Part shown: piece after piece, positions 1 to 64,000 of the stretch
Layout of the letters: every line of letters starts with the position of its first letter
How positions within the stretch are numbered: the stretch's first letter is position 1
Assembly (NCBI GenBank): GCA_017463225.1
Contig: JAFTPO010000066.1
Location: forward strand, 1 to 64,000
DNA: 64,000 nucleotides
Origin: Lachnospiraceae bacterium
GTDB taxonomy: Bacteria > Bacillota > Clostridia > Lachnospirales > Lachnospiraceae
Direction: 5' to 3'
The notes under the pieces: generated by a model
Databases searched by the model: none
Seen by the model: only the letters and a program-made list of their open reading frames with translations
Told to the model about the DNA's origin: nothing
Program-made: the position numbers and the translations under genes

Positions 1-176
1 GGGACTAAGCCCGTGTATGAAGTTTGTTTTTGTTCGCACTCTAACAATACTATCTTGGGACGATCCTGTCACTGCCTTTTTTAGAAAAACGTAAAAACTG
101 CGCCATAACCTTGGAAGGCCATCGCGCAGCGATTTTGTTCACTTTCAGTTTGTCGAAGAACTATCAAACACAAAAA
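1..176. other. Unassigned left-edge sequence
   Basis: I can assign no gene here. There is no convincing coding frame with a ribosome binding site on either strand. The first 90 bases could be the 3' end of an RNA or of a leader whose body lies outside the window, because they end in a short T run (about 87-92), but I recognise no family. The segment ends at the hairpin that closes the minus-strand glycosyltransferase gene. Confidence 0.3.
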
Positions 177-209
177 ATGCTGAGGTATGTAATATACTTC
201 AGCATTTTT
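177..209. terminator. Bidirectional rho-independent terminator
   Basis: A 12-bp stem (177-188 with 194-205, one G-U pair) and 5-nt loop is flanked by a T run on the plus side and an A run (T run on the minus strand) on the other. It sits directly beyond the stop codon of the minus-strand glycosyltransferase and is its likely terminator. Confidence 0.8.
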
Positions 210-214
210 ATTAT

Positions 215-1279
215 CTACAGCTCCTCCGGCATCTCCCATTTCTCAGCCTGTTCCTCAAGCTTTTCCGCCTCGGCGATATACTGTCTTGCCATCATAGGGT
301 CAGTATTTGCAAACTTGTAGGATATCTCCTTGTAGCAAGCTGCCATACGAAGCAGTGGCAGGTCTCCTGAGCTTCGTACATATACAAAGCTTTCTGTTTC
401 GGTGGCTGCATTTTGAAACCATATAGCAGCCTCATCAAAGTCTCCATGTGCGAAGAAATATTCTCCAAGCTCTATGCAAATCTCAGCGCATGGAGTGGTA
501 GCAATATTCTTAAGGCAAACCTTGAAAAATTCATCTGAATCACCGGATAATCTGTAACATCTTGCTAATACGCAGGCTGCCTCATCTCTTTCGTCTTGAG
601 AACGCATAGAATCCTTCATAGTCTCTTCGAAAACGTGAGTAGCCTTGAGAAAATCAGTATCATCTCCTGCGATAAAAAGCTCTTTTGCGTACATACCATG
701 TAGCTTCTTGGAAAATGGCTTTCCTGAATCGAAGGTATCTAGTAGTACTGCCAAATCACGCTTGGCATGATTTCCGTGAGCCTTATGCATGATTTCTATG
801 TCACTGTCATACACTATAGGGTCAAGCTGTACAGTTTCGTGAATAGGGTCAACCCATTTTAGGGTTCTAAGTCTCTTGTATAGCTTAGGTCTAAGCTCGA
901 TTTTTGAGTTATATGCAGTATTGGTGTCCATGTAGTTTATGTACTTCATGGTAACCACATCTATCTCGGGGAGAATCACCTGCTTAAGTTGTTTGAATTT
1001 CTCCTGATTAGCAGGGTCTATAACCTCATCAGCGTCGGCGGAATAAATATAATCCCCGGATGCTTTAGAAAATGCAAAATTTCTAGCTGCGGCGAAATCA
1101 TTTCTCCATGGGTAATCGAAAATCTTGTCAGTATACTCTTTGGCTACATCCTTGGTATCGTCCTTAGAGCCAGTATCTACGATGATTATTTCATCGGCAA
1201 TACACTTTAGTGAATCCAAGCATGCTCCTAATCTCAAGCCTTCATCTTTAACTATCATACATACAGATATTTTAATCAT
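215..1279 (-). CDS. Family 2 glycosyltransferase with C-terminal TPR-like region
   Basis: This is a cytoplasmic GT-A fold glycosyltransferase of the SunS/WaaE-like type, 354 residues. The N-terminal 14 residues read MIKISVCMIVKDEG, the standard start of this group. IIIVDTGSKDDT follows at about residues 33-44, and a nucleotide-sugar/metal binding DADE (DxD-type) motif lies near residue 80. The second half is alpha-helical and TPR-like. I chose the ATG at 1279, ten codons inside the longest frame, because AGGAAA lies just upstream and the family begins at this methionine. The gene is monocistronic, divergent from degV, and ends at a strong hairpin. The sugar donor and acceptor cannot be read from sequence. 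Related proteins modify peptides, lipids or flagellin. Confidence 0.85.
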   Translation of the reverse strand: MIKISVCMIVKDEGLRLGACLDSLKCIADEIIIVDTGSKDDTKDVAKEYTDKIFDYPWRNDFAAARNFAFSKASGDYIYSADADEVIDPANQEKFKQLKQVILPEIDVVTMKYINYMDTNTAYNSKIELRPKLYKRLRTLKWVDPIHETVQLDPIVYDSDIEIMHKAHGNHAKRDLAVLLDTFDSGKPFSKKLHGMYAKELFIAGDDTDFLKATHVFEETMKDSMRSQDERDEAACVLARCYRLSGDSDEFFKVCLKNIATTPCAEICIELGEYFFAHGDFDEAAIWFQNAATETESFVYVRSSGDLPLLRMAACYKEISYKFANTDPMMARQYIAEAEKLEEQAEKWEMPEEL

Positions 1280-1485
1280 AGGTATTTCCTTTCTATATTC
1301 GACAAACAAATAGTTGCTAATGAAATATAATCCTTATAAGTAGAACATAATACTAGATAAATTTATTATATCAAAATGGCTAAAAGGGGTAAACAAAAAC
1401 ATCTATAAGACTGAACAAAATATTGTACCATAGCAAAATAAGTGGCATATTATAAGAACTGTCCTAATAATATTCCAAAAACTTC

Positions 1486-1514
1486 TTGACACAAACAATA
1501 AAAACGCGTAACAT
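1486..1514 (+). promoter_or_regulatory. SigA-type promoter of degV gene
   Basis: TTGACA (1486-1491) and TAACAT (1509-1514) are separated by 17 bp, upstream of the DegV start at 1568. The -35 is a perfect consensus; the -10 matches four of six positions. The position predicts a leader of roughly 45 nt. Confidence 0.65.
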
Positions 1515-1567
1515 AGTAATGAAAACTACATAAGATAGATTTTATGAATAAAATAGTGAGGTAAGTT

Positions 1568-2455
1568 ATGAGTGATTATATTATAAGTGCATGTGCCCCT
1601 GCGGATTTGACTAAGGAGCAGTTTGAAGAGTTTGACGTAAAATACATCTACTTTCACTACTATGTAGATGATGAGCATTATTATGATGATATGGGACAGA
1701 CTATGAGCTATCAGGAGTTCTATAAGAAGATGGAGGAGGGATCTATGACTAGAACCTCCCAGACAAACCCTGAAGAGTTTATCAAGGAGTTTACTCCTAT
1801 ATTAGAGTCTGGTAAGGATATTCTTCATATATCACTTTCATCAGGAATTTCAGGAGTTTATAATTCGGCTGTTGTTGCCAAAGCAGAGCTTGAAGACCAG
1901 TTCCCTGACAGAAAGATTATTGTTATAGATTCCCTTTGTGCATCTATAGGCTACGGACTTTTTGTAAAGACTCTTGCGGATATGAGAAAGGCAGGAAAGT
2001 CTATAGATGAGGTTGCCAAGTGGGGCGAGGAGAATAAGATAAGATTAAACCATTGGGTATTTGTGTCAGATCTTAAGTACCTTGTTAGAGGTGGACGTCT
2101 TTCTAAGGTTTCCGGAGCTCTTGGCTCTATGCTTAGCCTTTGCCCTATTATAGAGGTTAACTCATTAGGTAAGCTTGAGACTAGAGACAAAGTAAGAACA
2201 AAGAAGAAGGTTATTAAGGAGCTTGTAAATAGAATGGAGGCTCATGCTGAGAATGGTTTTGATTATTCAGGAGAAGTATTCCTGTCTCATTCTAATATAG
2301 AGGATGACGCTAAGGAGGTTGCAAGACTTGTAGAGGAGCGCTTCCCCAAGATGAACGGCAAGGTTCTTATAAACTATATAGGAACAACTATTGGAAGTCA
2401 TACCGGCCCTGGTGCTATAGCTCTTTGCTTCTGGGGTGACGAGAGACAGGAATAA
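1568..2455 (+). CDS. DegV family fatty-acid-binding protein
   Basis: This 295-residue protein has the full DegV architecture. The N-terminal EDD-fold domain contains TSQTNPEEF (about 59-67), the segment that closes over bound fatty acid in characterised DegV/FakB proteins. ISLSSGISGVYNSA follows at about 92-105. The C-terminal domain has the usual GRLSK segment near residue 180. By family knowledge these proteins bind a long-chain fatty acid and, as FakB, present it to the kinase FakA. No fakA lies nearby, so the FakB role is inference. GAGG precedes the ATG by seven bases. The gene has its own promoter and terminator. Confidence 0.88.
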   Translation: MSDYIISACAPADLTKEQFEEFDVKYIYFHYYVDDEHYYDDMGQTMSYQEFYKKMEEGSMTRTSQTNPEEFIKEFTPILESGKDILHISLSSGISGVYNSAVVAKAELEDQFPDRKIIVIDSLCASIGYGLFVKTLADMRKAGKSIDEVAKWGEENKIRLNHWVFVSDLKYLVRGGRLSKVSGALGSMLSLCPIIEVNSLGKLETRDKVRTKKKVIKELVNRMEAHAENGFDYSGEVFLSHSNIEDDAKEVARLVEERFPKMNGKVLINYIGTTIGSHTGPGAIALCFWGDERQE

Positions 2456-2480
2456 ATATATATTTCTATGATAAAGGTTG

Positions 2481-2517
2481 AAAATCACAGGTGTGTAAAA
2501 TTCCTGTGATTTTTCTT
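2481..2517 (+). terminator. Rho-independent terminator after degV gene
   Basis: An 11-bp perfect stem AAAATCACAGG / CCTGTGATTTT (2481-2491 with 2503-2513) is followed by a T-rich tract. Confidence 0.85.
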
Positions 2518-2628
2518 TTTTCATTTTCTTTTCAATGCGAAATTTTTATTGTTATTATGCACAAATAGGAATATAATATTGATAGATTGTTTTAACGACA
2601 AAAAAATTACAAAAAGGAGAGTAAAAAC

Positions 2629-3936
2629 ATGGCAAAAAGATATTATCAGCCAGAGATTGAGACTATGCCTGTTGATCAGCTAAAAGCTCTTCAAAGCGAT
2701 AGACTTGTAAAACAGGTAAAGCACGTTTGGGACAATGTTCCATATTACCGCGCTAAGATGGAGGAGAAAGGTGTTACTCCAGATGACATTAAGGGGATAG
2801 AGGACTTACATAAGCTTCCATTTGTTACAAAGGATGACCTTAGGGAGGCTTATCCATACGGACTTTTGGCAGCACCACTTAAGGATTGTGTACGTATTCA
2901 TTCAACTAGTGGTACAACAGGTAAGCGAGTTGTTGCATTTTATACTCAGAACGATATAGATCTTTGGGATGATTGCTGTGCCAGAGCTCTTACCGCTGTT
3001 GGCGCAGGTGATGAGGATGTAGTTCATGTATCTTATGGTTATGGACTTTTCACAGGAGGATTAGGACTTCACGGAGGTGCCCATAAGGCAGGCTGCATGA
3101 CCATTCCTGTATCATCAGGTAATACTGACAGACAGATTCAGTTTATGACTGACCTTGGTTCTACAGTTCTTTGCTGTACACCTTCATATGCGGCATATCT
3201 TGCAGAGTCTATCGAGGAGAGAGGCGTTAAGGACGAGATTAAGCTTAAGGCTGGTATCTTTGGTGCAGAGGCTTGGACAGAGGAGATGCGTCGAGATATA
3301 GAGAATAAGCTTGGAATCAAGGCTTATGATATTTATGGTTTAACAGAGCTTTCAGGTCCTGGTGTATCCTTCGAGTGCGAGGAGCAGACAGGTATGCACA
3401 TTAACGAGGATCATTTTATCGCAGAGATAATTAATCCTGAGACAGGAGAGGTTCTTCCAGAGGGTGAGAAGGGTGAGCTTGTATTTACAAGTATTACTAA
3501 GGAAGCATTCCCACTTCTTAGATACAGAACTAAGGATCTTTGTATTCTTTCCAGAAAGCCTTGCTCATGTGGTAGAACACACATTAAGATGCGTAAGCCT
3601 ATGGGACGTAGTGACGATATGCTTATCATTCGTGGTGTAAATGTATTCCCATCACAGATCGAGACAGTTCTTCTTAATGAGGGTATGACTCCTAACTATC
3701 AGATTATCGTTGATAGAAAGAACAACACTGATACATTTGACATTAATGTTGAGATGAGTCAGGAGATGTTCTCAGATAACCTTGCTGAGGTTACTGCTAA
3801 GGAGAAGCAGCTTGTTGCATCACTTAAGGCTATGCTTGGTATTCAGGCTAAGGTACATCTTGTTGCACCTAAGTCTATAACAAGAAGTGAGGGTAAGGCA
3901 GTAAGAGTTATCGATAAGAGAAAGCTTTATGACTAA
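2629..3936 (+). CDS. Phenylacetate-CoA ligase family (PaaK-like) adenylate-forming enzyme
   Basis: This is a 435-residue acyl/aryl-CoA ligase that would activate an arylacetate with ATP to the acyl adenylate and then the CoA thioester. The P-loop-like AMP-binding motif HSTSGTTGK lies at about residues 94-102. YGLTELSGPG (about 236-245) and YRTKDL (about 301-306) are further adenylate-family signatures. The C-terminal PaaK-type domain is complete and the length is typical. The start has GGAG in good position. An ACT-domain gene follows 22 bp downstream, an arrangement common in anaerobes that degrade aromatic amino acids through 2-oxoacid ferredoxin oxidoreductases. No oxidoreductase gene is in the window, so the substrate is uncertain. 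Confidence 0.88.
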   Translation: MAKRYYQPEIETMPVDQLKALQSDRLVKQVKHVWDNVPYYRAKMEEKGVTPDDIKGIEDLHKLPFVTKDDLREAYPYGLLAAPLKDCVRIHSTSGTTGKRVVAFYTQNDIDLWDDCCARALTAVGAGDEDVVHVSYGYGLFTGGLGLHGGAHKAGCMTIPVSSGNTDRQIQFMTDLGSTVLCCTPSYAAYLAESIEERGVKDEIKLKAGIFGAEAWTEEMRRDIENKLGIKAYDIYGLTELSGPGVSFECEEQTGMHINEDHFIAEIINPETGEVLPEGEKGELVFTSITKEAFPLLRYRTKDLCILSRKPCSCGRTHIKMRKPMGRSDDMLIIRGVNVFPSQIETVLLNEGMTPNYQIIVDRKNNTDTFDINVEMSQEMFSDNLAEVTAKEKQLVASLKAMLGIQAKVHLVAPKSITRSEGKAVRVIDKRKLYD

Positions 3937-3958
3937 TACATAAAAGGAGGTTACTAAT

Positions 3959-4390
3959 ATGGCAGTTAAGCAGATTTCCGTATTTGTTGAGAATAAAAGT
4001 GGTGGACTTGCTGACATCACTAAGGCACTTTCAGATGCAAATGTTAATATAAGAGCACTTTCACTTTCTGAGGCTACAGATTTTGGTGTGCTTAGACTTA
4101 TAGTAGATGATGTATTTGCAGCTGGTAATGCACTTAAAGAGAGTGGACACATTTATAATATTACTGATGTTCTTGCAGTTGCAGGTGAGGATAAGCCAGG
4201 CAGTATTACTAAGATTTTCACAGTGCTTGCAGAGGCAGGTATGAGTCTTGAGTATGCTTATGCATTCTTCGCTAAAAGTCAGGAGAAGGCTATTATGATT
4301 ATTAAGGTTGCAGACAGACTTGCTGCTAAGAAGGTTCTCAAAGAAGCAGGAATTCCTTTAGTTAAGGAAGAGGAGATAGCTAAGCTATAA
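3959..4390 (+). CDS. Tandem ACT-domain protein
   Basis: This 143-residue protein consists of two ACT domains (about 3-68 and 71-140) with no catalytic domain. The beginnings read ISVFVENKSGGLADI and LAVAGEDKPGSITKI, the usual beta-turn with conserved glycine of amino-acid-binding ACT repeats. AAGGAGG lies seven bases before the ATG. It is transcribed with the PaaK-like ligase and ends at a strong terminator. It probably senses an aromatic or branched amino acid, or regulates or stabilises the ligase. That role is inference from pairing. Confidence 0.85.
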   Translation: MAVKQISVFVENKSGGLADITKALSDANVNIRALSLSEATDFGVLRLIVDDVFAAGNALKESGHIYNITDVLAVAGEDKPGSITKIFTVLAEAGMSLEYAYAFFAKSQEKAIMIIKVADRLAAKKVLKEAGIPLVKEEEIAKL

Positions 4391-4413
4391 ATATAGTTAG
4401 GTATTACATGGGT

Positions 4414-4447
4414 GGGCTGTTGTAGCTTTGCTGCGACAGCCCTTTTT
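4414..4447 (+). terminator. Rho-independent terminator after paaK-like/ACT operon
   Basis: A 7-bp GC-rich stem GGGCTGT / ACAGCCC (4414-4420 with 4436-4442), extended by inner pairs, is followed by TTTTT. Confidence 0.85.
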
Positions 4448-4473
4448 AATACACACAATTGGAGGGAATCGTT

Positions 4474-5283
4474 ATGGATAACAATCAAAACTATGGGCAA
4501 CCTATGAATGATGTACAGCAGAATTATGGGCAGCAAATGTATTATAATCAGGAGCAATACGGACAGCCACAGCAATATGGTGGGCCACAGCAGATGCAGG
4601 GATATGGTTATCAGCAGCCATATGATCAAGGATGGCAGCAATATCCTAATATGCAACAGCCTTACGACCAGCAGTATTTCGCTCAACAGCAGATGAATTA
4701 TAATCAGCAACAGATGTATTACAATCAGGCTAATTATGTCAACCAGCCACAGACATATACTGGCGAAGCTGCGCCTAAAAAGAAATTTGTAATCAATAAA
4801 AAAATAGTAATTATAGCAGCAATATTGGTAGTAGTTGTATTAGCAGGAATATTTATACCGAAGCTTTTTAACAAGGTTAAGCCTCCTTTTAAGGATGTTG
4901 AACTGGGATTGACAGCAAAGGAAACAGTGGAAAAATATAATATTGATGAAAAAAATGCACATTCTATGGATGCCTATAAGAATGATGTAGAAGGCTTCGG
5001 AGTGGAAGGAGATATGCAGTTCTGCTTTTTCAATGACACACTTTTTATGGTTAACTGGTACGTATATGAGCATCAGTGTGGCGAGGAGGATATGGAGAAG
5101 GCCTTTGATGTAGCATTGGAATACTACACTGACAAATACGGAAAACCGGAAATTGAAGAGGATGAAACATATTTTGATTGTAAATATTCTTGGGAGTATG
5201 AGGGAGAGACAGAGCTTGAATTAGAGGTAGACGATGATTATTTCGTAATTCGAATTGTGAATTTTGATTTAATGAGTAATTAA
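4474..5283 (+). CDS. Q/Y/N-rich single-pass membrane protein of unknown function
   Basis: I do not recognise a named family. The 269-residue product has a low-complexity N-terminal third (about 1-95) rich in Gln, Tyr, Asn, Gly and Met, with repeated YGQP, QQY and YNQ units. A KKKFVINKK basic stretch and one hydrophobic segment (about 109-128) follow, then an acidic domain of about 135 residues predicted to lie outside the cell. The ATG at 4474 is preferred over upstream TTG because GGAGGG sits eight bases before it. The layout (disordered Q/N/Y-rich cytosolic tail, one membrane segment, small external domain) resembles many Lachnospiraceae envelope proteins. It lies between a terminator and the spoVT promoter, so it stands alone. 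Confidence 0.7.
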   Translation: MDNNQNYGQPMNDVQQNYGQQMYYNQEQYGQPQQYGGPQQMQGYGYQQPYDQGWQQYPNMQQPYDQQYFAQQQMNYNQQQMYYNQANYVNQPQTYTGEAAPKKKFVINKKIVIIAAILVVVVLAGIFIPKLFNKVKPPFKDVELGLTAKETVEKYNIDEKNAHSMDAYKNDVEGFGVEGDMQFCFFNDTLFMVNWYVYEHQCGEEDMEKAFDVALEYYTDKYGKPEIEEDETYFDCKYSWEYEGETELELEVDDDYFVIRIVNFDLMSN

Positions 5284-5332
5284 TCTTATCTGTTTGAATG
5301 TAGCACAGCATTCTATAATTTTATAAAATAAC

Positions 5333-5362
5333 GCATAATCATTCCATTATTTTCACATAATA
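5333..5362 (+). promoter_or_regulatory. SigG-like (forespore) promoter of spoVT
   Basis: GCATA (5333-5337) and CATAATA (5356-5362) are separated by 18 bp, 54 bp upstream of the spoVT start. Both boxes fit the Bacillus SigG consensus (GHATR, 17-18 bp, CATnHTA) without a mismatch. spoVT is a SigG-regulon gene in Bacillus. The match is seen in sequence; its use here is inference. Confidence 0.6.
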
Positions 5363-5415
5363 ACTCCATGACAAAATAATGATAATTTATAAGAATATAG
5401 TTTTGGAGGAAGATT

Positions 5416-5964
5416 ATGAAAGCAACAGGAATTGTACGTCGTATTGACGATTTAGGACGAGTGGTTGTGCCAAAGGAAATAAGAAGAATTTTAAGAATTA
5501 GAGAGGGTGACCCCCTGGAAATATTTACGGATAAGGATGGAGAGATTATTCTAAAAAAGTATTCTCCAATCGGAGAGCTTAGTAGCTTTGCCCAGCAGTA
5601 TGTTGAGGCTACAGCTCAGATACTTGGATGTCCGGTGTGTGTAAGTGACAGAGATCAGATAATTGCAGTAGCTGGAATTCCGAAGAAAGAGCTTTTAGGT
5701 AAAAGCCTTCATAAGGACCTTGAAGAGGCTATCAATGACAGAGAATCATTTATGGCAAAAAAAGGGGAGAATCATTATATAAGAATTACCGGGAATGGTG
5801 ACAATGAGTATAATGGCCAGATAATCCAGACTATTATAAGTGAGGGAGATGCCATAGGAGCAGTTATCATACTGGATAAGGACGGTAGTCGTGCTTTGGG
5901 TGAAGCAGAGCTTAAGTGCGCTATAGTGGCTGCTAATTTTCTTGGGCGCCAGATGGAGGGCTAA
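5416..5964 (+). CDS. spoVT: Stage V sporulation protein T, forespore transcription regulator
   Basis: The 182-residue protein starts MKATGIVRRIDDLGRVVVPK, the diagnostic SpoVT/AbrB DNA-binding swapped-hairpin domain (about 1-50). A GAF-like C-terminal domain (about 55-180) ends in the usual AANFLGRQMEG-like helix. In Bacillus SpoVT forms a tetramer that fine-tunes forespore SigG-dependent transcription and coat and germination genes. Length and both domains are typical. GGAGGAAG precedes the ATG. The position, immediately before the yabO-yabP-yabQ-divIC-spoIIE series, matches the conserved chromosomal neighbourhood. A SigG-type promoter is readable upstream. Confidence 0.95.
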   Translation: MKATGIVRRIDDLGRVVVPKEIRRILRIREGDPLEIFTDKDGEIILKKYSPIGELSSFAQQYVEATAQILGCPVCVSDRDQIIAVAGIPKKELLGKSLHKDLEEAINDRESFMAKKGENHYIRITGNGDNEYNGQIIQTIISEGDAIGAVIILDKDGSRALGEAELKCAIVAANFLGRQMEG

Positions 5965-6087
5965 TTTGTATAAGGATTATGATTGCAGATATTCTTTATA
6001 ATCCTGCAAATTTACAAATGAGTTCAAATATCCTGCAAAATTTGTTACAAAATGATTAAAAACTTGTGATATTTCCTAGGTTTGCCC

Positions 6088-6116
6088 TTGACAAAATATG
6101 GGTAACATTGTATAAA
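6088..6116 (+). promoter_or_regulatory. Strong SigA-type promoter of HU gene
   Basis: TTGACA (6088-6093), a 17-bp spacer and TATAAA (6111-6116), about 100 bp upstream of the HU start codon. The long leader contains several direct and inverted short repeats but no family I recognise. Confidence 0.75.
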
Positions 6117-6219
6117 TAAGCGTAGGGCATTTATGAGGATGCCATTAGTTGGGAATTGATTAGGTTTGCTAATTGCCTGATTAATCGAAAAACGTTTGTA
6201 TTATAGGAGGAATTTTTAA

Positions 6220-6492
6220 ATGAACAAGAATGAATTAGTTGCTGCTATGGCAGAGAAGACTGGTATGAAGAAGACTGATGTTGAGAAGGTACTTAAGGCT
6301 TTCGTTGAGACTGTAACTGATGAGTTAAAGAAGGACGAGAAGATCCAGTTAGTTGGATTTGGTACATTCGAGGCAAACAAGAAGCCAGCTAGAGAGGGTA
6401 GAAACCCAAGAACTGGTGAGACTATGAAGATCGCTGCTTGTGTAGCTCCAAAGTTCAAGCCAGGTAAGGCATTAAAGGATGCACTTAACTAA
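6220..6492 (+). CDS. hup: HU family nucleoid DNA-binding protein
   Basis: This 90-residue histone-like protein begins MNKNELVAAMAEKTGMKK. It has the GFGTFE turn at about 46-51 and the DNA-contacting arm RNPRTGE followed by KFKPGKALK, all standard HU landmarks. It acts as a dimer that bends and compacts DNA. TAGGAGG lies before the start and the codon bias is strong, consistent with high expression. In the equivalent Bacillus segment a MazG-type gene precedes yabO; here HU occupies that place. The gene has its own promoter and terminator. Confidence 0.96.
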   Translation: MNKNELVAAMAEKTGMKKTDVEKVLKAFVETVTDELKKDEKIQLVGFGTFEANKKPAREGRNPRTGETMKIAACVAPKFKPGKALKDALN

Positions 6493-6516
6493 TTTGCATT
6501 AGATAAAGACTGTAAG

Positions 6517-6545
6517 AGCCATCGCTTATGCGATGGCTTTTGTTT
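6517..6545 (+). terminator. Rho-independent terminator after HU gene
   Basis: A 9-bp perfect stem AGCCATCGC / GCGATGGCT (6517-6525 with 6530-6538), loop TTAT, followed by a T tract. Confidence 0.9.
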
Positions 6546-6563
6546 TAAGTATGGAGAGGTATT

Positions 6564-6803
6564 ATGAGATTAGATAAGTATTTAAAGGTGTCACGTCTTA
6601 TAAAGAGAAGAACTGTGGCAAATGAGGCCTGTGACGCAGGAAGAGTCCAGGTAAATGGCAAGGTTGTAAAGGCTTCCTATGATGTTAAGGTAGGAGATGT
6701 TATCGAAATCGCCTTTGGTAACAAGTCTGTGAAGGCTGAGGTTACTATGATAGCTGATACCACAAAGAAAGAGGATGCCAAGGAGATGTATAAGTATCTG
6801 TAG
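6564..6803 (+). CDS. rqcP: S4-domain RNA-binding ribosome quality control factor RqcP (YabO)
   Basis: This 79-residue single S4 domain opens with MRLDKYLKVSRLIKRRTVAN and contains DAGRVQVNG (about 29-37), the standard S4 RNA-binding surface. In Firmicutes the yabO product RqcP binds obstructed 50S subunits and works with RqcH to add alanine tails to stalled chains. Length and sequence fit that family rather than Hsp15, which is longer. GGAGAGG precedes the start. It is the first gene of the yabO-yabP-yabQ-divIC run. RqcH is not in the window. Confidence 0.92.
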   Translation: MRLDKYLKVSRLIKRRTVANEACDAGRVQVNGKVVKASYDVKVGDVIEIAFGNKSVKAEVTMIADTTKKEDAKEMYKYL

Positions 6804-6810
6804 TTTGCTG

Positions 6811-6839
6811 ACATACTAACCTAACCGATAGCATATAAT
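6811..6839 (+). promoter_or_regulatory. SigE-like (mother-cell) promoter of yabP-yabQ
   Basis: ACATACT (6811-6817), a 14-bp spacer and CATATAAT (6832-6839), 31 bp before the yabP start. The -10 differs from the Bacillus SigE consensus CATACAMT at one position and the spacer is ideal. yabP and yabQ are SigE-dependent in Bacillus. Use here is inference. Confidence 0.5.
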
Positions 6840-6869
6840 AGCTTAAGACCATTATATGTGGAGGCTTAA

Positions 6870-7154
6870 GTGGAGGCTAAAGCAGGTGTTAGAGAGCATA
6901 AGCTTAATATATTAGATAGAGAACAGGCATCGATTACGGGAATAACTAAAGTAATATCCTTAGAAGAGGAGCAAATCTGTGTCATAACTGATAAGGGAAA
7001 GATTACCATAAAGGGAGTTAATCTCCACGCCGGGAAGCTGGATGTAGGTTCAGGTGTTTTGGAGTTTACCGGTCAGGTGGATTCTGTAGTATATACAGAA
7101 TGTAAAACAGCAGGACAGAAGGCAGCAGGAGCCTTTGGACGTCTTTTTAAGTAA
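6870..7154 (+). CDS. yabP: Sporulation protein YabP
   Basis: The 94-residue product begins VEAKAGVREHKLNILDREQA and contains ISLEEEQICVITDKGKITIKG-type beta strands and LHAGKLDVGSGVLEFTGQVD, the conserved YabP/YqfC signature. The family is confined to endospore formers, is expressed in the mother cell and supports coat/cortex assembly; its biochemical role is unknown. The start is a GTG at 6870 with GTGGAGG upstream, since no in-frame ATG precedes the conserved N-terminus. yabQ begins one base after its stop. Confidence 0.92.
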   Translation: MEAKAGVREHKLNILDREQASITGITKVISLEEEQICVITDKGKITIKGVNLHAGKLDVGSGVLEFTGQVDSVVYTECKTAGQKAAGAFGRLFK

Positions 7155-7155
7155 T

Positions 7156-7530
7156 ATGACAGATTTGGTAAATACCCAATTCAATATGGTAACCATTTCT
7201 CTGATGCTGGGAGGTATGATGGGACTATCCTATGATGCTATAAGATGCTTTAGAAGAATGGTGTCACATAATTTGTTTGTCCTATCTGTAGAGGATTTTT
7301 TGTACTGGCTTATATGGACGGTCTTAGTTCTTGATGCAATATGTGGATATAACTATGGAGAGCTAAGACTATATATATTTGTGGCTATGACTTTAGGTTT
7401 TGTAATTTATAGAGGCACTATAGGTTGGGTTTTGATGAGGTTGTTTCACTACATATGGTGTCCTGTTAAGAAAACTATACAAAAAATCAAGAATTGCTTG
7501 AAAAAACAGAAGAAAAATAGTAGAATTTAA
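7156..7530 (+). CDS. yabQ: Spore cortex biosynthesis protein YabQ
   Basis: This 124-residue integral membrane protein has about three hydrophobic segments (roughly 12-30, 46-66, 72-92) and a basic C-terminal tail of Lys/Gln residues. MMGLSYDAIRCFRRM (about 22-36) and VEDFLYWLIW (about 45-54) are the YabQ signature; the family is needed for cortex formation in Bacillus. The ATG at 7156 follows the yabP stop by one base and lacks a clear Shine-Dalgarno, so translation is probably coupled to yabP. Confidence 0.9.
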   Translation: MTDLVNTQFNMVTISLMLGGMMGLSYDAIRCFRRMVSHNLFVLSVEDFLYWLIWTVLVLDAICGYNYGELRLYIFVAMTLGFVIYRGTIGWVLMRLFHYIWCPVKKTIQKIKNCLKKQKKNSRI

Positions 7531-7583
7531 ATATCTATAGCGCTGTGATGTGCAGTGGCTATCAATGATTTTAGAGGTAAGCT

Positions 7584-7889
7584 ATGAGTAATAAGAGAAG
7601 AACAACAACTAAAAAGCAGTCTGGTTTCGGCTCATTTTTTATATGTGCCGTTGTTCTTGTTGTGCTAGGATGGTCAACTAACAGAGTGGCAGATCTTTGT
7701 GACAAGAGTAACGAGCTTTCAGAGACTGAGTATGCTCTTCAGGCTAAGATAGAGGATGCTTACCTTGAGAAGGAAGAATTGGTAGCTTTAGAGGAATATA
7801 TGCATACTAAGCAGTATATTGAGGATGTGGCTAAGGATAAGCTGGGACTTGTTTATCCAGATGAGATTGTTATAAAGCCAAGTGAATAA
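7584..7889 (+). CDS. divIC: Cell division protein DivIC (FtsB/septum formation initiator family)
   Basis: A 101-residue bitopic protein: basic N-terminus, one membrane span (about 15-33), then an extracytoplasmic coiled coil (about 36-70) and KDKLGLVYPDEIVIKP, the conserved DivIC/FtsB C-terminal box. It forms the DivIB-DivIC-FtsL complex that recruits and activates septal peptidoglycan synthases. Length is typical. GAGGTAAG precedes the ATG. It sits in its conserved place between yabQ and spoIIE and is followed by a strong terminator. Confidence 0.9.
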   Translation: MSNKRRTTTKKQSGFGSFFICAVVLVVLGWSTNRVADLCDKSNELSETEYALQAKIEDAYLEKEELVALEEYMHTKQYIEDVAKDKLGLVYPDEIVIKPSE

Positions 7890-7904
7890 GATTAAGATAA
7901 TTCT

Positions 7905-7933
7905 GAACCGTAGATTTCTACGGTTCTTTTTTT
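7905..7933 (+). terminator. Rho-independent terminator after divIC
   Basis: A 9-bp perfect stem GAACCGTAG / CTACGGTTC (7905-7913 with 7918-7926), loop ATTT, then a seven-T run. It isolates spoIIE from the upstream operon. Confidence 0.9.
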
Positions 7934-7997
7934 GTCAATATAAAGTCTGTGTGCAGATTACCTTTCGACACAAGTAAAACTAATCTGGTTTTATAAT
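7932..7997 (+). promoter_or_regulatory. Spo0A-type promoter region of spoIIE
   Basis: TATAAT (7992-7997) is preceded, 21 bp away, by TTCGACA (7964-7970), the exact complement of the 0A box TGTCGAA. A second weaker box TTGTCAAT lies at 7932-7939. The unusually long 21-bp gap between the 0A-box/-35 position and the -10 is the hallmark of Spo0A-P-activated SigA promoters such as Bacillus spoIIE and spoIIG. The sequence match is direct; activation by Spo0A is inference. Confidence 0.6.
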
Positions 7998-8037
7998 TTT
8001 GAGACTAGTGGACAAATTGTGTTGTGGGAGGTGGATT

Positions 8038-10032
8038 ATGAATTGGATAAGGACACTGAAGGGCTTAACCATAGGATTAGTGACATTTTGTATAGGAGGA
8101 AGTGACTTTTATGGATTAAATCCTTTGGTGGTAGGATTTTTTATAGGTGTGTGCCTGCTTGGAGAAACTACAATATATTCCTATGTAGGTGGCATATTAG
8201 GGCTGGCAATTTCCATGCCCTTGGCAGATGTAGTGCGATATGGACTGTCGATGATAATTATTGCAGCAATTCTTGGAAGTCGACAGGTGCAACTTGTAAG
8301 AGGAAGAGAGCTTATGAACAGCCTTTTGGGAGGAGTGGTTCTAGTGGGTTCAAGCCTGAGTGTAGGTTTGGTATCTTATATTGAGGCTGACAGACTGGCT
8401 CTTCTGCTGGAGGGGGCTATAGCCTTTTCGACAGGAATGATATTTTATTATGCATTGCGCATTATTAAGTTGGATTATGGAAGGATTGCAACTGAAAATG
8501 AGGCTGCAATAAGCTGTATGACACTGGGGGCAGCTATTCTTTATGGTATACCATTGAACCTTCCCGGAGGAATCGTGCTGGGAGTGGCAGTGGGTATATT
8601 TAGCATAATCACAGTGGTACATAAATTCGGCTTTGGTATAGGGGTAAGCTGGAGCGTGGTGGCTGGATTTATAGTGTCCTACAGGACAGGAGTTGATGGG
8701 TACTTTATAGGTTGGCTTTTAGTGGCTGTAGCAGCTCTGGGAGTGGCCTGTCTGTTAGGGGGAGGACGATTCTTCTATGGTCTTATCTTTGCGGGGATTT
8801 ATATGCTGGTGGGAACATATTTCTATCCGGACATTGTAGCCGAAGAGGGGATTAAGGCCTTATCGTCAGCACTATTGGTATTTTTATTGGCTCCTAAAAG
8901 GCTTATGTTAAGGTTGGATGATACCATCAGGGGAGATTCCTTGTCAGTCAATTCTCCGGAGTGGGGGAGACTTATGATAGATAGGATGAATAATCTGGCC
9001 GCAGCGTTTAAGCGCATAGAATACACTCTGGCTGGTGACGGTGTGGCAGGTATAGGCTTTAAGGACGTGGGGAATATTATTTATGATTTTACCAATCAGC
9101 TGGAGAGGACAGTTCCATTAAGGAAAACTATAGAGGCAGCCATAATAAATGAGCTTGCTATGAAGGATATTCATGTTAAGAACCTGGTACTTATAAAAAA
9201 TCAGGAGGAAAGATATGAAGTTTACATAACATCGAAAGTAAAAAGAGGTAAGCTGGTGATGGCTTCCACTGTGCGAGACATAGTAGCAAAGGAGATGGGG
9301 ATTACCTTAGAACTAAAAAGCGAGAGCAGGAATATGGTTAGTAGAAGCTATGAGCTAATATGCTTAAGGCAAAGACCGGCTTTTGAGTGTAAGGTTGCAA
9401 CCAGAGTTTTAAGTCGATACCAGGATGAGGTTAGTGGAGATACATTTTACGTGGGAGACATATTGGATGGACAGAAGCTTATTATGTTGGCTGATGGTAT
9501 GGGTAATGGCAGGGACGCTGCCACGGACAGCACAGCACTCCTTGATTCCATAGAAGAGCTGCTTATGGCAGGCTTCGATAAGGAAACCTCTATCAAAATC
9601 GTAAACACCTATCTGTCAGATAAAAACAAGGGTGAAAGATTTTCCACTCTTGATATGTTGATTTTAGATATGCACACCGGCTACGGAAGGTTGTATAAGC
9701 AGGGGGCAGCCACCACATTTGTCAGAAGAGGTGAGTGGATAGAGATGATTAAATCCACATCTCTGCCTATGGGGGTTATAGATGGAGCTGTGTGCGAAAG
9801 CTGCAGAAAGAAGTTTTATAACGGTGATATAATACTTATGGTTAGTGATGGTGTGTTAGAAAGCATAGTGGTGGAAAATAAGGAGGATTATCTAAGGGAT
9901 TTGTTGTTGAATACACCTAGCGACGAGCCTGAGGAGATAGCTACTGCTATAATGGCTGATATAAAGGGGACAAGCGGGCACAGGTTGAAGGACGATGCCA
10001 GTCTTATAGTTATGAGACTTATAAAAAAATAG
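8038..10032 (+). CDS. spoIIE: Stage II sporulation protein E, SigF-activating PP2C phosphatase
   Basis: The 664-residue protein has an N-terminal membrane domain of about ten spans (1-290), a regulatory linker (about 300-440) and a C-terminal PPM/PP2C phosphatase domain. LADGMGNGRDA (about 487-497) and VSDGV (about 602-606) carry the metal-binding aspartates. In Bacillus it localises to the polar septum and dephosphorylates SpoIIAA to release SigF in the forespore. It is shorter than Bacillus SpoIIE (about 830 residues), as is common in Clostridia. I chose the ATG at 8038 with GGGAGGTGG upstream rather than the start 13 codons earlier. It has its own Spo0A-type promoter. Confidence 0.95.
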   Translation: MNWIRTLKGLTIGLVTFCIGGSDFYGLNPLVVGFFIGVCLLGETTIYSYVGGILGLAISMPLADVVRYGLSMIIIAAILGSRQVQLVRGRELMNSLLGGVVLVGSSLSVGLVSYIEADRLALLLEGAIAFSTGMIFYYALRIIKLDYGRIATENEAAISCMTLGAAILYGIPLNLPGGIVLGVAVGIFSIITVVHKFGFGIGVSWSVVAGFIVSYRTGVDGYFIGWLLVAVAALGVACLLGGGRFFYGLIFAGIYMLVGTYFYPDIVAEEGIKALSSALLVFLLAPKRLMLRLDDTIRGDSLSVNSPEWGRLMIDRMNNLAAAFKRIEYTLAGDGVAGIGFKDVGNIIYDFTNQLERTVPLRKTIEAAIINELAMKDIHVKNLVLIKNQEERYEVYITSKVKRGKLVMASTVRDIVAKEMGITLELKSESRNMVSRSYELICLRQRPAFECKVATRVLSRYQDEVSGDTFYVGDILDGQKLIMLADGMGNGRDAATDSTALLDSIEELLMAGFDKETSIKIVNTYLSDKNKGERFSTLDMLILDMHTGYGRLYKQGAATTFVRRGEWIEMIKSTSLPMGVIDGAVCESCRKKFYNGDIILMVSDGVLESIVVENKEDYLRDLLLNTPSDEPEEIATAIMADIKGTSGHRLKDDASLIVMRLIKK

Positions 10033-10128
10033 GGCAAAATGCTGTTAAAACTTTGTGTCCTCTATGTACACAAAAGAGAATTTATGGTATATTTCTATTT
10101 ACTATACTTTTAAACTAAGAGAGAAAAT

Positions 10129-11523
10129 ATGAGCAAAATTATTGACAAGGTTAGTAATTTCATAGTGGACAATAATATGATTAGTGCAGGCGACAGAATA
10201 GTCCTGGGTCTATCAGGAGGGGCTGATTCTGTATGCCTGTTAATTTTGCTTTTAGATATAGGTGACAGACTGGGGATATGTTCTAAGGATATATTTGCTG
10301 TTCATATTAACCATGGCATAAGAGGACAGGAGGCTGATGAGGATGAGGCATTTGCCAGGGACTTGTGTCAGAGTAAGGGAGTTAGCTTTATAAGCTTTCA
10401 TAAAGATATAGTAGGCTATGCAAAGGAGCTTAATATGTCTGTGGAAGAGGCTGGGAGAAAGTTTAGATACCAGTGCTTTGAGAGTGTATCTGAGGAACAG
10501 GGCTGTACTAAGATAGCTGTGGCTCATAATAAAAATGATATGGCTGAGACAGTAATATTTAATATGCTAAGAGGTACAGGTCTTAAGGGCATGGCCGGTA
10601 TGCAGCCTGTGCGAGGTAAGATTATAAGACCTATACTTAATATTACAAGAGCTGAGATATTAGATTATCTTAGTGAAAAGGAACAGGATTACAGAAACGA
10701 TTCTACCAATGACGGTGTGGATTATGACAGAAATAAGATTAGGCACATAATTCTTCCGGCTATGATGGATATTAATAAGGGAGCTGTAAATCATATATGT
10801 CATATGGCCCTGGAGGCTGGCAACAGCTACTCCTATATCCATGATATGGCGATGGAGGATTATAATGGCGTCAGTCAGGAGGATGACTATGGCAGAGCGG
10901 TTACTCTTGATGTAAATGAACTGTACAAATATAGTCCGGTTCTCCAAGAGCATCTGATTCATGAAGCCATAGGTGATGTGGCAGGTAAGAAAAAAGATAT
11001 AACCAGAAAGCACGTTATGTCTGTAGTGGGCCTGCTGTATCAGGAGACAGGAAAGCAGGTGGAGCTTCCTTATGGCATAAGGGCAAGGCGAAGCTATGAT
11101 AATTTGATAATAAGTGACAAGCCGGATAATATAGAGGATTATTCATATAGGGTAGATCCTGAAGGCTGTTATGATATTCCGGGACACGGATGTATCAAAT
11201 TCAAGATTATGGACTATAATCAGGATATGGAGATATCAAAAAAAATCTATACTAAAATGCTTGATTATGATAAAATAAAAGATACGCTTTATCTAAGAAC
11301 TCCTCAGGACGGAGATTATATAGTTATAGATTCGGGAGGCAGTACCAAGAAGCTGACCAGAGTTTTTATAGATAACAAGGTAGACAGACAGCTGCGAGGA
11401 AGCTGGCCGGTGTTAGCCTGTGGGAATCAGCTGATATGGGTTGTTGGTTTGAGATTTAGTGAGGCATATAAGATAGATGAGGGAACTAAGAGAATCCTGT
11501 ATATGGATTATCAGGAGAAGTAA
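10129..11523 (+). CDS. tilS: tRNA(Ile)-lysidine synthetase
   Basis: The 464-residue enzyme converts C34 of the CAU-anticodon tRNA-Ile to lysidine with ATP and lysine, so that it reads AUA instead of AUG. The PP-loop SGGADS lies at about 28-33 in an N-terminal ATPase domain (1-210). A TilS-specific central domain and a C-terminal domain (about 375-464) with LYLRTPQDGDYI follow. The many ATA codons in this window fit a requirement for it. The RBS is weak (AGAGAG). It is followed 27 bp later by hpt and then ftsH, the conserved Firmicutes order. Confidence 0.95.
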   Translation: MSKIIDKVSNFIVDNNMISAGDRIVLGLSGGADSVCLLILLLDIGDRLGICSKDIFAVHINHGIRGQEADEDEAFARDLCQSKGVSFISFHKDIVGYAKELNMSVEEAGRKFRYQCFESVSEEQGCTKIAVAHNKNDMAETVIFNMLRGTGLKGMAGMQPVRGKIIRPILNITRAEILDYLSEKEQDYRNDSTNDGVDYDRNKIRHIILPAMMDINKGAVNHICHMALEAGNSYSYIHDMAMEDYNGVSQEDDYGRAVTLDVNELYKYSPVLQEHLIHEAIGDVAGKKKDITRKHVMSVVGLLYQETGKQVELPYGIRARRSYDNLIISDKPDNIEDYSYRVDPEGCYDIPGHGCIKFKIMDYNQDMEISKKIYTKMLDYDKIKDTLYLRTPQDGDYIVIDSGGSTKKLTRVFIDNKVDRQLRGSWPVLACGNQLIWVVGLRFSEAYKIDEGTKRILYMDYQEK

Positions 11524-11550
11524 TATTGATTTACTTAAGGAGGACAAATT

Positions 11551-12072
11551 ATGGCAGAGAAGATAGGGGTACTTATAAGCTCAGACGAGGTTGAGTCAAA
11601 GATTCAGGAGATGGCAGATAAGATAAGCAAGGAATATGAGGGTAAGGTGGTTCACATCATTGGAGTATTAAAGGGCAGTGTGTTCTTTATGTGTGAGCTG
11701 GCTAAGAGACTCACCATACCGGTTACTATGGACTTTATGTCAGTTTCAAGCTATGGCAATGACACTAAGTCATCCGGTGTAGTTAAGCTTATCAAGGATT
11801 TAGATGAGAGCATAGAGGGCAGAGATGTTATTTTAGTGGAAGATATTATGGATTCAGGAAGAACTCTGTCTTATCTTGTAAAGATATTGAAGGAGAGAAA
11901 GCCAAACAGCTTCAAGGTTATCACATTGCTTGATAAGCCGGACAGAAGAGTGGTAGAGATTGAACCGGACATGACATGCTTTGAGATTCCGGACAGATTC
12001 GTGGTTGGTTATGGCCTTGATTGTGCGCAGAAATATCGTAACCTGCCTTATATAGGAGTTATAGAAGAATAG
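11551..12072 (+). CDS. hpt: Hypoxanthine phosphoribosyltransferase
   Basis: The 173-residue purine salvage enzyme makes IMP or GMP from hypoxanthine or guanine and [18 protein letters not shown] (about 92-105) is the PRPP-binding loop with its paired acidic residues, and the hood residues [15 protein letters not shown] close the C-terminus. Length is typical. AAGGAGG precedes the ATG. It lies between tilS and ftsH, as in Bacillus, where TilS and Hpt also interact to regulate ftsH. Confidence 0.95.
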
Positions 12073-12088
12073 AAGAAGGGAGTATGAG

Positions 12089-14080
12089 ATGAAAAAGGGA
12101 GTAAGAAGAGGCTTTGGATTATATCTTATTCTGATTCTAATTGGTGTGTGCTTTGTGGTATTTATGCAGAGCAACCGTACAAGTGTAGATCCAAATTACA
12201 CTATAGATGAATTCAAGGCTGAAGTATCTGAAGGATTGATAGGGGAGGTCGCCATATATCAAAATAATGAGATTCCTACAGGTACAGTACAGTTTAGATA
12301 CAAGAATTCCAACGAGATTTTAGAGTTTTACGTATCTGATGTAAATGTAATTCAGGATATAGTGATGGAGTATGGGGATGGAACCATAAAGATGAGTCTT
12401 CAGGATGTTGTAAGACAGTCTATGTTCTTCACTATATTGCCTATAATATTAACAGTAGTAATGATGCTGTTTTTGGTTATGCTTTTAGTCGGTGGCGGAG
12501 CCGGTGGTGGAGCCGGTGGTGGCGCAGGCAAGGCTATGAGCTTTGGAAAGAGCCGTGCCAAGAGAACTGACGAGAACGAGAAAAAGCATACCTTTAAGGA
12601 TGTAGCCGGACTTGACGAAGAGAAGGAGGATATGGCGGAAATCGTTGATTTCCTCAAGAATCCTAAGAAGTACAGTGCTTTGGGCGCAAGAATACCAAAG
12701 GGTATCTTGTTAGAGGGTCCTCCGGGAACAGGTAAGACTCTTCTTGCAAAGGCTGTAGCCGGCGAGGCAGGAGTGCCATTTTTCACTATCTCCGGTTCAG
12801 ACTTCGTAGAGATGTTCGTAGGTGTAGGTGCATCACGAGTAAGAGATTTGTTTGATGAAGCTAAGAAGAACTCACCTTGTATGGTGTTTATCGATGAGAT
12901 TGATGCGGTAGGACGTAAGAGAGGTTCAGGTCTTGGCGGTGGCCACGACGAGAGAGAGCAGACCTTGAATCAGCTCCTTGTTGAGATGGATGGTTTTGGT
13001 GCTAACGAGGGTATTATCGTTTTAGCGGCAACAAACAGAGTAGATATTTTGGATCCGGCTCTTTTGAGACCGGGACGTTTTGATAGAAAGATATTGGTTG
13101 GAAGACCTGATGTTAAGGGTCGTGAGGCCATACTTAAGGTTCATGTTAGAAATAAGCCTTTGGCAGATGATGTGGATCTTCACGAGATTGCGAGAACTAC
13201 AGCAGGCTTCGCAGGTGCAGATTTAGAGAACCTGATGAATGAGTCAGCTATCAGTGCAGCTAAGGATAACAGACAGTACATCAAGAAGGAAGATGTAGAT
13301 AAGAGCTTTGTTAAGATTGGTATCGGTGGTGAGAAGAAGAGCCGTCTTATACCACAGAAGACCAGAGAGATTACAGCCTACCATGAGGCAGGTCATGCTA
13401 TACTCTTCCATCTTTTAAGTGAGGTTGGTCCGGTGCATCTTGTTTCCATTATTCCTAACGGACGTGGTGCAGGTGGATACACTATGCCACTTCCTGAGAA
13501 TGATAATGTATTTATGACCAAGAAAAAGATGCTTCAGGATATTCAGGTAAGCTTCGGTGGTAGAATTGCTGAGGAGTTAATATTCGGAGATATTACTACC
13601 GGTGCATCCCAGGATATTAAGCAGGCTACACAGATGGCACAGGCTATGGTTGTAAAGTATGGTATGTCTGATGAGATTGGTCTTATAAACTATGAGGTTG
13701 ACAGCAGTGAGGAGGTATTCCTTGGCAGAGACTTAGGACATTCCAGAACCTACAGCGATGAGGTTGCGGCTCTTATTGATAAAGAGGTTAGAAGAATTAT
13801 CAAGGAGTGCTACGACGAGGCTAAGCGCATAATTGTTGAAAATATAGATGTGCTTCACAGCTGTGCTAAGGCTCTTTTAGAGAAGGAGCGTATCGACAGA
13901 CCAGAGTTCGAGGCTTTATTTAACAAGAGTATTGCTGAGGATGACAGTGCATTTGAGGAAGAAAAACAGCAGGAAGCAGCTGAAACTGGTGAAAATGCCA
14001 CAGAGGATACTTCATCAGATGATGATGCTGTAAAAAATAACCAAGAAGATGATGGTTCTAATGCAGACGGAAACCAGTAA
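12089..14080 (+). CDS. ftsH: ATP-dependent zinc metalloprotease FtsH
   Basis: The 663-residue membrane AAA+ protease has two spans (about 8-26 and 112-135) around a small external domain. A glycine-rich linker of repeated GGGAG units precedes the AAA module, which has Walker A GPPGTGKT (about 210-217), Walker B VFIDEIDA and the second region of homology [19 protein letters not shown]. The M41 protease domain carries zinc motif HEAGH (about 431-435). It degrades misfolded membrane proteins and regulators such as Spo0E-type phosphatases. The C-terminal 50 residues are acidic and low-complexity. It ends the tilS-hpt-ftsH operon, followed by a strong terminator. Confidence 0.97.
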
Positions 14081-14127
14081 TTGGTAATCTTTTACACTTG
14101 TTGATGATTCTATTGTGCAAAATAGAT

Positions 14128-14162
14128 AAAAAAGCCTTTCTAAACCAAAGAAAGGCTTTTTC
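14128..14162 (+). terminator. Rho-independent terminator after ftsH
   Basis: AAAAAGCCTTTCT pairs with AGAAAGGCTTTTT around a short AAACCAA loop, followed by a T-rich tract (14128-14162). Confidence 0.9.
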
Positions 14163-14223
14163 TTTTGGTGCATAATGTATAGAAACTACCAAAAATAAAA
14201 ATAATGTTTGGGCAGACTTTTTA

Positions 14224-14353
14224 TTGTTTTTTGAAAGTAATCTGCTATAATAACCGTTGTAACCCCCCAATACATTATATAGTTTTTTGCTACACCCCAT
14301 AAGTAACAAAATACCTTCTCCGAAAAGGACAGTCGAACGGTGGCTGTCCTTTT
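14224..14353 (+). ncRNA. Candidate small RNA with own promoter, C-rich loops and terminator
   Basis: An extended -10 box TGCTATAAT (TATAAT at 14246-14251) with a weak -35 (TTGTTT at 14224-14229, 16 bp away) points to a start near 14258. A hairpin AAAAGGACAG / CTGTCCTTTT (14323-14332 with 14344-14353) with a following T-rich tract would end it, giving about 95-100 nt. No open reading frame with a ribosome binding site lies inside. Two C-rich stretches, ACCCCCC (14262-14268) and ACACCCCAT (14292-14300), are predicted single-stranded, like the C-rich targeting loops of RsaE/RoxS-type RNAs. Alternatively the hairpin is only a second ftsH terminator. I know of no named family that matches. Confidence 0.4.
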
Positions 14354-14407
14354 CTACTTTTTATCTTTATAAATACTTCATAAATTCTTTAAATCAGTCA
14401 AATAAAC

Positions 14408-14436
14408 TTGTTAAAATCCCCAATATGTATTAAAAT
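14408..14436 (+). promoter_or_regulatory. SigA-type promoter of GH13 gene
   Basis: TTGTTA (14408-14413), 17-bp spacer, TAAAAT (14431-14436), 39 bp before the start codon of the GH13 gene. Confidence 0.5.
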
Positions 14437-14474
14437 ATAGACTAAGTTTTTTGATTTTGTGGGAGGAAGTCATA

Positions 14475-16577
14475 ATGTCTATGACGGATAGAATAGCTAA
14501 GGCCAGAAAAACCTTTGATTATATATTTAACACAAAGGCTGCACTTAATATGGCAGCGCTTTTTGCAGATGGTACAGAGTATTACAGAAGTCCTGCAGAG
14601 ATTGCAAAGGGAGAGAATGTAACTCTAAGATTTAGAACCGGAGCTGATAACGTAGATAGAGTATATCTTATCTGCAATGGGGACAGATATCTTATGAAGG
14701 TAACCGACAAGGATTATCTTTTTGATTACTACTCCTACACCGTGGAGAAGGTTGAGGAGGAGTTGAATTACTACTTTGAGATACAGGCTGGCAATATTAT
14801 CTGCTACTATAACAAGCTTGGCTCTCAGAAGAGTGTAAACCCTGATTACAACTTCCAGATATTCCCAGACTTTAAGGTGCCTACCTGGGCAAGGGGTGCC
14901 GTGTTCTATCAGATATTCGTGGACAGATTCTGTAATGGTGATGAGAGCAATGATGTATTAGATAATGAGTACTGCTACATCGGAGAGGGAACCAGAAGAG
15001 TTACAGACTGGTTTAAATATCCTGACAATATGGATGTCCGTTCCTTCTATGGTGGAGATTTGCAGGGTGTTATGAACAAGTTGGATTATCTGAAGGATTT
15101 GGGCGTTGATGTTATCTATCTTAACCCTATATTTGTATCACCATCTAACCACAAGTATGACATACAGGATTATGATTATATAGACCCACATTTTGGAGTT
15201 ATAGTTAAGGACGAGGGAGAATGTCTTCCTGAGTGGTCCAAGAATAATAAGGAATCAACAAGATATATAAACAGAGTAACAAATAAGGAGAATCTGGAGG
15301 CCAGCAACAAGCTTTTTGCAAAGCTGGTTGAGGAGATTCATAAGCGTGGTATGAAGGTTATCTTAGATGGTGTATTTAATCACTGTGGCTCCTTTAATAA
15401 GTGGCTTGACAGAGAGTGTATATACGAGAACCAGGAGGGCTATGAGAAGGGCGCTTATGTGGACGCTGACAGTCCATACAGAAGCTTCTTTAAGTTTAAC
15501 GACCAGTGGCAGTGGCCTTATAATTCCTCATACAATGGATGGTGGGGACACGATACATTACCTAAGCTTAATTACGAGGAGTCTGAGAGACTATACGAGT
15601 ATATTATGAGGATAGGAGAAAAATGGGTTTCGCCACCTTATAACTGTGATGGCTGGAGACTTGATGTGGCAGCTGACCTTGGCTACACAGAGGAGTTTAA
15701 CCACAAGTTCTGGAGAGACTTCCGTAAGAGGGTTAAGGCGGCTAATCCGGATGCTATAATATTAGCTGAGCATTATGGTGATACTAAGAATTGGTTGTTA
15801 GGTGACCAGTGGGATACTGTTATGAACTATGATGCTTTTATGGAGCCTATCACTTGGTTTTTGACAGGTGTTGAGAAGCACAGTGATGAGTTTAGAGGAG
15901 ACTTGCTTGGTAACCCGGATGCATTTACGGGTTCCCTAAGGCATCATATGTCCAGATTCAATCAGAACTCTCTGGAGATAGCTATGAATGAGTTGTCTAA
16001 CCACGACCATTCAAGATTTTTGACCAGAACTAATAGACGAGTTGGTCGAATACACACTATGGGACCACATGCAGCTAATGAAAATATAAACAAGGGTGTG
16101 TTTAGAGAGGCAGTTGTTTTCCAGATGACATGGCCTGGTGCTCCTACCATATATTACGGTGATGAGGCAGGACTATGCGGATGGACTGACCCGGATAACA
16201 GAAGAACCTATCCTTGGGGCAGAGAGGATATGGAGTTAATCCGTTTCCACAAGGATATAATTAAGATACACAAGGCTAACGAGGCGCTGATGAAGGGCTC
16301 GGTTATGTTCCTTCACGGTTCATATAAGCTGGTTAGCTACGGTAGATTTACAGATAAGCAGGCAGTGATAGTAATCCTTAACAACGATTACGAGGATAGA
16401 GATCTAAGTATACATGTGAGCAGACTGGGAATTCCGGACAGATCAAGGCTTACAAGATTAATTCTCACCAGCGAGGAGGGCTATCAGCTTGATTCAGAGG
16501 AGTATGTTGTAAGAAATAACACCTTAACATTTAAGGTGCCAAAGATTTCTTCTATTGTCTTAAAATACGATAAATAA
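14475..16577 (+). CDS. GH13 alpha-amylase family hydrolase (neopullulanase/maltogenic amylase-like)
   Basis: The 700-residue enzyme has an N-terminal beta-sandwich domain (about 1-130), a GH13 (beta/alpha)8 barrel and a C-terminal beta domain. Catalytic residues are visible: nucleophile Asp397 in RLDV, acid/base Glu432 in ILAEHYG, and Asp511 in SNHDHSR; YLNPIF and DGVFNHCG are conserved regions V and I. There is no signal peptide, so it should act on maltodextrins or glycogen-derived sugars in the cytoplasm. An insert between barrel strands (about residues 245-280) is typical of this group. I chose the ATG at 14475 with GGGAGGAAG upstream. The next gene starts 15 bp after its stop. The precise specificity is not readable. 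Confidence 0.9.
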   Translation: MSMTDRIAKARKTFDYIFNTKAALNMAALFADGTEYYRSPAEIAKGENVTLRFRTGADNVDRVYLICNGDRYLMKVTDKDYLFDYYSYTVEKVEEELNYYFEIQAGNIICYYNKLGSQKSVNPDYNFQIFPDFKVPTWARGAVFYQIFVDRFCNGDESNDVLDNEYCYIGEGTRRVTDWFKYPDNMDVRSFYGGDLQGVMNKLDYLKDLGVDVIYLNPIFVSPSNHKYDIQDYDYIDPHFGVIVKDEGECLPEWSKNNKESTRYINRVTNKENLEASNKLFAKLVEEIHKRGMKVILDGVFNHCGSFNKWLDRECIYENQEGYEKGAYVDADSPYRSFFKFNDQWQWPYNSSYNGWWGHDTLPKLNYEESERLYEYIMRIGEKWVSPPYNCDGWRLDVAADLGYTEEFNHKFWRDFRKRVKAANPDAIILAEHYGDTKNWLLGDQWDTVMNYDAFMEPITWFLTGVEKHSDEFRGDLLGNPDAFTGSLRHHMSRFNQNSLEIAMNELSNHDHSRFLTRTNRRVGRIHTMGPHAANENINKGVFREAVVFQMTWPGAPTIYYGDEAGLCGWTDPDNRRTYPWGREDMELIRFHKDIIKIHKANEALMKGSVMFLHGSYKLVSYGRFTDKQAVIVILNNDYEDRDLSIHVSRLGIPDRSRLTRLILTSEEGYQLDSEEYVVRNNTLTFKVPKISSIVLKYDK

Positions 16578-16592
16578 AACGGGGGTATGATT

Positions 16593-17546
16593 ATGAAGGT
16601 ATTGATTATTGGAGCAGGAGCAGTTGGTATAGGTATTGGAGCATCTCTTAGATGTAGTAACGTTGAAGTGGATTTTATTACATCTACGTTTGAGGTTGGT
16701 CGTTCTATTGACCAAAACGGAATAGCAAGAAGAGGTATATTTGGCAATGTAATTGTGTCAAAGGGTCAGGTTGGTGTGTATGAAGAGTACGCTAAGTTAC
16801 CTAAGGATGCCTATGATTATGTTATTATAGCAACCAAGACTATTGCCAATTTGGAGGTGGCTACAAAGCTTTCAGAGGCGGAGGAGTGTATGAAGGATAA
16901 CGGTGTTATCGTATTTATGCAAAATGGAATGGGTTACGAGGCACCATTCCTAGAGTATTTCCATGAGAGCAGTCTATATCATAGTAGAGTCATAACAGGA
17001 TTTAGACAGGAGGTTATCAATGAGAGTACAGTTACCGCACACCAGGCTCCTATATTGATTGGCTCCATATATGGTGGAGATATAGAGAGAGTAAGACCTC
17101 TTGCAGATGCTATAAATAAGTCTGGACTTCCGGCACAGGTTGATGATGATATTAGTATTGCTCTGTGGGATAAGTTTATATATAACACTACTCTCAATCC
17201 GTTGGGTGCGATTCTTGATATGTCATATGGTGAGCTTGCTGAAAATGATTACGCACATTCTATGCTGGATGTACTTATCGAGGAAACCTTTGCTGTCATA
17301 AAGGCTGCAAATTGCAGAACATATTGGGCAAACGCTGATGAATACAGAGATGAGCTGTTTAATAATCTTATTCCTGTGACAGGAAATCACTGCTCGTCCA
17401 CATTGCAGGATATTAAGAAGAGAAAGAAGACTGAGATAGAGACTATGACAGGAAGCCTCCTTGCTATAGCATCCCAGTGTAATGTGGCAGTGCCTGTTCA
17501 TACAATGATTTATTCTCTTATTAAAGCTATGGAAGAGAAATTCTAA
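16593..17546 (+). CDS. 2-dehydropantoate 2-reductase family protein (PanE/ApbA-like)
   Basis: The 317-residue NADPH-dependent ketopantoate reductase fold begins MKVLIIGAGAVGIGIGASL, a Rossmann GxGxxG motif. FMQNGMGYEAPF (about 109-120) and DKFIYNTTLNPLGAI (about 194-208), the latter with the conserved catalytic lysine region, follow; the C-terminal helical domain is complete. Ketopantoate reductase makes pantoate for CoA. No other pantothenate gene is nearby, so another 2-oxoacid substrate is possible. The ATG at 16593 is favoured because GGGGG lies eight bases upstream, while the ATG six bases earlier is too close. Confidence 0.85.
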   Translation: MKVLIIGAGAVGIGIGASLRCSNVEVDFITSTFEVGRSIDQNGIARRGIFGNVIVSKGQVGVYEEYAKLPKDAYDYVIIATKTIANLEVATKLSEAEECMKDNGVIVFMQNGMGYEAPFLEYFHESSLYHSRVITGFRQEVINESTVTAHQAPILIGSIYGGDIERVRPLADAINKSGLPAQVDDDISIALWDKFIYNTTLNPLGAILDMSYGELAENDYAHSMLDVLIEETFAVIKAANCRTYWANADEYRDELFNNLIPVTGNHCSSTLQDIKKRKKTEIETMTGSLLAIASQCNVAVPVHTMIYSLIKAMEEKF

Positions 17547-17559
17547 AGAGACGAAAATA

Positions 17560-17599
17560 GAACAAATGTTTGTGAAACATCTGTACATTTAAGTATAAT
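17560..17599 (+). promoter_or_regulatory. LexA box overlapping the uvrB promoter
   Basis: GAACAAATGTTT (17560-17571) fits the Gram-positive LexA/DinR operator (GAAC-N4-GTTC) with one mismatch. It overlaps a SigA-type promoter TTGTGA (17570-17575), 18-bp spacer, TATAAT (17594-17599) that reads into uvrB. uvrB is a core SOS gene in Firmicutes. Confidence 0.7.
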
Positions 17600-17600
17600 T

Positions 17601-17645
17601 GTGATATAGTTATTATGTTTGGAGATAATAACTATATCACTTTTT
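17601..17645 (+). terminator. Perfect 15-bp hairpin with T run between promoter and uvrB
   Basis: GTGATATAGTTATTA (17601-17615) pairs perfectly with 17626-17640 around a 10-nt loop and is followed by TTTTT. It can terminate transcripts arriving from the panE-like gene. Because the predicted uvrB start site (about 17605-17607) falls inside the left arm, the uvrB mRNA would carry most of this hairpin at its extreme 5' end. Confidence 0.75.
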
Positions 17646-17674
17646 GTTTATATATATTATTGGAGGAAAAGCTA

Positions 17675-19672
17675 GTGGACCATTTTGAATTAGTATCAGA
17701 ATATCAGCCTACCGGAGACCAGCCTGAGGCTATAGATTCGCTGGTAAAGGGCTTTGAAGAGGGTAAGAAGCAGCAGACACTGCTTGGTGTAACCGGCTCA
17801 GGAAAGACCTTTACTATGGCTAATGTTATTGCAAAACTTAATAAGCCGACCATTATCCTGGCCCACAATAAAACTCTTGCTGCCCAGCTTTACAGTGAGT
17901 TTAAGGCCTTCTTTCCTCATAATGCAGTGGAGTATTTTGTATCCTATTATGATTATTATCAGCCTGAGGCTTACGTTCCATCCACTGATACCTATATAGC
18001 CAAGGATTCAGCTGTAAATGACGAGATTGATAAGATGCGCCACAGTGCAACAGCTGCCCTTATTGACAGAAAGGATGTCATAGTTGTGTCCTCTGTTTCC
18101 TGTATATATGGTATAGGAGACCCGGAGGATTATAAGTCTATGATGATGTCACTAAGACCTGGTATGATGAAGGATAGGGACGAGGTTATCAGACAGCTGG
18201 TGGATATCCAGTATACTAGGAATGATATGGATTTTGCCAGAGGAACATTTCGAGTTAAGGGAGATGTGGTGGATATAATTCCGGTGTCTACCTTTGAGGA
18301 TGCTATCAGGGTTGAATTCTTTGGTGATGAGATAGACAGGATAGCTGAGTTTGACCCGCTGACAGGAGAGATTAAGCGCAATCTAAACTTCGCCTGCATA
18401 TTCCCTGCATCACATTATGTGGTGGCGGATGATAAGCTTAAGACAGCCATAGTAGAGATTGAGAAGGAGCTTAAGGAGAGAGTGGATTTCTTTAAGGCAA
18501 ATGATAAGCTTCTTGAGGCCCAGCGTATTTCGGAGAGAACTCAGTTTGATATGGAGATGCTTCAGGAGACAGGCTTTTGCTCAGGTATAGAGAATTATTC
18601 CAGAATATTAGCTGGTATGGAGCCTGGGGCTACACCTAATACATTGCTTAAGTTTTTTGATGATGATTATCTGCTTATTATAGATGAGTCTCATATTACT
18701 TTGCCGCAGGTTAGAGGTATGTATGCAGGAGACAGGGCCAGAAAGCAGACCTTGGTTGATTATGGTTTTAGACTTCCTTCTGCCCTTGATAATAGACCTC
18801 TTAATTTTGGAGAATTTGAGGAGAGAGTTGACAAGATACTCTATGTTTCAGCAACTCCTTCCGACTATGAGGCCCAGCACGAGGAGAATCGTGCAGAACA
18901 GGTTATAAGACCTACAGGACTTTTGGATCCATTAGTCGAGGTAAGACCAGTGGAGGGACAGATAGATGATTTAATCTCTGAGGTTAACAAGGAGGTGGCA
19001 CAAGGCCACAAGATACTTGTAACTACTCTTACCAAGCGTATGGCAGAGGATTTGACAGCTTATATGCAGCAGCTTGATATCAAAGTAAAGTATTTGCACT
19101 CAGACATAGACACCTTAGAACGTACTGAGATTGTACGAGATTTGCGTATGGGTGTATTTGATGTTTTGGTTGGTATCAATCTTTTGAGAGAGGGACTTGA
19201 TATTCCGGAGATTACTTTGGTGGCAATATTAGATGCAGATAAGGAGGGCTTCCTTCGTTCAGAGACCTCTTTGATTCAGACCATAGGTAGAGCTGCCCGT
19301 AACGTGGAGGGGCATGTTATAATGTATGCAGATACCATAACTAAGTCTATGGATGTTGCCATAAAGGAGACCAACCGAAGAAGAGCTATTCAGGATGAGT
19401 ACAATAAGGCTCATGGCATAACTCCTCAGAGTATTAAAAAGGAAATTCGAGATATAATAACCTTAGAGGCAGGAGACGAGCTTTCTAAGGAGGAGAAGCG
19501 TCTGCAGTATGCTAAGGAGCCGGAGTCTATGACTGCTAAGGAGCTTAAGGAAGAGATTGCCAGAATAACTAAGCGTATGAACAAAGCAGCAGCGGAGCTC
19601 AACTTCGAGGAGGCGGCAAAGCTAAGAGATGAGCTTAAGGTGTTAAAAATCCATTTAAGAGATATGGATTAA
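17675..19672 (+). CDS. uvrB: Excinuclease ABC subunit B
   Basis: The 665-residue UvrB is the damage-verifying helicase-like subunit of nucleotide excision repair, loaded by UvrA and partnering UvrC. It opens with the family start [19 protein letters not shown]. Walker A GVTGSGKT (about 38-45), the DNA-wedge beta-hairpin region [11 protein letters not shown] (about 91-101), helicase motifs DESH and QTIGRAARN, and a C-terminal UVR coiled-coil motif (about 630-662) are all present. The start is a GTG at 17675 with GGAGG eight bases before it, which matches the family N-terminus. It is the first gene of an operon with a small membrane protein and uvrA under a LexA box. Confidence 0.97.
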
Positions 19673-19696
19673 TATATTATAAGGAGGAATAATAAT

Positions 19697-19966
19697 ATGA
19701 TGGAAAGAGATGACATGATTTTGGAGATTTCTATGAGAACCGACATTCCTATGGAGGATGTGGAGGAGGTTTTAGAGTACGAAGACCTCATAATGACAGA
19801 GGAGCTTCTTAGCCAGAAGAAAAAGAAGTGTATAGTTATGACTGTGATTATAACAGTGTTTGTGCTTGGGGCGGCATGTGCACTTTGGATGCTTGATAAG
19901 AAGGAAAAGATTGACATTGAGGCTACAGTTAAGAAGTATGTAGATAAATTTACAAAGGAAAAGTAA
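19697..19966 (+). CDS. Small single-pass membrane protein between uvrB and uvrA
   Basis: The 89-residue product is acidic at its N-terminus ([19 protein letters not shown], about 20-38), has a short basic KKKK stretch, one hydrophobic span (about 46-67) and a charged tail. AAGGAGG precedes the ATG well, and the gene is spaced 24 bp from uvrB and 25 bp from uvrA, so it is almost certainly translated within the repair operon. I recognise no family. Its likely topology is N-terminus inside. A link to DNA repair is suggested only by position. Confidence 0.7.
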
Positions 19967-19991
19967 TTGTTTTAGAAGATGGAGAGTTAAG

Positions 19992-22823
19992 ATGAGCGAG
20001 CATAAGTATATTAAGATTCAGGGTGCAAGGGAGCACAATTTAAAAAATATTGATATAAAAATACCTAGAGATAAATTTGTTGTTTTGACAGGTTTGTCAG
20101 GTTCAGGAAAGTCATCCCTTGCCTTTGACACAATATATGCGGAGGGACAGAGAAAATATATGGAGTCACTGTCTTCCTATGCCAGACAGTTTCTTGGCCT
20201 TGCGGATAAGCCGGAGGTGGATAAGATAGAGGGACTGTCCCCATCTATTTCCATAGACCAAAAGTCTACCAATAGGAACCCGCGTTCCACAGTTGGTACA
20301 GTGACAGAGATATATGATTATCTCAGACTTTTGTATGCCAGAATAGGTATTCCCCATTGTCCAAAGTGTGGCAAGGAGATTGCACGTCAGACTGTAGACC
20401 AGATGGTGGATGAACTGATGAAGCTTCCTGAGGGAACTAAGTTTCAGCTTTTGGCGCCAGTGGTTAGGGGAAGAAAGGGTGAGCATACAAAGCTTTTGTC
20501 ACAGGCTAGGAAAAGCGGATTTGTAAGAGCAATAGTTGATGACAGCTTATATGAGCTCAGTGAAGAGATCAAGCTAGATAAGAACAAGAAGCATAATATA
20601 GACATCGTAGTGGACAGACTTGCTGTTCGAGAGGGTATAGAGAGCAGATTGGCAGGTTCTATAGAAACTGTGCTTAAGATGGCAGAGGGAATACTTAAGG
20701 TGGACGTTATCGGAGGAGAGATGCTTAGATTCTCAGACAGCTTCTCCTGTCCGGATTGTAATATAAGTATAGACGAGATAGAGCCTAGAAGCTTCTCCTT
20801 TAACAATCCATTTGGTGCCTGTCCTTGTTGTACAGGGCTTGGATTTAAGCAGGAGTTTGATCTGGATCTTATGATACCCGACCAGAAGCTTTCTTTGAAT
20901 GAGGGTGCCATAGCAGTGCTTGGCTGGCAGTCCTCCGGCAAGAAGGGAAGCTATACTCATGCTATGCTGGAGGCTCTTGAGAGAGAGTATGGTTTGCCTT
21001 TGGATGTACCATTTAAGGATTTGTCTGAGGAACATAAGCAGTTGTTCCTATATGGTACCGGTGGTAAGAAAATTATGGTTTATTATGAAAGCTCACGCTA
21101 TGGCTCTACTGAGTACTATACAGAGTTTGAGGGCTTGGTTAAGAATATTCAAAGGCGTTACAGAGAGTCTGCAGAATCTATAAGAGCAGAGTATGAGGAG
21201 TATATGACAAGTGTTCCTTGTGAGGAATGCGGTGGAAAGCGACTCAAACCGGAATCTCTGGCAGTTACAGTTGGTGGTAAGAATATATTCGATGTCACAG
21301 ATATGTCTATAGTTAAGCTGAATGAGTTTTTATACAGTATGGAGCTTAGTGAGAGACAGCAGATTATCGGAGAACAGGTGCTTAAGGAGATTAAAGCGAG
21401 AATAGGATTCCTGATAAATGTGGGATTAGATTATCTCAACCTGTCTCGTGCTACAGGTACACTTTCCGGAGGAGAAGCACAGCGTATAAGACTTGCTACA
21501 CAAATTGGTTCGGGCTTAGTTGGTGTGGCTTATATCTTAGATGAGCCAAGTATTGGTTTGCATCAGAGAGACAATGACAAGCTTATATCAGCCCTTAAGG
21601 ATTTAAGAGACCTAGGCAATACTCTTTTGGTTGTAGAGCATGATGAGGATACTATGTTTGCTGCGGACCATATTATTGATATCGGTCCAGGAGCGGGTTC
21701 CTTAGGTGGAGAGGTAGTTGCTGAGGGAACAGCTCAGGATATTATGGCTTGTGAGGAATCTATTACCGGTGCGTATCTTAGTGGTAAAAAGAAAATTCCT
21801 GTACCTGAAGAAAGAAAGGAGCCTACGGGATATCTCACCATAAAGGGAGCCAGACAGAATAATCTTAAGAATATAGATGTGGATATACCTCTTGGAGTTA
21901 TGACCTGTGTTACGGGTGTGTCAGGTTCAGGTAAGAGCTCACTTATCAATGAGATATTGTACAAGAAGCTGGCCAGAAAGCTTAACAGAGCTAAGATTAA
22001 GTCCGGTGCTCACGATACCATAGAGGGTATAGAGCAGCTTGATAAGATTATAAATATTGACCAGTCACCTATTGGAAGGTCACCGCGTTCTAATCCTGCT
22101 ACATATACAGGTGTATTTGACCTTATTAGAGATTTGTTTGCAGGAACTAAGGATGCAAAGGCTTGTGGGTACAATAAGGGAAGGTTTTCCTTTAATGTAT
22201 CCGGTGGCCGATGTGAGGCTTGTAAGGGTGATGGTATAATTAAGATTGAGATGCATTTCCTGGCAGATGTTTACGTGCCTTGTGAGGTGTGCCGAGGAAA
22301 GAGATATAACAGAGAGACCCTTGAGGTTAAGTACAAGGATAAGAGTATATTTGATGTGCTTGATATGACGGTGGACGAGGCCTGTGAGTTCTTTAAGAAT
22401 GTACCTTCAGTCCTTAGAAAGATTAGTACACTTCAGGATGTAGGTTTGGGATATATTAAGCTTGGTCAACCGTCAACTACCCTTTCCGGAGGTGAGGCAC
22501 AGCGTATAAAGCTTGCTACAGAGCTAAGTCGTAGAAGCACAGGTAAGACTATATATGTTCTTGATGAGCCAACTACAGGACTTCACTTTGCGGATGTTCA
22601 CAAGCTGGTGGATATACTAAGAAAGCTTAGTGAGGGTGGCAACACTGTTGTGGTTATCGAGCATAACCTAGATGTTATTAAGGTGGCAGATTACATCATA
22701 GATATAGGTCCGGAAGGTGGAGAAGGTGGAGGAACAATAGTTGCCCATGGAACACCTGAGGAAGTTGTAAAATGTAAGAGGTCATATACTGGAAAGTATC
22801 TGAAAAAGTACTTGGAAAGATAG
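19992..22823 (+). CDS. uvrA: Excinuclease ABC subunit A
   Basis: The 943-residue UvrA dimer scans DNA for bulky lesions and loads UvrB. It has the two-ABC-module layout: Walker [10 protein letters not shown] (about 33-41) and GVSGSGKSS (about 638-646), two signature motifs [10 protein letters not shown], and zinc-finger cysteine pairs (CPDC/CPCC near 248-278; CEAC/CEVC in the second half). It starts [18 protein letters not shown] as usual. Length is standard. GGAGAG precedes the ATG. It ends the uvrB operon with a strong terminator downstream. Confidence 0.97.
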
Positions 22824-22860
22824 TGTTGTAGAAATTCAATATAGAATAGTTTATAATTAT

Positions 22861-22904
22861 TCTGCAGAAAGGCATACTGATTTTGCTTTTCTGCAGATTT
22901 TTTT
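22861..22904 (+). terminator. Rho-independent terminator after uvrA
   Basis: TCTGCAGAAA (22861-22870) pairs with TTTCTGCAGA (22888-22897), followed by seven T residues. Confidence 0.88.
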
Positions 22905-22920
22905 AGAAATTTTAATTATT

Positions 22921-22966
22921 ACCTAGGGTAAGGTATTGTATGTGACCTTAGGTAATGTGCTATAAA
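22921..22966 (+). promoter_or_regulatory. MerR-type promoter/operator
   Basis: TTGTAT (22936-22941) and TATAAA (22961-22966) are 19 bp apart, the overlong spacer typical of MerR-activated promoters. Inside the spacer lies the palindrome ACCTTAGGT (22945-22953). A second ACCT-N6-AGGT dyad lies at 22921-22934. The site is just upstream of the MerR gene, implying autoregulation. Confidence 0.65.
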
Positions 22967-22986
22967 CCCTATTAGGAGGTGTAAAA

Positions 22987-23706
22987 ATGTCGTTATATAC
23001 TACAGGAGAGGCTGCTAAGCTTTGTGATGTTACTGTAAGAACAATTCAGTACTATGATAAGGAGGATATAGTACATCCGAGTCAGATTTCTGAAGGTGGA
23101 AGAAGACTATACTCTGATGAGGATATCAGTAATCTGAAGAAGGTGTGTATGATTAAATCCTTAGGAGTGTCATTATCTGCAATTAAAGAAATTATGAAGG
23201 ATAAGGATGGACATAAGGTAATCGAAACATTTCTTGAGGAGCAGGAAAAGGAGATTTCTGATGAAATAGGTGGACTTCAGGAACGTCAAAAGCGTATTAA
23301 GCTGGTTAGAAAGAGCATAGAGGAAAGTGGCTTCTTGGCTGTAAATTCAAATGAAGACATAGATGAAATGATTGAAGAAAAAAAGAAGATGAACCAGATG
23401 AGACTTGTGGGAATATGCGTAGGCTTGGTCTTAGAGGTGCTAGAGTGGGTGGGCCTTTGGTATTGGATAGTGCATAAGGATCCAATGCTGTTTCTTGTAG
23501 TGCTTCCTATACTAATGGGAGTAAGCGTGTTCGTTGTATGGTATGCCTACAATCATACTAAGTTTTTATGTCCGCGCTGCCATAGTCTGTTTAGACCCAG
23601 GTTTATAGAGTGGTGCTTCGCTAGTCATACCCTAAAGCTTAGAAAGGTGACTTGCTTAGACTGTGGTCATAAAGGTATGTGTATAGAGAAGTATAGCAAG
23701 GACTAA
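22987..23706 (+). CDS. Membrane-anchored MerR family regulator with C-terminal zinc ribbon
   Basis: The 239-residue protein starts with a complete MerR winged-helix domain (YTTGEAAKLCDVTVRTIQYY, about 4-23; GGRRLYSDED, about 37-46) and a dimerisation coiled coil (about 75-120). Two membrane spans (about 139-158 and 164-186) follow. The tail holds a four-cysteine ribbon, CPRC (about 196-199) and CLDC (about 225-228). MerR proteins untwist promoters with 19-bp spacers, and such a promoter lies upstream. The fusion to membrane spans and a ribbon suggests it senses an envelope or metal/redox cue. It heads an operon with a PLDc_N protein and an ABC exporter. Confidence 0.85.
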   Translation: MSLYTTGEAAKLCDVTVRTIQYYDKEDIVHPSQISEGGRRLYSDEDISNLKKVCMIKSLGVSLSAIKEIMKDKDGHKVIETFLEEQEKEISDEIGGLQERQKRIKLVRKSIEESGFLAVNSNEDIDEMIEEKKKMNQMRLVGICVGLVLEVLEWVGLWYWIVHKDPMLFLVVLPILMGVSVFVVWYAYNHTKFLCPRCHSLFRPRFIEWCFASHTLKLRKVTCLDCGHKGMCIEKYSKD

Positions 23707-23729
23707 TAAATAATTGGGAGGATAAAATT

Positions 23730-23945
23730 ATGATGTTAGCAAATGTAGATGTGCAGGAGTATCTGCCATTTTTGATTCCACTTATAATACTACAGTTTGT
23801 ATTGCTTTTTATAGCATTAAGACATATTTTAACACACGATACCTATAAGAGGGGAAGCAGAAAATTGTGGCTTTTGATAACAATAGTGGGCATGGAATTT
23901 ATAGGACCTATATTATATTTTGCCCTAGGAAAAGAGGATGAATAG
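23730..23945 (+). CDS. PLDc_N-type small membrane protein
   Basis: This 71-residue protein has two membrane spans (about 12-30 and 48-65) and the conserved ILTHDTYKRGSRKLW / GPILYFALGKEDE pattern of the phospholipase-D-nuclease N-terminal domain found alone. It carries no catalytic domain. Such mini-proteins recur next to ABC-2 exporters and bacteriocin immunity genes. It starts 23 bp after the MerR gene with GGGAGG upstream, and the ATPase gene follows two bases after its stop. Confidence 0.8.
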   Translation: MMLANVDVQEYLPFLIPLIILQFVLLFIALRHILTHDTYKRGSRKLWLLITIVGMEFIGPILYFALGKEDE

Positions 23946-23947
23946 CT

Positions 23948-24778
23948 ATGGATAATATACTAAGCATAAAAGGGATATCCAAAAGCTTCGGAGGTAAAAA
24001 GGTGCTGGATGATTTAACCTTTGACGTTCCAAGGAATTCAGTGTATGGTTTCGTGGGCAAAAATGGTGCTGGCAAGACAACTACCATGAAGCTTATATTA
24101 GGTCTTTATCAGCCAGATAAGGGTGAGATATATGTGAATGGTAAGAAAGTGAGCTTTGGACAGAATGAAACTAACAAATATATAGGCTACCTGCCTGATG
24201 TGCCGGAGTTTTATGGATATATGAAGCCTACAGAATACCTTAAGCTTTGTGCTGAAATTACAGATATTCCTAAGAATGAAGTTGATAGTAGAATTAAAGA
24301 AATGCTTACTTTAGTTGGACTAGATAAAGACAACAAACGAATAAAAGGTTTCTCCCGTGGTATGAAGCAAAGATTAGGAATAGCTCAGGCTCTTCTTTCT
24401 AAGCCAGAACTTCTTATCTGTGATGAGCCAACCAGTGCTCTAGACCCTATGGGTAGAAAGGAAATACTGGATATACTCAAATCAGCAAGTAAGGAGACTA
24501 CAGTTATATTTTCTACACATATTTTGACAGATGTGGAGAGAATCTGTGATAATGTGGGGATTCTTCATGAAGGAAAGCTTGCTTGGCAGGGTACTATGGA
24601 ACAGGTTGGTGCTATGAGCAGTAATAAAAGCTTTCAGGTTGAGTTTGACTCCAATGAGGATATGAAAAGAGCTATGGAGGCGATAAAGAGTCAGAACATC
24701 AACATTTCAAATCTTGAGATGAAGGATTCCAATCTAGAGAATTTGTTTATGGAGGTGATAGGTCATGAGACAGCTTAA
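23948..24778 (+). CDS. ABC transporter ATP-binding protein (ABC-2 exporter type)
   Basis: The 276-residue ATPase carries Walker A GKNGAGKTT (about 37-45), signature FSRGMKQR (about 136-143), Walker B LLICDEPTSALDP (about 155-167) and the H-loop STHIL. It is closest to the bacitracin/lantibiotic-type exporters (BcrA/YtrB-like). It pairs with the permease that overlaps its 3' end by 14 bp. With the MerR and PLDc_N genes it probably forms a regulated peptide-antibiotic resistance or lipid export system; the substrate is not readable. Confidence 0.92.
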   Translation: MDNILSIKGISKSFGGKKVLDDLTFDVPRNSVYGFVGKNGAGKTTTMKLILGLYQPDKGEIYVNGKKVSFGQNETNKYIGYLPDVPEFYGYMKPTEYLKLCAEITDIPKNEVDSRIKEMLTLVGLDKDNKRIKGFSRGMKQRLGIAQALLSKPELLICDEPTSALDPMGRKEILDILKSASKETTVIFSTHILTDVERICDNVGILHEGKLAWQGTMEQVGAMSSNKSFQVEFDSNEDMKRAMEAIKSQNINISNLEMKDSNLENLFMEVIGHETA

Positions 24779-25538
24779 AGCTTTCATAAAGAAGGAATGG
24801 ATGGAACAGTTTAGAACTAATAAACTATTAATTATAATGATAGTATCAGTTATGATGGGAATTATGGCACCTGCAGTAGCTAAGCTAACACCAGTTTTGT
24901 TTGAGACTATGGCGGACACATTGGCAGAGCAGGGTATAGCTGGTATAGAGGTTGGAGATGTTACAGCACTAACCTCCTGGCAACAGTTTTATAAGAATAT
25001 ATCTATGCTTGTTATAGTTTTCGTAATTATGTATTCTGGGTCATATACAACAGAGTATCAGAGGGGTACGTTAATTAATATAGTAACTAAGGGAATGTCC
25101 AGGACCAAGATATTAGTATCAAAGCTTCTTGTACAGCTAGTGGTGTGGACAATGGCTTATGTGGTGAATTTTGTTACAACCTATGTATATACTGAATATT
25201 ATTGGGATAATTCAGAGGTTAAGAACTGTATATTTGCAGGGGTAATGGTTTATATATTCGGAATTTGGGTTATTGGGCTTATGACACTTGCTTCGAGTAT
25301 TGGAGATACTAATATGTCTGTGTTGCTTATAACAGGAGGAGTGGTGGCTGTTTGTTATATCCTAAGTATAGTGCCTGATGTTGCAGAGTATATGCCAACA
25401 AAGCTACTTGGTGCAGTAGAATTATTAAATGGAGCAGTGGATGTGGAAACTTATGCAAAGGCTACAATTGTAGTTGTAATGACATATCTAATGACAATTA
25501 TAGGCTCTGTCCTTTGTTTCAATAAGAAGAGGATATAG
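24765..25538 (+). CDS. ABC-2 type transporter permease
   Basis: The 257-residue protein has a basic cytoplasmic N-terminus and about six hydrophobic segments (near 18-38, 78-95, 120-140, 150-172, 182-200, 232-252), the layout of ABC-2 permeases. GTLINIVTKGMSRTKILVSK (about 99-118) is the usual coupling region between spans 2 and 3. It overlaps the ATPase gene and has GGAGGTGATAGG upstream. It is the last gene of the MerR operon. Confidence 0.88.
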   Translation: MRQLKAFIKKEWMEQFRTNKLLIIMIVSVMMGIMAPAVAKLTPVLFETMADTLAEQGIAGIEVGDVTALTSWQQFYKNISMLVIVFVIMYSGSYTTEYQRGTLINIVTKGMSRTKILVSKLLVQLVVWTMAYVVNFVTTYVYTEYYWDNSEVKNCIFAGVMVYIFGIWVIGLMTLASSIGDTNMSVLLITGGVVAVCYILSIVPDVAEYMPTKLLGAVELLNGAVDVETYAKATIVVVMTYLMTIIGSVLCFNKKRI

Positions 25539-25781
25539 GCCATATATTGACTATAAATTGAAATCTGTTAAAGATAGAAATTCTGTTTGGTAAAATGTGT
25601 ACTTAAGGGTTATTTTGCACAATGGTATAATCAATATCCTGCTAAAAACTATCATTATGTCCTGACCACAAGTCTTGAATTATTACAAATCCTATAGTAT
25701 AATGACCTCAACCGTGTTGGGGTATGTGATTTAGGAGCATATACCTTGCAACAAAATATATGAAATAATGGAGGAATAAAA
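25539..25781 (+). promoter_or_regulatory. Promoter and leader of fba
   Basis: TTGAAT (25675-25680), 17-bp spacer and TATAAT (25698-25703) form a strong promoter about 80 bp before fba. The leader can fold GGTATGTG with CATATACC (about 25721-25745). The part before 25670 holds a second TATAAT (25625-25630) without a good -35; nothing else is recognisable. I saw no clear terminator after the permease gene. Confidence 0.65.
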
Positions 25782-26645
25782 ATGTTAGTATCAGCAAAAG
25801 AGATGTTAACTAAGGCTAAGGCTGGAAAGTATGCTGTAGGTCAGTTCAACATCAACAACCTTGAGTGGACAAAGTCAATTCTTTTAACAGCACAGGAGCT
25901 TAACTCACCTGTTATCTTAGGTGTTTCTGAGGGTGCTGGTAAGTATATGTGTGGTTATAAGACAATCGTAGGTATGGTTAATGGTATGCTTGAGGAGCTT
26001 AATATCACTGTTCCTGTAGCACTTCACCTTGATCACGGTAGCTACGAAGGAGCTTTAAAGTGTATCGAGGCTGGTTTCTCATCAGTTATGTTCGATGGTT
26101 CACACTACCCAATCGAGGAGAACGTAGCTAAGACTACTGAGCTTGTTGCTCTTTGCAACGAGAAGGGAATTTCTATCGAGGCTGAGGTTGGCTCAATCGG
26201 TGGAGAGGAAGACGGTGTTGTAGGTGCTGGTGAGTGTGCAGATCCAGATGAGTGTAAGATGATCGCTGACCTTGGTGTAACTATGCTTGCAGCTGGTATC
26301 GGTAACATCCACGGTAAGTATCCAGAGAACTGGGCAGGACTTAGCTTTGAGACTCTTGATGCAGTTCAGCAGAAGACTGGTGATATGCCACTTGTACTTC
26401 ACGGTGGTACTGGTATCCCAGCAGATATGATTCAGAAGGCTATCTCACTTGGTGTATCAAAGATTAACGTTAACACTGAGTGCCAGCTTGCATTCCAGGA
26501 GGCTACTAGAAAGTACATCGAGGCTGGTAAGGATCTCGAGGGTAAGGGCTTTGACCCACGTAAGCTTCTTGCTCCAGGTGCAGAGGCTATTAAGGCAACT
26601 GTTAAGGAGAAGATGGAGCTCTTCGGTTCAGTTGGTAAGGCTTAA
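25782..26645 (+). CDS. fba: Class II fructose-1,6-bisphosphate aldolase
   Basis: The 287-residue glycolytic enzyme cleaves fructose-1,6-bisphosphate to DHAP and G3P using zinc. ALHLDHGS (about 85-92) carries catalytic Asp and a zinc His; EAEVGSIGGEEDG (about 134-146) holds the metal Glu; LHGGTGIP (about 207-214) and INVNTE (about 229-234) bind phosphate and substrate. Codon use is strongly biased, as expected for an abundant protein. GGAGG precedes the ATG. It is flanked by its own promoter and terminator. Confidence 0.95.
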   Translation: MLVSAKEMLTKAKAGKYAVGQFNINNLEWTKSILLTAQELNSPVILGVSEGAGKYMCGYKTIVGMVNGMLEELNITVPVALHLDHGSYEGALKCIEAGFSSVMFDGSHYPIEENVAKTTELVALCNEKGISIEAEVGSIGGEEDGVVGAGECADPDECKMIADLGVTMLAAGIGNIHGKYPENWAGLSFETLDAVQQKTGDMPLVLHGGTGIPADMIQKAISLGVSKINVNTECQLAFQEATRKYIEAGKDLEGKGFDPRKLLAPGAEAIKATVKEKMELFGSVGKA

Positions 26646-26660
26646 TTATTAAGATAATTC

Positions 26661-26691
26661 AGAGGCTGTCTAATGGACAGCCTCTTTTTTT
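26661..26691 (+). terminator. Rho-independent terminator after fba
   Basis: A 10-bp perfect stem AGAGGCTGTC / GACAGCCTCT (26661-26670 with 26676-26685) and a T run. Confidence 0.92.
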
Positions 26692-26768
26692 GAACAATTT
26701 TTCCATAAAAAACTGTAATGTCTGCGTATCTTATATATGAGATGAAATAGATGGTAGGAGGAAGCACT

Positions 26769-27365
26769 ATGAAGAAAAAGAGAAATCCATTATTAATTGT
26801 TGTAGTTGTAGTTATGATTATGGTTTTAGCTGGGGGAATTGTTATATCCGTAATAGATAATGTTGGTTTAGGAAAGGATGCTAAAGAAGACTTGGAAGAA
26901 GATGACGACATAGAAATAAATGAAACAGGCGCATGGACAGATGCTACCTGTTATGTAGGAGATTATGTTATGTATATTGAAACCCTTCAGGCAGGTCATC
27001 CAGGACGGGATAATGTAATACACGGTGCAGGTTTTGATTGGGTTGATGAAGCAGGTAACACGGTGTGGGTGAATCAGGATTATGTTTATGAGGATAAAGG
27101 GCTAAGTGATTATTTTGAATCTACAGAGAATTTAAAGAGCATCACTGTTGGAGATAAGGACTTCTTATATGAAGCTTTGTCGGATAGAGAGCTGTGGATG
27201 TACTACTCCATAGATGAAGAGACTTGTGTGATTATAAAGCTATGCATATTAGATGCTTTCGATGCTGAGGGAAATGGTGTGGACATAGCTTGCTTTAATT
27301 TGGAAGATGTACTGGATGAAGATATAATGGAACAGGCCATAAGATTTGAGGTAAGTGAGAGGTGA
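26769..27365 (+). CDS. Single-pass membrane protein of unknown function
   Basis: The 198-residue product has a KKKRN basic start, one hydrophobic segment (about 7-28, signal anchor) and an acidic extracytoplasmic domain with KEDLEEDDDIEINE followed by a beta-rich region containing several tryptophans. No family is recognised. The ATG at 26769 is supported by GGAGGAAG eight bases upstream. Its stop overlaps the start region of the next gene, a lipoprotein, so the two are co-transcribed and probably act together at the cell surface. Confidence 0.7.
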   Translation: MKKKRNPLLIVVVVVMIMVLAGGIVISVIDNVGLGKDAKEDLEEDDDIEINETGAWTDATCYVGDYVMYIETLQAGHPGRDNVIHGAGFDWVDEAGNTVWVNQDYVYEDKGLSDYFESTENLKSITVGDKDFLYEALSDRELWMYYSIDEETCVIIKLCILDAFDAEGNGVDIACFNLEDVLDEDIMEQAIRFEVSER

Positions 27366-27370
27366 TGGGA

Positions 27371-28576
27371 ATGAGGATAATTGGTAAGTGGAAAAAAACA
27401 TCACTGATATGTGTCCTTGCAACGATGGCAATGATAATAACAGGCTGTGATAAAATATCTGAAGAAGAAAAGTCACAGCTTGATGATAATAAAGAAAATG
27501 CAGCTATATACTACAATGGTAAATATGATTTGAACGAGACCGTAGAGGATTATGATTATGACTACAATGAGGGACTATTTGGAAATGCGTATGATACAAC
27601 TACTATGTACTTTGAGATGTCTGATGGATATGTTGTAGTGTATGATGTGGCTGAGGACAGAATGCTTGATAACAGACAGTCAGAGGAGATAGAAAAAGCG
27701 ATTAATGAGGAGCTTTGGCCTGATATTTTTTCTCAGGTTAAGAATATAACCGGACAGGAAATGTACTGTGAGAAGATAGAGAGCATAAAGTATAGTAGTT
27801 ATGGAGCCGGTGGTGACAGGAGAGATAATTTCTTCACAGAGTATTATGAGGGAGACATTAAATCTTATCTGGCCAAGGAGGATGTGGAACTTTATGCCAA
27901 TATGTCTGATATGATTATAGTATGTGACGATGATAGCTGGAATGAGGCGGTGGCGTACATAGAGACTGAGATGGAGAGCTGCTTTGCCAGATATGATGTC
28001 TATTGGGATATAGAGATATTAACATCAGATTTGTATGAAAAGTACAAGGGGAATTACAAGGATTATCGTGGTTCGTTGTATGGTTATGAAGGATATGTTG
28101 CCAGAGTAAGAATGGAGAATGAATCTGGAGCAAGTGAGCTTGTTATAGATAGACCTACTTATATTCAGGTGTGCCCGGGAGTATATATGACCAGTGATGA
28201 ATTTGACTTTGCATTATGTGAAGGAGATGTTATACTTGAAGAGGCTATGACAGGAGATGAATTAGCAGATTATTGTGAATCGGTGCAGGTGACTGTGGAT
28301 GGTTCAGTATATAAGGTTGTATTTTCGGAAAGAGTAAAAGATTATCTTAAGACAGAGGGCAAGGGCTATCTGAAGGTGTGCTGCAAGATTGTACCGGAGG
28401 AATTATCGGTTCAAACCACTATGGAATTTTGTGAACTTAGTAACGGGGTAACTGATGATGTAGTTATGAAAGATTTTCACAGCGAAGACTGGGATGATAA
28501 TCTGGAGATAGCTCATTATGTGACTGTATGTGACGATGATTTGTATTTCTTCGGAGAGTATGAGGCAACAGAATAA
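27371..28576 (+). CDS. Putative lipoprotein of unknown function
   Basis: The 401-residue protein has a lipoprotein signal peptide: basic n-region, hydrophobic core and lipobox ITGC with lipidation predicted at Cys26. The mature part is acidic and Tyr/Asp-rich (EDYDYDYNEG near 60). I recognise no domain. Of three candidate starts (GTG 27362, ATG 27365, ATG 27371) the last has AGAGGTG at proper spacing. It follows the single-pass protein gene as a two-gene operon closed by a terminator before the SMC-type operon. Confidence 0.7.
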   Translation: MRIIGKWKKTSLICVLATMAMIITGCDKISEEEKSQLDDNKENAAIYYNGKYDLNETVEDYDYDYNEGLFGNAYDTTTMYFEMSDGYVVVYDVAEDRMLDNRQSEEIEKAINEELWPDIFSQVKNITGQEMYCEKIESIKYSSYGAGGDRRDNFFTEYYEGDIKSYLAKEDVELYANMSDMIIVCDDDSWNEAVAYIETEMESCFARYDVYWDIEILTSDLYEKYKGNYKDYRGSLYGYEGYVARVRMENESGASELVIDRPTYIQVCPGVYMTSDEFDFALCEGDVILEEAMTGDELADYCESVQVTVDGSVYKVVFSERVKDYLKTEGKGYLKVCCKIVPEELSVQTTMEFCELSNGVTDDVVMKDFHSEDWDDNLEIAHYVTVCDDDLYFFGEYEATE

Positions 28577-28589
28577 GGATATAGTAGAA

Positions 28590-28617
28590 GGACAGTTCGA
28601 ATAGAACTGTCCTTTTT
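28590..28617 (+). terminator. Rho-independent terminator before jet-like operon
   Basis: A 9-bp perfect stem GGACAGTTC / GAACTGTCC (28590-28598 with 28604-28612), loop GAATA, then TTTTT. Confidence 0.9.
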
Positions 28618-28778
28618 CATTCCCCTCATTTGTATCATCTCCCCTAAAAACCACAAAATATCCCTTTGTTTGCTTGTATTTCCTCTTGTTTTGTATTAAA
28701 ATTAACATAATTATGGGATAGTGGGCTTTTATGCAAAAAAATGCCCTAATCCAACATTTATGAAACCAAGAGGATACC

Positions 28779-30389
28779 ATGGCACTAAAGCACGTAATGA
28801 TTAATGACATAATTTCAGATCACAGCGCAAGAATGCAGAATCTTAAGAAATATTACCCATTCTTTGTGTTAAGTGAAACCACCTTTTCCCAGTACAAGGA
28901 GGGAAAATATGGTTTTCTTGATATGGGTTATATTACTATGGCATCCTTGCGTTTTTTGATTAATGAAAACAATTTCCACGAGAAGGATATTACCTACGAG
29001 GAGTACGAGAGCTTTATGTCAGAGCTGCTTAGACGAGACTTTGATTTAGATGAGCCTAAGGAAGAGGAAAAGCAGCTTATTCTACATATATTTGACAAGC
29101 TAAAAAATGACGGTAGAGCTTTTGAATTTAGATTTTATAATCCGGACACAAAGTCCAGTCAGATTGCCAGAGTTAAGCTTATAGATTCACGTATAGAGAA
29201 TGGTCAGGTGCTTTATACCATTACTCCGGAGGGAATCGAGTTTTACTTAGATACCAAGGAGGTTAAGGATGAGAGCAAGATTAATGTGTCCCAGCTCCTT
29301 CTTGAGAAGATGATAACCTCCAATAACTTCAAGGGTGGTATCGATGTTGTTAAGAGAATCAATGCTCAGGTGATTAAGCTTAAAGCTGAGAAGGAGAACG
29401 TGCTTAAGCTACTTGGCATGGATATATTTGAGGGAAACAAGGCATACACAGAGTATATGGATACTATCGCCAAATGGTTCTCCGAGGAGCAAAAGCTTTT
29501 TGCTAAGAATAAGGCCTTGGTGGACAAGGCTATTAAGAAGGCAGAGTTTGAGAACAACCAGACCAAGGAGCCGGATAAAACCGGGGAGGGTGGTGCTAAG
29601 CTTCTTCGTTCTAAGGCTTTAGAGGAGATCAGCAGCTTGGAAAATGAGCTTAAGAAGACTATATACAACCACAGTCAGCTTATTGCAGAGACTATGGAGC
29701 TTACACAGTTAGCAGATAAGATTATAGGTCAGGCAAAGCTTAGAAAGCTTAGACCTGTATTTGATTTTAGACAGAGTCTTACTAATATTATGAAGCAGGA
29801 TAATCCTGCACTTATGGCACATGTGGTTATGCCACTTTTTGCCCCACGTATAGACAAGACATTTTCCATAAAGTCCATTGACAATATGCTCACTCTAAAG
29901 TCTGAGGATAAGGCTAAGGGAGAAAAGGTGGAGAAGGCTGTTTTAGACTTAGACTTTATGTATGAGGATGAGCTTCTGGATAAGAAAATCGGTGAGAATT
30001 TCAGCAAGCTTTTTGTGCAGCTTCTTGATCAGATTAAGAAGTGGAATAAGCTTAGCTTAAAGGAGTATAACGGTATACTTGAGATAAAGTTTGGCAAGGA
30101 AATATATGAGAATAGAGACTATTATTCCTTCTTGGTTCACTTAGCAGGTAAGAGGGAGTATGATATGGCAGCTATACTAAAAAAGCAGGATACTCTTTTA
30201 GAGGAGATGGTAGTTGCCAATATGTCTAAGGATGAAAAGGAAAGCTATAAAGACATGGCATTTACCATAGAGTTTAACCACGTGGACGGAAGACCGGTGG
30301 AGATAGAGCTTGGTGCTTTAGGAGAGCATCCGGGAGAGCCGGATAGATTTGTGGTAACAGATATGAATTTTGAAAGGAGGCTGGGATAA
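28779..30389 (+). CDS. JetA-like (MukF-type) kleisin of an SMC complex
   Basis: The 536-residue protein is predicted to be the kleisin-type subunit of a Wadjet/MksBEF-like condensin. The N-terminal part (about 1-165) looks like a winged-helix region, with YPFFVLSETTFSQYKEG near 27-43 and YTITPEGIEFYLDTKEV near 147-163. A long charged helical middle (about 165-330) and a C-terminal domain follow. It would bridge the JetC heads and bind the KITE protein JetB. I assign it from its size, order and resemblance to DUF5716-type JetA proteins; no catalytic motif is expected. GAGGAT precedes the ATG, and jetB begins two bases after its stop. A JetA of another subtype, or MukF-like, is the alternative. 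Confidence 0.75.
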   Translation: MALKHVMINDIISDHSARMQNLKKYYPFFVLSETTFSQYKEGKYGFLDMGYITMASLRFLINENNFHEKDITYEEYESFMSELLRRDFDLDEPKEEEKQLILHIFDKLKNDGRAFEFRFYNPDTKSSQIARVKLIDSRIENGQVLYTITPEGIEFYLDTKEVKDESKINVSQLLLEKMITSNNFKGGIDVVKRINAQVIKLKAEKENVLKLLGMDIFEGNKAYTEYMDTIAKWFSEEQKLFAKNKALVDKAIKKAEFENNQTKEPDKTGEGGAKLLRSKALEEISSLENELKKTIYNHSQLIAETMELTQLADKIIGQAKLRKLRPVFDFRQSLTNIMKQDNPALMAHVVMPLFAPRIDKTFSIKSIDNMLTLKSEDKAKGEKVEKAVLDLDFMYEDELLDKKIGENFSKLFVQLLDQIKKWNKLSLKEYNGILEIKFGKEIYENRDYYSFLVHLAGKREYDMAAILKKQDTLLEEMVVANMSKDEKESYKDMAFTIEFNHVDGRPVEIELGALGEHPGEPDRFVVTDMNFERRLG

Positions 30390-30391
30390 CA

Positions 30392-31105
30392 ATGGAAGAG
30401 AGAAGTTTAGATAAAGCACTGGATATATATTCGGCACTTATAACCGGACAGGAAGTATCCCGCTCCAATCAGGACACCAGAGATATGTATGAGGAGTACT
30501 ACTCAAACTCTGCTGTTTACGATATTACCAATCGTTTGGTTAAGAAGCTTAACCTAAATATTTATGAATACAATGACTCTATCTATGTTACTGCCGGTGA
30601 GGGTAACAGAGTCTTTGGATATACCAACGAGGATATGAAGAGACAGCTGGGACTTAGGCTTAATAAAGAGCTTTATATGGTGTACTTCATCATGTATAAT
30701 GCCCTTCTTAGCTTTTATCAGGATTCAGCATCATATCAGGTTAAGGAGTATGTTAAGCTGGAGGAGATGATGGAGAGCGTAAGCTCCTATCTTATGGCTA
30801 TTACTAAGGATTTGTCTGTGTATTCTATGGATGACCTTGAGGCGGACAGCTTTAAGACCATAGCCCTTCTTTGGGATGAGCTTCCAGCAGTTACCTCAGA
30901 TGATAAGGATAAGAACAGAGCCTCACGAGCATCTCGTACAGGCTATGTTAAGCTTACCTTCAACTTCCTTATAGCTCAGAAGCTTTTTGTGGAGGTGGAG
31001 GATAGATATTATCCTACTGATAGATTTAAGGCTTTGGTGGAGAACTACTTTGAGGAGTACAAGGGTAGAATTTATAAGGCCTTAGGAGGTGAAGTGGATG
31101 CCTAG
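30392..31105 (+). CDS. JetB-like (MukE/KITE-type) subunit of an SMC complex
   Basis: The 237-residue protein resembles the DUF6063/JetB group: alpha-helical with winged-helix-like segments (about 40-70 with LNLNIYEYNDSIYVTAGEG, and about 195-222 with LFVEVEDRYYPTDRFK). KITE proteins dimerise and clamp the kleisin and DNA. AGGAGG lies 11 bases upstream, inside the end of the JetA-like gene. Its last eight bases overlap the SMC gene, so the three subunits are translationally linked. Assignment rests on size, fold-like pattern and operon order. Confidence 0.72.
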   Translation: MEERSLDKALDIYSALITGQEVSRSNQDTRDMYEEYYSNSAVYDITNRLVKKLNLNIYEYNDSIYVTAGEGNRVFGYTNEDMKRQLGLRLNKELYMVYFIMYNALLSFYQDSASYQVKEYVKLEEMMESVSSYLMAITKDLSVYSMDDLEADSFKTIALLWDELPAVTSDDKDKNRASRASRTGYVKLTFNFLIAQKLFVEVEDRYYPTDRFKALVENYFEEYKGRIYKALGGEVDA

Positions 31106-34100
31106 TATTAACAGAATCAGAGTTAACAATGTAAAGTATAATTTTGGCACCCAGTTCTATGATGATTTTACCATGAGACTTTATGGTAAGAACACCCTTT
31201 ATGACCTGGCAAATGGTGGTGGTAAGAGTGTGCTTATGCTGCTTTTGCTACAGAATATGATACCAAACTGTACCCTAGACGATAAGCAGCCTATAGAGAA
31301 GCTTTTTAGAACCGGAAATGGCAACACAACCATTCACTCCTTAGTTGAGTGGAAGTTAGATGATACAGATGATGGCTATAAGTATATGACTACCGGCTTC
31401 TGCGCCAGAAAGGCAAAGGAGAGCGAGAATGAAGCTGAGAACCGTTCTAACAAGGACGTGGCAGCTATAGAGTATTTTAATTATTGTATCTTCTACAAGG
31501 AGTACAATAAGCACGATATAGTTAATCTCCCATTGGTTAAGGATGGAGAGAGAACAACCTACAGTGGCTTAAAGAGCTTTCTTAAGGAGTTAGAGCACAG
31601 AGATATGAGCCTTAAGGTTCGTGTTTTTGAGAGAAAGGGTGAGTACCAAAGATTTATCAGTGACTACGGTATACACGAAAGTCAGTGGGAGATAATTCGA
31701 GGAATCAATAAAACTGAGGGACATGTTAGAACCTACTTTGAGAACAACTATAAGACCACCAGAAAGGTAGTTGAGGATCTTCTTATAGAGGAGATTATAG
31801 AGAAGGCATTTATGGTAAAAACCAGCTTAGATGAAGCTGGAGCTGAAACTGATTCTATGGCTAAGATGCTTATGGATATCAAGGAGCAGCTTACTGTTCT
31901 TGCCAAGAAAAAGAAGGATATTAAGGTATATGACAGACAGGCAGAACTTATCGGTGTTTTGGCTGATAAGGTGGAGTCCTTCATCGGACTTTATAAGGAG
32001 CAGCACCAGCTTAAGAATCTGCTTGCAAATATATATGTTACCGGTGAGGAATTTGCCCGTAATGACGAGAAGCATCTAAAGGAGTTAGAGACTAAGCGCG
32101 ATGAGGCCAGAGAGCTTAAGAATAAGCAGAGAGAGCGTATAGAGTGCCTTAAGGTTTCTAAGGATAAGAAACAGCTAGAGGAGCTTAAGCAGGAGGAGCA
32201 GATTCTCCTATCTCAGGTGGAGGATTTGACAGAGAGAGAAAAATCACTCCAGAAAGAGCTATCCTTTATGGAAAGTACAAATGAATATTTAGAGTATCTT
32301 GAGGATAGAAAGAAATACTATCAGCATGATGCAGTAATTAAGAATATGATGACAGAGTCTTCATTTGATGAGGAAAAGCTTTATACCTATGCCTACAATA
32401 TCAAGATGCGCACTGACAAGATTATTATGGAGCTAAAAAGCAATATAGAAGAGCTTGAAGCTACCTATAGTGAGCTTTTAGAACAGGATGCTATGAATAA
32501 AAAGCTTCTGTCAGAGGCAAAGGTTAATCTGGCAGTGGCAAAGAACACTAAGCAGTCTGCAGACCAGGAGATAGTAAGCTTAAGTGAGGAGCTTTCGGTC
32601 ATAAGAATGTCTATGAACAGTATTCGTTTCACAGATATAAGCCAGCAGCTTCAGGAGAGTCAGTCCATTATAGATGGATATGAGAAGGAAATAGCTGAGG
32701 CTAAGAATGTAGTTGAGGAGAATAATGCTAATATACAGCAGGTGAATCTGGAGCTTTCACAGCTTGAGGATAGATTGCATGAGAATGATGTTTTAATGTC
32801 AGAGCTTAGCTCTCACCAGAGAGAGTATGATGAAGCCAGTGCCAAATTAGATAACATTAAGACTGTATATGGCGCAACTAAGGAAGCAGAGCTTCTTAAG
32901 GTGATAGCTGACAGAATAACACAGGCAGTTTTAGACATAGCATCAGTTAAGAAAAACATAGATAAATCTATGAAGAGAATTGGTCGTCTCAAGGAGGGCC
33001 GTATAATCAACATTTCCAAGGCAGCAGCTAAGGTTATTGATTACATCGAGACCAGACATGGTATAACTGCAATGTTTGGTATGGATTACTTATCAGCGTT
33101 AAGCTATGAGGATCAAAAGAATTTACTTGAAGCTAATCCGGAGCTTGCCTATGGAGTGCTGGTTAAGGATTACGAGACTATAGCATCAGATCCAAATATT
33201 TACAATATAGATACAGATGATGAGATAGTTGATGTATATGATATGGAGATGCTTGAATCAAAGGCGGTTCATTTTGGCGATAATGCATTTTCGATTCATG
33301 CATCATCAGGTTTCCTCACCGACGAGGGAACCAAGGATAAGCTTATAGAGGCGGAGAGAAATCTGTGCAGAGAATATGAGCTACAGCTTGATATTAAGGA
33401 TGAGATGCTTGCTGCATACAGACAGGATCAGGAATTTGTGCTTAGAATGTCTGAGAGTGATTTGCTGAAGGTGAAGGAAAGACTAAAGGAGTCTATTGAC
33501 CTTAATACCAGCTTAAGAGAGAGAAGAGCTGAGCTTACAGAGGATTTAAAGGGCTATAAGCTGGCTATAGACAGAGCCATAGAGAAGCGTAAAGAGGCTG
33601 AGAAGGCACTTCAAAGCTGCAGTCAGGATATGAGTAAGCTATATGCTGTAGAGAAGCTTACAGATATAATAAACGGTAAGGAAAAGATAACTGACCAGGC
33701 AAAGGAAGATGTGGAAAGACTGGAGCAGACCGTAAATAGTCTTACCAATAGTGCTGATGATGAGAATATACTCTTAGCAGCATCCCAAGCAAAACTTGAA
33801 ACACTTAGAGCTAAGTATGACCAGGTTAAGAGAGAGTGGGATGATAACTATAAAGCCTACTACAATGTAGATAAGGAATATAAGATTTTAACCATAAGCG
33901 ATGATGAGCTTAAGGCAAAGTTTACAGCTATGGTAACTATGGCCAGCCATGATACCAAGGCTATAGAGGACAAGAGACTTCTTATGGACACTATTCAGGT
34001 GTCTATGGACAGAGCCTTAAAGAACATTGAAAAGCGTGGCGTGGATGTTAAGGAGTTGCAGGCGAAAGAGAAAAGTAATCAGCTATATTTCTCTGATGAG

Positions 34101-35507
34101 GCAGTGCTTGATAACTTCAAGAAGGTTATGTCAGATACTGCAATTCAGCTTTCTGAGGCAAAAGCAAAGCATGCCAGAAAGCTGTCGGATATTAACAGAT
34201 TAGAGGGTAGTATAGAGTATGCTATCAAGAATATAGAGGATGCCTTCGGGGCTTATGTTGAGGAGGAAGCAAGCCTTTCTGAGATAGTATCAACTCTTGA
34301 GAATGGTGAAGAGCTTCTTAAGCGTCTTGCCAAAGAGGCTAAGGACTATGAGGAGGAGTATAGAAATTACCTCAAGACTCAGGGCTATATGGTAGACCTC
34401 TACAAGGATGTAAAGAGAATTGTCACAACCAATGATATCGACCTAGAGGGTGCTAACGTAATCAATGAGGAGAAGGACAAGCTGAGAGAAATCTTCGAGG
34501 ATACACTTCTTAAGTTCGACAGAAGCAACAAGAGCTTAGAGAAAGCGAAAAATGAGTTGGTACGCTTCAAGGGTAATACATCTGCTTCCTTGGAGCAGAT
34601 GAGCGCCTTCGAGCTGGCAAATACAATTAGGGAGGATGTAGTAATTCCTTCTAATTACGATGGTGCCACAGTGCTTATGGAGAACCTTAAGTCTATTACC
34701 GATTATATTCTATTAGAGAGAGACAGGGTGGAAAAGAGCCTTGTTGATATGGAAACCATAAAGGCAAACTTCGAGGAGCAGTGCCTCCAGAGATGCTTAG
34801 ATGTTAAGACAGAGTTAGATAAGCTGCCTAAGCTGTCGCGTATAGTGGCTGATGGGGAAGCTATACAGATGGTGGGACTTAATATTCCGTATTTTAAAGA
34901 AGAGTTCTTAAAGCAGAGAATGTCTCAGTACATCGACAACATAGTAGCTCAGGCAGATGATTACTCCTCAGAGAAGGAGCAGGTGAAGTTTATTAGAAAC
35001 AGCCTGGCATTAAAGAAACTTTTCGGAGTAATAGTAACAGATATGAACGGTATCAAACTCAGCCTATATAAGCGTGAGCGAATTAAGGAGCAGAGCAGAT
35101 ACTTAAAATACGAGGAGGCTGTAGGTTCAACAGGACAGTCTCAGGGTATTTATATCCAGTTCTTAGTAAGTATAATCAATTATATTTCCGGTATGTATCA
35201 CACTGGAAATGAGGACACCAGAACTAAGACAATATTTATAGATAACCCATTTGGAGCAGCTAAGGACGTGTATATTTGGGAGCCAATATTTGCTCTTCTT
35301 AAGGCAAATAATGTTCAGCTTATAGTACCGGCCAGAGGTGCAACACCTGCCATAACAGGTAGATTCGATGTGAATTATATCCTAGGACAGCAGATGTCTA
35401 AGGGTAAGCAGTTAACCGTAGTAACAGATTACACCAGCAAGGTTGACCAGGATGAGCTTGAATATCAGGATTTGGAATTCGAGCAGGTTAGCTTTGATTT
35501 TATCTAG
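31098..35507 (+). CDS. JetC-like (MukB-type) SMC ATPase
   Basis: The 1469-residue protein is a head-coil-hinge-coil-head ATPase. The N-terminal head contains the P-loop ANGGGKS (about 38-44). Long coiled coils (about 270-630 and 745-1230) flank a hinge-like globular segment (about 640-740). The C-terminal head has the signature GSTGQSQG (about 1343-1350) and Walker B TIFIDNPFG with Asp1382. The residue after that Asp is Asn1383, where ABC ATPases usually have the catalytic Glu. It should load on DNA and extrude loops with the two preceding proteins. The start at 31098 has AGGAGGT seven bases upstream. No JetD gene follows; a radical SAM gene starts 15 bp later. Confidence 0.85.
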   Translation: MPSINRIRVNNVKYNFGTQFYDDFTMRLYGKNTLYDLANGGGKSVLMLLLLQNMIPNCTLDDKQPIEKLFRTGNGNTTIHSLVEWKLDDTDDGYKYMTTGFCARKAKESENEAENRSNKDVAAIEYFNYCIFYKEYNKHDIVNLPLVKDGERTTYSGLKSFLKELEHRDMSLKVRVFERKGEYQRFISDYGIHESQWEIIRGINKTEGHVRTYFENNYKTTRKVVEDLLIEEIIEKAFMVKTSLDEAGAETDSMAKMLMDIKEQLTVLAKKKKDIKVYDRQAELIGVLADKVESFIGLYKEQHQLKNLLANIYVTGEEFARNDEKHLKELETKRDEARELKNKQRERIECLKVSKDKKQLEELKQEEQILLSQVEDLTEREKSLQKELSFMESTNEYLEYLEDRKKYYQHDAVIKNMMTESSFDEEKLYTYAYNIKMRTDKIIMELKSNIEELEATYSELLEQDAMNKKLLSEAKVNLAVAKNTKQSADQEIVSLSEELSVIRMSMNSIRFTDISQQLQESQSIIDGYEKEIAEAKNVVEENNANIQQVNLELSQLEDRLHENDVLMSELSSHQREYDEASAKLDNIKTVYGATKEAELLKVIADRITQAVLDIASVKKNIDKSMKRIGRLKEGRIINISKAAAKVIDYIETRHGITAMFGMDYLSALSYEDQKNLLEANPELAYGVLVKDYETIASDPNIYNIDTDDEIVDVYDMEMLESKAVHFGDNAFSIHASSGFLTDEGTKDKLIEAERNLCREYELQLDIKDEMLAAYRQDQEFVLRMSESDLLKVKERLKESIDLNTSLRERRAELTEDLKGYKLAIDRAIEKRKEAEKALQSCSQDMSKLYAVEKLTDIINGKEKITDQAKEDVERLEQTVNSLTNSADDENILLAASQAKLETLRAKYDQVKREWDDNYKAYYNVDKEYKILTISDDELKAKFTAMVTMASHDTKAIEDKRLLMDTIQVSMDRALKNIEKRGVDVKELQAKEKSNQLYFSDEAVLDNFKKVMSDTAIQLSEAKAKHARKLSDINRLEGSIEYAIKNIEDAFGAYVEEEASLSEIVSTLENGEELLKRLAKEAKDYEEEYRNYLKTQGYMVDLYKDVKRIVTTNDIDLEGANVINEEKDKLREIFEDTLLKFDRSNKSLEKAKNELVRFKGNTSASLEQMSAFELANTIREDVVIPSNYDGATVLMENLKSITDYILLERDRVEKSLVDMETIKANFEEQCLQRCLDVKTELDKLPKLSRIVADGEAIQMVGLNIPYFKEEFLKQRMSQYIDNIVAQADDYSSEKEQVKFIRNSLALKKLFGVIVTDMNGIKLSLYKRERIKEQSRYLKYEEAVGSTGQSQGIYIQFLVSIINYISGMYHTGNEDTRTKTIFIDNPFGAAKDVYIWEPIFALLKANNVQLIVPARGATPAITGRFDVNYILGQQMSKGKQLTVVTDYTSKVDQDELEYQDLEFEQVSFDFI

Positions 35508-35522
35508 GAAGAGGAGGAAGCT

Positions 35523-36398
35523 ATGCATTATAAAGAAGTGAAAGCAATACTTACCCCTCAGAATGGTATGAATCTGTACAGGGGATGTACCCACGGTTGT
35601 ATATACTGTGATTCTCGTAGTAAATGCTACCGTATGGACCATGACTTTGAAGATATAGAGGTTAAGGCGAAGGCCGCTGATTTGCTGGAGCATGCTCTAA
35701 AGCGCAAGAGAAATAAAAGTATGATAGCAACAGGCTCTATGTCAGACCCGTATGTGCCTATAGAGGCGGAGCTTAAGCTTACCAGAAGGTGTCTCAATAT
35801 TATAGACAGATTTGACTTTGGCCTTGTAATACAGACCAAGTCCAATCTGATTCTCAGAGACATAGATATACTGGAAAGTATACACAAGAAGACCAAGTGT
35901 GTGGTGGCAGTGACACTGACAACCTTTGATGATGAGCTTTGTAGGAAGCTTGAACCTAATGTGTGTACCACTAAGGAGAGAGTTCAAATTCTTATGGAGA
36001 TGAAGAAGAGGGGCATACCCACTATAGTTTGGCTGACTCCGTTTCTGCCATTCATCAATGATACCGAGGAAAACCTTAGAGGCTTAATGAACTACTGCAT
36101 AGAGGCAGGAGTTTATGGTATTATGAATTTTGGAATAGGTCTTACTCTTCGTGATGGAAACAGAGAGTATTTTTACGAGCAACTGGATAAGCTGTTCCCG
36201 GGACTAAAGGAGAAGTACATAGAAATCTATGGAAATGCCTATGAGGTAACCAGTCCTGACAGCGACAGGCTTATGAAAATATTCTATGAGCTCTGTGAGG
36301 AAAATAACATAGTTTATGATGAGCAGGAATTGCAGAGATATATGCGAGAGTATAAGAATAAGCAGATTGGAACACAGCTAAGCTTATTTGATATGTAA
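35523..36398 (+). CDS. SPL-family-like radical SAM protein with C-terminal sliding-clamp motif
   Basis: The 291-residue protein has the radical SAM cluster motif CTHGCIYC (Cys22, Cys26, Cys29; CX3CX2C) near the N-terminus, then ATGSMSDPY (about 69-77) and TLTTFDDEL (about 131-139), landmarks of the Rv2578c/spore-photoproduct-lyase-like group. It should bind a 4Fe-4S cluster and cleave S-adenosylmethionine; the substrate is unknown, and DNA is suspected. The last seven residues are QLSLFDM, whose first five match the bacterial beta-clamp binding pentapeptide. GAGGAGGAAG precedes the ATG, 15 bp after the SMC gene. It may be a replication-coupled repair enzyme; that is inference. Confidence 0.85.
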   Translation: MHYKEVKAILTPQNGMNLYRGCTHGCIYCDSRSKCYRMDHDFEDIEVKAKAADLLEHALKRKRNKSMIATGSMSDPYVPIEAELKLTRRCLNIIDRFDFGLVIQTKSNLILRDIDILESIHKKTKCVVAVTLTTFDDELCRKLEPNVCTTKERVQILMEMKKRGIPTIVWLTPFLPFINDTEENLRGLMNYCIEAGVYGIMNFGIGLTLRDGNREYFYEQLDKLFPGLKEKYIEIYGNAYEVTSPDSDRLMKIFYELCEENNIVYDEQELQRYMREYKNKQIGTQLSLFDM

Positions 36399-36413
36399 AA
36401 AGGAGGAATGAAT

Positions 36414-37406
36414 ATGAATTGTTCAGTATGTGGAGCAAATATACCGGAAGGTAGTACATTTTGTTCTGTATGTGGAGCAGATATGGCGGCTTTTGCAGGG
36501 GTGCCACAGGATAAGATAATAGTTAATCAAACCGAAGCACAGCATATGGCAGCAGGAGATGATACAGTAACTCAGCTTATACCTGAGAATTATATGCAGT
36601 CAGCAGGGGACGACACAGTAACTCAGCTAATACCTGAGAATTATATGCAGGCTCAGGGGGATGATACAGCAACAGTTATGCTGGACCCAAATCTTACCCC
36701 GCAGTATACTTCAAATCAGCAGCCGGCATTTTCGCAAGGACCGGGAGTTGGTTACCAGCAGACATATGCTCAGCCGCAGATGGGGTATCAGCAGTCTGTG
36801 GTACAGCCAATGTACCAGCCAAATTATCAGCAAAACTTTAATCCTTCAGCATCCTATGATGGAAAGAAGCAGTCACCTTTGTTTAAGGGTATTTCCCTTG
36901 GAACACTTGTGCTTATTTTGGCCACTGTAATCAGCTGTCTGGTATTTATGATAAAGCCTGTATATTACACCATAGAAAGCTTTATAGGTGGTGCTGCAGA
37001 TGAGGAGCTTATTGAAGAGGCTATGGAGATGCAGGGTGATGAGGATGAGGTTAATGAGGTAAACAATGCCTATAGGATATTTATAGTTATAGCAGTAGTA
37101 TTTCTTGTGATAGCTACTATTAATGCATTGGTGTGCTTCCTGAAGGTTAATGCGGGTTGCATAAAAAGTCCAACACTGCAGGCGGTGGGAGCATTTATAC
37201 TAACCCTTATAGGTGCTGCTGTGATTATAGCACTTCATGTGATGTTTAAGGACGCTATTGGAGATGGTCTGGACTATGGTAATTTCTCACCGGAGGAGGT
37301 TAAGAAATTTAATGTTTATGACCTTATGTATGTTTTAGGAATAGTGTCAATAGTAGTGTCATTTGTTAATATAATTACATCAGCTATGGCAAGAAAGAGA
37401 GCGTAA
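36414..37406 (+). CDS. Zinc-ribbon membrane protein with 17-residue tandem repeats
   Basis: The 330-residue product begins with a zinc ribbon (CSVCG at 3-7 and again near 21-25). It continues with two copies and a partial third of a 17-residue unit starting GDDTVTQLIPENYMQ (residues 48, 65 and 82), then a Gln/Tyr/Pro-rich stretch (about 100-150). Three to four membrane spans occupy the C-terminal half (about 165-185, 222-245, 262-282, 302-322). The family is not named. The ATG at 36414 has AGGAGG seven bases upstream; the ATG six bases earlier is too close. The Thr-rich repeats resemble phospho-acceptor tails read by FHA domains, but no FHA or kinase gene is visible here. Confidence 0.72.
   Translation: MNCSVCGANIPEGSTFCSVCGADMAAFAGVPQDKIIVNQTEAQHMAAGDDTVTQLIPENYMQSAGDDTVTQLIPENYMQAQGDDTATVMLDPNLTPQYTSNQQPAFSQGPGVGYQQTYAQPQMGYQQSVVQPMYQPNYQQNFNPSASYDGKKQSPLFKGISLGTLVLILATVISCLVFMIKPVYYTIESFIGGAADEELIEEAMEMQGDEDEVNEVNNAYRIFIVIAVVFLVIATINALVCFLKVNAGCIKSPTLQAVGAFILTLIGAAVIIALHVMFKDAIGDGLDYGNFSPEEVKKFNVYDLMYVLGIVSIVVSFVNIITSAMARKRA
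36555..36680 (+). repeat. 51-bp in-frame tandem repeat
   Basis: Copies start at 36555, 36606 and 36657 (the last partial). Each full copy encodes 17 residues beginning GDDTVTQL. Several third-codon positions differ between copies, so the peptide is conserved more than the DNA. Confidence 0.85.
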
Positions 37407-37424
37407 TAACGGGGAGAAGGACAT

Positions 37425-38123
37425 ATGGCAAAGTCAAAGGAACAAAGAAAACAGGAAAAGAAGGCTGCTATGCAGGAAGCCAAGAAGGAGCAGGCTAGGG
37501 TAGATGCTACACCTAAGCAGGAAACTGAGGATAAAGCAAAGGAGCCGGAAACTAAGACAGAGGTTAAACCAAAGGTGCAGACAGAGCAAATTTCTCTAAC
37601 TATGTACACAGCAATGTATATGATAGTAACCTTTTTGTCTGCAGCACTTACAGCTTTTTGCTTGGTTATATATGGAAATCCAGGTAAGTATGTTATATCA
37701 TCATATGTAGGCGAAGGCTTAAATGAGATGTCTAGAGAGATGCTTAGACTGTATATGTTAGATGAGTTGGGAGAGGGAAGAATTAATGGCTTTTATCTTG
37801 CAATAGGAATTGCCATAGCAGTGGAAGCAGTTGTGATGCTTATCGGTATGGTGAAGGCAGTTGATAACAGAAATAAGCCTGTGCCGGTTCTTAATATAAT
37901 CGGTATAGTAATGTCTATAGCTGCTCTTGGATTGTTTATATATGCGGATCATTTTATGAAAGCTGACATTCGCAGATATGATATAGACAGACAGCCGGAG
38001 CTTCAGTTATATACCTTATATCTGCCACTTTTGATTACTAATATAGTGGCTATGATAGTGGGATTAATAACAACCATTGGCGGCTTGCGCAGATGGAAAA
38101 AAACAGGAAAGACAAGTAAGTAA
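37425..38123 (+). CDS. Four-span membrane protein with charged N-terminal region
   Basis: The 232-residue protein begins with a highly charged, Lys/Glu/Gln-rich cytoplasmic segment (about 1-62) and then has four hydrophobic spans (about 66-86, 122-142, 155-172, 198-218). No family is recognised. It starts 18 bp after the zinc-ribbon membrane protein gene with a purine-rich RBS. Its size and topology mirror the C-terminal half of that protein, suggesting a related envelope function. Confidence 0.65.
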   Translation: MAKSKEQRKQEKKAAMQEAKKEQARVDATPKQETEDKAKEPETKTEVKPKVQTEQISLTMYTAMYMIVTFLSAALTAFCLVIYGNPGKYVISSYVGEGLNEMSREMLRLYMLDELGEGRINGFYLAIGIAIAVEAVVMLIGMVKAVDNRNKPVPVLNIIGIVMSIAALGLFIYADHFMKADIRRYDIDRQPELQLYTLYLPLLITNIVAMIVGLITTIGGLRRWKKTGKTSK

Positions 38124-38150
38124 TAATTTGGAAAATGGAGGAATGCGATT

Positions 38151-38414
38151 ATGGATTTTAAGCAGTTTGTAAAGAATGTAAAGAATGAGGCATCAGATGC
38201 AGTGGAGATAACTAAGCTTAAGGCTAAGATATCAAGTGAGAAGACAAGTGTTAAGGATACATTTGAGGAGATTGGTAAGAAGATGTATGAGACTTATCTT
38301 AAGACCAAGGAAGCTCCTGAGGAGTTTGCTGAGCAGATGGCAAAGGTTGATGCAGCAAGAGCAAAAATCGCAGAGTACAATGCAGAGATTGACAAGGTAA
38401 AGATGAGCGAGTAA
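38151..38414 (+). CDS. Small charged helical protein
   Basis: The 87-residue product is almost wholly helical and charged (VKNEASDAVEITKLKAKI near 10-27, then IGKKMYETYLKTKEAP near 41-56), with no membrane segment. This pattern occurs in small coiled-coil proteins of Clostridia that often accompany zinc-ribbon genes. GGAGG lies upstream. It sits between the membrane protein and the malic enzyme without a terminator. Confidence 0.65.
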   Translation: MDFKQFVKNVKNEASDAVEITKLKAKISSEKTSVKDTFEEIGKKMYETYLKTKEAPEEFAEQMAKVDAARAKIAEYNAEIDKVKMSE

Positions 38415-38445
38415 TAAAAATAATTTAGGATAGAGGTTTTACACT

Positions 38446-39615
38446 ATGGACTACAATGAGCTTAGCTTGAAGCTGCATCAGGAACATGGAGGGAAACTCC
38501 AGGTTACCTCAAAGGTGCAGATTAAAAATAGAGACGATCTTAGTACTGCTTACACCCCTGGTGTTGCAGAGCCATGCAGAAGGATTAGAGACAACAGACA
38601 GGACGTTTATAAGTATACCTGTAAGGCGAATACTGTAGCTGTTGTGTCAGATGGAACAGCGGTGCTTGGATTAGGAGATATAGGTCCTGAGGCGGCTATT
38701 CCTGTTATGGAAGGTAAGGCAATATTATTTAAGGAATTTGCGGATGTGGATGCATTTCCAATATGCCTTGATACTAAGGATGTGGATGAGATAGTTGAGA
38801 CTGTTAAAAGGATAGCGCCGGTGTTTGGCGGTATTAACCTTGAGGATATTTCAGCTCCAAGATGCTTTGAGATAGAGGCACGCCTTAAGGAGGAGCTTGA
38901 TATACCTGTGTTTCATGATGACCAGCACGGTACAGCTATAGTTGTTTCAGCAGGGCTTATTAATGCTGTAAAGCTGGTGGGGAAGAGGCTTGAAGAGGTT
39001 AATGTGGTAATTAACGGTGCAGGCTCAGCCGGAATATCTATTTGTAAGCTTCTTATGCAAATCGGTGTGGGCAATGTGGTTTTGGTTGATAAGCAGGGAG
39101 CTCTCTGCCCTGGTGAGGAATGGATGAATCCTGCCCAAAAGCAGATGGCTGAAATTACAAATATCCACAGAGAAAAGGGTGCGTTGGTTGATATTATAAA
39201 GGGTAAGGATATATTTGTTGGAGTATCTGCCCCTGGTGTTGTAACTGCAGAGATGGTAGCATCTATGGCTAAGGATTCCATCGTATTTGCTATGGCGAAT
39301 CCTACTCCGGAGATTATGCCGGAGGAGGCAAAGAAGGGCAATGTAAGAGTTATGGCTACAGGACGTTCAGATTACCCTAACCAGATTAATAACGTGCTGG
39401 TATTCCCGGGAATATTCAGAGGTGCATTGGATGCTAAGGCTACAGCAATTACTGAGGAGATGAAGATTGCGGCAGCGAAGGCAATTGCGGCTATAGTTTC
39501 AGATGAGGAGTTAAACGAGGAGTATATTATACCGGGAGCCTTCGATGAGAGAGTTGCCAAGGCGGTTGCCAAGGCAGTGTCTGACGAGGCTAAAAAGCTG
39601 GGGATAACAAAATAG
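38446..39615 (+). CDS. NAD(P)-dependent malic enzyme
   Basis: The 389-residue oxidative decarboxylase converts malate to pyruvate, CO2 and NAD(P)H. TPGVAEPC (about 37-44), the catalytic tyrosine/lysine region, VFHDDQHGTAIV (about 155-166) with metal-binding aspartates, and the nucleotide-binding NGAGSAGI (about 189-196) are visible. The length is that of the short bacterial form without a phosphotransacetylase domain. The RBS is weak. It is the last gene before a terminator, 31 bp after the helical protein. Confidence 0.93.
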   Translation: MDYNELSLKLHQEHGGKLQVTSKVQIKNRDDLSTAYTPGVAEPCRRIRDNRQDVYKYTCKANTVAVVSDGTAVLGLGDIGPEAAIPVMEGKAILFKEFADVDAFPICLDTKDVDEIVETVKRIAPVFGGINLEDISAPRCFEIEARLKEELDIPVFHDDQHGTAIVVSAGLINAVKLVGKRLEEVNVVINGAGSAGISICKLLMQIGVGNVVLVDKQGALCPGEEWMNPAQKQMAEITNIHREKGALVDIIKGKDIFVGVSAPGVVTAEMVASMAKDSIVFAMANPTPEIMPEEAKKGNVRVMATGRSDYPNQINNVLVFPGIFRGALDAKATAITEEMKIAAAKAIAAIVSDEELNEEYIIPGAFDERVAKAVAKAVSDEAKKLGITK

Positions 39616-39625
39616 TTATATTCAT

Positions 39626-39665
39626 AAAACCAGAGGGCACGTATTGTGGTCTTCTGGTTTTGTTG
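39626..39665 (+). terminator. Rho-independent terminator after malic enzyme gene
   Basis: AAAACCAGA (39626-39634) pairs with TCTGGTTTT (39653-39661), followed by a T-rich tract. The 18-nt loop is long. Confidence 0.65.
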
Positions 39666-39729
39666 ATTTTAAGAAAAAAGTTTATCTAATAAACATATAG
39701 TTTAAATTATCAGGAGGGGTGTGCGCCAC

Positions 39730-40656
39730 ATGAAAGAAAAATTAGATTTAGTTAAGTCTGAGGTAAATAAGGTAGTCAAGGGAAAGGAAAACGTAGTTGA
39801 GAAGGTTCTGGCTGCTGTTATTGCCGGAGGACATATCCTTATGGAGGATATTCCGGGAGTTGGAAAGACAACCCTGGCAACCACCTTCGCCAGAAGTATG
39901 TCCTTGAATTATAAGAGAGTTCAGTTTACGCCTGACGTTCTTCCAAGTGATATATTAGGTTTTTCTATGTATAACTCAGCAACCAAGGAGTTTGAGTACA
40001 AGGAGGGTGCAGTATTCTGTAATCTGTTTTTGGCAGATGAGATTAACAGAACCTCCCCTAAGACTCAGTCAGCTCTTCTTGAGGTTATGGAGGAGAATAC
40101 AGCAACAGTGGATGGAGTAACCAGAAAGCTTCCTGACCCATTTATAGTAATTGCAACAGAGAATCCATATGGCTCATCAGGAACACAGATGCTACCGGAG
40201 TCACAGTTAGATAGATTTATGGTTTGCCTTTCTATGGGTTATCCGGCTCATGATGATGCGGTACTTATCCTTAAGGGAAATGCATTAAAGCTTATAGATA
40301 GCGTTCAGGGAATAATATCTGTTGATGAGCTAAAGGAGCTTAGAAGAAAAACTAATGATTTATACGTAAAGGATGAGATATACGACTACATTGTCACACT
40401 GGTGGAGAAGACAAGAGAGATGGATATATTCTCTATGGGAGCAAGTCCAAGAGGAACCATAGCTTTGCTTAGAATGGCTAAGGCTATGGCGGTGCTTGAT
40501 GGAAGAGATTTTGTTACAGTTGAGGATGTACAGAGAGTCGTTACAGATACCCTTGGACATAGAGTTAAGCTCAGTGCTAAGGCAAAGGCACAGGGAATAA
40601 CCTTAATAGGAGCTATGAATCAGCTGTTGTCACAGGTTAAACCACCGAGAAGCTAG
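39730..40656 (+). CDS. MoxR family AAA+ ATPase
   Basis: The 308-residue ATPase has Walker A DIPGVGKTT (about 41-49), Walker B LFLADEINR (about 101-109) and FTPDVLPSDILG (about 72-83), all standard for MoxR/RavA-type chaperones. These ATPases mature or insert proteins, usually together with DUF58/von Willebrand-like and transglutaminase partners, which are the next two genes. The ATG at 39730 is preferred to the GTG nine bases earlier because AGGAGGGG is ten bases upstream. Confidence 0.92.
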   Translation: MKEKLDLVKSEVNKVVKGKENVVEKVLAAVIAGGHILMEDIPGVGKTTLATTFARSMSLNYKRVQFTPDVLPSDILGFSMYNSATKEFEYKEGAVFCNLFLADEINRTSPKTQSALLEVMEENTATVDGVTRKLPDPFIVIATENPYGSSGTQMLPESQLDRFMVCLSMGYPAHDDAVLILKGNALKLIDSVQGIISVDELKELRRKTNDLYVKDEIYDYIVTLVEKTREMDIFSMGASPRGTIALLRMAKAMAVLDGRDFVTVEDVQRVVTDTLGHRVKLSAKAKAQGITLIGAMNQLLSQVKPPRS

Positions 40657-40685
40657 AGTAAAAAAGGAATGTAAGATTATATAAT

Positions 40686-41741
40686 ATGAGAATTCGCTTT
40701 GAAAATATATTTAGAACAGTGGGATATGCTTTGCTGTTAATAATAAATATAATTTTATATTGGTTTTTGCACAGCCATTTTCATTTTATGGTGCTAATCA
40801 TAATGGCTGTGGCTCCTGTGTTGTCTGTGGCTATGGCATGGTATATAAGCAGTCATATATCTGCAGAGATAATTGGTATGACTCCTAAGGGGGAGTATGC
40901 AAAGCAGGGAGAGGAGTGTTTCTTTAAGGTGCGCCTGGATAATCCCACACTTTGGCCTTCTCTTGATGTTAAGCTAAAGCTTCAGGTGGGAAATGCATTC
41001 TTTGGCAATCAGGGTGAGTTAATGGTTAGCACACCACTTTACAGCAGGAAGGGCTATGAGCTTAAGCTTCCTTTAAAGGCTGATTTGCCGGGAAGGATAG
41101 ATGTTAGGCTTCAGGAGATAAGAATCAAGGATTTGATGGGCTTTGTGTTCTTCGGCAAAAAGGTTGAGGAGGAAGGCGAGGTTACTGTTATGCCTAGACT
41201 TATTGACAATCTTCCTTATGAAAAGACTGCTTTAGAGACAGGTATGTTAGAAAGTGAGGAGAGCACCAAAAGGGGAAATGATTTCTCTGATGTTCAGGAG
41301 ATAAGAGAGTATATTCCAGGAGATAAGCTAATGAGTATACATTGGAAGCTGTCTGCCAAAAGGGATATTCTTATGGTTAAGGACAGGGTTAGTATGTCGG
41401 ACAAACAGCTGGTTGTGCTGCCGGAGCTTTGCAATGCCAACCCATATGATTTGAATATAATACTGTCTACAACCTACACCCTTATGAAAGAGCTGGTGGA
41501 GGATAAACTGACAGTTAGACTTATGTACTGGAGTAAGCTTAGATATGAGTACGAGGACATAAGAATTGAATATCAAAGTGATTTAGATGATGCATTTGCC
41601 AAAATGTTTTATGAACAGTGTTATTACGATATGAATCTGGCAGCCAGTCATATGGCGCTGGTTCATCCTGAGATGAAATCCTACCTTCACATAACCTCAG
41701 AGGGTGGAAGAGCGCGAGTTAGTATTAGGGAGAATAATTAG
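40686..41741 (+). CDS. DUF58 domain protein
   Basis: The 351-residue protein has two N-terminal membrane spans (about 10-28 and 32-52), a beta-rich central region and the DUF58 signature REYIPGDKLMSIHWKLSAKR (about 204-223). It is the usual partner of MoxR ATPases. Function is unknown; a role in exported or wall-linked protein maturation is inferred from neighbours. Its stop overlaps the GTG start of the transglutaminase gene by one base, so expression is coupled. Confidence 0.9.
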   Translation: MRIRFENIFRTVGYALLLIINIILYWFLHSHFHFMVLIIMAVAPVLSVAMAWYISSHISAEIIGMTPKGEYAKQGEECFFKVRLDNPTLWPSLDVKLKLQVGNAFFGNQGELMVSTPLYSRKGYELKLPLKADLPGRIDVRLQEIRIKDLMGFVFFGKKVEEEGEVTVMPRLIDNLPYEKTALETGMLESEESTKRGNDFSDVQEIREYIPGDKLMSIHWKLSAKRDILMVKDRVSMSDKQLVVLPELCNANPYDLNIILSTTYTLMKELVEDKLTVRLMYWSKLRYEYEDIRIEYQSDLDDAFAKMFYEQCYYDMNLAASHMALVHPEMKSYLHITSEGGRARVSIRENN

Positions 41742-44041
41742 TGGCTAAAAATACAGAGACAATTGAAGACAGAGAGCTTTGTCCCGGTATCAGACTGAGT
41801 AAATCCTTTTATGATACCAAGGAGAACAGACTCCTGACTTTGCTTATGAAGGGCTTTATAGTTTATCTTCTTTCCATGGGAAGTATAGGCTTTTATTTGT
41901 CTGCCTTTTATATAGAGTATAATAAACCCTTATGTCACATAGCCATATTTGTGATGGCCATGCTTTGTGCCATGCTTTATTATAGATTGCTGACGGAGAA
42001 TCTGGGATATCTGGTTCTGTTAGGAGTGTTTGCCGGTCTGGTGTATATGTTTAGGTCCTACATAAACAGTGGATACTATGCCATGGTTAATATTACCGTG
42101 GATAATGCTGCCCAGTATTTCAATGTGGATATACAAAGACTTTATGCCGAGCAGATAGAAAATAGATATGTGACAGTAACCTTTGCGGTACTGTTTATAG
42201 GAATAGTTTTGGATGTATTCTTAAACGTCTATATATCCAGAAGAATGCAGTATGTGACCGCTATATTTGTTATTATGGGACTGAATATGGTGCCTCTTTA
42301 TATGGTGTCTGAGCCGAATAATCTCTATGTAATTATGGTGCTTGGCGGTATAGCACTTGCCTACGTTTTTAGGTCGGGAAAGCATTACAGCCCACAGGTT
42401 TCCATCAAAAGAGATGATATAAAGTTTGAGGAGAAGGGACGAAAGAAGAAGGAGCTAGCATATGTTTATGATGTAAAGGCTATGGTAAATGCTGCTATAG
42501 TTGCTCTTGCCTTTATCGTAGTAACAGTTCCGGTTATAACTGCCTTTAAACCAAAGGATACCTTTAATGTAGGTTATGAGGGAAATAAATATAAGGAGCT
42601 TACCATGGCCGGAGTCAGCACAGTGCTTATGGATGGTTGGGCAGGCTTCTTTAGAATGAATCATGATGTTGGTGGTCTAGAGGGTGGTGTGTTAGGAGAT
42701 GTGTCTACGGTTAGACTTGATTATCAGACCGATATGGTGCTTATGCTCACTCCTTACACCTATGACAGAATTTATCTAAGAGGATTTGTGGGAGTACGAT
42801 ATAATCCTTATGAAAATTGCTGGACTGCCGGCTCAGAGCGACAGGGCTACAATGATACCGTAAGAGCAGAGGCTCAAAGCTTGAAGGATGCCTACGAGGA
42901 TGATTATGAGTATGCTTCTAAGGCTACTATGAATATTAGAGTGGTGGAAGGAAGCCGTCTGTATCAGCCTTATTACACGCTGTCGGTGGATTCCGGTGAC
43001 GGGCCTTATGTTGTAGCTGAGGTTTATCCAAGAGCAACGGATAACAAGACTGCCGTAAACTATGAATATTACAATTCTGTGCCATATTCCGAGGCGGATT
43101 TACATGTGCCGGAGGAGAATATGGAGGCTGTTGAGACTATAGTTAAGGAGTTGGGTAATCCTATAACTGATGAGGATATTATTCAGGCACTGGCGGATTA
43201 TTATCAGCGTGAGATGCCATATACCATATCTCCGGGAAGAACTCCTAGAGGAGAAGACTTTGTAAATAACTTTTTGTTAGATAAGCGTAAGGGTTATTGC
43301 TCCTACTACGCATCGGCGGCAGTGCTTATATTTAGATATATGGGTATACCGGCTAGATATGTGGAAGGTTATGCTGTGGATTACGAGCAGATGTTTGATG
43401 CAGAGTATGTGAATGGAACCTATTATGCAGACTATTATCAGGGCTACTCAGAGATAGGAGAGACAGCACTTATCTCAGTGGATGTAACGGATGCGGATGC
43501 ACATGCCTGGGTGGAGGTGTATGATCCTGAATACGGCTGGTATCCGGTAGATGTGACTCCTTCTGCTACGGAGGAAGAAGAGGTTGTGGACTTCTGGAGT
43601 ATGTTTGCAGATATTATGGATGATTCAGATGCCACCAGTGATGTGGCTGTGGAGAATGCCTTTGGTGGAGGTCAGAATGTCAATAAGATAATCAAGGGTG
43701 CTGCCTATACTGTGGCTATGGTGTTTGCAGTAGCCATAGGTTTGTTTGTATTGATTAAACTGATTCTTTGGTTTGCTTACCTTGTACGTGTGGCCAGATC
43801 AAATCCAAGTGATAAACTTATAATAAGCTATCAAAGAAGGTGCGACAAACGTAGAAGGCGAGATAAGGAATTTAGAAATAAGCTTAATTATAGTCAGCAG
43901 ATAGAATATGTGATAGAAGCTGATACAGAAAAATCCCATGAGAAGGTTATCGCAATCTTAGAGAGAGCAGGCTTCTCACAGGATATAATTTCACAAGAAG
44001 AATATGACTATGCATTAAGCTGGATTAAGGAGCATATGTAG
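41741..44041 (+). CDS. Membrane transglutaminase-like protein (TgpA type)
   Basis: The 766-residue protein has about five N-terminal spans (within 35-210), another near 250-268, a large external part with a papain-fold transglutaminase core and a final span (about 650-672). Catalytic residues are visible: Cys in KGYCSYYA (about 516-523), His in DADAHAWVEVY (about 583-593) and Asp in WYPVDVTP (about 600-607). It begins with GTG, overlapping the DUF58 stop, with AGGGAG upstream. MoxR-DUF58-TgpA operons are widespread and poorly understood. Its last 17 bases overlap the 3' end of a convergent gene. Confidence 0.9.
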   Translation: MAKNTETIEDRELCPGIRLSKSFYDTKENRLLTLLMKGFIVYLLSMGSIGFYLSAFYIEYNKPLCHIAIFVMAMLCAMLYYRLLTENLGYLVLLGVFAGLVYMFRSYINSGYYAMVNITVDNAAQYFNVDIQRLYAEQIENRYVTVTFAVLFIGIVLDVFLNVYISRRMQYVTAIFVIMGLNMVPLYMVSEPNNLYVIMVLGGIALAYVFRSGKHYSPQVSIKRDDIKFEEKGRKKKELAYVYDVKAMVNAAIVALAFIVVTVPVITAFKPKDTFNVGYEGNKYKELTMAGVSTVLMDGWAGFFRMNHDVGGLEGGVLGDVSTVRLDYQTDMVLMLTPYTYDRIYLRGFVGVRYNPYENCWTAGSERQGYNDTVRAEAQSLKDAYEDDYEYASKATMNIRVVEGSRLYQPYYTLSVDSGDGPYVVAEVYPRATDNKTAVNYEYYNSVPYSEADLHVPEENMEAVETIVKELGNPITDEDIIQALADYYQREMPYTISPGRTPRGEDFVNNFLLDKRKGYCSYYASAAVLIFRYMGIPARYVEGYAVDYEQMFDAEYVNGTYYADYYQGYSEIGETALISVDVTDADAHAWVEVYDPEYGWYPVDVTPSATEEEEVVDFWSMFADIMDDSDATSDVAVENAFGGGQNVNKIIKGAAYTVAMVFAVAIGLFVLIKLILWFAYLVRVARSNPSDKLIISYQRRCDKRRRRDKEFRNKLNYSQQIEYVIEADTEKSHEKVIAILERAGFSQDIISQEEYDYALSWIKEHM

Positions 44042-44825
44042 TAGGACAAAGTCCTATACCGTAGCAATCCTGGTTGGAGTATTGATATATATAATAGCTT
44101 TCAACAGTTCCCTCGGGGGAAACCAGCTCGATGGTATATATTTCATCAAAGCTAACATTAGAATAATCGGTCTCGGGATATACAGCTTTTATAGCTGTAT
44201 GTTCCGGGGCTTTACTTTTTTCCAGCACAGTGATTTTCTCGTCACCTAGCATTATGCCTGTTGACTGGTTGGTGTAAGCTGCTATGATGTTGCTTGCATT
44301 ATAGTCAGCTTCAGTAGTCTGAGCATTAAGGATAACTCCGTTTTCTGTCATGTGAATGGTGTGGGTTGCGGTTCCGTCAAATCTGTTGAAGGTTATAACC
44401 CACATATAAGCACTGTAGGTGTTAAAAAGATTATCGGTGTAGCAATAAAGCTTGGCATCCCAGGAGCACCAGTTGTTGTAGTTAGCAATCTCGGAGTAAG
44501 GGAACACACCTGTATCGTAGTATCTGTTCAGACTATATCTGGCCAGAGTAACGGCTTCGTTTTCAGTCAGAAAGCCCTGGTCTATATCGCAGGCTGTACC
44601 TGTGCTTTCCCAGGCCCCTGATATAAGCTTAACCTGCTCTAATGAGGTAAGATTGCTGGATGTGCTTCTTGCCATAGCGTTTCCGGATTCGATGTAGTAT
44701 TCTTCGGGAGCTACTACGATTTCATTGGTTATGTCCTGAGCGTTCATATCAAGCAGAAGGTCAGGAATCACAAGGCTTGAGACCACCGCTAAAATACATA
44801 GAATAATATTAATCCACTTCTTCAT
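44025..44825 (-). CDS. Exported protein of unknown function, third gene of a two-component operon
   Basis: The 266-residue product has an N-terminal hydrophobic signal/anchor (about 5-23) and an external domain with several Tyr/Asn-rich beta segments. It resembles the YycH/YycI-like or sensory accessory proteins often encoded after a histidine kinase, but I cannot name a family. GAGGAGGTGA precedes the ATG, and it overlaps the kinase gene by 17 bp, so coupling is strong. It probably modulates the kinase from outside the membrane. Its 3' end overlaps the convergent transglutaminase gene by 17 bp. Confidence 0.75.
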   Translation of the reverse strand: MKKWINIILCILAVVSSLVIPDLLLDMNAQDITNEIVVAPEEYYIESGNAMARSTSSNLTSLEQVKLISGAWESTGTACDIDQGFLTENEAVTLARYSLNRYYDTGVFPYSEIANYNNWCSWDAKLYCYTDNLFNTYSAYMWVITFNRFDGTATHTIHMTENGVILNAQTTEADYNASNIIAAYTNQSTGIMLGDEKITVLEKSKAPEHTAIKAVYPETDYSNVSFDEIYTIELVSPEGTVESYYIYQYSNQDCYGIGLCPTTYAP

Positions 44826-46254
44826 GGGCAGTCACCTCCTCAGCGTATAATGGAAATGTAATGGCGAATCTTGTGCCTTCGCTTGTCTTGCTGTATACAT
44901 CTACAGTTGCATTATGAGCATCAAATATTAAGGCAGCCAGAGAAAGACCCAGTCCGGCACCGCCTTCCTTTCTGGAACGGGATTTGTCTACCATATAAAA
45001 TGCGTCCCAGATTTTGCTTAAGTGTTCCTCGGGGATTCCTGTACCAAAGTCTTCAACAGTAATAGTTACCTGATCATTTTCCTCTTTGGCAGTGAAACGG
45101 ATAGTACTTCCTTCCTTGGATGCCTTTCGACCGTTATCTATAAGATTGATAAGGGCTGACTTAAGCAGATCCTGATCTCCTAAGATGAAGCTATCAGTGG
45201 TGATAAGCTCTAAAGATATATTCTTTGCGGTGAGCATAGGCTCTACGCTTGTGGCAACAGTATTCATAAGCTTTTTGATGCTAAGCTTCTTTGGACTGAT
45301 GCTGTGCTGCTTAGTGTATATAAATTCAAACAGCTTCATAGACATAGCTTCAAGTCTTTGTCCCTCTGAGAAAATATAAGATGCAGCCATAATCTGTTGT
45401 TCTCTAGGCATCTCTCTGGAACGAAGGGTATCTGCGTAGCCTATTATGGAGGTCATAGGAGTTTTAAGCTCATGGGTAAAGTCTGCCACAAACTGTTCCT
45501 GGCGGGCTACCATACCCTTTAGCTCATCCATATGCTCCACCACGGAATCTGCCATAGTGTTGTAGGTGTCTGCAAGACTTCCTATCTCATCCTTGGTATT
45601 TATATTTGCTCTGGCATCATAATCTCCCTTTCCGAAGCTTTCGGAAACTTTCTGGAGGGACTCTAAAGGCTTGGTTAGAAGTGTGCTTAGTATATACATA
45701 AAAATACTACATATTACCAGGACACTAACTAAAAGAAGCTTGTAGTAGTTGGATTGCTGCTTCATCATATCGTATACGGCGGTGATGTCCCTACTGTTTA
45801 TGATGTTTAACTTCTTGTCCATCAAAAGTGTGCTGGAGCTGACGTATATATAGTAGCGACCATCCTTTTCTTCTATGGTGTAATTCTTCATTCCTACATC
45901 CACAGTAGACCACAGAGCCTCATTGCACAATTCCTGAGTACTGGAGTAAATTATGTTGCTGTCGTATGCCACACACAAATCAGAGCTGTTGGCAGAAAGA
46001 TTGGAATAGACATTTTCGCTGCCCTCAACTACCTTGTCAAGCAATACATTCTTGCTGTAGGAATCGGTATTCATAAGACTGAGGAGCTCGTATTCTATGC
46101 TTGCTTGAAAAAGATTGTTCTCCTCTACGGAATTCTCTATCTGCTGATTCATAGCCAGATTGAAATTCTTAAGAATCATAAAATATCCTATGGTTCCAAG
46201 TCCTATGGATATAACTATCATATTTATAATAAGTACCTTATATCTAAATTTCAT
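44809..46254 (-). CDS. Sensor histidine kinase
   Basis: The 481-residue kinase has a first span (about 8-27), an extracytoplasmic sensor (about 28-165), a second span (about 170-188), a HAMP linker (about 190-240), HisKA with FTHELKTPMTSIIGY (phospho-His about 262), N-box LINLIDNGRK, and G boxes FGTGIP and GAGLGLSLA. It should autophosphorylate and signal to the OmpR-type regulator 20 bp upstream. The order regulator-kinase-exported protein makes a three-gene operon on the minus strand. The signal is unknown. Confidence 0.93.
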   Translation of the reverse strand: MKFRYKVLIINMIVISIGLGTIGYFMILKNFNLAMNQQIENSVEENNLFQASIEYELLSLMNTDSYSKNVLLDKVVEGSENVYSNLSANSSDLCVAYDSNIIYSSTQELCNEALWSTVDVGMKNYTIEEKDGRYYIYVSSSTLLMDKKLNIINSRDITAVYDMMKQQSNYYKLLLVSVLVICSIFMYILSTLLTKPLESLQKVSESFGKGDYDARANINTKDEIGSLADTYNTMADSVVEHMDELKGMVARQEQFVADFTHELKTPMTSIIGYADTLRSREMPREQQIMAASYIFSEGQRLEAMSMKLFEFIYTKQHSISPKKLSIKKLMNTVATSVEPMLTAKNISLELITTDSFILGDQDLLKSALINLIDNGRKASKEGSTIRFTAKEENDQVTITVEDFGTGIPEEHLSKIWDAFYMVDKSRSRKEGGAGLGLSLAALIFDAHNATVDVYSKTSEGTRFAITFPLYAEEVTAHEEVD

Positions 46255-46274
46255 CTAATGCTGCACCTTGTCCT

Positions 46275-46934
46275 TTACTGGGAATCCTCTAATCTGTAGC
46301 CGGCGCCGTAAACAGTTTTTAAACATTTGCCCAGGCCGGTCTTCTTTCTAAGTCTTTGGATGTGCAAATCCAGGGTTCTGGTATCTCCGCTGTACTCACT
46401 GTCCCAAATTGTCTCGTAAATATTTTCTCTAAAGAGAGTGATGTTTACATTTCTGATAAGCAGTGCAAGAAGCTCCAGCTCCTTTGGAGTAAGGTCAAGT
46501 GGGACACCATCTCTGGTTGCTGTTTTTGCTTCTGTGTTTATTTTAATATTCTTAAAGCTTAGCTCTGAGGAAGCCTTGTTGTATCTTCTTAAAACAACAC
46601 CCACTCTGGCCAGAAGCTCCACTACCTGAAATGGCTTTACTATATAGTCCTCAGCTCCCAGGGTAAGTCCTTTCACCCTGTCGTCTAAGGCAGCCTTGGC
46701 AGTAATGAAGATTACCGGCATATTTAGAGGCTTAATATATTCTAAAAGCTCATAGCCGTCAACGTTTGGAAGCATAATATCAAGCAGAACCAAATCATAG
46801 GTATTGTTCTCTAATAGATTGGCTGCTTCCATGCCGTCGTACACCTGGGTACAGCTGTAGCCCTGAGCTCCCAAGTTTAATGCTATAAGGTCTGATATAG
46901 GTTTTTCATCCTCAACGATAAGTATTTTAATCAT
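46275..46934 (-). CDS. OmpR/PhoB family response regulator
   Basis: The 219-residue regulator has a receiver domain (about 1-115) with phospho-acceptor Asp in LVLLDIMLPNVDGYE (about residue 51), conserved Thr/Ala in FITAKA and Lys in YIVKPF. The winged-helix domain (about 125-217) includes LTPKELELLALL and TLDLHIQRLRKK. GCAGGAG precedes the ATG. It is divergent from murT and heads the kinase operon. Confidence 0.95.
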   Translation of the reverse strand: MIKILIVEDEKPISDLIALNLGAQGYSCTQVYDGMEAANLLENNTYDLVLLDIMLPNVDGYELLEYIKPLNMPVIFITAKAALDDRVKGLTLGAEDYIVKPFQVVELLARVGVVLRRYNKASSELSFKNIKINTEAKTATRDGVPLDLTPKELELLALLIRNVNITLFRENIYETIWDSEYSGDTRTLDLHIQRLRKKTGLGKCLKTVYGAGYRLEDSQ

Positions 46935-47172
46935 GTCAATGTCTCCTGCGTAAGATAAAATATCTGTAATATAAGATTATATTACAAAATAGGTTAAAAA
47001 TATATACTATAAATTTAGTAAAATTTAGAATAACCCTAGAATATTGTATCAGTCAATTGTATCTAAAATGTATCAAAAGGGATGAATAGGGCAATAATTT
47101 TTTAGACTTTACATTTTTTGTAAATATAGTAGAATAAAAGCGTTGGGAATAGCCCATATCAGGAGGAAAATG

Positions 47173-48543
47173 ATGAAGAGAGTACAATTTTTGTTTGCCC
47201 TATTAGTGGGTAAGATAATAATGGGACTTACTAAGATAATACCTGGTGTGTCAGGAACCACCTGGCCGGGAGGTATAGCTAATATATTGATGAAGAACTT
47301 TCCTAAGTATTTCAAGTTTGGAGATAACACAAGGATAGTTATGGTTACGGGAACCAGTGGAAAAACCACTACCACAGGTATGCTTTCACAGCTTATTAAA
47401 AGCTGGGGTAAGAGCATATGCACCAACGATATAGGTGCAAATATGGATAGAGGTATAGCCACAACACTTATTAGACATTCAAGTATGGGTGGTAAGGTTA
47501 AGGCGGATTACATCATCCTTGAGGTGGACGAGAGATATCTTCCTATTATGACTAAGCTTATAGCGCCGGATGTGATTCTGGTAACTAATGTGCTTAAGGA
47601 TCAGTCCCAGCGAAACGGTGAGCCTGGAGTTATTATGACCAAGCTTAAAAATGCCATAGAGTGTGGCGCTCATCTTATATTAAACGGAGACGAGCCTAAT
47701 TCAGGTTCCTTAGGCTTCGGCAAGGAAAAGGTAAGCTACTATAGAGTAAAGGGAGAGGCTGATGGATATGACATAAGCTCAAATCCGATGGCGGTAAGCT
47801 GCTCATGTCCTGTGTGTGGAGGTTCTATCAGCTTTGAGTATGAGAATCTTTTCAATATAGGAAAGTATAGCTGTAGCGGCTGTGATATGTCTTCTAAGGA
47901 GGATGCCACAACTATCTCCATAGATTATGAGAATAATGGCTTTGACTGGGATGGTACAAGCTTTAATGTGAAATATATCAGTAAGGATTTTATGTATTGC
48001 TATTCATCTATGATGGAGTTTGCAAGACATGAGGGAGTACCTGCTGAGGTTATCCAGAAGTCCATAGATGAGTTCAAGATTCAAAGCGGACGTGTGGAGC
48101 AGATGAAGGCTGGAGCTAAGACTATAAATTATCTTAGAATCAAGCAGGAGACACCGGTAACTCTTCAGAGTGCCATAGATGTTGCCACAGCTGATAAGTC
48201 TGAGAAGATAGTGGTGTTAGACCTAAGTGAGATAGTTGATTTCAACCCAAGATACACAGGTATGTACTATGCTTATGACTGTAACTTTAGAAAGTTTATG
48301 GATAACAACGTGGTGAAGTACATCTGTATGTCTAAGACTGTATGCTATGACGTGGCAACCAGATTATACTTAGAGGGTATCGCCCCTGGCGACATTACAG
48401 TTATCCCTACAGATAACTATGACCTGCTTTTGGAGGAGCTTGAAAAATATGACTGCAACACAGTTTATCTGCTAACCTGGATGCATTCATATTACAGCTG
48501 TCTTAGCAGTATAGAAAAATACCAGAAGAAGGCAGGTGAGTAG
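47173..48543 (+). CDS. murT: MurT-like Mur ligase family protein
   Basis: The 456-residue protein has a Mur ligase central domain with P-loop TGTSGKTTT (about 60-68), a four-cysteine ribbon (CPVC about 214-217 and CSGC about 236-239) and a C-terminal DUF1727 domain, the MurT architecture. MurT with GatD amidates the glutamate of lipid II in Firmicutes. However, the conserved DUF1727 segment that normally reads DGRDxSW is not recognisable: the region reads FNPRYTGMYYAYD (about 360-372). The start at 47173 has AGGAGG six bases upstream. The GatD-like gene starts two bases after its stop. Confidence 0.8.
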   Translation: MKRVQFLFALLVGKIIMGLTKIIPGVSGTTWPGGIANILMKNFPKYFKFGDNTRIVMVTGTSGKTTTTGMLSQLIKSWGKSICTNDIGANMDRGIATTLIRHSSMGGKVKADYIILEVDERYLPIMTKLIAPDVILVTNVLKDQSQRNGEPGVIMTKLKNAIECGAHLILNGDEPNSGSLGFGKEKVSYYRVKGEADGYDISSNPMAVSCSCPVCGGSISFEYENLFNIGKYSCSGCDMSSKEDATTISIDYENNGFDWDGTSFNVKYISKDFMYCYSSMMEFARHEGVPAEVIQKSIDEFKIQSGRVEQMKAGAKTINYLRIKQETPVTLQSAIDVATADKSEKIVVLDLSEIVDFNPRYTGMYYAYDCNFRKFMDNNVVKYICMSKTVCYDVATRLYLEGIAPGDITVIPTDNYDLLLEELEKYDCNTVYLLTWMHSYYSCLSSIEKYQKKAGE

Positions 48544-48545
48544 CT

Positions 48546-49331
48546 ATGAGTAAGATTATAAATATAGCTTGGGTATATCCGGATATACTGAACCTTCACG
48601 GTGACAGGGGAAATATGATGGCCATAGCGAAAATCGCTGAGGCTTTGGGCTTAGAGTGCAATATAAATAAGCTTAGCTATGGTGAGGATATAGATTTTGA
48701 GAATACTGACCTAATCTTTATGGGTGCAGGTCAGATAAGAGATATGCAACATGTTGTAAGGGACATGAGAAGATATGCAGATGGCTTTAAGAGCTACGTT
48801 GAGGCAGGTGGATATGTGCTTGCCATAGGCTCTACAGGCTGTGCATTAGGCAAAACACTTTCGCTGGAAAGTGGCGAGACTATAGAGGGCATAGGAATAC
48901 TTGACATAACTGCAAGAGAGCTTAACAGAACTAAGATGCCTTATGTAACTAAAGAAGTTTACGGTGATGATATATGGTGGAGCTACAAGGATATGGACAT
49001 TATAGGCTGCCAGATACAGAGAGTGGATTATACCTTAGGAAATGTAGAGCCTTTAGGAAAGGTAGTATATGGCTACGGCAATAATCTTCAGGGTGAAGAG
49101 GGTGCCAGATATAAGAATCTGTTACTCACCAACACTGTAGGTCCGCTTCTTGCCTCTAATCCTTGGTTCGGAGCAGATGTAATGGCAGAACTGATGGTGG
49201 CTAAGGGTGAAAAGCTTTCCGTGGACTTAGATAAGCTGGAATATCTTGGATACGCTAAGGAATCTATAGAGCTTAAGAAAAAGTTTATTAAGGATAAGTT
49301 TAAACTGCCGGGGATAATTCATAATTTATAA
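48546..49331 (+). CDS. GatD-like class I glutamine amidotransferase homologue lacking catalytic Cys and His
   Basis: The 261-residue protein has GatD length and landmarks: NLHGDRGNMMA near the N-terminus and GAGQIRDMQH near 60-69. The nucleophile elbow, usually AICGG, here reads AIGSTGCALG, so Gly95 stands where the catalytic Cys belongs; Cys99 is four residues later. The HGP motif reads NTVGP, so Val198 replaces the catalytic His. It should therefore be unable to release ammonia from glutamine by the normal mechanism. It is tightly coupled to the MurT-like gene. It could be a structural partner, or the pair may use free ammonia or another reaction. Confidence 0.75.
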   Translation: MSKIINIAWVYPDILNLHGDRGNMMAIAKIAEALGLECNINKLSYGEDIDFENTDLIFMGAGQIRDMQHVVRDMRRYADGFKSYVEAGGYVLAIGSTGCALGKTLSLESGETIEGIGILDITARELNRTKMPYVTKEVYGDDIWWSYKDMDIIGCQIQRVDYTLGNVEPLGKVVYGYGNNLQGEEGARYKNLLLTNTVGPLLASNPWFGADVMAELMVAKGEKLSVDLDKLEYLGYAKESIELKKKFIKDKFKLPGIIHNL

Positions 49332-49345
49332 TATAAATTAGTGCA

Positions 49346-49390
49346 AAAATACGCCAGACATAATCTATATGTTATGTCTGGCGTATTTTT
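49346..49390. terminator. Bidirectional rho-independent terminator between gatD-like and racemase genes
   Basis: An 18-bp stem with AAAATACGCCAGACATAA (49346-49363) and its complement (about 49372-49389), flanked by A and T runs on opposite sides, serves both convergent genes. Confidence 0.92.
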
Positions 49391-50420
49391 AGTTTGTATA
49401 AACTCTTCCCACAAATGACCCCGCAAAGGCAGTCATAAGTGCACCGTACTCTAAGTCAAAGATAAGCTCGTCTCCGGATTTATATTCAGGAGCTTCACTT
49501 AAGTCGACAACACACTCATCTGAGCAGCCACCTAAAACCTTTATGCGGCTATCTCTAGGGATAATGTGCTCTAACTGAAGGTCCTGCTTACCTATGGAGA
49601 GGACTCCTCTTCGCTGTGTGGACTGTGTATCTGATTCCTTTTCGTATACCTCTATAAGAGGAACGTGAAGGGTGAAGACATCTGTCTCATATCCCGGGAT
49701 AAAGCTGTTATCTGCAGGGTCTCTGCCAAGCATTATGGCTTCTCCCATTCTAAGCTGATTAAACTCCTTAGGGAAGTTTAAGTCATCTGATATAAGTATG
49801 GAGGTGGAGCTTGAGTTTCCTCCTGATACCACAGGGCTATTAGTGTCATAAAATGGCATAATAAGCTGATGAAGTGTAACCAGATGGTTCATATTTTCCT
49901 CATTAGGAAGATATCCCATAAAGCAGTTATAATTGGTTGCTATGCCTGTAAGTCTAAGATTCTCGCTGGTATGTACGAAGGCTGCGCAGGATAACAGGGC
50001 ATCCTGATTAGTGTACATGATACCATCTCGTAGGTCTCCAATATCAACCAGAAGGATGATGTTGTGTGTCTTGCCTTCTGTTGCGGCAGATTTGTCTATA
50101 GCCATAATGGTATTTAGGTCACACTGCAGGCTGGTGTCGCAGTATTTTACAACAGCCTCTGCCTCAGAAGCTACGGCAGGTCTGATTAGGAATCTTTCCT
50201 TGTCAGTTTTAAATCTTGCAAAGTTATCCAGTCTTGAATCAGCCAGAACCTCCACTGGAGACTGGTTGAAGCAGTCTATAATCTGCTGGTCTCCGCAGAT
50301 GCTTTTTACCACGGGAGCCAATTTCACAGAATTTTCTTTGCATAAATCTATGGTATGTTGTATATTATCTTTTAGTTTTTGAAGATTTATGGTAATATAT
50401 ACCTTACTGAGTAAATCCAT
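49389..50420 (-). CDS. Alanine/ornithine racemase-fold PLP enzyme
   Basis: The 343-residue protein has the alanine racemase N-terminal barrel. VYITINLQKLKDNI starts it, and LAPVVKSICGD carries the PLP-binding lysine (about residue 40). GGNSSSTSIL (about 201-210) and MGEAIMLGRDPA (about 228-239) are typical of the Orr/YhfX ornithine racemase-like group rather than of Alr. It may racemise ornithine or another amino acid; the substrate is not fixed. The ATG at 50420 is preferred, with GGAGAG seven bases upstream, over the start five codons earlier. It is monocistronic. Confidence 0.82.
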   Translation of the reverse strand: MDLLSKVYITINLQKLKDNIQHTIDLCKENSVKLAPVVKSICGDQQIIDCFNQSPVEVLADSRLDNFARFKTDKERFLIRPAVASEAEAVVKYCDTSLQCDLNTIMAIDKSAATEGKTHNIILLVDIGDLRDGIMYTNQDALLSCAAFVHTSENLRLTGIATNYNCFMGYLPNEENMNHLVTLHQLIMPFYDTNSPVVSGGNSSSTSILISDDLNFPKEFNQLRMGEAIMLGRDPADNSFIPGYETDVFTLHVPLIEVYEKESDTQSTQRRGVLSIGKQDLQLEHIIPRDSRIKVLGGCSDECVVDLSEAPEYKSGDELIFDLEYGALMTAFAGSFVGRVYTN

Positions 50421-50571
50421 ACTAATTCTCTCCATTACTATTCTTTGCTATTAAGATACTACAGGATAAGCGGGAAAAATGCAAGGGATAAAGAGTATAG
50501 TTAATACTCATAATGGCAATAAATAATGAGAAAATAGTGTGAGATATAAATTTATTATGAGGTGTTTTTAA

Positions 50572-52092
50572 ATGCAGGAAAGCAGAGTTTCGAATGCATC
50601 AAGAAATATATTGTTTGGTATGTTCCTTAAGGGTTATCAGATATTGATGCCTTTTTTGATGAGAACAGCTATGATGTACTATATGGGCATGGAGTACTTG
50701 GGGCTTAACAGTCTCTTTGGCTCTATACTGTGGGCGCTTAACTTAGCAGAGCTTGGAGTTGGTTCAGCTATGGTTTATAGCATGTACCAGCCTATTATAG
50801 ATGGGGACAAGGAAGAGATATGTGCTCTCCTTAAGCTTTATAAGAAGTATTACAGGGTAATAGGTACGGTGATTGCGGTAGTGGGACTGGCCATTACGCC
50901 TTTTATCCCTAAACTTATTAAGCAGGGCACCCCTGAGGATATAAACATCTATGTGGTATATCTTCTCAATCTGTTTTGTACAGTTATGACCTACTGGCTG
51001 TTTGCTTATAAGAATAGCTTGCTGGTAGCGCACCAGAGAAATGATATCGCAAGCAAGGTAATGCTTGTGACAAATACATTTATGTATGGAACACAGTTCC
51101 TTATAGTAATATTCTTAAAGGATTACTACTGGTATCTTATCGCGGCCATAGTGACTCAGGCATTTACCAATGTAATAACTGCCTACTATGCCAATAAGCT
51201 CTATCCGGATTACCAGCCGGTGGGCTCTTTAGGAAAGATGGAGACTATGACCATAAATGGCAGAATAAAGGATTTATTTACAGCTAAGCTGGGAAATGTA
51301 ATCGTATCCTCCTGTGACTCCATAGTAATATCCGCATTCTTAGGACTGGTGGTGCTGGGAGTTTATCAGAACTACTACTATATACTGACTGCGGTTATGG
51401 GAATAGTTAAGGTTGTATTTGACTCCTGTACAGCTGGAATTGGAAATAGTATATTAGTGGATTCTATGGAGAAGAACTATAAGGATTTAAAGAAGCTTAC
51501 CTTTATAACCACATGGCTTACAGGCTTTTGTAGTGCCTGCCTCTTGGTTTTATTCCAGCCGTTTATGAAGCTTTGGGCAGGAGAGGAATCGATGCTTGCC
51601 TTTTCGGCGGTGATATGCTTTGTAATATATTTCTTTGTAGATCAGATGAATCAGCTGTTGCTTACTTATAAGGATGCAGCAGGAATCTGGCATGAGGACA
51701 GATTTAGACCGCTTATAACTGCCCTTACCAATCTGGTGCTGAATCTTATCTTTGTTCAGTTCTGGGGAATATACGGTGTAATATGGGCCACAGTTGTATC
51801 AAAGGTTTGTGTGGGTATGCCTTGGCTGTTTTACAATCTGTCTACAGTTTTGTTTAAGAGAAGTATGAAAGGCTATATCCTTCGTATGATAGGCTATGGC
51901 GTGGTTATAGCTGTGGTGTGCGCTGTAACTTATTTTGCCTGCACTATAGTAACCTTAGGTGGAATACCGGGACTTATTTTAAAAGCGCTACTTTGTACAT
52001 TGGTGTCTAACCTGTTATTCTTATTGATGTTCTTTAAGTCTGCGGAATTTAGAGATACCATACAGATAGTGAAAAGAGTGATTAAGAGATAG
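50572..52092 (+). CDS. Polysaccharide flippase (Wzx/MATE-like)
   Basis: The 506-residue integral membrane protein has about 12-14 hydrophobic spans and the start NASRNILFGMFLKGYQILMP characteristic of oligosaccharide flippases that move lipid-linked sugar units across the membrane. LGLNSLFGSILWALNLAELG (about 43-62) is the conserved second-span region. No glycosyltransferases adjoin it, so the cargo is unknown. GAGGTG precedes the start. It is followed by a promoter for the next gene rather than continuing an operon. Confidence 0.88.
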   Translation: MQESRVSNASRNILFGMFLKGYQILMPFLMRTAMMYYMGMEYLGLNSLFGSILWALNLAELGVGSAMVYSMYQPIIDGDKEEICALLKLYKKYYRVIGTVIAVVGLAITPFIPKLIKQGTPEDINIYVVYLLNLFCTVMTYWLFAYKNSLLVAHQRNDIASKVMLVTNTFMYGTQFLIVIFLKDYYWYLIAAIVTQAFTNVITAYYANKLYPDYQPVGSLGKMETMTINGRIKDLFTAKLGNVIVSSCDSIVISAFLGLVVLGVYQNYYYILTAVMGIVKVVFDSCTAGIGNSILVDSMEKNYKDLKKLTFITTWLTGFCSACLLVLFQPFMKLWAGEESMLAFSAVICFVIYFFVDQMNQLLLTYKDAAGIWHEDRFRPLITALTNLVLNLIFVQFWGIYGVIWATVVSKVCVGMPWLFYNLSTVLFKRSMKGYILRMIGYGVVIAVVCAVTYFACTIVTLGGIPGLILKALLCTLVSNLLFLLMFFKSAEFRDTIQIVKRVIKR

Positions 52093-52137
52093 AAGGTCAA
52101 CTATTTGAAAAATATGTCGAAATAACTTTAAAGAACG

Positions 52138-52166
52138 TTGAATCTTCTTGTGAAATTCAGTATAAT
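52138..52166 (+). promoter_or_regulatory. SigA-type promoter of the lipoprotein gene
   Basis: TTGAAT (52138-52143), 17-bp spacer, TATAAT (52161-52166), about 80 bp upstream of the start at 52247. Confidence 0.7.
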
Positions 52167-52246
52167 TAAGTATATACAACTATTTTTTGATGATATTTAC
52201 CTATGGCTTTGGTTGCCTGAAAAACCGAACCATATTTGGAGGAAAT

Positions 52247-53230
52247 ATGAAGAGAACACGAGGGATTAAATTATTTGTTATAAGTACTGTGCTTATGGCT
52301 GTACTTACAGCCTGTGGCAGTGACAAGGATGATGAGCTTATACTTATTCCGGTGACTACTACAGAAGCCACTACTACAGAGGCCACTACAACTGAGGATC
52401 TTGGTCCTTCCACAGAGGAGGCCGGCGAAAAGGATAGTGCCATTACCGTTCAGCAGTTAAGGGATGCAAACAGAGGTGATATGCTTCTGGCGGGAGGCCT
52501 TAGCTATGGATTGAATACTATATACTATTCAGGCGATAAAGAGGTTTTTTCAGAGTATCATTTCCTGGGCTTTGACGACCAGGGTATGTATGCTCAGGTA
52601 TATGAGGACTCGGATGGCTATATAAAGCTTTTGGATATGTCAAGTAATTACTGGTATATCGTAGACGACAAGCAGCTTTCTATACTTATATATCCGGAGC
52701 AGCTTGTTGGAGCAGCTATCATAGATTCTAATCATAACGATATGGTATTTAGCTTCCTTGATATCGATTCAGGAACTGAGCTGGTACAGGATGTATACAG
52801 ACGAGATGGTGAGCTGATTGTAGAAACACTTTATGGTAATGCCGCCGGAGAAAACTATTATGTAGAGTATACATTGGATGACAACTGGATGGTGCAGGAG
52901 TATAATTGCTTTGACAAGGATGGCAATAAATTTTCATACTCTAAGGTGACACCGGGAGCATCATATGCTATTCCTGATATGGTGACAGAGGCTAAGGCTA
53001 TGGCGGATGGCTACAGGACCGTAAATGTAACCTTTACAGATGGTGCTCAGTTAGACAGTACATATTATACACCGCTGAACGTACCTATAGATTTAAGTAC
53101 CATAGAGTATGTTGCATACAGTGATGCAGGCTGTACTACCCCATGGAAAGAGGTAGAGCCGGATGAAGCAGGAGTTTACAAGGATGTAACTATATATATG
53201 AAGCTTGCCGAGGACGTAACCAGAGAGTAA
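52247..53230 (+). CDS. Putative lipoprotein with Thr/Glu repeat linker
   Basis: The 327-residue protein has a lipoprotein signal with lipobox LTAC (Cys23). A low-complexity linker of repeated TTTEA units (about 37-55) comes before an external domain of unknown family. The linker presumably holds the domain away from the membrane. The ATG at 52247 with TTGGAGGAA upstream is chosen over a frame opening 20 codons earlier that lacks a signal. It precedes the small FliD-like gene by 43 bp. Confidence 0.75.
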   Translation: MKRTRGIKLFVISTVLMAVLTACGSDKDDELILIPVTTTEATTTEATTTEDLGPSTEEAGEKDSAITVQQLRDANRGDMLLAGGLSYGLNTIYYSGDKEVFSEYHFLGFDDQGMYAQVYEDSDGYIKLLDMSSNYWYIVDDKQLSILIYPEQLVGAAIIDSNHNDMVFSFLDIDSGTELVQDVYRRDGELIVETLYGNAAGENYYVEYTLDDNWMVQEYNCFDKDGNKFSYSKVTPGASYAIPDMVTEAKAMADGYRTVNVTFTDGAQLDSTYYTPLNVPIDLSTIEYVAYSDAGCTTPWKEVEPDEAGVYKDVTIYMKLAEDVTRE

Positions 53231-53273
53231 CGAAATGGTGTCTGAGGCGTGATTCCAAGGAAGGAGGATGATT

Positions 53274-53993
53274 ATGAGTATATTCAATGTAACAAACGAC
53301 AACAACTATATGAACAGCATTTTCTCAAGTCTGCCAACTACAGGTGGTGCATCAACTAATAATTTCTTAGGTGATTACTATGCTGTGCAGAATGGCTCTT
53401 ACTACAAGCTGGCTAAGCAGTTTTATGCTAAGGCAGCGGCTGAGGAGAAGTCAGGTAAAGAGGCTGATGAGAAGAGCCTAGAGATGGTTAAGACAGGAAC
53501 TGAGGATGCATTGCAGTCTCTCAGTAAGCTTATGGACAGTAACCTGTTTAAGAAGGTAGAAACCACAGATGAGTCAGGCAATAAGACTATGGATTATGAC
53601 AAGGAGGAGATTCTTGATAAGCTTAAGAGCTTTGTAGAGGATTATAATTCTATGGTAGAGGATGCCGGCGAGATGGATGGTGACAATGCTCTTAAGGCAG
53701 GAGTCAGATTGGTAGACCAGATGAAGGTTTATAAATCAGCATTATCACAGATTGGTGTAAGCGTTGAGAGTGATAACAGTCTTAAGATAGATGAGGAGGC
53801 ATTTAAACAGGCTGATATGACAGATGTTAAGAGCCTTTTTACAGGAAATGTTTCTATGGCGAAGAACATTCAGTCAAAGATGATGCAGATGTATACCTCT
53901 ATCAACACAGATCTTAATTCTGTAGATGGACTGTACTCATCATCAGCTGTTAAGAGTGTATCTATAGGAAGCATGTTTGACAGCTTATTATAG
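53274..53993 (+). CDS. FliD C-terminal-like protein (short)
   Basis: The 239-residue product carries the FliD/HAP2 C-terminal pattern: FVEDYNSMVEDAGE (about 121-134) and LSQIGVSVESDNSLKIDEEAF followed by VKSLFTG (about 158-194). It lacks the N-terminal FliD domains; its first 60 residues are polar. No signal peptide or membrane span is seen, consistent with export by a specialised route or a cytoplasmic role. No flagellar genes adjoin it. AAGGAGG lies six bases before the ATG at 53274; the ATG six bases earlier is too close. A second FliD-like gene lies 0.8 kb away on the other strand. Confidence 0.72.
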   Translation: MSIFNVTNDNNYMNSIFSSLPTTGGASTNNFLGDYYAVQNGSYYKLAKQFYAKAAAEEKSGKEADEKSLEMVKTGTEDALQSLSKLMDSNLFKKVETTDESGNKTMDYDKEEILDKLKSFVEDYNSMVEDAGEMDGDNALKAGVRLVDQMKVYKSALSQIGVSVESDNSLKIDEEAFKQADMTDVKSLFTGNVSMAKNIQSKMMQMYTSINTDLNSVDGLYSSSAVKSVSIGSMFDSLL

Positions 53994-54003
53994 TTGATAG
54001 TTT

Positions 54004-54036
54004 AACGGGATCTTTCTATAAGGTCCCGTTTGTTTT
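54004..54036 (+). terminator. Rho-independent terminator after short FliD-like gene
   Basis: An 11-bp stem AACGGGATCTT / AAGGTCCCGTT with one mismatch-wobble (54004-54014 with 54020-54030) and a T-rich tail. Confidence 0.8.
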
Positions 54037-54050
54037 GTGGGAAGGATGTT

Positions 54051-54767
54051 ATGGCACAGATAAGATTAGATAAATATTTGGCAGATTCGGGACAGGGTAC
54101 CAGAACTGAGGTTAAGCAAAAATTAAAGCAAGGCAGGGTCAGAGTCAATGATGTGGTAGTAAAGAAGCCGGAAATGAAGATAGACCCGTCAGAGGATTCT
54201 GTTAGTATTGATGGAAGAAGTCTTGTATTAGAAGAATTTCAATATTATATGCTTAACAAGCCTGCCGGTGTGGTGTCTGCAACCAAAGATGATAGAGATA
54301 AGACGGTGATAGAGCTAATAGCCGGTGACAAGAGAAGAGATTTATTCCCAGTGGGCAGATTAGACAAGGATACAGAAGGGCTCCTTCTTATCACCAATGA
54401 CGGAGTATTATCAAATAATTTGCTGGCGCCGGGAAAGCATGTTGAAAAATGTTATCTGGCAAAGGTGCAGGGGAGAGTCACAGAAACTGAGGTTGAGAGG
54501 TTTAAAGAAGGTCTTGATATAGGCGATGAGAAGCCCACAGCTCCGGCTACACTTATTATAGAAGAAAGTGGTGATGAAAGCTGGGTTAGAATCATCATAA
54601 CAGAAGGCAGATATCATCAGATTAAGAGAATGTTTGAGGCGGTGGATATGAAGGTGTTGTATCTGAAGCGTCTTAGTATGGGAGCTCTAGAGTTGGATGA
54701 AAGCTTAGAGCTGGGAGAGTATAGAAGACTTACAGATGAAGAATTAAGAAGTCTAAAGGGCGAATAG
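54051..54767 (+). CDS. RsuA-family 16S rRNA pseudouridine synthase
   Basis: The 238-residue enzyme has an N-terminal S4 domain (IRLDKYLADSGQGTRTEVK, about 4-22) and a catalytic domain with PVGRLDKDTEGLLLITNDG (about 99-117), where Asp in GRLD is the nucleophile. KPAGVVSATKD and ITEGRYHQIKRMF (about 183-195) are RsuA landmarks. It should convert U516 of 16S rRNA to pseudouridine. The ATG at 54051 has GGAAGG upstream. Confidence 0.93.
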   Translation: MAQIRLDKYLADSGQGTRTEVKQKLKQGRVRVNDVVVKKPEMKIDPSEDSVSIDGRSLVLEEFQYYMLNKPAGVVSATKDDRDKTVIELIAGDKRRDLFPVGRLDKDTEGLLLITNDGVLSNNLLAPGKHVEKCYLAKVQGRVTETEVERFKEGLDIGDEKPTAPATLIIEESGDESWVRIIITEGRYHQIKRMFEAVDMKVLYLKRLSMGALELDESLELGEYRRLTDEELRSLKGE

Positions 54768-54776
54768 AGATAAAAT

Positions 54777-54834
54777 AAAAAGAGACAGTATATATTGAAG
54801 CTTTAATTTGTGTTCAATGTATGCTGTCTCTTTA
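54777..54834. terminator. Bidirectional terminator between rsuA-like and FliD-like genes
   Basis: AAAAAGAGACAG pairs with CTGTCTCTTT, and an inner TTGAA/TTCAA stem extends the hairpin across 54777-54834; T runs occur on both strands. Confidence 0.75.
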
Positions 54835-56097
54835 TGCGTAATTGTTGTACATAAGTCCACTGTATAGGGACTGGGTGTAGGTTGTGTTGAGCTTGTTGGT
54901 CGCATTAGGGTAGGTAACTATAGTCTTGTTGATGTAGGCTATAGGGTCTAACACAAGTCGGTTGGTTGCGTTTTCGATATCTGAAGCCACGGTGCTTCCC
55001 TCACCAAAGAAGTCTGTGAATTCTCCGTTTGCCATACTTACCATAAGCTTATCTGTATCTAATGATAGCTTTCCGTCCTCTGACATATTGATGCCTATAT
55101 GTTCCATATTAGCTCTGTGCTTTGAAAGGACACCTGACATGTCGGCGCTTAGGCTACGGGTTCCTATCTGGGACACTGACTGTGACGATATATCTACCAA
55201 TCCGTTATAGGCTTGAGTAAAGCCCTTTATCTGCTCCATGGCGTGATTTGCATCCACGGCTAAGCCAACCCTTACCGGACCGTCTGTAGGCTTGTGGAAA
55301 TCAAGCTCAATAGCCTGGTTGATGGATATGTGGTTAGAGCTTGATACGTGGCTGTCTCCGTTTATGGAGAAGCTTGAGTTGGTTGGGTACGACTTCACGT
55401 TGTTTAATTCCAAGATGTTAACCAGGTTCTGACCGGCTCCCTCAGGTATAAATGAGAAGTGTAATCCATCATCTGTGGCAGGTTTGCCTGTTTCGGCTGA
55501 GGTAAAGCATATATAGCTGCTACCGTTGTCCTGCACCAGTGATGCGTTAACGCCGATGTTTCTGTTGTTAATGTAGTTTACAAGCCTGCTCTGTACATCT
55601 AGGTTAGAGTCTCCCTTATCAACAGTGATTCCAAAGTGTGAGCTGGTATGTAGGGTCTCTAATGTAAAGCGATGCTCCTTAGGAACTATGGAGAATTCGT
55701 TTGATCTTACGGCCTTGCTTACGTTTACCTGCTCTGTGGCTAGAGAGTGAATTTCTATGTCAAGACTTTCAGGTATGTTTGCTGCTCCCTGTTTTTTAAT
55801 GGAGCCTGATACCGCTGAGCTGTCAGAAGATGAAAATGTCTTCTTGGAATACATATCATCCTCAGGATTGCCGAAGCTTTGTATGCTGTATCTAAGAGAT
55901 AGAGCAGCCTCCTTGATGTTGATAATCTGCTCCTGCTTGTTATCTGACAGAGATAGCATGTAAAGCGGTGATGACTTATTGTATTGAGCCATCTTAGTGT
56001 AAATAGCCTTTAGCTCAGAGGACTTGTGGGTTGTAGTACGCTTTTTTGGTACAGTATTAGTTCCCAAATGATTATATACATTGCTGTTTATTCTCAT
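54832..56097 (-). CDS. FliD-like filament-cap family protein (orphan)
   Basis: The 421-residue protein shows FliD landmarks: a polar N-terminus, FliD_N-like region (about 110-220, with IEIHSLATEQVNVSK and YINNRNIGVNASLVQ), and a C-terminal region with KGFTQAYNGLVDISS, MEHIGINMSEDGKLSLD and TDFFGEGSTVASDI (about 290-390). FliD caps growing flagellar filaments and can act as an adhesin. There is no FliC, FliS or other flagellar gene nearby. AAAGGAGG precedes the ATG. The sequence departs from standard FliD in the first 90 residues, so a non-flagellar surface or regulatory role is possible. Confidence 0.72.
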   Translation of the reverse strand: MRINSNVYNHLGTNTVPKKRTTTHKSSELKAIYTKMAQYNKSSPLYMLSLSDNKQEQIINIKEAALSLRYSIQSFGNPEDDMYSKKTFSSSDSSAVSGSIKKQGAANIPESLDIEIHSLATEQVNVSKAVRSNEFSIVPKEHRFTLETLHTSSHFGITVDKGDSNLDVQSRLVNYINNRNIGVNASLVQDNGSSYICFTSAETGKPATDDGLHFSFIPEGAGQNLVNILELNNVKSYPTNSSFSINGDSHVSSSNHISINQAIELDFHKPTDGPVRVGLAVDANHAMEQIKGFTQAYNGLVDISSQSVSQIGTRSLSADMSGVLSKHRANMEHIGINMSEDGKLSLDTDKLMVSMANGEFTDFFGEGSTVASDIENATNRLVLDPIAYINKTIVTYPNATNKLNTTYTQSLYSGLMYNNYA

Positions 56098-56444
56098 ATT
56101 AAATCCTCCTTTCTAAAGCTTAAAAATATCGAGATTACTCCGATGATACACTTATACTTGATATCATTATATAATAATAGTGCAATACAGTCTAGAAAAA
56201 TACGTTATGTAAAATAACCAAAGTTTTTTCGTATATTTAATGCAAAAAAACCAATAAAGTGTTAAAATAGTCCGGAAGGAAGGCTACATAGTGGTAAAAT
56301 GCCCTGTATCCTCAGAAAAACTTGAAGATTAGAAGGAATTTTGCTTGACTTTAATAAGCGCTTTTGGTATTCTATACCTTGCGATGGAAGAAGGTCTTTT
56401 TTTTATGCCTTAAAATCAGTAAAATAATATGGAGGTGGATAGTT
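56098..56444 (+). promoter_or_regulatory. Promoter and leader region of the rpmG-secE-nusG-rplKA operon
   Basis: This 347-bp gene-free stretch holds divergent promoters. Towards rpmG, TTGACT (56345-56350), 17-bp spacer and TATTCT (56368-56373) fit SigA. Just after it a short hairpin (ACCTT 56376-56380 with AAGGT 56391-56395) is followed by eight T residues, a possible attenuator or the terminator of a short upstream transcript from 56270-56340. The left part (56140-56220) is AT-rich and probably carries the minus-strand FliD-like promoter. I see no tRNA. Confidence 0.55.
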
Positions 56445-56594
56445 GTGCGTGTTAAGATAACATTGGCATGTCAGGATTGTAAACAGCGTAATTACAATAT
56501 GACAAAGGATAAGAAAACACATCCGGACAGAATGGAAACAAAGAAGTATTGTAAGTTCTGTAAGGCTCATACAAATCACAAGGAAACAAAGTAG
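56445..56594 (+). CDS. rpmG: 50S ribosomal protein L33
   Basis: The 49-residue protein reads [17 protein letters not shown] at its start and has the two zinc-binding pairs CQDC (about 9-12) and CKFC (about 36-39) of the zinc-containing L33 form, and the [12 protein letters not shown] motif. The start is the GTG at 56445, seven bases after GGAGGTG; the frame is open upstream but without homology. It leads secE and nusG as in most Firmicutes. Confidence 0.95.
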
Positions 56595-56644
56595 TAGTCG
56601 GCATTGTTTAGGCTCCCTATAAAGGAGCGAGAAGGAGTAAGAAT

Positions 56645-56854
56645 ATGTCAAAGAACAAAGGGACATCATCACCTTCTTTGAAGAGAAGCTGGTTTCAGGA
56701 GCTTAAGGCAGAGTTTGCTAAGATTACTTGGCCAACTAAGCATGCCTTAGCTAAGAAGTCTACAGTTGCATTGGTAGTTTCTATATTACTTGGACTACTT
56801 ATTGCAGGTGTGGATATTCTTTTGAAGTATGGCTTGAGCTTTATAATAGGTTAA
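56645..56854 (+). CDS. secE: Preprotein translocase subunit SecE
   Basis: The 69-residue single-span form of SecE has KAEFAKITWPTKHALAKKS (about 20-38), the conserved amphipathic helix that contacts SecY, then one membrane span (about 40-62). It completes the SecYEG channel. GAAGGAG precedes the ATG. It lies between rpmG and nusG, the standard order. Confidence 0.95.
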   Translation: MSKNKGTSSPSLKRSWFQELKAEFAKITWPTKHALAKKSTVALVVSILLGLLIAGVDILLKYGLSFIIG

Positions 56855-56867
56855 GGTAGGTGAGAGT

Positions 56868-57458
56868 ATGTCAGAGATTCTAGAGAATGATGCTACTAAT
56901 AGCGCAGCTGTTGGAGACAAGATTGCTCCAGAGGGCGAGGCTAGATGGTATGTAGCTCATACCTACTCAGGTTATGAGAACAAGGTTAAGACTGATATCG
57001 AGAACACCATTAGAAACAGAAAGCTTGAAGACCAGATACTCGAGGTTGCAGTTCCTGTACAGGAGGTTGTGGAAACTAAGAGTAACGGTACCAAGAAGAC
57101 TGTTCAGCGAAAGCTGTTTCCGGGATATGTATTGATTCATATGTATATGAATGATGTTACATGGTACGTGGTGCGTAATACACGTGGTGTAACAGGCTTC
57201 GTAGGTCCAGAGTCAAAGCCGGTTCCTCTTACAGAGGCGGAGATGAGAACTATGGGTATTGCGGAGAAGAAGGAGCCGGTTGTTTCTATTGATGCACAGG
57301 TAGGAGAGATGATAAAGGTTGTTACTGGTGCATGGGAAGGTAGCTTTGGAGAGATTAAGGCTATCAACGACAGCAAGCAGACAGTTACTATTGAGGTAGA
57401 TATCTTTGGACGTGCTACTTCTGTAGAGATTGGTTTCGCAGATATTCAGAAGATGTAA
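56868..57458 (+). CDS. nusG: Transcription termination/antitermination protein NusG
   Basis: The 196-residue protein has an NGN domain with RWYVAHTYSGYENKVK (about 25-40) and PGYVLIHM (about 85-92), and a C-terminal KOW domain with GEMIKVVTGAWEGSFGEI (about 146-163). It binds RNA polymerase and couples it to ribosomes or Rho. It starts 14 bp after secE with GGTAGGTGAG upstream. Confidence 0.96.
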   Translation: MSEILENDATNSAAVGDKIAPEGEARWYVAHTYSGYENKVKTDIENTIRNRKLEDQILEVAVPVQEVVETKSNGTKKTVQRKLFPGYVLIHMYMNDVTWYVVRNTRGVTGFVGPESKPVPLTEAEMRTMGIAEKKEPVVSIDAQVGEMIKVVTGAWEGSFGEIKAINDSKQTVTIEVDIFGRATSVEIGFADIQKM

Positions 57459-57464
57459 GTTTAA

Positions 57465-57491
57465 GTGGAAGGGTATCCCCCGTTATACCAC
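57465..57491 (+). promoter_or_regulatory. L1-binding mRNA element before rplK
   Basis: GTGG (57465-57468) pairs with CCAC (57488-57491), with an inner GGG/CCC stem (57471-57473 with 57477-57481). The bulge and loop arrangement resembles the 23S rRNA L1 site that L1 uses for autoregulation of the rplK-rplA operon. It lies between nusG and the rplK RBS. A near-copy precedes rplA. Confidence 0.65.
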
Positions 57492-57515
57492 AATATTTTT
57501 AGGAGGTACGCTATA

Positions 57516-57941
57516 ATGGCGAAAAAAGTAGAAGGATATATCAAATTACAGATTCCAGCAGGAAAGGCAACTCCTGCACCACCAGTTGGTCCAGCACTTG
57601 GACAGCACGGTGTTAACATTGTACAGTTCACAAAGGAGTTCAATGCAAGAACTGCTGATCAGGGAGATATGATTATCCCTGTAGTAATCACAGTTTATGC
57701 TGATAAGAGCTTTAGCTTTATTACTAAGACTCCACCTGCAGCAGTATTACTTAAGAAGGCGTGCGGTCTTAAGAGTGGTTCTGCAGTACCTAACAAGACA
57801 AAGGTGGCTAAGATTTCTAAGGCTAAGGTACAGGAGATCGCTGAGCTTAAGATGAAGGATTTAAATGCAGCTTCACTTGAGGCAGCTATGAGTATGATCG
57901 CTGGTACAGCTCGTTCAATGGGAATCACTGTTGAAGACTAG
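57516..57941 (+). CDS. rplK: 50S ribosomal protein L11
   Basis: The 141-residue protein begins [20 protein letters not shown] and carries the [14 protein letters not shown] motif (about 22-35) that contacts thiostrepton-site rRNA and EF-G. Length is standard. The ATG at 57516 has AGGAGG upstream; the frame is open 17 codons earlier without homology. Codon use is strongly biased. Confidence 0.97.
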
Positions 57942-57973
57942 GCTGTAAAGATGGTTAGAATATTTAACGAATA

Positions 57974-58001
57974 GTGGGAGGGTCGCTCCCGATAATACCA
58001 C
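57974..58001 (+). promoter_or_regulatory. L1-binding mRNA element before rplA
   Basis: GTGG (57974-57977) pairs with CCAC (57998-58001), with an inner GGAG/CTCC stem (57977-57982 with 57986-57990). It sits directly before the rplA Shine-Dalgarno AGGAGG, so L1 bound here would block its own translation. It resembles the element before rplK. Confidence 0.7.
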
Positions 58002-58017
58002 AGGAGGTTTATTTATA

Positions 58018-58707
58018 ATGAAAAAAGGTAAAAGATATTCAGAGGCTGCAAAGCTTATTGAAAAGACAAATTTATATGACTTAGAAGAGGCTGTTACTTT
58101 AGTTAAGAAGTCAGCTAGCGCAAAGTTCGATGAGACTATCGAGGCTCATTTAAGACTTGGTGTTGATGGTCGTCACGCAGATCAGCAGGTTCGTGGTGCA
58201 GTAGTACTTCCTCACGGAACTGGTAAGGCTGTTAAGGTTTTAGTATTCGCTAAGGGTGATAAGATCGATGAGGCTTTAGCTGCTGGTGCAGATTACGCTG
58301 GTGGAGACGAGTTAGTACCAAAGATCCAGAACGAGGGTTGGTTAGACTTTGACGTAGTTGTTGCAACTCCAGATATGATGGGTGTTGTTGGTCGTTTAGG
58401 ACGTGTACTTGGACCAAAGGGCTTAATGCCAAACCCTAAGGCTGGTACTGTAACAATGGACGTTACTAAGGCTGTTAATGATATTAAGGCTGGTAAGATC
58501 GAGTACAGACTTGATAAGTCAAACATTATCCATGTGCCAATTGGAAAGGCTTCTTTCTCAGAGGAGCAGTTAACAGACAACTTCCAGACATTAATAGAGG
58601 CAGTTATCAAGGCTAAGCCTTCAGCAGCAAAGGGTCAGTACCTTAAGAGCGTAGTAATCGCATCAACTATGGGTCCTGGTGTAAAGCTTAACACTGCTAA
58701 GTACTAG
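58018..58707 (+). CDS. rplA: 50S ribosomal protein L1
   Basis: The 229-residue protein begins [16 protein letters not shown] and has [16 protein letters not shown] (about 57-72) and [16 protein letters not shown] (about 131-146), standard L1 landmarks. It forms the mobile L1 stalk and acts as translational repressor of its operon. It is followed 24 bp later by a terminator; rplJ and rplL, which usually come next, are not in this window. Confidence 0.97.
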
Positions 58708-58730
58708 AATTAGATAAATGCTTATATGAC

Positions 58731-58759
58731 GCCTGTCGAGATTTCGACAGGCTTTTTTT
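58731..58759 (+). terminator. Strong rho-independent terminator after rplA
   Basis: A 9-bp perfect stem GCCTGTCGA / TCGACAGGC (58731-58739 with 58744-58752), loop GATT, and a run of seven T residues. Confidence 0.93.
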
Positions 58760-58831
58760 ATGTTAATAATGAGCTAAGTGGATTTGTACTTGTGTGACAT
58801 ATAGATAGTTTCCAATAATACTAAATTGATG

Positions 58832-58860
58832 TTGACAAAAAGAAATTTGTTAAGTAAAAT
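58832..58860 (+). promoter_or_regulatory. SigA-type promoter of the GH113-like operon
   Basis: TTGACA (58832-58837), 17-bp spacer, TAAAAT (58855-58860), 51 bp upstream of the start at 58911. Confidence 0.75.
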
Positions 58861-58910
58861 TAAGTAAAATTTAAGTGATCGTGGTTAAATAATTTGAATG
58901 GAGATTGTTT

Positions 58911-59852
58911 ATGAAGAAAAAAATATGTGGCTTCACATTTACTATGTATCCAAGCTGTTTGGGTACATTTTATGATGAGTACACAAAAGAGTCTATAAGG
59001 CGTATGAAGGAGGATACAGGCTGTAATGCCGTGACTATAGCGTTTATGGCTTTGCAGGAAACTGCTTTTTCAGAGGAGATAGATTATACAGGTAAGCATA
59101 TGCCTACTGATGATGAGGTTGTGGCGATGATTAAGTATGCCAAGGAGCTTGGCATGCAGGTTTATCTTAAGCCTATGGTTAACTGTAAGGATGGTACATG
59201 GAGAGCCAGAATCGATTTCTTTGATGTAGAGGAGCCTTGTGAGACAAAGTGGAGCGTGTGGTTTAAGAACTATGATGAATATATACTTCACTACGCAAAA
59301 ATCGCTGAGGATACAGGCTGTGAGCTTTTGCTTATAGGCTGCGAGCTTGTGCAGGCCGAGAGAAAAGAGGAATACTGGAGAGAGCTTATAGGAGAGGTTA
59401 GAAAGGTTTATTCGGGTCTTGTAACCTATAATACTGACAAATATCAGGAGGATCACGTGAAGTGGTGGGATGCTCTTGATGTAATATCCTCCAGTGGATA
59501 TTATCCTATAGATGCTTGGGATGACAATCTTGAACGTATAGAGAAAATTGTGAAAAAATATAATAAGCCATTTTATTTTGCTGAGTGTGGAGCTCCTTGC
59601 AGAACAGGCTGTAGTTATATTCCTAATGATTGGACCTATGAGGGTCCGCTTAATCAGGCAGAGCAGGAAGAATACTACAGGGTTATGTTTGAAAAATGCG
59701 ACAGCTATGCTTTCGTGGAAGGCTTTATGTGCTGGGCATGGAACAGTAATTTGTCTAATGAGCCGGAAATGGATGATGGATATGACGTGTATGGAAAACC
59801 GGCATGTCAGGTAATAAAAAAATATTATGAAGCGTCGGGGGATCTGTCATAA
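58911..59852 (+). CDS. GH113-like beta-mannanase/mannosidase (TIM barrel)
   Basis: The 313-residue protein is a single TIM barrel without a signal peptide, so it should act on imported oligosaccharides. GCELVQAE (about 143-150) and FAECGAP (about 222-228) provide the acid/base and nucleophile glutamates at the ends of strands 4 and 7, as in clan GH-A. LKPMVNCKDGTWRARI (about 84-99) resembles GH113 beta-mannanases of gut Lachnospiraceae. The ATG at 58911 is chosen. The CE2-like esterase gene overlaps its stop by one base. An unassigned GH-A family is the alternative. Confidence 0.75.
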   Translation: MKKKICGFTFTMYPSCLGTFYDEYTKESIRRMKEDTGCNAVTIAFMALQETAFSEEIDYTGKHMPTDDEVVAMIKYAKELGMQVYLKPMVNCKDGTWRARIDFFDVEEPCETKWSVWFKNYDEYILHYAKIAEDTGCELLLIGCELVQAERKEEYWRELIGEVRKVYSGLVTYNTDKYQEDHVKWWDALDVISSSGYYPIDAWDDNLERIEKIVKKYNKPFYFAECGAPCRTGCSYIPNDWTYEGPLNQAEQEEYYRVMFEKCDSYAFVEGFMCWAWNSNLSNEPEMDDGYDVYGKPACQVIKKYYEASGDLS

Positions 59853-60871
59853 TGGGGAAATATAATTTTATGAGCCGGGAGCTCTTTGATTTTGAGGGAA
59901 GAATCTTAAAGGATGAGAATGTTGCATATCTTGGATTTACTAATTCTAAGGTGAGCTTCTTTTGTAAAGGAAAAAGTGTAAGATGCTTTATCAAAAGTAA
60001 TATTACAGAACCGGTAAATATGGCTGGTTTGTCAGTATATATTGATGATAAGATAATAGATAGAGAAACTCTTGTGATTGACAGAGAAGAGGGTTGGTAT
60101 GAGCTGTGTCAGCTTCCGGATGATGAAGTGCACATGGTTACCATATTTAAGCTTACAGAGGCAGCTATGAGCTATGTAGCTTTGGTGGAGCTTGAAATCT
60201 GTGATGGAGAACTGGTTAAGGGAGAGTTCCCGGAGAAGCCGGAGCTTAAGCTGGAGTTTGTGGGTGATTCTATCACCTGCGGCTACGGAGTTTTGGGGGA
60301 GCCTGAAAGTGAGTATACCCTGAGAGAGGAGAATGGACTTCTCACATATGCGCAGGTTGCTGCGGATATCTTGGATGCCAGAGCCAGATTCTTTTCGGTT
60401 TCAGGCTATGGAGCCTTTGTGGATTATGAAGGTAATATTGAGGGAAATGTTCCTAGATTATACCCTTACGTGAATTGGTTTGCAGATAAGGAGATGTTAT
60501 ATGATTATAAGGAATATGTGCCTGATGTAATAGTGATTAATCTGGGCACCAATGATTCCGGACATATACATAAGGATTGGGTTCAGGAGGGCTTTATCAA
60601 ATCCTATTCAAGCTTTGTTGCCAGATTAAAGGAAATATACCCAAATGCAAAAATTCTTTGTATATGTGGTACCTTGTGTGATATTATGTTTGAGTGGATT
60701 GAGAAGGCTATATGTGTTTGTGAAGAGAGAGGCGTTAAGGATATCTATATGAGAAGATTGCCTTATCACAATGTTGCAGAAGATGGAATGGCGTCTCAAC
60801 ATCCTTCCATAACAACTCACAAAAAAGATGGAGCAAGAGTGGCAGAATTTATCAGAGAAATTATGAATTAA
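59852..60871 (+). CDS. CE2-like acetyl esterase (SGNH hydrolase with jelly-roll domain)
   Basis: The 339-residue protein has an N-terminal beta-sandwich (about 1-125) and an SGNH esterase domain: block I FVGDSITCGYG (about 134-144, nucleophile Ser), GTNDSGH (about 231-237), and a C-terminal His in SQHPS (about 314-318). This two-domain plan is that of carbohydrate esterase family 2, which removes acetyl groups from mannan or xylan oligosaccharides. It has no signal peptide. Translational coupling to the GH113-like gene suggests joint processing of acetylated mannooligosaccharides. Confidence 0.85.
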   Translation: MGKYNFMSRELFDFEGRILKDENVAYLGFTNSKVSFFCKGKSVRCFIKSNITEPVNMAGLSVYIDDKIIDRETLVIDREEGWYELCQLPDDEVHMVTIFKLTEAAMSYVALVELEICDGELVKGEFPEKPELKLEFVGDSITCGYGVLGEPESEYTLREENGLLTYAQVAADILDARARFFSVSGYGAFVDYEGNIEGNVPRLYPYVNWFADKEMLYDYKEYVPDVIVINLGTNDSGHIHKDWVQEGFIKSYSSFVARLKEIYPNAKILCICGTLCDIMFEWIEKAICVCEERGVKDIYMRRLPYHNVAEDGMASQHPSITTHKKDGARVAEFIREIMN

Positions 60872-60884
60872 CAGAGGTGAAAGC

Positions 60885-61895
60885 ATGAAAAAGGTTACTA
60901 TGAGTGATATCGCAAATGAATTGGGCGTAAGTACCGTGTCCGTGTCAAAGGCTTTGTCCGGAAGAGAAGGAGTCAGTGATGAGGTAAGAGCGCAAATCAA
61001 GCAGAAGGCAGAAGAGATGGGATATCGCTATAATTCTATAGCAAAGAGTATGAAGGAAGGGCTTAGCAACAATATAGGTGTATTGGTGTCAGAAAGATTC
61101 TTTTCTGATAATGCCTTTTACTCTGATTTGTACCAAAAGGTTGTTAGAGAGTTTAGTAAGCTTAATTATTCATGTATACTTGAGATTTTGTCACGTGAGG
61201 ATGAGAAAAGCTGCGTCATGCCTAATATGATTGTTAATAATAAGGTTGATGGACTGGTAATACTTGGGCAGATGAAAAGCAAATATATTAATAAACTGCT
61301 GGAGATAGGAATACCTTATATATTTATGGATTTCTATGATGAGCATAATGCGGTAGACTCAGTGGTAAGTGACAGTGTTTATGGTTCGTATTTGCTGACT
61401 GATTATCTGATTAAGAAGGGGCACAGAAAGATCGGCTTCGTAGGAGATATATATGCAACCAGCTCTATTCTTGACAGATATGTAGGCTATTACAAGGCCT
61501 TGGTTCAGAATCATCTAGAGATTAATCCTGAATGGGTAATATGCGATAGAGACGACTATGGCGATTACGTTTATATGTGTGATTTGGAGAATATGCCTGA
61601 GGCCTTTGTGTGCAACTGTGATGAGGCGGCATACACCTTTGTGGGACAGCTTAAGGAAAAGGGATATAAGGTGCCTGAAGATGTATCTGTGGTAGGTTTT
61701 GATGATTTTATCTATGCCAGACTATGTGATCCTATGTTGACTACTTTTAAGATTGATTTGGATATGATGAGCGAAGAGGCTGCTAATGCCATGATAAAGA
61801 AAATACAGAATCATGATTATAGAATCGGAAGAAAGGTCATAAGCGGCGAGATTATAATTAGAGATTCTGTAATAGATAAAAATTTAGGGGAGTGA
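60885..61895 (+). CDS. LacI family transcriptional regulator
   Basis: The 336-residue repressor begins KKVTMSDIANELGVSTVSVSKALSGREGVS, a full LacI helix-turn-helix and hinge (about 1-60). The periplasmic-binding-like effector domain includes FVGDIYATSSILDRYVGY and DVSVVGFDDFIYARLCDP (about 266-283). It starts 13 bp after the esterase gene and probably controls the surrounding mannoside locus, with an effector sugar released by it. AGAGGTG precedes the ATG. Confidence 0.93.
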   Translation: MKKVTMSDIANELGVSTVSVSKALSGREGVSDEVRAQIKQKAEEMGYRYNSIAKSMKEGLSNNIGVLVSERFFSDNAFYSDLYQKVVREFSKLNYSCILEILSREDEKSCVMPNMIVNNKVDGLVILGQMKSKYINKLLEIGIPYIFMDFYDEHNAVDSVVSDSVYGSYLLTDYLIKKGHRKIGFVGDIYATSSILDRYVGYYKALVQNHLEINPEWVICDRDDYGDYVYMCDLENMPEAFVCNCDEAAYTFVGQLKEKGYKVPEDVSVVGFDDFIYARLCDPMLTTFKIDLDMMSEEAANAMIKKIQNHDYRIGRKVISGEIIIRDSVIDKNLGE

Positions 61896-61900
61896 TAGCT

Positions 61901-62605
61901 GTGGAAACAGAATTAGAGAACACTCAGACAAAAGATATAGCGAGCGCTACATCTGAAGAACAGACAGAATTTGACTGGGGCGATGAGGAAGAGGATAAGA
62001 AAAGACCCTTTCAAAATATAAGCGCAACAGGAGTTCTAAACCGAATAGGTGATATATTACTATTGCATTTCGCGGTGCTGATATGTTCGTTGCCTATAGT
62101 TACTATAGGAGCCAGTATGTCGGCGGGGACCTATGTAGGTATGAAACTGGCTTCCGGAACAGAAGGTGGAGTTTTAGGGAGTTTTATTAAAGGCTTTAAA
62201 GAAAACTTTAAGAGGGGCACTATATATTTTCTGACTGCAGTGGCAGGGTTCTTTGTGATATATAATTCTTATAGATATTGGATGTCTGTAGAGGGCGGTA
62301 TTGGAAAAGGCATGGCGTATGTAAGCGTAGGGCTGGCTGTTGCCTGGGTTATGTTTGTACTATATGTGTTTGCAGTACAGGCTAAATTCGAAAATACCCT
62401 GATTGCTACGGCGAAAAATGCAATACTTATGGCTGTTAGACATTTTCATATTACTGCGTTGATGGTTTTTGTAATAGCAGTAGCTGTATGGCTGTTCATG
62501 GAGTTTATGGCCGTGCAGGCATTGATGGCAGTTTCCGGCTTCGGAATTATGCTTTTTGTTATGGGAAAGCTGTATAACATAGTGTTTAAGTGCTATATTA
62601 ATTAA
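61901..62605 (+). CDS. DUF624/YesL family membrane protein
   Basis: The 234-residue protein has an acidic cytoplasmic N-terminus (about 1-40), then five hydrophobic spans, including LLHFAVLICSLPIVTIGASM (about 53-72), a typical YesL/DUF624 opening. Such proteins accompany polysaccharide ABC transporters in Firmicutes; their function is unknown. I chose the GTG at 61901, eight bases after AGGGGAG, which lies in the end of the LacI gene. Confidence 0.85.
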   Translation: METELENTQTKDIASATSEEQTEFDWGDEEEDKKRPFQNISATGVLNRIGDILLLHFAVLICSLPIVTIGASMSAGTYVGMKLASGTEGGVLGSFIKGFKENFKRGTIYFLTAVAGFFVIYNSYRYWMSVEGGIGKGMAYVSVGLAVAWVMFVLYVFAVQAKFENTLIATAKNAILMAVRHFHITALMVFVIAVAVWLFMEFMAVQALMAVSGFGIMLFVMGKLYNIVFKCYIN

Positions 62606-62623
62606 ATATTAAGTAAATTAGGT

Positions 62624-62662
62624 TAAAGAGGTGGTTTGTTACTTAAAAAAACCACCTCTTTA
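62624..62662 (+). terminator. Hairpin after YesL gene, probable terminator
   Basis: A 14-bp perfect stem (62624-62637 with 62649-62662) around an 11-nt loop. The following T tract is poor, so termination may be partial. Confidence 0.55.
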
Positions 62663-62706
62663 GCTATACTAAAAAGTAAAAATATCTGAAAAATACGGAA
62701 TAAAAA

Positions 62707-62806
62707 GAAACCCGTTTCAGAATAAAAGTGTTGTGCATTTTGCCTATAATTATGGGAAATGGACAAAAAACTTTAAAAAATATCGTTTAATGTGACGAAA
62801 CGCACA
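62707..62806 (+). promoter_or_regulatory. Candidate LacI-family operators upstream of the sugar-binding lipoprotein
   Basis: GAAACCCGTTTC (62707-62718) is a near-perfect LacI-type dyad (five of six pairs). A second dyad TGTG-N8-CACA with ACGAAACG in the middle lies at 62791-62806, about 19 bp upstream of the promoter. Both are plausible sites for the LacI regulator encoded 1 kb upstream. Confidence 0.4.
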
Positions 62807-62824
62807 AAAACTATGCTTTTTTTA

Positions 62825-62853
62825 TTGACATTTCAATTAGGTAATAATATAAT
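62825..62853 (+). promoter_or_regulatory. Consensus SigA promoter of the sugar-binding lipoprotein gene
   Basis: TTGACA (62825-62830), exactly 17 bp, TATAAT (62848-62853). Both boxes are perfect consensus, 45 bp before the start codon. Confidence 0.85.
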
Positions 62854-62898
62854 CAAAACATAACTTAACGATAACTTAAAAAATAAGGAGGATTCAAG

Positions 62899-64000
62899 AT
62901 GAGAAAAAGAGTTATTAGTTTAGCCCTTGCAGGATTAATGACAATGTTCTGCCTTGGGGGATGTGGTGAAGCAAAGGATGATACCACAAAGAGTTCAGGT
63001 GGAGATGGTGCACAGGTAACTACAGAGGCACCTGCGCCAGAGGAGGTTTCAGGAGAGATTACTGTTCTTACTCATAGAACAGATATCGTTGACACTAAGC
63101 TTGCTGATTATGCAGCAGAGTTCAACAAGACCTATCCTAACGTAAAGGTATCTTTCGAGGCTATGGAGGATTATGAAGGCGATGTTTCAACAAGACTTCA
63201 GACAGGAGATTATGGTGATGTATTTATGATTCCTAACACTATTCCTGTAGCTGAGTATGCTGATTTCCTTGAGCCACTTGGTACAATCGACGAGTTAAAG
63301 GGTAAGTATAAGGAAGAGTTCTTATACACAAAGCAGAGTGAGGGAACAGTTTACGGAATTCCTTCAGGTGTAAATATCAATGCTGGTATCGTATACAACA
63401 AGACAGTATTTGAGGAGGCTGGAATCACTGAGTTACCAAAGACTCCAGAGGAGTTCCAGGCAGCACTTCAGAAGATTAAGGACAACACAGATGCTATTCC
63501 TCTTTACACAAACACTCATGACGCTTGGTGTATGGCTCAGTGGCAGGGATGTGTATCTGCTGCATCAGCTGACCCTACATATATAAATGATATTATGTGT
63601 AACGAGAAGGACGCTTTCGTAGCTGGTAAGCCAGGTTACGAGGTATACAAGGTTCTTTATGATTCAGTAGCTAACGGTTTAACTGAGGAAGACCCATTCA
63701 CAACTGAGTGGGAGGGTTCAAAGGTTCTTTGTGCTAAGGGTGATATCGCATGTATGGTACTTGGTTCATGGGCTTTATCACAGATTCAGGAAATCGCTAC
63801 AGGCGAGGGAATTGATCCTAACACAATTTCTTATATGCCTTTCCCTATCAGCAATGAGGCTGGAGAGGTTGTAGTAGGTGCTTCACCTGACTACTGTTAC
63901 GGAATTAATGTAAATAGTGAGAACAAGGCAGCTGCAAGAGCATTCCTTGACTTCATGGTAGAGCAGTCAGGCTATGCAGTAGATGCTGGTGAGATTTCAA
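62899..64000 (+). CDS. ABC transporter sugar-binding lipoprotein (partial, runs off the window)
   Basis: The 367 codons visible begin with a lipoprotein signal (MRKRVISLALAGLMTMFCLG, then GC, lipidation near Cys22), a Ser/Thr/Glu/Pro linker, and then an extracellular solute-binding protein family 1 fold. EITVLTHRTDIVDTKLADYA opens the mature domain, and ALQKIKDNT and GSWALSQIQEIA are typical segments. It should capture oligosaccharides, plausibly mannooligosaccharides by context, for ABC permeases expected beyond the window edge. AAGGAGG lies seven bases before the ATG. No stop codon occurs before position 64000. Confidence 0.92.
   Translation, partial: MRKRVISLALAGLMTMFCLGGCGEAKDDTTKSSGGDGAQVTTEAPAPEEVSGEITVLTHRTDIVDTKLADYAAEFNKTYPNVKVSFEAMEDYEGDVSTRLQTGDYGDVFMIPNTIPVAEYADFLEPLGTIDELKGKYKEEFLYTKQSEGTVYGIPSGVNINAGIVYNKTVFEEAGITELPKTPEEFQAALQKIKDNTDAIPLYTNTHDAWCMAQWQGCVSAASADPTYINDIMCNEKDAFVAGKPGYEVYKVLYDSVANGLTEEDPFTTEWEGSKVLCAKGDIACMVLGSWALSQIQEIATGEGIDPNTISYMPFPISNEAGEVVVGASPDYCYGINVNSENKAAARAFLDFMVEQSGYAVDAGEIS

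Follow-up and report, generated by a model that had tools for sequence, protein, structure and literature searches.

A type III Wadjet-like JetABC operon of Lachnospiraceae that lacks the nuclease JetD and appears to be inherited like a core chromosomal gene

The locus described here raises the question of what an SMC operon of the Wadjet type does when it has no nuclease JetD and is followed by a radical SAM gene. Within the window, the whole 64,000-nucleotide stretch of a Lachnospiraceae contig that was analysed, three forward-strand genes encode JetA (28779..30389; a kleisin-type subunit of 536 amino acids), JetB (30392..31105; a KITE-type subunit of 237 amino acids) and JetC (31089..35507; an SMC-type ATPase of 1472 amino acids when read from GTG), and a radical SAM gene (35523..36398) begins 15 nt 3' of jetC. 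The first-pass annotation had assigned the trio to JetABC, and the PADLOC type III profiles agree, with scores far above chance level for JetA3 (PDLC00560, 703 bits), JetB3 (PDLC00571, 347 bits) and JetC3 (PDLC00581, 1773 bits); JetB also matched Pfam DUF6063 (160 bits). The close packing that it had described was likewise confirmed, with a 2-nt gap between jetA and jetB, a 17-nt overlap between jetB and jetC read from GTG, and the 15-nt gap to the radical SAM gene. As JetC homologues start with MPxINR, the ATG at 31098 is a likelier start for jetC than the GTG at 31089. The putative kleisin and KITE roles of JetA and JetB are the names carried by their profiles. No MukB or MksB model of Pfam or NCBIfam was matched at an E value of 1, and searches of PDB sequences with the three proteins gave coiled-coil or unrelated matches, none of them informative; those of JetC were to coiled coils, with no MukB or JetC in the best 60 of 104. 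The AlphaFold2 model of JetA reached a pLDDT of 74.4 and a pTM of 0.35. The genome has a single copy of jetC. In a promoter and terminator scan, predicted sites were rarer than in shuffled sequence, and no forward-strand terminator was predicted in the gap that separates jetC from the radical SAM gene.

JetD is missing from the genome as well as from the operon: the JetD_C profile (PF09983) and a type III JetD profile made from 32 sequences each gave no match in it. The absence reported by the first-pass annotation is therefore extended, and a JetD encoded elsewhere in the genome, which it had named as the outcome that would speak against its view, was found by neither profile. The 32-sequence profile recovered JetD in 17 of 17 comparison genomes; 15 of these had supplied sequences to it, which leaves just G176 and G136 as independent positives. 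The JetA, JetB and JetC of a Wadjet system are thus all present, and its Toprim nuclease is found neither in the operon nor in the genome. JetD lies upstream of jetA in 17 of 19 JetD-bearing type III loci of the same family and in 15 of 17 from other families, so that the position after jetC is not the slot of JetD. Of the 34 genomes that carry the JetD-less complex, G151 and G174 alone also encode a complete type III JetD, and both have a second, separate JetD-ABC operon.

The JetD-less JetC proteins fall into a single clade (support 0.998 with midpoint rooting) that is nested among JetD-bearing type III sequences, has JetD-bearing nearest relatives (L211–L213) and was found in one family only, which is Lachnospiraceae judging by its named relatives. 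Because of this nesting, a single loss is the simplest account, and most simply JetD would have been lost once, in an ancestor within Lachnospiraceae. The JetD-less complex appears to have been passed down since like a core chromosomal gene. Among 31 genomes, the JetD-less JetC tree shared 19 of 28 splits with that of RpoB (random expectation 0.3 on average and 2 at most); at support of at least 0.95, 13 splits were shared and none of 19 conflicted, and when support was ignored 9 of 28 conflicted. For JetD-type JetC in 19 genomes only 1 of 16 splits was shared (random mean 0.3), and at support of at least 0.95 none was shared and 6 of 6 conflicted. Mantel tests against RpoB gave r = 0.74 (p = 0.0005) for the JetD-less and r = 0.49 (p = 0.011) for the JetD-type proteins, with only r = 0.48 (p = 0.011) in the window's own branch of eight genomes. 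The RpoB comparison covers genomes other than G040 (partial RpoB), G129 (RpoB not found) and G115 (truncated JetC). The inheritance expected of a resident condensin, vertical and core-like, is therefore seen in the absence of well-supported conflict, yet the complex occurs in only 33 of 250 family genomes and so must be dispensable. Of 20 genomes with only a weak JetC match, the survey covers 17 that were read and G218, taken to be a relic, but not G233 and G089; of 20 genomes of other families with a match, the loci of 15 were read (G290, G297, G499, G456 and G565 were left out). No relative was found in a phage collection or in viral contigs, the viral scan being sensitive to close relatives only, and plasmid records gave one distant partial match. 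Replacement of SMC-ScpAB by JetABC was considered and rejected, as ScpA is present in 240 of the 250 family genomes and in that of the window, where contigs C56 and C81 each carry a piece of it, one of them at a contig start.

All three genes are under purifying selection, with dN/dS in seven pairs, where finite, of 0.04–0.10 for JetA, 0–0.03 for JetB and 0.03–0.11 for JetC. The JetC Walker A motif, NGGGKS (31212..31229), is unchanged in all 17 rows of the JetC alignment (A4), and motif reading together with this alignment places the ABC signature, STGQSQG, at 35127..35147 and the Walker B motif, FIDNPF, at 35235..35252, all on the forward strand. In Walker B an asparagine occupies the position of the usual catalytic glutamate; JetD-bearing type III JetC has it too, and we therefore rejected the idea that it marks the ATPase as dead. 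The STGQSQG signature was found in 46 of 46 readable JetD-less JetC proteins, against SGGE in 15 of 16 readable JetD-type proteins of Lachnospiraceae (unreadable and not counted: L091, L109 and L013, and L111, L116 and L120, respectively). Its use as a marker of JetD loss is weakened by the nearest JetD-bearing relatives, which have SEGQSNA and SKGETNG. If JetA or JetB had lost a surface that contacts JetD, candidate positions would be the columns conserved in the JetD-bearing set only, which number 13 in JetA and 5 in JetB; the conservation of JetB within the JetD-less set is not unusual, being equalled in the JetD-bearing set.

We propose, as the probable though by no means certain explanation, that this SMC complex derives from a type III Wadjet system, has lost its nuclease and is now a vertically inherited, resident chromosomal complex beside SMC-ScpAB. 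Nuclease loss together with core-like inheritance suggests that a system of defence has taken up a housekeeping role. By homology, JetABC would be an ATP-driven DNA loop extruder, and because the stalled complex cannot cut without JetD, it would hold or fold DNA in the manner of MukBEF and MksBEF. Its role would probably lie in replication-linked chromosome organisation or repair, as it is encoded immediately downstream of dnaX-(ybaB)-recR in 12 loci, where a TPR/AAA-like gene follows. Also in favour of the proposal, G218 has a jetC 3' remnant flanked by recR and the TPR/AAA gene, and in G224 recR adjoins the TPR/AAA gene and JetABC is missing. In the window's lineage JetABC is found beside a malic enzyme gene and not at the dnaX-recR site. 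A more specific version, which we offer tentatively and think rather doubtful, is that an immune SMC complex was domesticated through loss of its Toprim nuclease and wired into the dnaX-ybaB-recR operon of replication and repair, so that RecR, itself a Toprim protein, stands upstream of jetA in the ancestral place of JetD. If this were true, JetABC would add to the kinds of SMC complex that act on the chromosome in Firmicutes, and extruded or stalled DNA would be passed to RecFOR-type recombination and not to a nuclease.

The complex resembles Wadjet type III (JetABCD) in its JetA3, JetB3 and JetC3 profile matches, A-B-C gene order, Walker A motif GGGK[S/T] and Walker B motif DNPF, and differs in that the window's clade has no JetD, has STGQSQG in place of SGGE and follows the RpoB tree. 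We know of no activity test of its JetD-bearing type III relatives. The signature of MukB is also of the STG type. By analogy, the complex may be likened to MukBEF as an SMC motor with a kleisin and a KITE subunit and no nuclease; it differs in that MukBEF apparently took over from SMC-ScpAB, whereas ScpA is still present in the window's genome. A review (PMC10586767) seems to agree that MukBEF stands in place of SMC-ScpAB, and there it is called "tempting to speculate" that MksBEF of Pseudomonas, and perhaps MukBEF, are former defence systems minus the nuclease. With MksBEF the complex shares this proposed origin and an SMC-kleisin-KITE trio without a nuclease, the subunits expected of a resident condensin, although it belongs to a type III lineage and comes from another phylum. 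The JetC tree was built without MksB, and the two nuclease losses are presumably independent. In a further study (PMC10123090), chromosome organisation was unaffected by the MksB of C. glutamicum, which has a nuclease.

Another possibility, improbable in our view, is that JetABC still acts against plasmids, extruding and holding small circles that are cut by a nuclease supplied in trans or silenced without cutting. Homology to Wadjet and the retained ATPase motifs favour this, and so does the finding that 10 of the 33 genomes carrying the complex encode JetD_C proteins on a different contig (in G151 and G174 these belong to the second operon); vertical inheritance could also be that of an immune complex. 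The other 23 genomes, including that of the window, have no JetD_C match, and the complex is inherited differently from JetD-bearing type III systems within this family. Nor is the operon at all likely to be what is left of a defence system in decay: JetD was lost and the jetC remnant of G218 is genuine, but the frames are intact, the ATPase motifs are kept and the purifying selection seen, with dN/dS not above 0.11 in any of the three subunits, speaks against decay. The TPR/AAA-like protein could be the true partner of a resident SMC complex, one that has since disappeared or diverged in the lineage of the window, as in 22 loci its gene is called either directly after jetC or with a single called gene in between (counted without L013, whose contig ends within jetC) and N-terminal matches lie 7.7 and 2.4 kb downstream of jetC in L086 and L087. 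We consider this unlikely, since a match of some kind is present in 241 of 250 genomes, most of them without JetABC, and in the lineage of the window JetABC persists although TPR/AAA matches are weak only.

The radical SAM protein (291 amino acids; Pfam Radical_SAM, 50.6 bits) had been put forward as a successor effector to JetD, which we now regard as very improbable. In favour are the 15-nt spacing in the window, gaps of 10–60 nt across 20 loci and adjacency to jetC in 20 of 21 subclade loci; the arrangement is thus not peculiar to one strain, the other outcome named as speaking against the idea, though 16 of those 20 loci (the window and 15 others) are close relatives. Against it, the gene lies outside the JetD slot, and since the JetD-less clade is broader than the subclade with this gene beside jetC, JetD was lost before the linkage arose. 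A match of at least 280 bits is present in 70 of the 250 family genomes, in four beside jetC and in 66 away from it (a fifth linked copy, in G160, scores 192 bits), and in one subclade member, G070 (L081), JetABC and the flanking block remain with no radical SAM match at this place or anywhere in the genome. The block through the transglutaminase gene is conserved about equally; of its housekeeping genes, the first, for malic enzyme (38446..39615, forward strand, by Pfam), occurs in 21 loci, and the MoxR, DUF58 and transglutaminase genes in 20 each. Between lie forward-strand genes for a 332-amino-acid zinc-ribbon protein (36408..37406; Pfam Zn_Ribbon_1), in 6 of 21 subclade loci, and a 232-amino-acid protein of no family, membrane-like by reading (37425..38123), in 10 of 21. 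The radical SAM gene is a lineage-specific neighbour, probably co-transcribed, and no general partner of JetABC. The alternative reading of the first-pass annotation, a resident condensin with a repair function, is supported as to the condensin; its repair part goes back to the label SPL-like. The CX3CX2C motif (C22, C26, C29) fits that label, but no photoproduct lyase model was among its NCBIfam matches at an E value of 1. Its nearest families, PA0069 and Rv2578c, share the motif and score 156 and 144 bits, below their cut-offs of 360 and 430, and a PDB sequence search gave no clear solved relative.

For the proposed resident complex, one family holds both states: its JetD-bearing JetC proteins conflict with RpoB, those of the JetD-less clade agree with it, and two genomes have both complexes; the step from defence to housekeeping should therefore be testable. 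As the PADLOC JetC3 profile scores two nuclease-free clade members at 1773 and 1941 bits, JetD should be checked for before matches to this defence profile are counted as anti-plasmid systems. In a check for defence islands around JetD-type loci, PADLOC matched one of nine hand-picked large neighbours (a sugar ABC transporter ATPase); of the other eight, one is related to serine recombinases and another is a transposase. Of eight neighbouring genes in the window, PADLOC matched one (an ABC ATPase).

The three genes at 28779–30389, 30392–31105 and 31089–35507, all in the same direction, were matched by the PADLOC models for type III Wadjet JetA3 (703 bits), JetB3 (347 bits; Pfam DUF6063) and JetC3 (1773 bits), and their first-pass annotation as a JetABC operon (kleisin, KITE and SMC ATPase) is thereby borne out. 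The reported lack of JetD, the Toprim nuclease subunit, also held genome-wide: neither PF09983 nor a profile of 32 type III JetDs found one in the assembly (2.77 Mb, 95 contigs, 97% complete), which has a single JetC. In the same run this profile recovered JetD in all 17 comparison genomes, which have a JetD-type operon but lack the JetD-less kind, although 15 of these had supplied profile sequences, so that the independent positives are genomes G176 and G136 only, the latter with JetD in two pieces on two contigs. Of the 34 genomes whose complex is of the window's type, only G151 and G174 gave a full JetD match, on contigs bearing a second, distant jetABC, and six others gave partial profile matches (19–27 bits). 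Of 33 genomes carrying this complex, 10 have some JetD_C protein (PF09983), in every case on a contig other than that of jetC.

The first-pass annotation had further proposed that a radical SAM gene (35523–36398, 291 amino acids), which starts 15 nt 3' of jetC and is followed 9 nt later by a gene for a zinc-ribbon protein, fills the JetD slot and may have replaced JetD as effector. The slot is elsewhere. JetD (328–385 amino acids) lies immediately upstream of jetA in 17/19 distant type III loci from the window's family (L111–L129), the exceptions being L123, with a JetD piece at the contig end, and L122, with JetD approximately 10 kb upstream; in other families a JetD match precedes the operon in 15/17 loci (15 genomes). 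As the type III order is D-A-B-C, the position after jetC is not that of JetD. The radical SAM gene does start 10–60 nt 3' of jetC in 20 loci; however, of the 123 genomes with a match, 70 score at least 280 bits and only four of these (G000, G180, G129 and G040) have it beside jetC, which argues against replacement. A jetC-linked copy in G160 scores 192 bits, and the gene is on a different contig in seven genomes that bear a JetD-less complex (G127, G197, G166, G182, G014, G115 and G092). It is most readily viewed as a neighbour that became fixed in a single lineage. We note that the two other-family loci with no upstream JetD match, L218 and L227, have type III-like JetC and both belong to G573; JetD may there have been lost in separate events or have diverged.

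JetC was matched in 53/250 family genomes: 33 scored at least 511 bits, and all matches in the remaining 20 were under 100 bits. The high-scoring sequences form one clade (support 0.998; 85 JetC sequences, midpoint root) whose sister, loci L211–L213, bears JetD. Among 341 genomes sampled across the class, 23 gave a match, and the high-scoring ones (at least 852 bits; next 343) were confined to the same family (G000, G180 and G384), G384 likewise lacking JetD. The simplest reading is that JetD was lost once; a root within the clade would alter this reading, but the midpoint root has JetD-bearing lineages on either side.

Inheritance was compared with that of RpoB extracted from the very genomes that gave JetC. 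In the JetD-less set (31 genomes), 19/28 JetC splits recurred in RpoB (random mean 0.3, maximum 2; Mantel r 0.74, p 0.0005), whereas in the JetD-type set (19 genomes) only 1/16 did so (random mean 0.3, maximum 2; r 0.49, p 0.011). With support of at least 0.95 in both trees, the JetD-less set had 13 splits in common and 0/19 JetC splits in conflict, against none in common and 6/6 in conflict for the JetD-type set; with no support limit, conflicts were 9/28 versus 15/16. The contrast is large, though the sets are unlike in size and depth. Within the JetD-less set, the Mantel r was 0.75 (p 0.0005) for the branches with a downstream TPR/AAA-like gene (22 genomes) and 0.48 (p 0.011) for the window's branch (eight genomes). 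A phage collection gave no match, viral contigs no relative in a scan tuned to close relatives, and plasmid records one distant partial match.

In 12 loci (L089, L090, L096–L098, L102–L104, L106–L108 and L210) JetABC follows dnaX-ybaB-recR, gene families that were verified in L107; no ybaB was called in L106. The recR–jetA gap is 6–349 nt in nine of 11 measured loci, 597 nt in L102 and 1088 nt in L097, another frame intervening in the last two. In 22 loci the first or second gene called 3' of jetC is the TPR/AAA-like gene. In G218 a jetC 3' remnant (L208, 8262–8608) between recR and this gene marks the loss of JetABC from the site, and in G224, where JetABC is missing, recR adjoins the TPR/AAA gene. 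The window's subclade (support 1.0) instead has downstream genes for malic enzyme (21 loci), MoxR, DUF58 and transglutaminase (20 each) and radical SAM (20). With three candidates scored per genome, TPR/AAA matches in ten genomes of the window's JetC branch (G000, G180, G040, G070, G129, G160, G106, G188, G131 and G151) were no better than E 7e-15, with none at all in G151, and 226/240 remaining family genomes, as read from the list, had a match at 1e-15 or better; the gene seems to have been lost or to have diverged here.

Finite dN/dS values for seven pairs were 0.04–0.10 for JetA, 0–0.03 for JetB and 0.03–0.11 for JetC, rough figures because many dS values exceed 1. In comparisons with L001, L006 and L011, the window's jetA and jetB (28779–31105) show lower synonymous divergence than do the genes for the radical SAM protein and malic enzyme, a difference for which codon bias or recombination could account. 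The ABC signature is STGQSQG in 46/46 readable JetD-less JetC and SGGE in 15/16 readable JetD-type JetC, and the JetD-bearing sisters have SEGQSNA (L211) and SKGETNG (L212). Both types share Walker A as well as a Walker B in which Asn replaces Glu; at 35235–35252 in the window, Asn stands at the expected Walker B catalytic Glu, as in type III JetC with JetD present or absent.

In PMC10586767 JetABC is described as the sensor of DNA shape and JetD as the subunit that cuts; loop extrusion is an implication of the total-extrusion model. With JetD as the cutter, JetABC without it would be expected to translocate and hold DNA uncut. Vertical inheritance, purifying selection and, for some members of the clade, a replication/repair site lead us to infer a resident role on the chromosome alongside SMC-ScpAB, of which ScpA was found in the window's genome. 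The boldest reading, drawn from position only, is a link to recombination through recR. Among the open-licence papers listed there was no account of the JetD-less clade, which is weak evidence of absence, and none on DUF6063. The review PMC10586767 speculates that MksBEF, as in Pseudomonas, and perhaps MukBEF descend from defence systems whose nuclease was lost. PMC10406323 reports that Borrelia MksB, without MksE and MksF, promotes long-range contacts; in contrast, chromosome organisation in C. glutamicum was unaffected by MksB, which there has a nuclease partner (PMC10123090). A Hi-C study of gut bacteria states that further condensin-like proteins are still to be identified (PMC10197239). 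G151 and G174, which carry JetD-less and JetD-bearing type III complexes together, form a natural test pair.
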